From: Geoglobus sp.
GTDB lineage: Archaea; Halobacteriota; Archaeoglobi; Archaeoglobales; Archaeoglobaceae
Assembly (NCBI GenBank): GCA_027019885.1
Contig: JALUWC010000248.1
Coordinates: 1 to 10,566 of the forward strand
Direction: 5' to 3'
DNA length: 10,566 bases
Part shown: positions 1-10,566 of the stretch, piece by piece
Position numbering within the stretch: position 1 is the stretch's first letter
Layout of the letters: every line of letters starts with the position of its first letter
The notes under the pieces: generated by a model
Databases searched by the model: none
What the model was told of the DNA's origin: nothing
The model's input: the letters and a program-made list of their open reading frames with translations, nothing else
Program-made: the position numbers and the translations under genes

Positions 1-2
1 TT

Positions 3-122
3 TCCGCCGGAATCGCCCATTCCATCCTTGTGAGAGCATCAACTGTTCTTGCAGATCTCCCCGGAATAATGGAATTCAAAAAAGAGAGCAAAGAAGTCAG
101 GCTTCGAGAACTCTTCTCTTGA
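3..122 (+). CDS. C-terminal end of an unrecognised protein (partial)
   Basis: An open frame enters from the left edge and stops at TGA 120-122, giving 39 residues. The composition is protein-like: it begins SAGIAHSILVRAS, continues through VLADLPGIMEF, and ends in a charged tail (KKESKEVRLRELFS). I do not recognise the family from this fragment. The frame overlaps the 3' end of the minus-strand hydrolase gene by 26 bases, so the two genes would be convergent and overlapping, which is common in compact archaeal genomes. The call rests only on the open frame and amino acid composition. Forty open codons could occur by chance, so confidence is moderate. Confidence 0.5.
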   Translation, partial: SAGIAHSILVRASTVLADLPGIMEFKKESKEVRLRELFS

Positions 123-897
123 GAAGCCCCGCAGAAGCCTTCATTGCCTGCTCAGGGTAAAGTCTGAGCTCATCAACAAAGAAATACTCTATGAGATCTT
201 CATCACTCATCCGGGATTTTATCATGTCTCCAAGCTTGACAGCCTCACCGTATGCATCTTTAACTGCCTTATCGCACTCCTTTCCTTTGAAAAACCTCAG
301 GTGTCCAACCCCAAGAATTTCCGGTTTGAATCCTGAAATTCTCTGAATTGAGTCAAGATACTGCTGATAGTTGTAGAAAAAGAGAGGCACGATTCTGCCC
401 GAGGAGGTGAAGTAACCGAGGCAATCTGTGGCGAGTAATGCATTTTCTTTTCTGTAATATATTCCAATTGTGTCCGGAGCATGCCCCGGGAATTCAAATA
501 TCTCAAGACCGTAAAAGCTGTCTCCGTCCTTCAGTGTCCTGTCAATCCTCAAATTCGGCTCCCGGATTTCCTCCTTGCAGAAGTGGTAATTGTCAGAGTA
601 CCATGACCTTATCACCTTCTCCTTTTCCAAGAGAGGTGCTATTTTCTCATGCCCGGCCACCTCAATCTCGGGATACTGTTCAAGAATCACAGAAAGCCCT
701 GCAATGTGGTCAAAGTGGGAGTGGGTTATGATGGCTGCGTCCACACTTTCATCAAGCTCCTCAAGAAGCTTCTCAGCCGTGCAAGTCAATCCAGTTTCAA
801 TTAGAACATTCTTCTCGCCTTTAAAGAGGAAATAGTTTATCAGACCGACCCTGTAAAGCTTCAAAGAGGGTGTTAGCTCCAAAACCTCGACCTGCAT
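97..897 (-). CDS. metallo-beta-lactamase-fold hydrolase
   Basis: This 266-residue protein has the full zinc-ligand set of the MBL superfamily. It has HSHFDH at residues 59-64 (the HxHxDH motif), His139 in FPGHAPDTIG, Asp158 in LATDCLGY and His199 in GVGHLRFF. Members hydrolyse thioesters, lactones, phosphodiesters or similar bonds with a binuclear metal centre. The layout resembles the glyoxalase II-like branch, but substrate cannot be assigned. There is no signal peptide or membrane segment, so it should be cytosolic. The C-terminal ~65 residues are helical and may form a lid or dimer contact. The ATG at 895-897 is preceded by a TATA-like element about 28 bases away, suggesting a short leader. 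Its promoter lies back to back with that of the H/ACA RNA. The gene is intact and its 3' end overlaps the partial gene 3-122. Confidence 0.88.
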   Translation of the reverse strand: MQVEVLELTPSLKLYRVGLINYFLFKGEKNVLIETGLTCTAEKLLEELDESVDAAIITHSHFDHIAGLSVILEQYPEIEVAGHEKIAPLLEKEKVIRSWYSDNYHFCKEEIREPNLRIDRTLKDGDSFYGLEIFEFPGHAPDTIGIYYRKENALLATDCLGYFTSSGRIVPLFFYNYQQYLDSIQRISGFKPEILGVGHLRFFKGKECDKAVKDAYGEAVKLGDMIKSRMSDEDLIEYFFVDELRLYPEQAMKASAGLLKRRVLEA

Positions 898-921
898 GGC
901 TATTGTTAATCAACAAAATTT

Positions 922-929
922 GATATAGT
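922..929 (-). promoter_or_regulatory. TATA-like element of the MBL hydrolase gene
   Basis: Read on the minus strand this is an AACTATATC-type A/T element about 28 bases before the ATG at 897. That is the distance expected for an archaeal promoter driving a very short leader. It lies only about 10 bases from the plus-strand TATA-like element at 940-947, making a divergent promoter pair. Confidence 0.4.
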
Positions 930-939
930 TTGCGATTGG

Positions 940-947
940 TATTTATT
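940..947 (+). promoter_or_regulatory. TATA-like element for the H/ACA guide RNA
   Basis: TATTTATT is centred about 25 bases before position 969, where the first basal stem of the structured RNA begins. Spacing and orientation suit an archaeal promoter starting transcription at about 967-970. No protein gene on this strand would explain it. Confidence 0.45.
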
Positions 948-966
948 TTCTGAGGTATAGTTATCT

Positions 967-1186
967 GTGCCCCAGCCGGGGAGGGTGCGGAGAAAGCTTT
1001 GCTCTCGATGAGGCTCTCTGCAAGCGCTGGGGTTACACCATGTTGCATGGTCCCCGGGTGAGAGAGGAGCAAATGCTCCGTCAGTGATCCTGGGGCAACC
1101 CCGACATGGGACAACCCCGAACGGTCAGCCGTCCTGAGGCAGCTTGAGCTTGCGATGAGGGATGGTGTTAGATTCGGGGGACATGA
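967..1186 (+). ncRNA. three-hairpin H/ACA guide RNA (rRNA pseudouridylation)
   Basis: This GC-rich island between A/T-rich flanks folds by eye into three consecutive H/ACA units. Unit 1: basal stem 969-975/1027-1033, upper stem 987-993/1015-1021, ACA 1035-1037. Unit 2: basal stem 1038-1044/1103-1109, upper stem 1052-1058/1089-1095, ACA 1111-1113. Unit 3: basal stem 1115-1121/1173-1179, upper stem 1128-1134/1160-1166, ACA 1181-1183. Every basal stem is 7 bp (G-U pairs allowed) and each ACA begins two positions after it ends. The upper stems end 14, 16 and 15 nt before their ACA, matching the family rule. Units 2 and 3 have kink-turn signatures above the upper stem: UGA 1059-1061 opposite GUGA 1084-1087, and CUGA 1134-1137 opposite GAUGA 1154-1158. 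These would bind L7Ae in a Cbf5-Nop10-Gar1 particle. The apex of unit 1 is less clear. A. fulgidus is known to have H/ACA RNAs, including, as I recall, one with three hairpins (Afu-46). Identity with it is untested. Exact ends are inferred. Confidence 0.75.
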
Positions 1187-1255
1187 TGACTGTAGTCCAT
1201 TAACCACTGGGGCGTGTCAGGATAAAAAAGAATGCTGATTTTAAACCTTTACATC

Positions 1256-1294
1256 TGCTAAAAGGCTGTAAAATCCATTCAATAGCTTTTAGCA
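1256..1294. repeat. 9-bp inverted repeat spanning the proS stop codon
   Basis: TGCTAAAAG (1256-1264) and CTTTTAGCA (1286-1294) are perfect inverted complements separated by 21 bases, with the proS TGA (1279-1281) between them. It sits between the convergent guide RNA and proS and could act as a transcript-end hairpin for proS. On the minus strand the 3' arm and following bases contain short U runs. This could also be chance in A/T-rich sequence. Confidence 0.35.
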
Positions 1295-2706
1295 ATCGCA
1301 TTCAGCTTTCCTGATTTTCCGCACACAGTGCACTTCCCTTCTTTATCTATTCCAATCTCTTCAGGCATCTCGACTACCTCTCCAAGGACTCCTGCCTTAA
1401 CGTCCTCCTCAACGCTCTTCCCACACTCCAAGCTTTGACAGAGGTAAAACAGAGCAACACCCCTGCCCATCCACTCTTCCATCTCATCAACTTTATCAAA
1501 GAACCTGACCTTTTCGAGCATTGAATCAAGGGCTCTTTTTCTGAGCCTTTCATGCATCTCGTCAGCCCACTCAGTTATTTTTTCCTCGGTGATCTCCTCG
1601 ATAGATATTTTTCTTTTCACCCTTTCATCCCTGAATGAGATTACAGCCTCTCTGCTTTCAGCCTCCTTGGGGCCAATCTCTATTCTCAAAGGAACACCAA
1701 AGAGCTCCCATTTGTAGTATTTCGCCCCAGGTCTCTCATCGCTGTCATCAAGAATTGCCCTCAGACCAAACTCTTTCAGCCTGTTGAAAACCTCGTTTGA
1801 AAGATCGAGAACTTCTCTTTCCTTACCCTTGTAGAGTATTGGAATGATAACGGTCTGATAGGGTGCAAGACGGAATGGGAGAATTAAGCCGGTATCATCT
1901 CCGTGTATCGATATTACCGACGCAACACACCTTTCGGATATTCCATAACACGTCTGGTATACGTAGGCTTGATCGCCTTCAGGAGTTTCGTATTTCAGGT
2001 CAAACGTCCTTGCGAAATTGTCTGCAAGATTGTGGACTGTTCCAATCTGCAGGGTTTTTCCATCAGGCATTATAGTGTCAAAGGCGATTGTATAGTCTGC
2101 CCCCGGAAATTTGTCCCATTCTGGGCGTTTTATTATGAAATACGGGATTGCTAAGGAATCAAAGAATTCCTTGTAAGCGTTTATTGCCATTTTAACATTC
2201 TCCTCTGCCTCTTCATAACTTCTGTGAGCAGTGTGGGCTTCTTTGAATGAGGTTATCTCTCTCAGCCTGATTAAAGGTCTGGTGTGCTTTGTCTCATACC
2301 TGAATACATTCACAATCTGGTAAATTCTAAGCGGGAGATCTGCATGACTCCTTATCCACAGTTTGAACATGGGATACATGGCTGTCTCGCTTGTAGGCCT
2401 GAGAGCAAGCTTGACATCAAGTTCATCCAGTCCGCCATGAGTTATCCAGTAAACCTCGTCCTCAAAACCTTTGATGTGCTCTCCCTCTTTTCCAAGTTCC
2501 GTTTCAGGGATTAATGCTGGAAAGTAAACTTCATCATGTTCTCTATCCATTATATCTCTTAATTTCCCATAAACCAGATTCCTGAGCTTGAAACCAAAAG
2601 GAAACCACACATACAACCCCTTTACAGGATACCTTATATCCATGATCTGTGCCTGCTGGATTACCTCGTGATACCACTCCGAGAAGTCTGATTTGGGAGG
2701 AAGCAT
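1279..2706 (-). CDS. proS: prolyl-tRNA synthetase, archaeal/eukaryotic type
   Basis: This class II synthetase charges tRNA-Pro with proline. Numbered from the chosen start (475 residues), it has RPTSET at 103-108, motif 2 in the FRYETKHTRPLIRLRE segment (~135-150), and the GISERCV...HGDDTG segment (~255-273) typical of archaeal ProRS. An anticodon-binding domain follows (~280-380). The archaeal C-terminal extension carries four cysteines (C423, C428, C459, C462) likely to bind zinc, and the protein ends in the characteristic terminal Tyr. The open frame continues 19 codons upstream to a TTG at 2763. I prefer the ATG at 2706 because family members begin around the LPPKSDFSEWYHEV segment and because a TATA box (2730-2737) lies inside that extension, 27 bases before the ATG. 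The transcript is therefore probably leaderless and separate from the upstream gene pair. Confidence 0.95.
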   Translation of the reverse strand: MLPPKSDFSEWYHEVIQQAQIMDIRYPVKGLYVWFPFGFKLRNLVYGKLRDIMDREHDEVYFPALIPETELGKEGEHIKGFEDEVYWITHGGLDELDVKLALRPTSETAMYPMFKLWIRSHADLPLRIYQIVNVFRYETKHTRPLIRLREITSFKEAHTAHRSYEEAEENVKMAINAYKEFFDSLAIPYFIIKRPEWDKFPGADYTIAFDTIMPDGKTLQIGTVHNLADNFARTFDLKYETPEGDQAYVYQTCYGISERCVASVISIHGDDTGLILPFRLAPYQTVIIPILYKGKEREVLDLSNEVFNRLKEFGLRAILDDSDERPGAKYYKWELFGVPLRIEIGPKEAESREAVISFRDERVKRKISIEEITEEKITEWADEMHERLRKRALDSMLEKVRFFDKVDEMEEWMGRGVALFYLCQSLECGKSVEEDVKAGVLGEVVEMPEEIGIDKEGKCTVCGKSGKLNAIAKSY

Positions 2707-2729
2707 GATTATGGGCAGATGTGGGGAGT

Positions 2730-2737
2730 TATTAAAA
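2730..2737 (-). promoter_or_regulatory. TATA box of proS; decides the start codon
   Basis: On the minus strand this reads TTTTAATA, centred 27 bases before the ATG at 2706. That predicts initiation at or next to the start codon, which makes the longer TTG-initiated version (from 2763) unlikely. Confidence 0.5.
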
Positions 2738-2792
2738 CTTTTTTGATTTAACAGGTTGCTCAAGCTTGAGTAACGGATGCCATTCCATTTTC

Positions 2793-2797
2793 AAAAA
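2793..2797 (-). terminator. possible U-tract terminator after the SRPBCC gene
   Basis: The minus strand has T5 here plus a T4 tract at about 2810-2813, between the SRPBCC stop codon (2824-2826) and the proS promoter. Archaeal transcription can end at such U tracts without a hairpin. Weak evidence from composition alone. Confidence 0.3.
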
Positions 2798-2823
2798 CCA
2801 TTCTGAATTAAAATCAGATTAAA

Positions 2824-3234
2824 TCAGTCCTGAAGTTTCTCCTTCAGCTTTTTTACAAAGTATCTGAGCTGCCCCTCAATCTGCATTCCAGCCACTGGAT
2901 TTATTACTGGAGCCATGCTTCCAAGACCCTCCACAGACAGAGTCACCTTTAGCATTGTCTCTTTTTCTCCTTCTCTGACTTCAAATCTTCCCGTCCAGAG
3001 GAGATGTTTACCCTTGGCCACCCACTCTACCGGATCATCGCCAGTCATTCTCACCTCAAGCTCCCTGGTCTGGGTTATAGCAGACATCGGAGCCCTCACC
3101 TTCCATCTCTTCCCATCTTCACTTACATCTCCTACAAACTTGAAGCACTCGGCAATCAGCTTCAAATCCCTTAGTTTTGGTACAATTTTATCAGCACCGG
3201 CTTGTACAGAAAACTCCATTTCAGCCTCAGCCAT
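2824..3234 (-). CDS. SRPBCC / CoxG-like (START-fold) protein
   Basis: The 136-residue product opens with a beta strand (EMEFSVQAGADKIVPKL), followed by 'LIAECFKFVGDV' and alternating strands. A conserved-looking Gly-rich stretch (VEGLGSMAPVINPVAGMQIEGQ) follows, and a long amphipathic C-terminal helix ends in VKKLKEKLQD. This is the helix-grip layout of SRPBCC proteins such as CoxG and polyketide cyclase-like proteins, which enclose hydrophobic ligands. No catalytic residues can be assigned. There is no signal peptide or membrane segment. The ATG (3232-3234) directly abuts the TAA of the upstream M24 gene with no intervening base, so the two are almost surely co-transcribed and translationally coupled. 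Ligand and pathway are unknown. The fold call is from pattern recognition only. Confidence 0.6.
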   Translation of the reverse strand: MAEAEMEFSVQAGADKIVPKLRDLKLIAECFKFVGDVSEDGKRWKVRAPMSAITQTRELEVRMTGDDPVEWVAKGKHLLWTGRFEVREGEKETMLKVTLSVEGLGSMAPVINPVAGMQIEGQLRYFVKKLKEKLQD

Positions 3235-4359
3235 TTATCCCACCTCCAACAGATCTTTTTCAAAGCCTGTAAAGCTTCTCACCTTTTCATCGATATGGTA
3301 TGTGTCCTCAATTCTGAATCCACCAACATTTTTTATCGAAAGCACCGAATGTCCGATTGCAATAGTCATACCCTCCACAATTTTTTCTCTCAGATCCTCT
3401 GGAAATATTGTCGGGAATGGAGTCTCCTCAAATCCAAGCCCGATACCATGGACAAAGCCCTTGACATAAAGACCTTTATAACCTGTTTCTCTCAAAAAAC
3501 CCTCATTTCTTCTTTCAATTTCAAGAACTGTCACCTCGCCCTTTCTCTCCTCAATCATGACTGCGGTTTTCTCCTGCATTTCGAGATAAGCTCTGTATGC
3601 TTTCTTTTGATCATCGCCTGCTGTCCCCACAACAAAAGTCCTTGCGATATCCGCACAGTATCCTCCGAAAACCGGCCCGATATCAATCAGAACCACATCG
3701 CCCTCCACTATCTTTCTATCAGTGGCCATCCCGTGCAACCACAGGCTCCTTTCACCTGAGTTGATGAACATTGGAAATGAAAGTCTCTCTGCCCCTTTCT
3801 TTCTGACCCTATACTCAACCTCAAGTGCAACTTCACTTTCTCTGATTCCCGGCTTAAGAAGATCAACTGCCACATCCATTGCATAATCTGCAAGCTTTCC
3901 AGCTTTTTTCATCAAATCAATCTCATATCTGTCCTTGATCTTTCTCAGAGGAGCAACAATCTGCTTAGCATCAACCACCTCAACATGGGGATTTGCCATT
4001 CTGAAACGTTCTATCAGGAATGCAGGAGTTGAGAACTCCATCTCCACTGCAACAACCGGAGTGTCTTTTCCCAAAGAGTTCAAGAAACTGATAACTGCTG
4101 AAAGCATTTCAGGGAGAGATCTGTAGGTTTTTGCCTCCAGACCGGTATTTCTCTCAACCTCATCTTTTTCCTCCTCAAAAACTATTGGATATGGACCCCC
4201 ATCAGATGGGATGAGCATCCTCGGCTGCTTTCTCATGTCACCGGTAAAGTATCTGTAGTTTTCGAGGGAAAGAACAAGGAGAGCATCAATACCATCTTCC
4301 TGCATTAACTCCTGAACCTTTCTCACTCTTTTCCTGAAAATGCTCTCTGGAATCTTCAT
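3235..4359 (-). CDS. M24 family (Xaa-Pro peptidase-like) protein with altered active site
   Basis: The protein has 374 residues with a creatinase-like N-terminal domain (~1-140) and a pita-bread domain (~145-370), the layout of aminopeptidase P/prolidase. Recognisable M24 elements are LHG at 208-210, metal ligands Asp226 and Asp237 in DIGPVFGGYCADIARTF, His304 in VHGIG, and Glu351 in GGFRIEDT. Two positions differ from the family. The usual 'TIEPG' segment, which supplies a metal-binding Glu, reads AIGHS (~334-338), putting Gly336 at that position. The usual HExP segment after HGIG reads EETP (311-314), replacing the catalytic His. A standard two-metal prolyl peptidase is therefore doubtful; it may have another substrate, use one metal, or be non-enzymatic. 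It is first in a tight operon with the SRPBCC gene. A TATA element 27 bases upstream suggests leaderless initiation at the ATG 4357-4359. Confidence 0.85.
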   Translation of the reverse strand: MKIPESIFRKRVRKVQELMQEDGIDALLVLSLENYRYFTGDMRKQPRMLIPSDGGPYPIVFEEEKDEVERNTGLEAKTYRSLPEMLSAVISFLNSLGKDTPVVAVEMEFSTPAFLIERFRMANPHVEVVDAKQIVAPLRKIKDRYEIDLMKKAGKLADYAMDVAVDLLKPGIRESEVALEVEYRVRKKGAERLSFPMFINSGERSLWLHGMATDRKIVEGDVVLIDIGPVFGGYCADIARTFVVGTAGDDQKKAYRAYLEMQEKTAVMIEERKGEVTVLEIERRNEGFLRETGYKGLYVKGFVHGIGLGFEETPFPTIFPEDLREKIVEGMTIAIGHSVLSIKNVGGFRIEDTYHIDEKVRSFTGFEKDLLEVG

Positions 4360-4382
4360 TCCAAACAGTATGTTCGGATATT

Positions 4383-4390
4383 ATTTTAAA
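4383..4390 (-). promoter_or_regulatory. TATA box of the M24-SRPBCC operon
   Basis: The minus strand reads TTTAAAAT, centred about 27 bases before the ATG at 4359, predicting a leaderless transcript. It shares the 138-base divergent intergenic region with the rps3ae promoter. Confidence 0.5.
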
Positions 4391-4455
4391 CTTCTCCCGA
4401 AGTATAGATGAGAGTGAAAAGCTCTTCCCAGAATCTGTTACAGGGGCACAAAAAC

Positions 4456-4463
4456 TTTATTAA
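4456..4463 (+). promoter_or_regulatory. TATA box of rps3ae
   Basis: TTTATTAA is centred about 38 bases before the ATG at 4498, giving a predicted start near 4485 and a leader of roughly 12 bases that still includes the ribosome binding site. Confidence 0.5.
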
Positions 4464-4484
4464 TAGCGTCAATTCCCAAAGGCT

Positions 4485-4492
4485 AAGGGGTG
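4485..4492 (+). promoter_or_regulatory. ribosome binding site that sets the rps3ae start
   Basis: AAGGGGTG, a Shine-Dalgarno-like purine run, lies about 5 bases before ATG 4498-4500. It supports this ATG over the upstream in-frame ATG at 4408, which would put the promoter inside the coding region. Confidence 0.6.
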
Positions 4493-4497
4493 TTAAA

Positions 4498-5145
4498 ATG
4501 GCAAGAAGAAAAAGGCAGACGAGGGTTAAGGATAAGTGGACTATGAAAAAATGGTTCAATCTCATCGCTCCTGAATATTTCGGAATGTCAGAAATTGGCT
4601 ATACTCCCGCAGACGATGAAAAAAAGGTTATAGACAGAACAGTGGAGATCACACTGGCAGAGCTCACCAACGACTACTCAAACCAGAATCCATACAAGAA
4701 GCTTGTATTCAAGGTTTTCAGGGTGGCAGGAGAAAATGCCTACACAAAATTCCACAGATTTGAGCTGACAAAGGATTATCTGAACAGCCTCACAAGAAGG
4801 AGAACAAGCAAAATAGAGGACATAGTTGATGTTAAAACATCAGATGGTTACGTTCTCAGGGTTAAGAGCGTTGCATTCACCGTCAAGAGGTGTCAGAGCT
4901 CTCAAAAGAGAAGCATAAGAAGGGTTATGAACGAAATTGTCAGGGCGAATGTGGAGAAAAGCAACTTCGTTCAGTTCCTTCAGGAGTCGATTCTTGGCAA
5001 AATACCGGCGGAGATTTACAGGAATGCAAAGAAAATTTACCCGCTCAGGAGAGTTGAGATCAGAAAGATTGAGGTAATAAAGGAGCCAAAACAGATTGTA
5101 GAGGAGAAAGCTTTATCAAAGACCGCTAAAAAGGTTGAGGCTTGA
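4498..5145 (+). CDS. rps3ae: small-subunit ribosomal protein S3Ae (eS1)
   Basis: This 215-residue basic protein is the archaeal/eukaryotic eS1 protein, which sits near the mRNA exit region of the small subunit. The start MARRKRQTRVKDKWTMKKWF and the following 'LIAPEYFGMSEIG' match the family N-terminus. The central RRTSKIEDIVDVKTSDGYVLRVK and later 'EIYRNAKKIYPLRRVEIRK' segments are also typical. The last ~20 residues (after VIKEPK) form a Lys/Glu/Ala-rich tail that is usually variable. The frame is open back to an ATG at 4408. I reject those 30 codons because the TATA box and ribosome binding site lie within them and because homologues start here. The gene is single, diverging from the M24 operon and convergent with abce1, from which it is separated by 31 bases. 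Confidence 0.95.
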   Translation: MARRKRQTRVKDKWTMKKWFNLIAPEYFGMSEIGYTPADDEKKVIDRTVEITLAELTNDYSNQNPYKKLVFKVFRVAGENAYTKFHRFELTKDYLNSLTRRRTSKIEDIVDVKTSDGYVLRVKSVAFTVKRCQSSQKRSIRRVMNEIVRANVEKSNFVQFLQESILGKIPAEIYRNAKKIYPLRRVEIRKIEVIKEPKQIVEEKALSKTAKKVEA

Positions 5146-5150
5146 TTTTT
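5146..5150 (+). terminator. U-tract terminator of rps3ae
   Basis: T5 directly follows the TGA stop codon in the 31-base gap before the end of the convergent abce1. This fits an archaeal intrinsic U-tract terminator. No stable hairpin precedes it. Confidence 0.4.
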
Positions 5151-5176
5151 AACACCTCAATTCCGTTCTGGTGAGA

Positions 5177-6943
5177 CTACTCTCTCCTGTAATAATAGTA
5201 CTCTCCTGCCATTTTCTGCTCCCTGTCAAGCCTTGAGTCAGGTTTGTTCACTCTTGGCCTCTTTGTCTCCTCATCTCTTCTGAAGGTTATATCCAAATTC
5301 CCGAGGAATCTGTTCATTCCTTCTCTTATGCCTGATGGTTTTCCTGCCCTCCCTTGTTTCCCCGGCTCCCCCTCAAATACCATAACCCTGTCAGAGATCA
5401 TGTCAACCAGATAGATATCATGATCCACCACAAGAACAGTTTTGCTGTTGTTCATTGCAAATCTTTTCAGAATTCTCGCAACCTCTGTTCTCTGCTCAAC
5501 GTCAAGATGAGCTGATGGTTCATCCAGCAGATACAGATCAGCATCTCTCAAAATGCATGCTAAAATAGCCACCCTCTGCAACTCACCCCCACTCAGTTCA
5601 TCTATGTTCTTGTCCAGTGTCTTATCAAGGCTTAAAGGCCTGAGATATTCAGTTTTGTAATAGGAAGAGTCTATCATTGGGTTTATGCTTCTCAAAAGAG
5701 AGATTACAGGCACTGAAGCATCCCCCTTAACATACTGGGGTTTGTACGACACCCTAACATCAAGCCTGACTTTTTCATCATCATCTTTAAGTACGCCAGC
5801 CAGAACCTTCACAAATGTGCTCTTTCCAATTGCATTTGGACCGAGAACCCCAATCACCTCTCCCTTTCTGAATTCTCCGCTTTCTGCACTCAGTCTGAAT
5901 CCAGAAAAAGTTTTGGTGAAAGCAGGATACTCAAGCAAAACCTCCTCAAGTTCAGATCCTGAAGGTTGGAATATCTCAAATTCAATCTCCTTCTCCCTGA
6001 TTCTTATGTTCTCCTCAGCAAGATAACCCCTCAGATACTGATTTATCCCAACCCTGGCACCCTTTGGATTCGTTATCACTCCATATACAGCCGGCTCTCC
6101 ATAACTTATATGGACATAATCTGCGAGCATATCTAGGATGGCAAGATCGTGTTCCACTATCAGCACAGGTTTTTTCTCTGCGATTCTCCTTACAATCCCG
6201 GCACACTCAATTCTCTGATAGATATCCAAGTAAGAGGAAACCTCATCAAAGAAGTAAAAATCAGCATCTCTCAAAATGCATGCTAAAATAGCCACCCTCT
6301 GCAACTCACCCCCACTCAGCTCTTTTATGTTTCTGTTAAGAGAACTCTCCAAATCGAGTTTTGAAACATAAACGTCCATCTCCCCCCTTTCATCAACATT
6401 CTGCAATAGCTCCTTCACATCTCCTTTATAGACCTTCGGTATAGCCTCGACATACTGTGGTTTGACACTCGCTTTAATGCTTCCATCTGCAACACCCTTC
6501 ATGTAATCGAAAAGCTCTGTTCCCTGGAATCTGTCCAGGATCTCATCCCATTCAGCATTTTCTTTCCCAAGATTTGGTTTGAGCCGTCCTGAAAGTATCT
6601 TAACTGCCGTACTTTTTCCAGTTCCATTTGGGCCGAGAAGACCGACAACACTCCCTCTCCTTGGAATTGGGAGATTGTAGAGAATAAATCCGTTCTTACC
6701 ATAACGATGAATCTCATGACCCTCAAGCTGTGACGGCAGTCCAACAATTGAGATGGCATTGAACGGGCATTTTTTGACACATATTCCGCATCCCTGACAG
6801 AGCTCTTCGCTTATCACAGCCTTCTCTTCGATCACGATCGCCTCTCCTCCTGTCCTCACGACAGGGCAGTACTTGTAGCATTCCTGACTGCACTTTTTTG
6901 GCTGACATCTTTCCCTATCAACAACAGCAATTCTGATGCTCAT
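5177..6943 (-). CDS. abce1: ribosome recycling ATPase ABCE1/Rli1
   Basis: This 588-residue soluble protein splits post-termination ribosomes into subunits together with aRF1/aPelota. The N-terminus carries two 4Fe-4S sites: C13, C18, C22, C26 and C49, C52, C55, C59. Nucleotide-binding domain 1 has Walker A GPNGTGKST (104-112), signature LSGGE (209-213), Walker B FFDE (231-234) and H-loop His265. Domain 2 has Walker A GPNAIGKST (368-376), LSGGE (450-454), Walker B LLDEP (472-476) and His508. The C-terminus has the family block ITFRRDEETKRPRVNKPDSR and ends EYYYYRRE. Length is normal (~590). In domain 1 the usual Pro after the catalytic Glu234 is Val235. The DNA encoding signature through Walker B is identical over 60 bp in both domains (see repeats). 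A TATA box about 28 bases upstream predicts an almost leaderless transcript from ATG 6941-6943. Confidence 0.97.
   Translation of the reverse strand: MSIRIAVVDRERCQPKKCSQECYKYCPVVRTGGEAIVIEEKAVISEELCQGCGICVKKCPFNAISIVGLPSQLEGHEIHRYGKNGFILYNLPIPRRGSVVGLLGPNGTGKSTAVKILSGRLKPNLGKENAEWDEILDRFQGTELFDYMKGVADGSIKASVKPQYVEAIPKVYKGDVKELLQNVDERGEMDVYVSKLDLESSLNRNIKELSGGELQRVAILACILRDADFYFFDEVSSYLDIYQRIECAGIVRRIAEKKPVLIVEHDLAILDMLADYVHISYGEPAVYGVITNPKGARVGINQYLRGYLAEENIRIREKEIEFEIFQPSGSELEEVLLEYPAFTKTFSGFRLSAESGEFRKGEVIGVLGPNAIGKSTFVKVLAGVLKDDDEKVRLDVRVSYKPQYVKGDASVPVISLLRSINPMIDSSYYKTEYLRPLSLDKTLDKNIDELSGGELQRVAILACILRDADLYLLDEPSAHLDVEQRTEVARILKRFAMNNSKTVLVVDHDIYLVDMISDRVMVFEGEPGKQGRAGKPSGIREGMNRFLGNLDITFRRDEETKRPRVNKPDSRLDREQKMAGEYYYYRRE
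5537..5596 (-). repeat. 60-bp perfect direct repeat, copy in ABCE1 domain 2
   Basis: This segment is identical base for base to 6260-6319. It encodes residues ~449-468, the stretch from ELSGGELQRVAIL through CILRDAD of the second ATPase domain. Confidence 0.95.
6260..6319 (-). repeat. 60-bp perfect direct repeat, copy in ABCE1 domain 1
   Basis: Partner of 5537-5596 in the same orientation, 723 bases apart, encoding residues ~208-227 of the first ATPase domain. Identity includes every synonymous position, which the ancient duplication of the two domains cannot explain. Confidence 0.95.
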
Positions 6944-6967
6944 TTCAGCATGGGGAAAAGGAAGGCG

Positions 6968-6975
6968 TAATATAA
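6968..6975 (-). promoter_or_regulatory. TATA box of abce1
   Basis: The minus strand reads TTATATTA, centred about 28 bases before the ATG at 6943. This indicates that abce1 has its own promoter, separate from the thrS operon just upstream. Confidence 0.5.
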
Positions 6976-7015
6976 GGGTTCCGTATAAAGAACTGCTCCC
7001 GATTCAAAGAATTGA

Positions 7016-7270
7016 TCACTGATTTAGCAGCAAAGTCCATGATATGTACCAGCCAGCAAGAGTTAAAAACCCGATGCCGAGAAAGTCCTTCCCTCCCAGC
7101 TCTATACCAAATTTCGGCAGGATGAATTTATGGATATAGATGAAAAAGACGAGGACAATTATACCGAACGGGTCTCTCGACCTCATGTTGCCCGTAAGCA
7201 GGAAGGAGATCATCCCAGCTAAAACTCCCACAGCAAGTGGAATAATCGTTTTAACCACATCTTTGTTCAT
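7016..7270 (-). CDS. small membrane protein, EMC6-like
   Basis: This 84-residue protein has three hydrophobic segments: TIIPLAVGVLAGMISFLL (~8-25), FGIIVLVFFIYIHKFILP (~35-52) and FLGIGFLTLAGWYISWTLLL (~63-82). A conserved-looking GGKDFLGIG stretch and Trp-rich W-x-x-W-T-L-L-L-N end resemble archaeal relatives of EMC6, a subunit of the ER membrane insertase complex. If so, it would act in membrane protein insertion. This is recognition by pattern, not search. I chose ATG 7268-7270 over the preceding in-frame TTG (7271-7273) because of the good ribosome binding site before it. The thrS stop codon is 4 bases upstream and overlaps that site, so this gene is the second cistron of the thrS operon. 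Confidence 0.6.
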   Translation of the reverse strand: MNKDVVKTIIPLAVGVLAGMISFLLTGNMRSRDPFGIIVLVFFIYIHKFILPKFGIELGGKDFLGIGFLTLAGWYISWTLLLNQ

Positions 7271-7273
7271 CAA

Positions 7274-7282
7274 ATCACCTCA
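7274..7282 (-). promoter_or_regulatory. ribosome binding site overlapping the thrS stop codon
   Basis: The minus strand reads TGAGGTGAT ending 4 bases before ATG 7270. The GGTGA core contains the TGA stop of thrS, so termination and re-initiation are likely coupled. This decides the start of the small membrane gene. Confidence 0.6.
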
Positions 7283-9131
7283 TTGAAGGTCTTCTTGATA
7301 GCAGAAAATGCATGGGTAGAGGCTTATATGGTTTTCCTTCAGTTTCACTCTTCACCCTTTCAATGAGCTCTTCGACTGTCATTTTGACCCTCTTCTGTCT
7401 CTCAATTGTTGACTCTTCCCTGATGGTGACTGTAAGGATTTCCTCCTCTATTTCCCGATCTCCTATCACGGCAATGTAGGGTACCCAGTTTGTTGCTGCA
7501 TCTCTAACCTTCTTGGCTGTCGTCTCCTCTCTGTCATCAACGTCAGCCCTTATTCTGTATTCATTCAGCTTTCGGGCGATTTCAATTGCCTTCTCCAAAT
7601 GTCTTTCTGCTATTGGAATTATTCTCACCTGAGTCGGAGAGAGCCACACAGGAAGCATTGGCAAACGATCCTTATCGACTGAAAGATGAGCTTTCTCCAG
7701 AAGAGCATAGATTACCCTCTCAATTGCACCGCTGGCAGAGCAGTGGAGAATAAGAGGGTGTTTCTCACTGCCATCTGAATCTATGTATGTTATACCATAT
7801 CTCTCGGCATTCTCAACATCAATCTGGACAGTTGACAACGCCGAGGCTTTGTCAAGGGCATCAACAAAGTTGAACTCAAATTTGAGAACAAAGTAGAAGA
7901 ATCTCCTGTCCCACATCTCGATCAGTATTGGTTTATTCAGTATTTCAGCTATCGAATGAATGAAATCCCTGTTTTCATCATAAAAGTCTCTGGTTATTCT
8001 TATTGCAACCTCGTAATCCTCAGGCTCAAGCCCAATCTCCTCCAAAACCTCAACTGACAGCCTGTACTGGTTGTAAAATTCCTCTTTTGCCTCATCTATG
8101 TCCCTCGCCATGGTGTGCATATCAGGCATTGTGAATGCTCTCAGCCTTCTAAGCCCAACAAGCTCTCCCCTCTGCTCCTTTCTAAAGGAATACCTTGTTA
8201 GCTCATACATTCTCAAAGGCAGATGCTTGTAGGTTACTGTTGTCTGAGCATTCATGAGGAACTGACCAAAACATGCGGCAAATCTGAGGAAGAAGTCCCT
8301 CTTATCCCCTTTGATTATATACTGCCTCGCAGGGAATCTTTCAAGATATTTTCTCAGGGTTGGGTGAGATCGATCGTACATTATTGGAGTTTCCACCTCC
8401 ATTGCCCCATACTCGATGCACTTCTCGGTTACAAACATCTCAAGCAGACTTTTAATCAGCCTTCCGTTTGGATAGTAGCGCATGTGACCGCTATCCGAGG
8501 CCTCTTCATAATCTGCAATCTCAAGCCTTTTCATCAGCTCAACATGTGGTGGAACGCGATCAGCAGCTCTCCGTTTCGCTATCTCGTAATCAACAAATTT
8601 TTTCAAATTCTCATACCTGCTGAAATCAAATTTATTAAGCTCAACAAGCTCCTTTTCAGGAGTTAGAATGTACCAGTAGCTCTTCGCCTTCTCTTCATCC
8701 CTCAAAGCCTGAGTTAGCTCTATATCCTCCCCTCTTATCTCTCTTGATAGCTCGCTCAACGGATGGCCCTTGCAGGAGATTTTGAACGCTTTGTACCATC
8801 CAAATGGGGAGCGATGCACCTCAAATTCATCTGACAGCTCGCTTTCCATGAACTTGAGAAGATTAACAGCCGTTTCAGCATCTGCAAGGTCTGATGAGAG
8901 ATGAGCATACGGGTAAAGCACGATTCTATCTGCATTCACCTTTCCCGCAACATCCTTTATCTCCTCAACCGCTCTCAATGCGGTTTCTTCAGTGTCACCC
9001 TTCTCAACTGAGACAAAAACAACAAGAGCTTCTTCTACCCTCTCGCCTTTCCCTTCAAAGGGCTCGGCAAATCTGGTTTTCTTCTTAACCTCATATTCAA
9101 TGTAGTCTGAGTGAAGCAGAAGTATTTTCAT
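7275..9131 (-). CDS. thrS: threonyl-tRNA synthetase, archaeal type
   Basis: This 618-residue class II synthetase charges tRNA-Thr. The N-terminal ~145 residues ([10 protein letters not shown] start, [11 protein letters not shown] with His77, [10 protein letters not shown] with K121 and H123) form the archaeal editing domain. It resembles D-aminoacyl-tRNA deacylase and removes mischarged serine; it is unrelated to the bacterial editing domain. The catalytic core has Cys287 (RFAACFGQF), His339 (MPDMHT) and His463 ([13 protein letters not shown], motif 3) as zinc ligands, and motif 2 in [19 protein letters not shown] (~313-331). The C-terminal ~120 residues (from [15 protein letters not shown]) bind the anticodon. 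Length is typical and no frame damage is seen. A TATA box 26 bases before the ATG (9129-9131) predicts a leaderless transcript that continues into the EMC6-like gene. Confidence 0.96.
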
Positions 9132-9154
9132 AGTGCCAAGGGAAACGGGAGGGC

Positions 9155-9160
9155 TTTAAA
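9155..9160 (-). promoter_or_regulatory. TATA box of the thrS operon
   Basis: CTTTAAAG core, TTTAAA centred 26 bases before the ATG at 9131. A divergent promoter region with the acyl-CoA synthetase lies to its right (9161-9293). Confidence 0.5.
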
Positions 9161-9218
9161 GTTTTCGACACTTATCGAGAGTTATTTGATTCGAAACTTC
9201 TGAGGGCATTTAACGAAA

Positions 9219-9230
9219 CATTTATAAATG
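9219..9230. repeat. 12-bp perfect palindrome with TATA-like core
   Basis: CATTTATAAATG equals its own reverse complement and contains TTTATAAA. It lies between the divergent thrS and acyl-CoA synthetase genes, about 40 bases upstream of the better-placed TATA box. It could be an operator, a second promoter or chance A/T symmetry. Confidence 0.3.
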
Positions 9231-9261
9231 CTCAGCCAGATCAGTAAAAAATCATGATATT

Positions 9262-9269
9262 TTTATAAA
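9262..9269 (+). promoter_or_regulatory. TATA box of the acyl-CoA synthetase
   Basis: TTTATAAA is centred 28-31 bases before the GTG codons at 9294 and 9297, which supports starting the gene there rather than at the GTG at 9347. Confidence 0.5.
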
Positions 9270-9296
9270 TTAATTGTGGAAAAATTTTTAATCGTG

Positions 9297-10566
9297 GTGA
9301 GGATTCACGGTAAGCCCATCACGGAAATCAAGCCAGAAGGGATAGAGTGGTTCTGGACGAAGCACTACGACAAAGGAGTTCCAGAACCGTGGAAATTCCA
9401 GAGATCCCGCTCTACGAGCTTCTCGACAGAACTGTAAGGAGACTGCCGAACAAGGTGGCCATTGATTTCCTCGGAAGGAGGATGAGGTACAGGGGACTCA
9501 AGGAGCTGTCAGATAGAGTTGCAGGGTTTTTAAAAGGACTCAGAGTTGGTAAGGGCGAGAGAGTTGTGATAGATCTCCCAAACACTCCCCACTACATCAT
9601 CGCCTACTACGGCATTCTAAAGACAGGAGCAACAGTGGTTCAGGCGAATCCGCTCTACACAGAAAGAGAGCTCAGGCACATAGCCGAGAACAGCGGAGCA
9701 AAGATCTTCTTTGCCGTTGAAAATGCATTTTCGAAAGTGTACCAGCTCAGGAGAGAGGGACTGATAGATAGGGTCATCGTCTGCAGGATAGAGGACTACC
9801 TGCCGTTTCCGCTGAACTTCCTTTACAGGCTGAAAAAGGAGAGGGTGAAAATACCCGAAGAGGAGGGAATCCTTTTCTGGAATGAGATTATTCAATCAGA
9901 GCCGATAACAAGCCCGGAGAAGGTAGATCCAAAGGAGGATGTTGCTGTCTTTCAGTACACTGGAGGCACGACAGGACTGCCCAAGGCTGCAATGCTCACT
10001 CACTACAACTTAGTTGCCAACACGTACCAGATAATCCACTGGCTTCCCGGCTCCAGCGAGAACGATGTTGTTAGTGGCATTCTGCCCTACTTCCATGTCT
10101 ACGGAATGACAACCAGCATGAACATGCCGATTGCTGTCGGAGCCAAAATAATTCTGCTTCCAGATCCGAGGGACATAAAGAGAATACTGAACGCAATAGA
10201 GAAACACCGCATAACCCTGTTCTTCGGAGTACCAACCCTTTTCAATGCGATAAACACACATCCTGACACTCCGAAGAAGAATTTAAGAAGTATAAGGCGT
10301 GCATATCTGGTTCAGCTCCACTCCCGCTTGAGGTAAAGAGGGAGTTCGAGAGGATAACTGGAGGAAAGCTGGTGGAAGGCTATGGTCTGAGTGAGACAAG
10401 CCCTGTCACTCATGTCAACCCAATCAACGGCGAGAACAGAGAGGGCAGTATAGGGCTGCCCATACCAAACACCCACGCAGTCATCATAGACGAGGAAGGC
10501 ACAATCCTTCCTCCGGGAGAAATCGGAGAGCTTGCAATTCATGGGCCTCAGGTGATGAAGGGATAT
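9297..10566 (+). pseudogene. AMP-forming acyl-CoA synthetase with two frameshifts, cut by the window edge
   Basis: This family activates fatty acids with ATP and CoA. The reading frame begins at GTG 9294 or 9297 (VRIHGKPITEIKPEGIEWFW...) and runs to about 9383, where it reads GVP. It continues in the -1 frame from ~9383 (RTVEIPEIPLYELLDRTVRR) to ~10296, including the P-loop YTGGTTGLPKAAML (~9956-9997). A second -1 shift occurs near 10295-10297, and the third segment resumes with ACISGSAPLPLEV and the A5 motif EGYGLSET (~10375-10398), open to the end. Each junction is mended by one extra base, and protein similarity continues smoothly across both. Either the gene is decayed or the sequence has two single-base deletions. 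The C-terminal AMP-binding subdomain lies beyond the window. Starting at GTG 9347 would hide the true N-terminus. Confidence 0.85.

Follow-up and report, generated by a model that had tools for sequence, protein, structure and literature searches.

The stretch of DNA analysed here (10,566 nucleotides from Geoglobus sp.; hereafter the window) almost certainly contains the gene of a three-hairpin H/ACA guide RNA of the HgcG/Pab40/Afu-4 family, a reading to which we give a probability of about 96%. The RNA proper runs on the + strand from its first stem at position 969 to about position 1186 and is composed of three tandem H/ACA hairpins. It would be transcribed from its own promoter and most likely directs an enzyme to ribosomal uridines for conversion to pseudouridine. 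The family, fold, conservation and covariation of the RNA, the families of its partner proteins and its complementarity to rRNA are established in this analysis. A preliminary description of the DNA had placed three hairpins of an H/ACA guide RNA here and on this strand, and both the position and the RNA class are borne out. The features are as follows.

914..1188, + strand: full span of the RF00064 match; the first ~55 positions of the model are unpaired and lie over leader and promoter sequence.
940..947, + strand: putative TATA-like box TATTTATT, 22–29 nt before the first stem, assigned from sequence.
969..1037, + strand: hairpin 1; lower stem 969–976/1026–1033; 5' guide CGGGG 977–981; upper stem 982–988/1013–1019; G.A pairs 990–991/1010–1011; 3' guide GCAAGC 1020–1025; ACA 1035–1037; best two-sided rRNA partner 23S GCUUGC[U]ACCUCG.
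1038..1113, + strand: hairpin 2; lower stem 1038–1044/1103–1109; 5' guide GCAUGGU(C) 1045–1052; upper stem 1052–1058/1089–1095; G.A pairs 1060–1061/1086–1087; 3' guide (GC)AACCC 1095–1101; ACA 1111–1113; best partner 23S GGGUU[U]AGACCGU, second GGUUGU[U]CGCC.
1115..1183, + strand: hairpin 3; lower stem 1115–1121/1173–1179; 5' guide CGGUCA 1122–1127; upper stem 1128–1135/1159–1166; G.A pairs 1136–1137/1157–1158; 3' guide GUUAGA 1167–1172; ACA 1181–1183; best partner 23S GUAAC[U]AUGACC.

The Rfam covariance model RF00064 (HgcG/Pab40, archaeal H/ACA RNA) reaches 93.1 bits (E = 1.2e-24) at positions 914–1188 (+), where 77 is the gathering score, and the alignment spans the whole model (positions 1–276 of 276). 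Such a search had been proposed in the preliminary description, which left the family (HgcG/Pab40, called Afu-4 in A. fulgidus) unnamed. No other Rfam match in the window exceeds a gathering score, and the locus is the only RF00064 match in the assembly. HgcE/Pab105 (RF00060) matches hairpin 3 weakly, as another H/ACA RNA might, but its 17.2 bits lie far below the cut-off of 50. A minus-strand match to mir-744 (19 bits against a cut-off of 87) was rejected as chance.

The family is already known, and the Geoglobus RNA adds one further representative, orthologous to A. fulgidus Afu-4 (Af4). We take L021, in genome G036, to be Afu-4; it shares the hairpin 3 site with the window's RNA and is 58.9% identical to it over the aligned span, flanks included. 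The likeness to Pyrococcus HgcG/Pab40 lies in the three hairpins and the full-length RF00064 match, a comparison made through the covariance model rather than with a Pyrococcus sequence. In addition, we equate the hairpin 1 and hairpin 3 sites with the reported Pab40 sites L2588 and L2016. The two RNAs differ in hairpin 2, which here fits two sites other than L1932, the target named for Pab40.2 in the available part of the literature. As a feature the RNA is ordinary; the joint change of guide and target seen for hairpin 1 and the narrowing of the hairpin 2 fit, described below, are small testable additions. It also exemplifies a guide RNA that can be read from raw sequence, and it fills a blank left by protein-gene callers.

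As read from the sequence, each hairpin is built on a lower stem (8, 7 and 7 pairs in hairpins 1–3) that opens into an internal loop carrying both guide strands; above the loop follow the upper stem, a bulge of 3 nt and a capping stem. The lower stem of hairpin 1 contains seven Watson–Crick pairs and one G.U pair and is followed by one U and then ACA; if the G.U is not counted, the spacer becomes two bases. The lower stems of hairpins 2 and 3 each contain seven pairs, including one U.G in hairpin 2, and a single G separates each from its ACA box (1111–1113 and 1181–1183). The originally described arrangement of a 7-bp stem, exactly one base and ACA is therefore that of hairpins 2 and 3, whereas hairpin 1 has a one-base spacer only with the G.U as an eighth pair. 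When eight pairs are counted in L021 and similar relatives, no spacer precedes the hairpin 1 ACA.

By hand count, 15, 15 and 14 nt separate the closing pair of the upper stem from ACA in hairpins 1, 2 and 3, in agreement with the 14–16 nt noted at the outset and with archaeal H/ACA spacing. Tandem G.A pairs adjoin the 3-nt bulge in all three hairpins, as read from the sequence, so the kink-turn signatures first seen in two hairpins are present in every one. The upper stems comprise ten layers, as in a 10-layer GA stem, when mismatches and the two G.A pairs are included in the hand count. According to the available text of PMC4652768, productive folds have 14–15 nt to ACA, and 14 of 15 such folds have an upper stem of 10 bp. 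Archaeal H/ACA RNAs with two or three hairpins are described as rare in the accessible part of a review (PMC7991803); Pf7, a Pab40 homologue, has three hairpin motifs according to excerpts of PMC2584109.

The fold of positions 967–1188 is more stable than that of any of 200 dinucleotide-shuffled sequences (z −3.31); together with the Rfam E-value, this upholds the early judgement that the arrangement is unlikely to arise by chance. Taken singly, hairpin 2 (z −3.32, 1/200 shuffles as stable) and hairpin 3 (z −2.47, 2/200) are also stable, and hairpin 1 is not unusually so (z −1.68, 14/200).

RF00064 matches at E ≤ 0.001 occur in 62 of 119 genomes searched, and 44 exceed the cut-off; both counts include the window's own. 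Covariation was assessed on 27 of 30 sequences, with L017, L018 and L026 omitted as distant, cut off or bearing a large insertion, and with the structure taken from the window. Of the resulting cells (36 pairs in 27 sequences), 93.3% are standard-paired, against 33.5–50.5% when the pairing is slid by one to three columns. Twenty-three of the 36 pairs differ on both sides, and none of 500 shuffles reaches either the pairing fraction or this count. These are the compensatory changes within Archaeoglobales that had been named beforehand as a check. The covariation score is 0.447 compared with 0.208 in shuffles; the number of further pair types is reached by 21 of 500 shuffles. The weakest helix is the upper stem of hairpin 1, with 83.3% of cells paired. 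The lower stem of hairpin 1 is excluded from the 36 pairs because it is one column out of register for the window's genus; it was counted apart by best offset, a procedure that leans towards pairing, and over 45 sequences 7 of its 8 positions vary in pair type. All four bases of the tandem G.A pairs are conserved in 26, 27 and 26 of the 27 sequences for hairpins 1, 2 and 3, respectively.

Strong stems and a high G+C content against A/T-rich flanks, the latter contrast already pointed out in the preliminary description, would also be expected of GC-rich inverted repeats, such as an attenuator, a terminator cluster or a REP-like element, that resemble H/ACA hairpins by chance. This explanation is made extremely improbable by the full-length family match and the covariation, by guide loops and ACA boxes that are conserved, and by the constant distance of an upstream A+T peak. 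A protein-coding origin is just as improbable. A minus-strand frame of 128 aa is indeed open at 821–1207, but it has no Pfam match, and conservation in the region tracks the RNA pairs while loop lengths vary by single bases.

The guide RNA gene lies between two minus-strand genes. A metallo-β-lactamase-fold gene (97–897) is divergent from it. The proS gene occupies the minus strand from 2763 to 1279; the RNA hence lies downstream of and convergent with proS, and not upstream of it as first supposed. In the named Geoglobus loci L047 and L048, the RNA likewise follows the end of proS and is encoded on the opposite strand; in a third Geoglobus proS locus, L049, the sequence ends 214 bases past proS. 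The neighbourhood is not general, since only 2 of 18 scanned proS loci, both from Geoglobus, carry the RNA alongside (the 18 being a subset of 80 named proS loci that were found).

The A+T fraction reaches 1.0, 0.98 and 0.96 at positions −28, −27 and −26 before the first stem in 45 sequences, the window included. This peak fits an archaeal TATA box together with transcription that starts at the first stem, which is also the 5' end of Pab40 by RNA-seq according to the portion of PMC4652768 available. However, only 15 of the 45 sequences have their best octamer match to TTTATATA at −32 to −29, and in the window it is at −49, which counts against the TATA assignment. The divergent plus-strand TATA-like box proposed earlier is matched by TATTTATT at 940..947 and by the A+T peak, but not by the position of the best TTTATATA match.

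Profile searches of the assembly found Nop10 (3.3e-22), the DKCLD domain of Cbf5 (1.5e-14) and Gar1 (1.2e-7), as well as two L7Ae-family matches that are not told apart. The contamination rating of the assembly is 8.75%, so one or another of these partner genes could come from a different organism. We infer transcription, RNP assembly, modification and the choice of uridine along the following lines. The RNA would be read on the + strand from its own promoter. L7Ae would bind each hairpin at the kink-turn, and Cbf5–Nop10–Gar1 would bind it at the lower stem and the ACA box. Base pairing between the internal loop and rRNA would flank a single uridine, and Cbf5 would convert this uridine to pseudouridine. 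Hairpin 1 most likely targets the uridine of 23S GCUUGC[U]ACCUCG, which we equate with P. abyssi L2588. For hairpin 2, the most likely target is the uridine of 23S GGGUU[U]AGACC, possibly together with that of GGUUGU[U]CGCC (taken as A. fulgidus L2601), and for hairpin 3, the uridine of 23S GUAAC[U]AUGACC, which is L1970 in A. fulgidus and L2016 in P. abyssi.

No 16S or 23S gene was found in the window's own assembly, so targets were read on the rRNA of relatives. A two-sided scan at fixed register on G001 rRNA, with 1000 shuffled guides as control, is the sole scan that singles out plausible sites; in unconstrained or one-sided scans other pairings rank above them. Bipartite complementarity around an unpaired U-N is present on the relatives' rRNA for all three hairpins, and shuffled guides do as well in 0/1000 (hairpin 1), 9/1000 (hairpin 2, first register) and 145/1000 cases (hairpin 3 alone), counts that are optimistic because the registers were chosen after candidate sites had been seen. 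In an energy scan that also admits one-sided pairing, the 23S site of hairpin 1 takes second place after U1726, where pairing is one-sided, and the top score is reached by 9 of 200 shuffled guides; the corresponding numbers are 23/200 for hairpin 2 (first register) and 52/200 for hairpin 3. The guide–target table covers 45 sequences drawn from the 62 genomes with an RF00064 match: the 30 from which the covariation set was taken and 15 more.

In the register fixed by the closing pair, the window's hairpin 1 guide forms 6+5 bp with 23S U2558 (G001 numbering) in GCUUGC[U]ACCUCG, and its next best two-sided site offers 4+3 bp. The 23S site has further uridines at −3 and +15, a spacing equal to that of the T. 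kodakarensis pseudouridines 2589, 2592 and 2607. The site is equated with P. abyssi L2588 on this shared spacing, rather than by alignment. The accessible text of PMC6138745 equates T. kodakarensis U2592 with P. abyssi U2588 and states that Pab40 modifies the latter in vitro.

Pairing of at least 6+5 bp with the genome's own 23S is found in 13 of 19 genomes, a set obtained from 21 genomes with 23S by removing G050 (bacterial-looking sequence) and G057 (site not found). Six fall short, and two of these form a co-changed pair. In G027, which we take to be A. profundus, and G017, of the same genus, the 23S reads GUUUGC[U]ACAUCG with two bases changed, and the guide has changed to match: it forms 8+4 bp with its own target, against 4+1 with the standard one. 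The 42 guides outside this genus form 0–1 bp on the 3' side of the G027 target. In G015, a G stands in place of the hairpin 1 uridine, and one side of the guide has lost its match; this 23S is not a bacterial stray, being ~91% identical to that of a genus mate. Poorer fits occur in G013 (4+7), G021 (3+4) and G016 (5+0 as extracted).

Hairpin 1 could instead mainly guide 16S U1167 (A. fulgidus numbering), its 23S complementarity being secondary. The available part of PMC4652768 lists Af4.1 with S1167, crediting Tang et al. 2002. At S1167, A. fulgidus-type guides (L021) form 4+6 bp, and the window's 5' guide pairs over 5 bp. Yet in the single register tested the window forms 3+5 bp there against 6+5 at the 23S site, and further relatives, L007, L011, L012 and L027 among them, form 0 bp on one side. 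In G027, moreover, the 16S site is unchanged, yet its guide pairs with that site over only 4+1 bp and with the altered 23S site over 8+4. A primary role at U1167 is therefore unlikely. Natural guide–target pairs that change together are evidence of the target in the living cell, and the joint change suggests that the published Archaeoglobus target assignment is worth rechecking. In the balance of these comparisons, we lean somewhat towards the reading that this one Archaeoglobales RNA combines guide–target co-evolution, with the 23S L2588 equivalent rather than 16S U1167 as the conserved target of hairpin 1, and a target shift, with a dual-target hairpin 2 narrowed to one site.

Hairpin 2 can address two 23S uridines located 31 nt apart. 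At the first site, GGGUU[U]AGACCGU (G001 U2648), the window forms 5+6 bp in a register that requires a slip of the upper stem. At the second, GGUUGU[U]CGCC (G001 U2617), it forms 6+3 bp, which is not significant (110/1000 shuffles as good). Applying a constant offset of five, we equate the second site with A. fulgidus L2601. Among 45 sequences, 27 form at least 6+5 bp at the L2601 site; nine, comprising all seven of the window's genus and two others, form 6+3 there and 5+6 at GGGUU[U]AGACC; and nine show neither pattern. The 5' guide reads GCAUGGU in the window and GAUAGGU in Afu-4, giving 3 versus 7 bp on that side at the L2601 site. A. fulgidus pairs 6+7 at the L2601 site and also 7+4 at GGGUU[U]AGACC. 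Because it fits both, the window's genus differs by the weakening of one of two fits and not by a clean exchange: by its predicted pairing, it has kept the fit to one 23S uridine and lost much of that to the L2601 site. The GGGUU[U]A site is presumably the Haloarcula 2621 site. The part of PMC2584109 available proposes the Haloarcula 2621 site as a target of the corresponding Haloferax hairpin and also of Pab40, if the latter adopts an alternative fold. The window's hairpin 2 may still serve both sites, since a productive guide with a one-pair 3' duplex is on record in the available text of PMC4652768.

The hairpin 3 guide forms 4+5 bp with 23S GUAAC[U]AUGACC, which we take to be helix 69; its next site offers 5+3, and the fit on its own is not significant. 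At least 4+5 bp are present in 43 of 45 sequences. The assignment follows from homologous reports (Af4.3 to L1970, Pab40.3 to L2016) and from in vitro modification, as Pab40 and Afu-4 RNAs both made the hairpin 3 pseudouridine according to the accessible part of PMC2584109. The 23S of G015 (L135) carries UAACUCUGACC in place of UAACUAUGACC in the hairpin 3 target region. The 23S of G050 (L141), from an archaeal assembly, has a bacterial-looking helix 69 sequence, which suggests a contaminating contig.

A literature search returned no title on this RNA in Geoglobus among the matches listed, and no paper was found on Geoglobus and pseudouridine; Tang et al. 2002 or Muller et al. 2008 may already name the 23S target of Afu-4.

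Several weaker observations accompany these results. Second HgcG-like matches of 25–34 bits occur in G016, G026, G017 and G053 (L160, L161, L162 and L163) and are perhaps other H/ACA RNAs of these genomes. A weak HgcG match of 21.7 bits (L164, G001:C1:438900-439150) lies ~93 nt upstream of the G001 16S rRNA gene, perhaps a chance match in the pre-rRNA leader or an H/ACA-like element. At the far end of the window, an AMP-binding (PF00501) ORF at 9347–10336 (+) stops at 10336 and, judged by eye, appears to continue in another frame from 10372 to the window end at 10566 (+), perhaps owing to a frameshift or a sequencing error.
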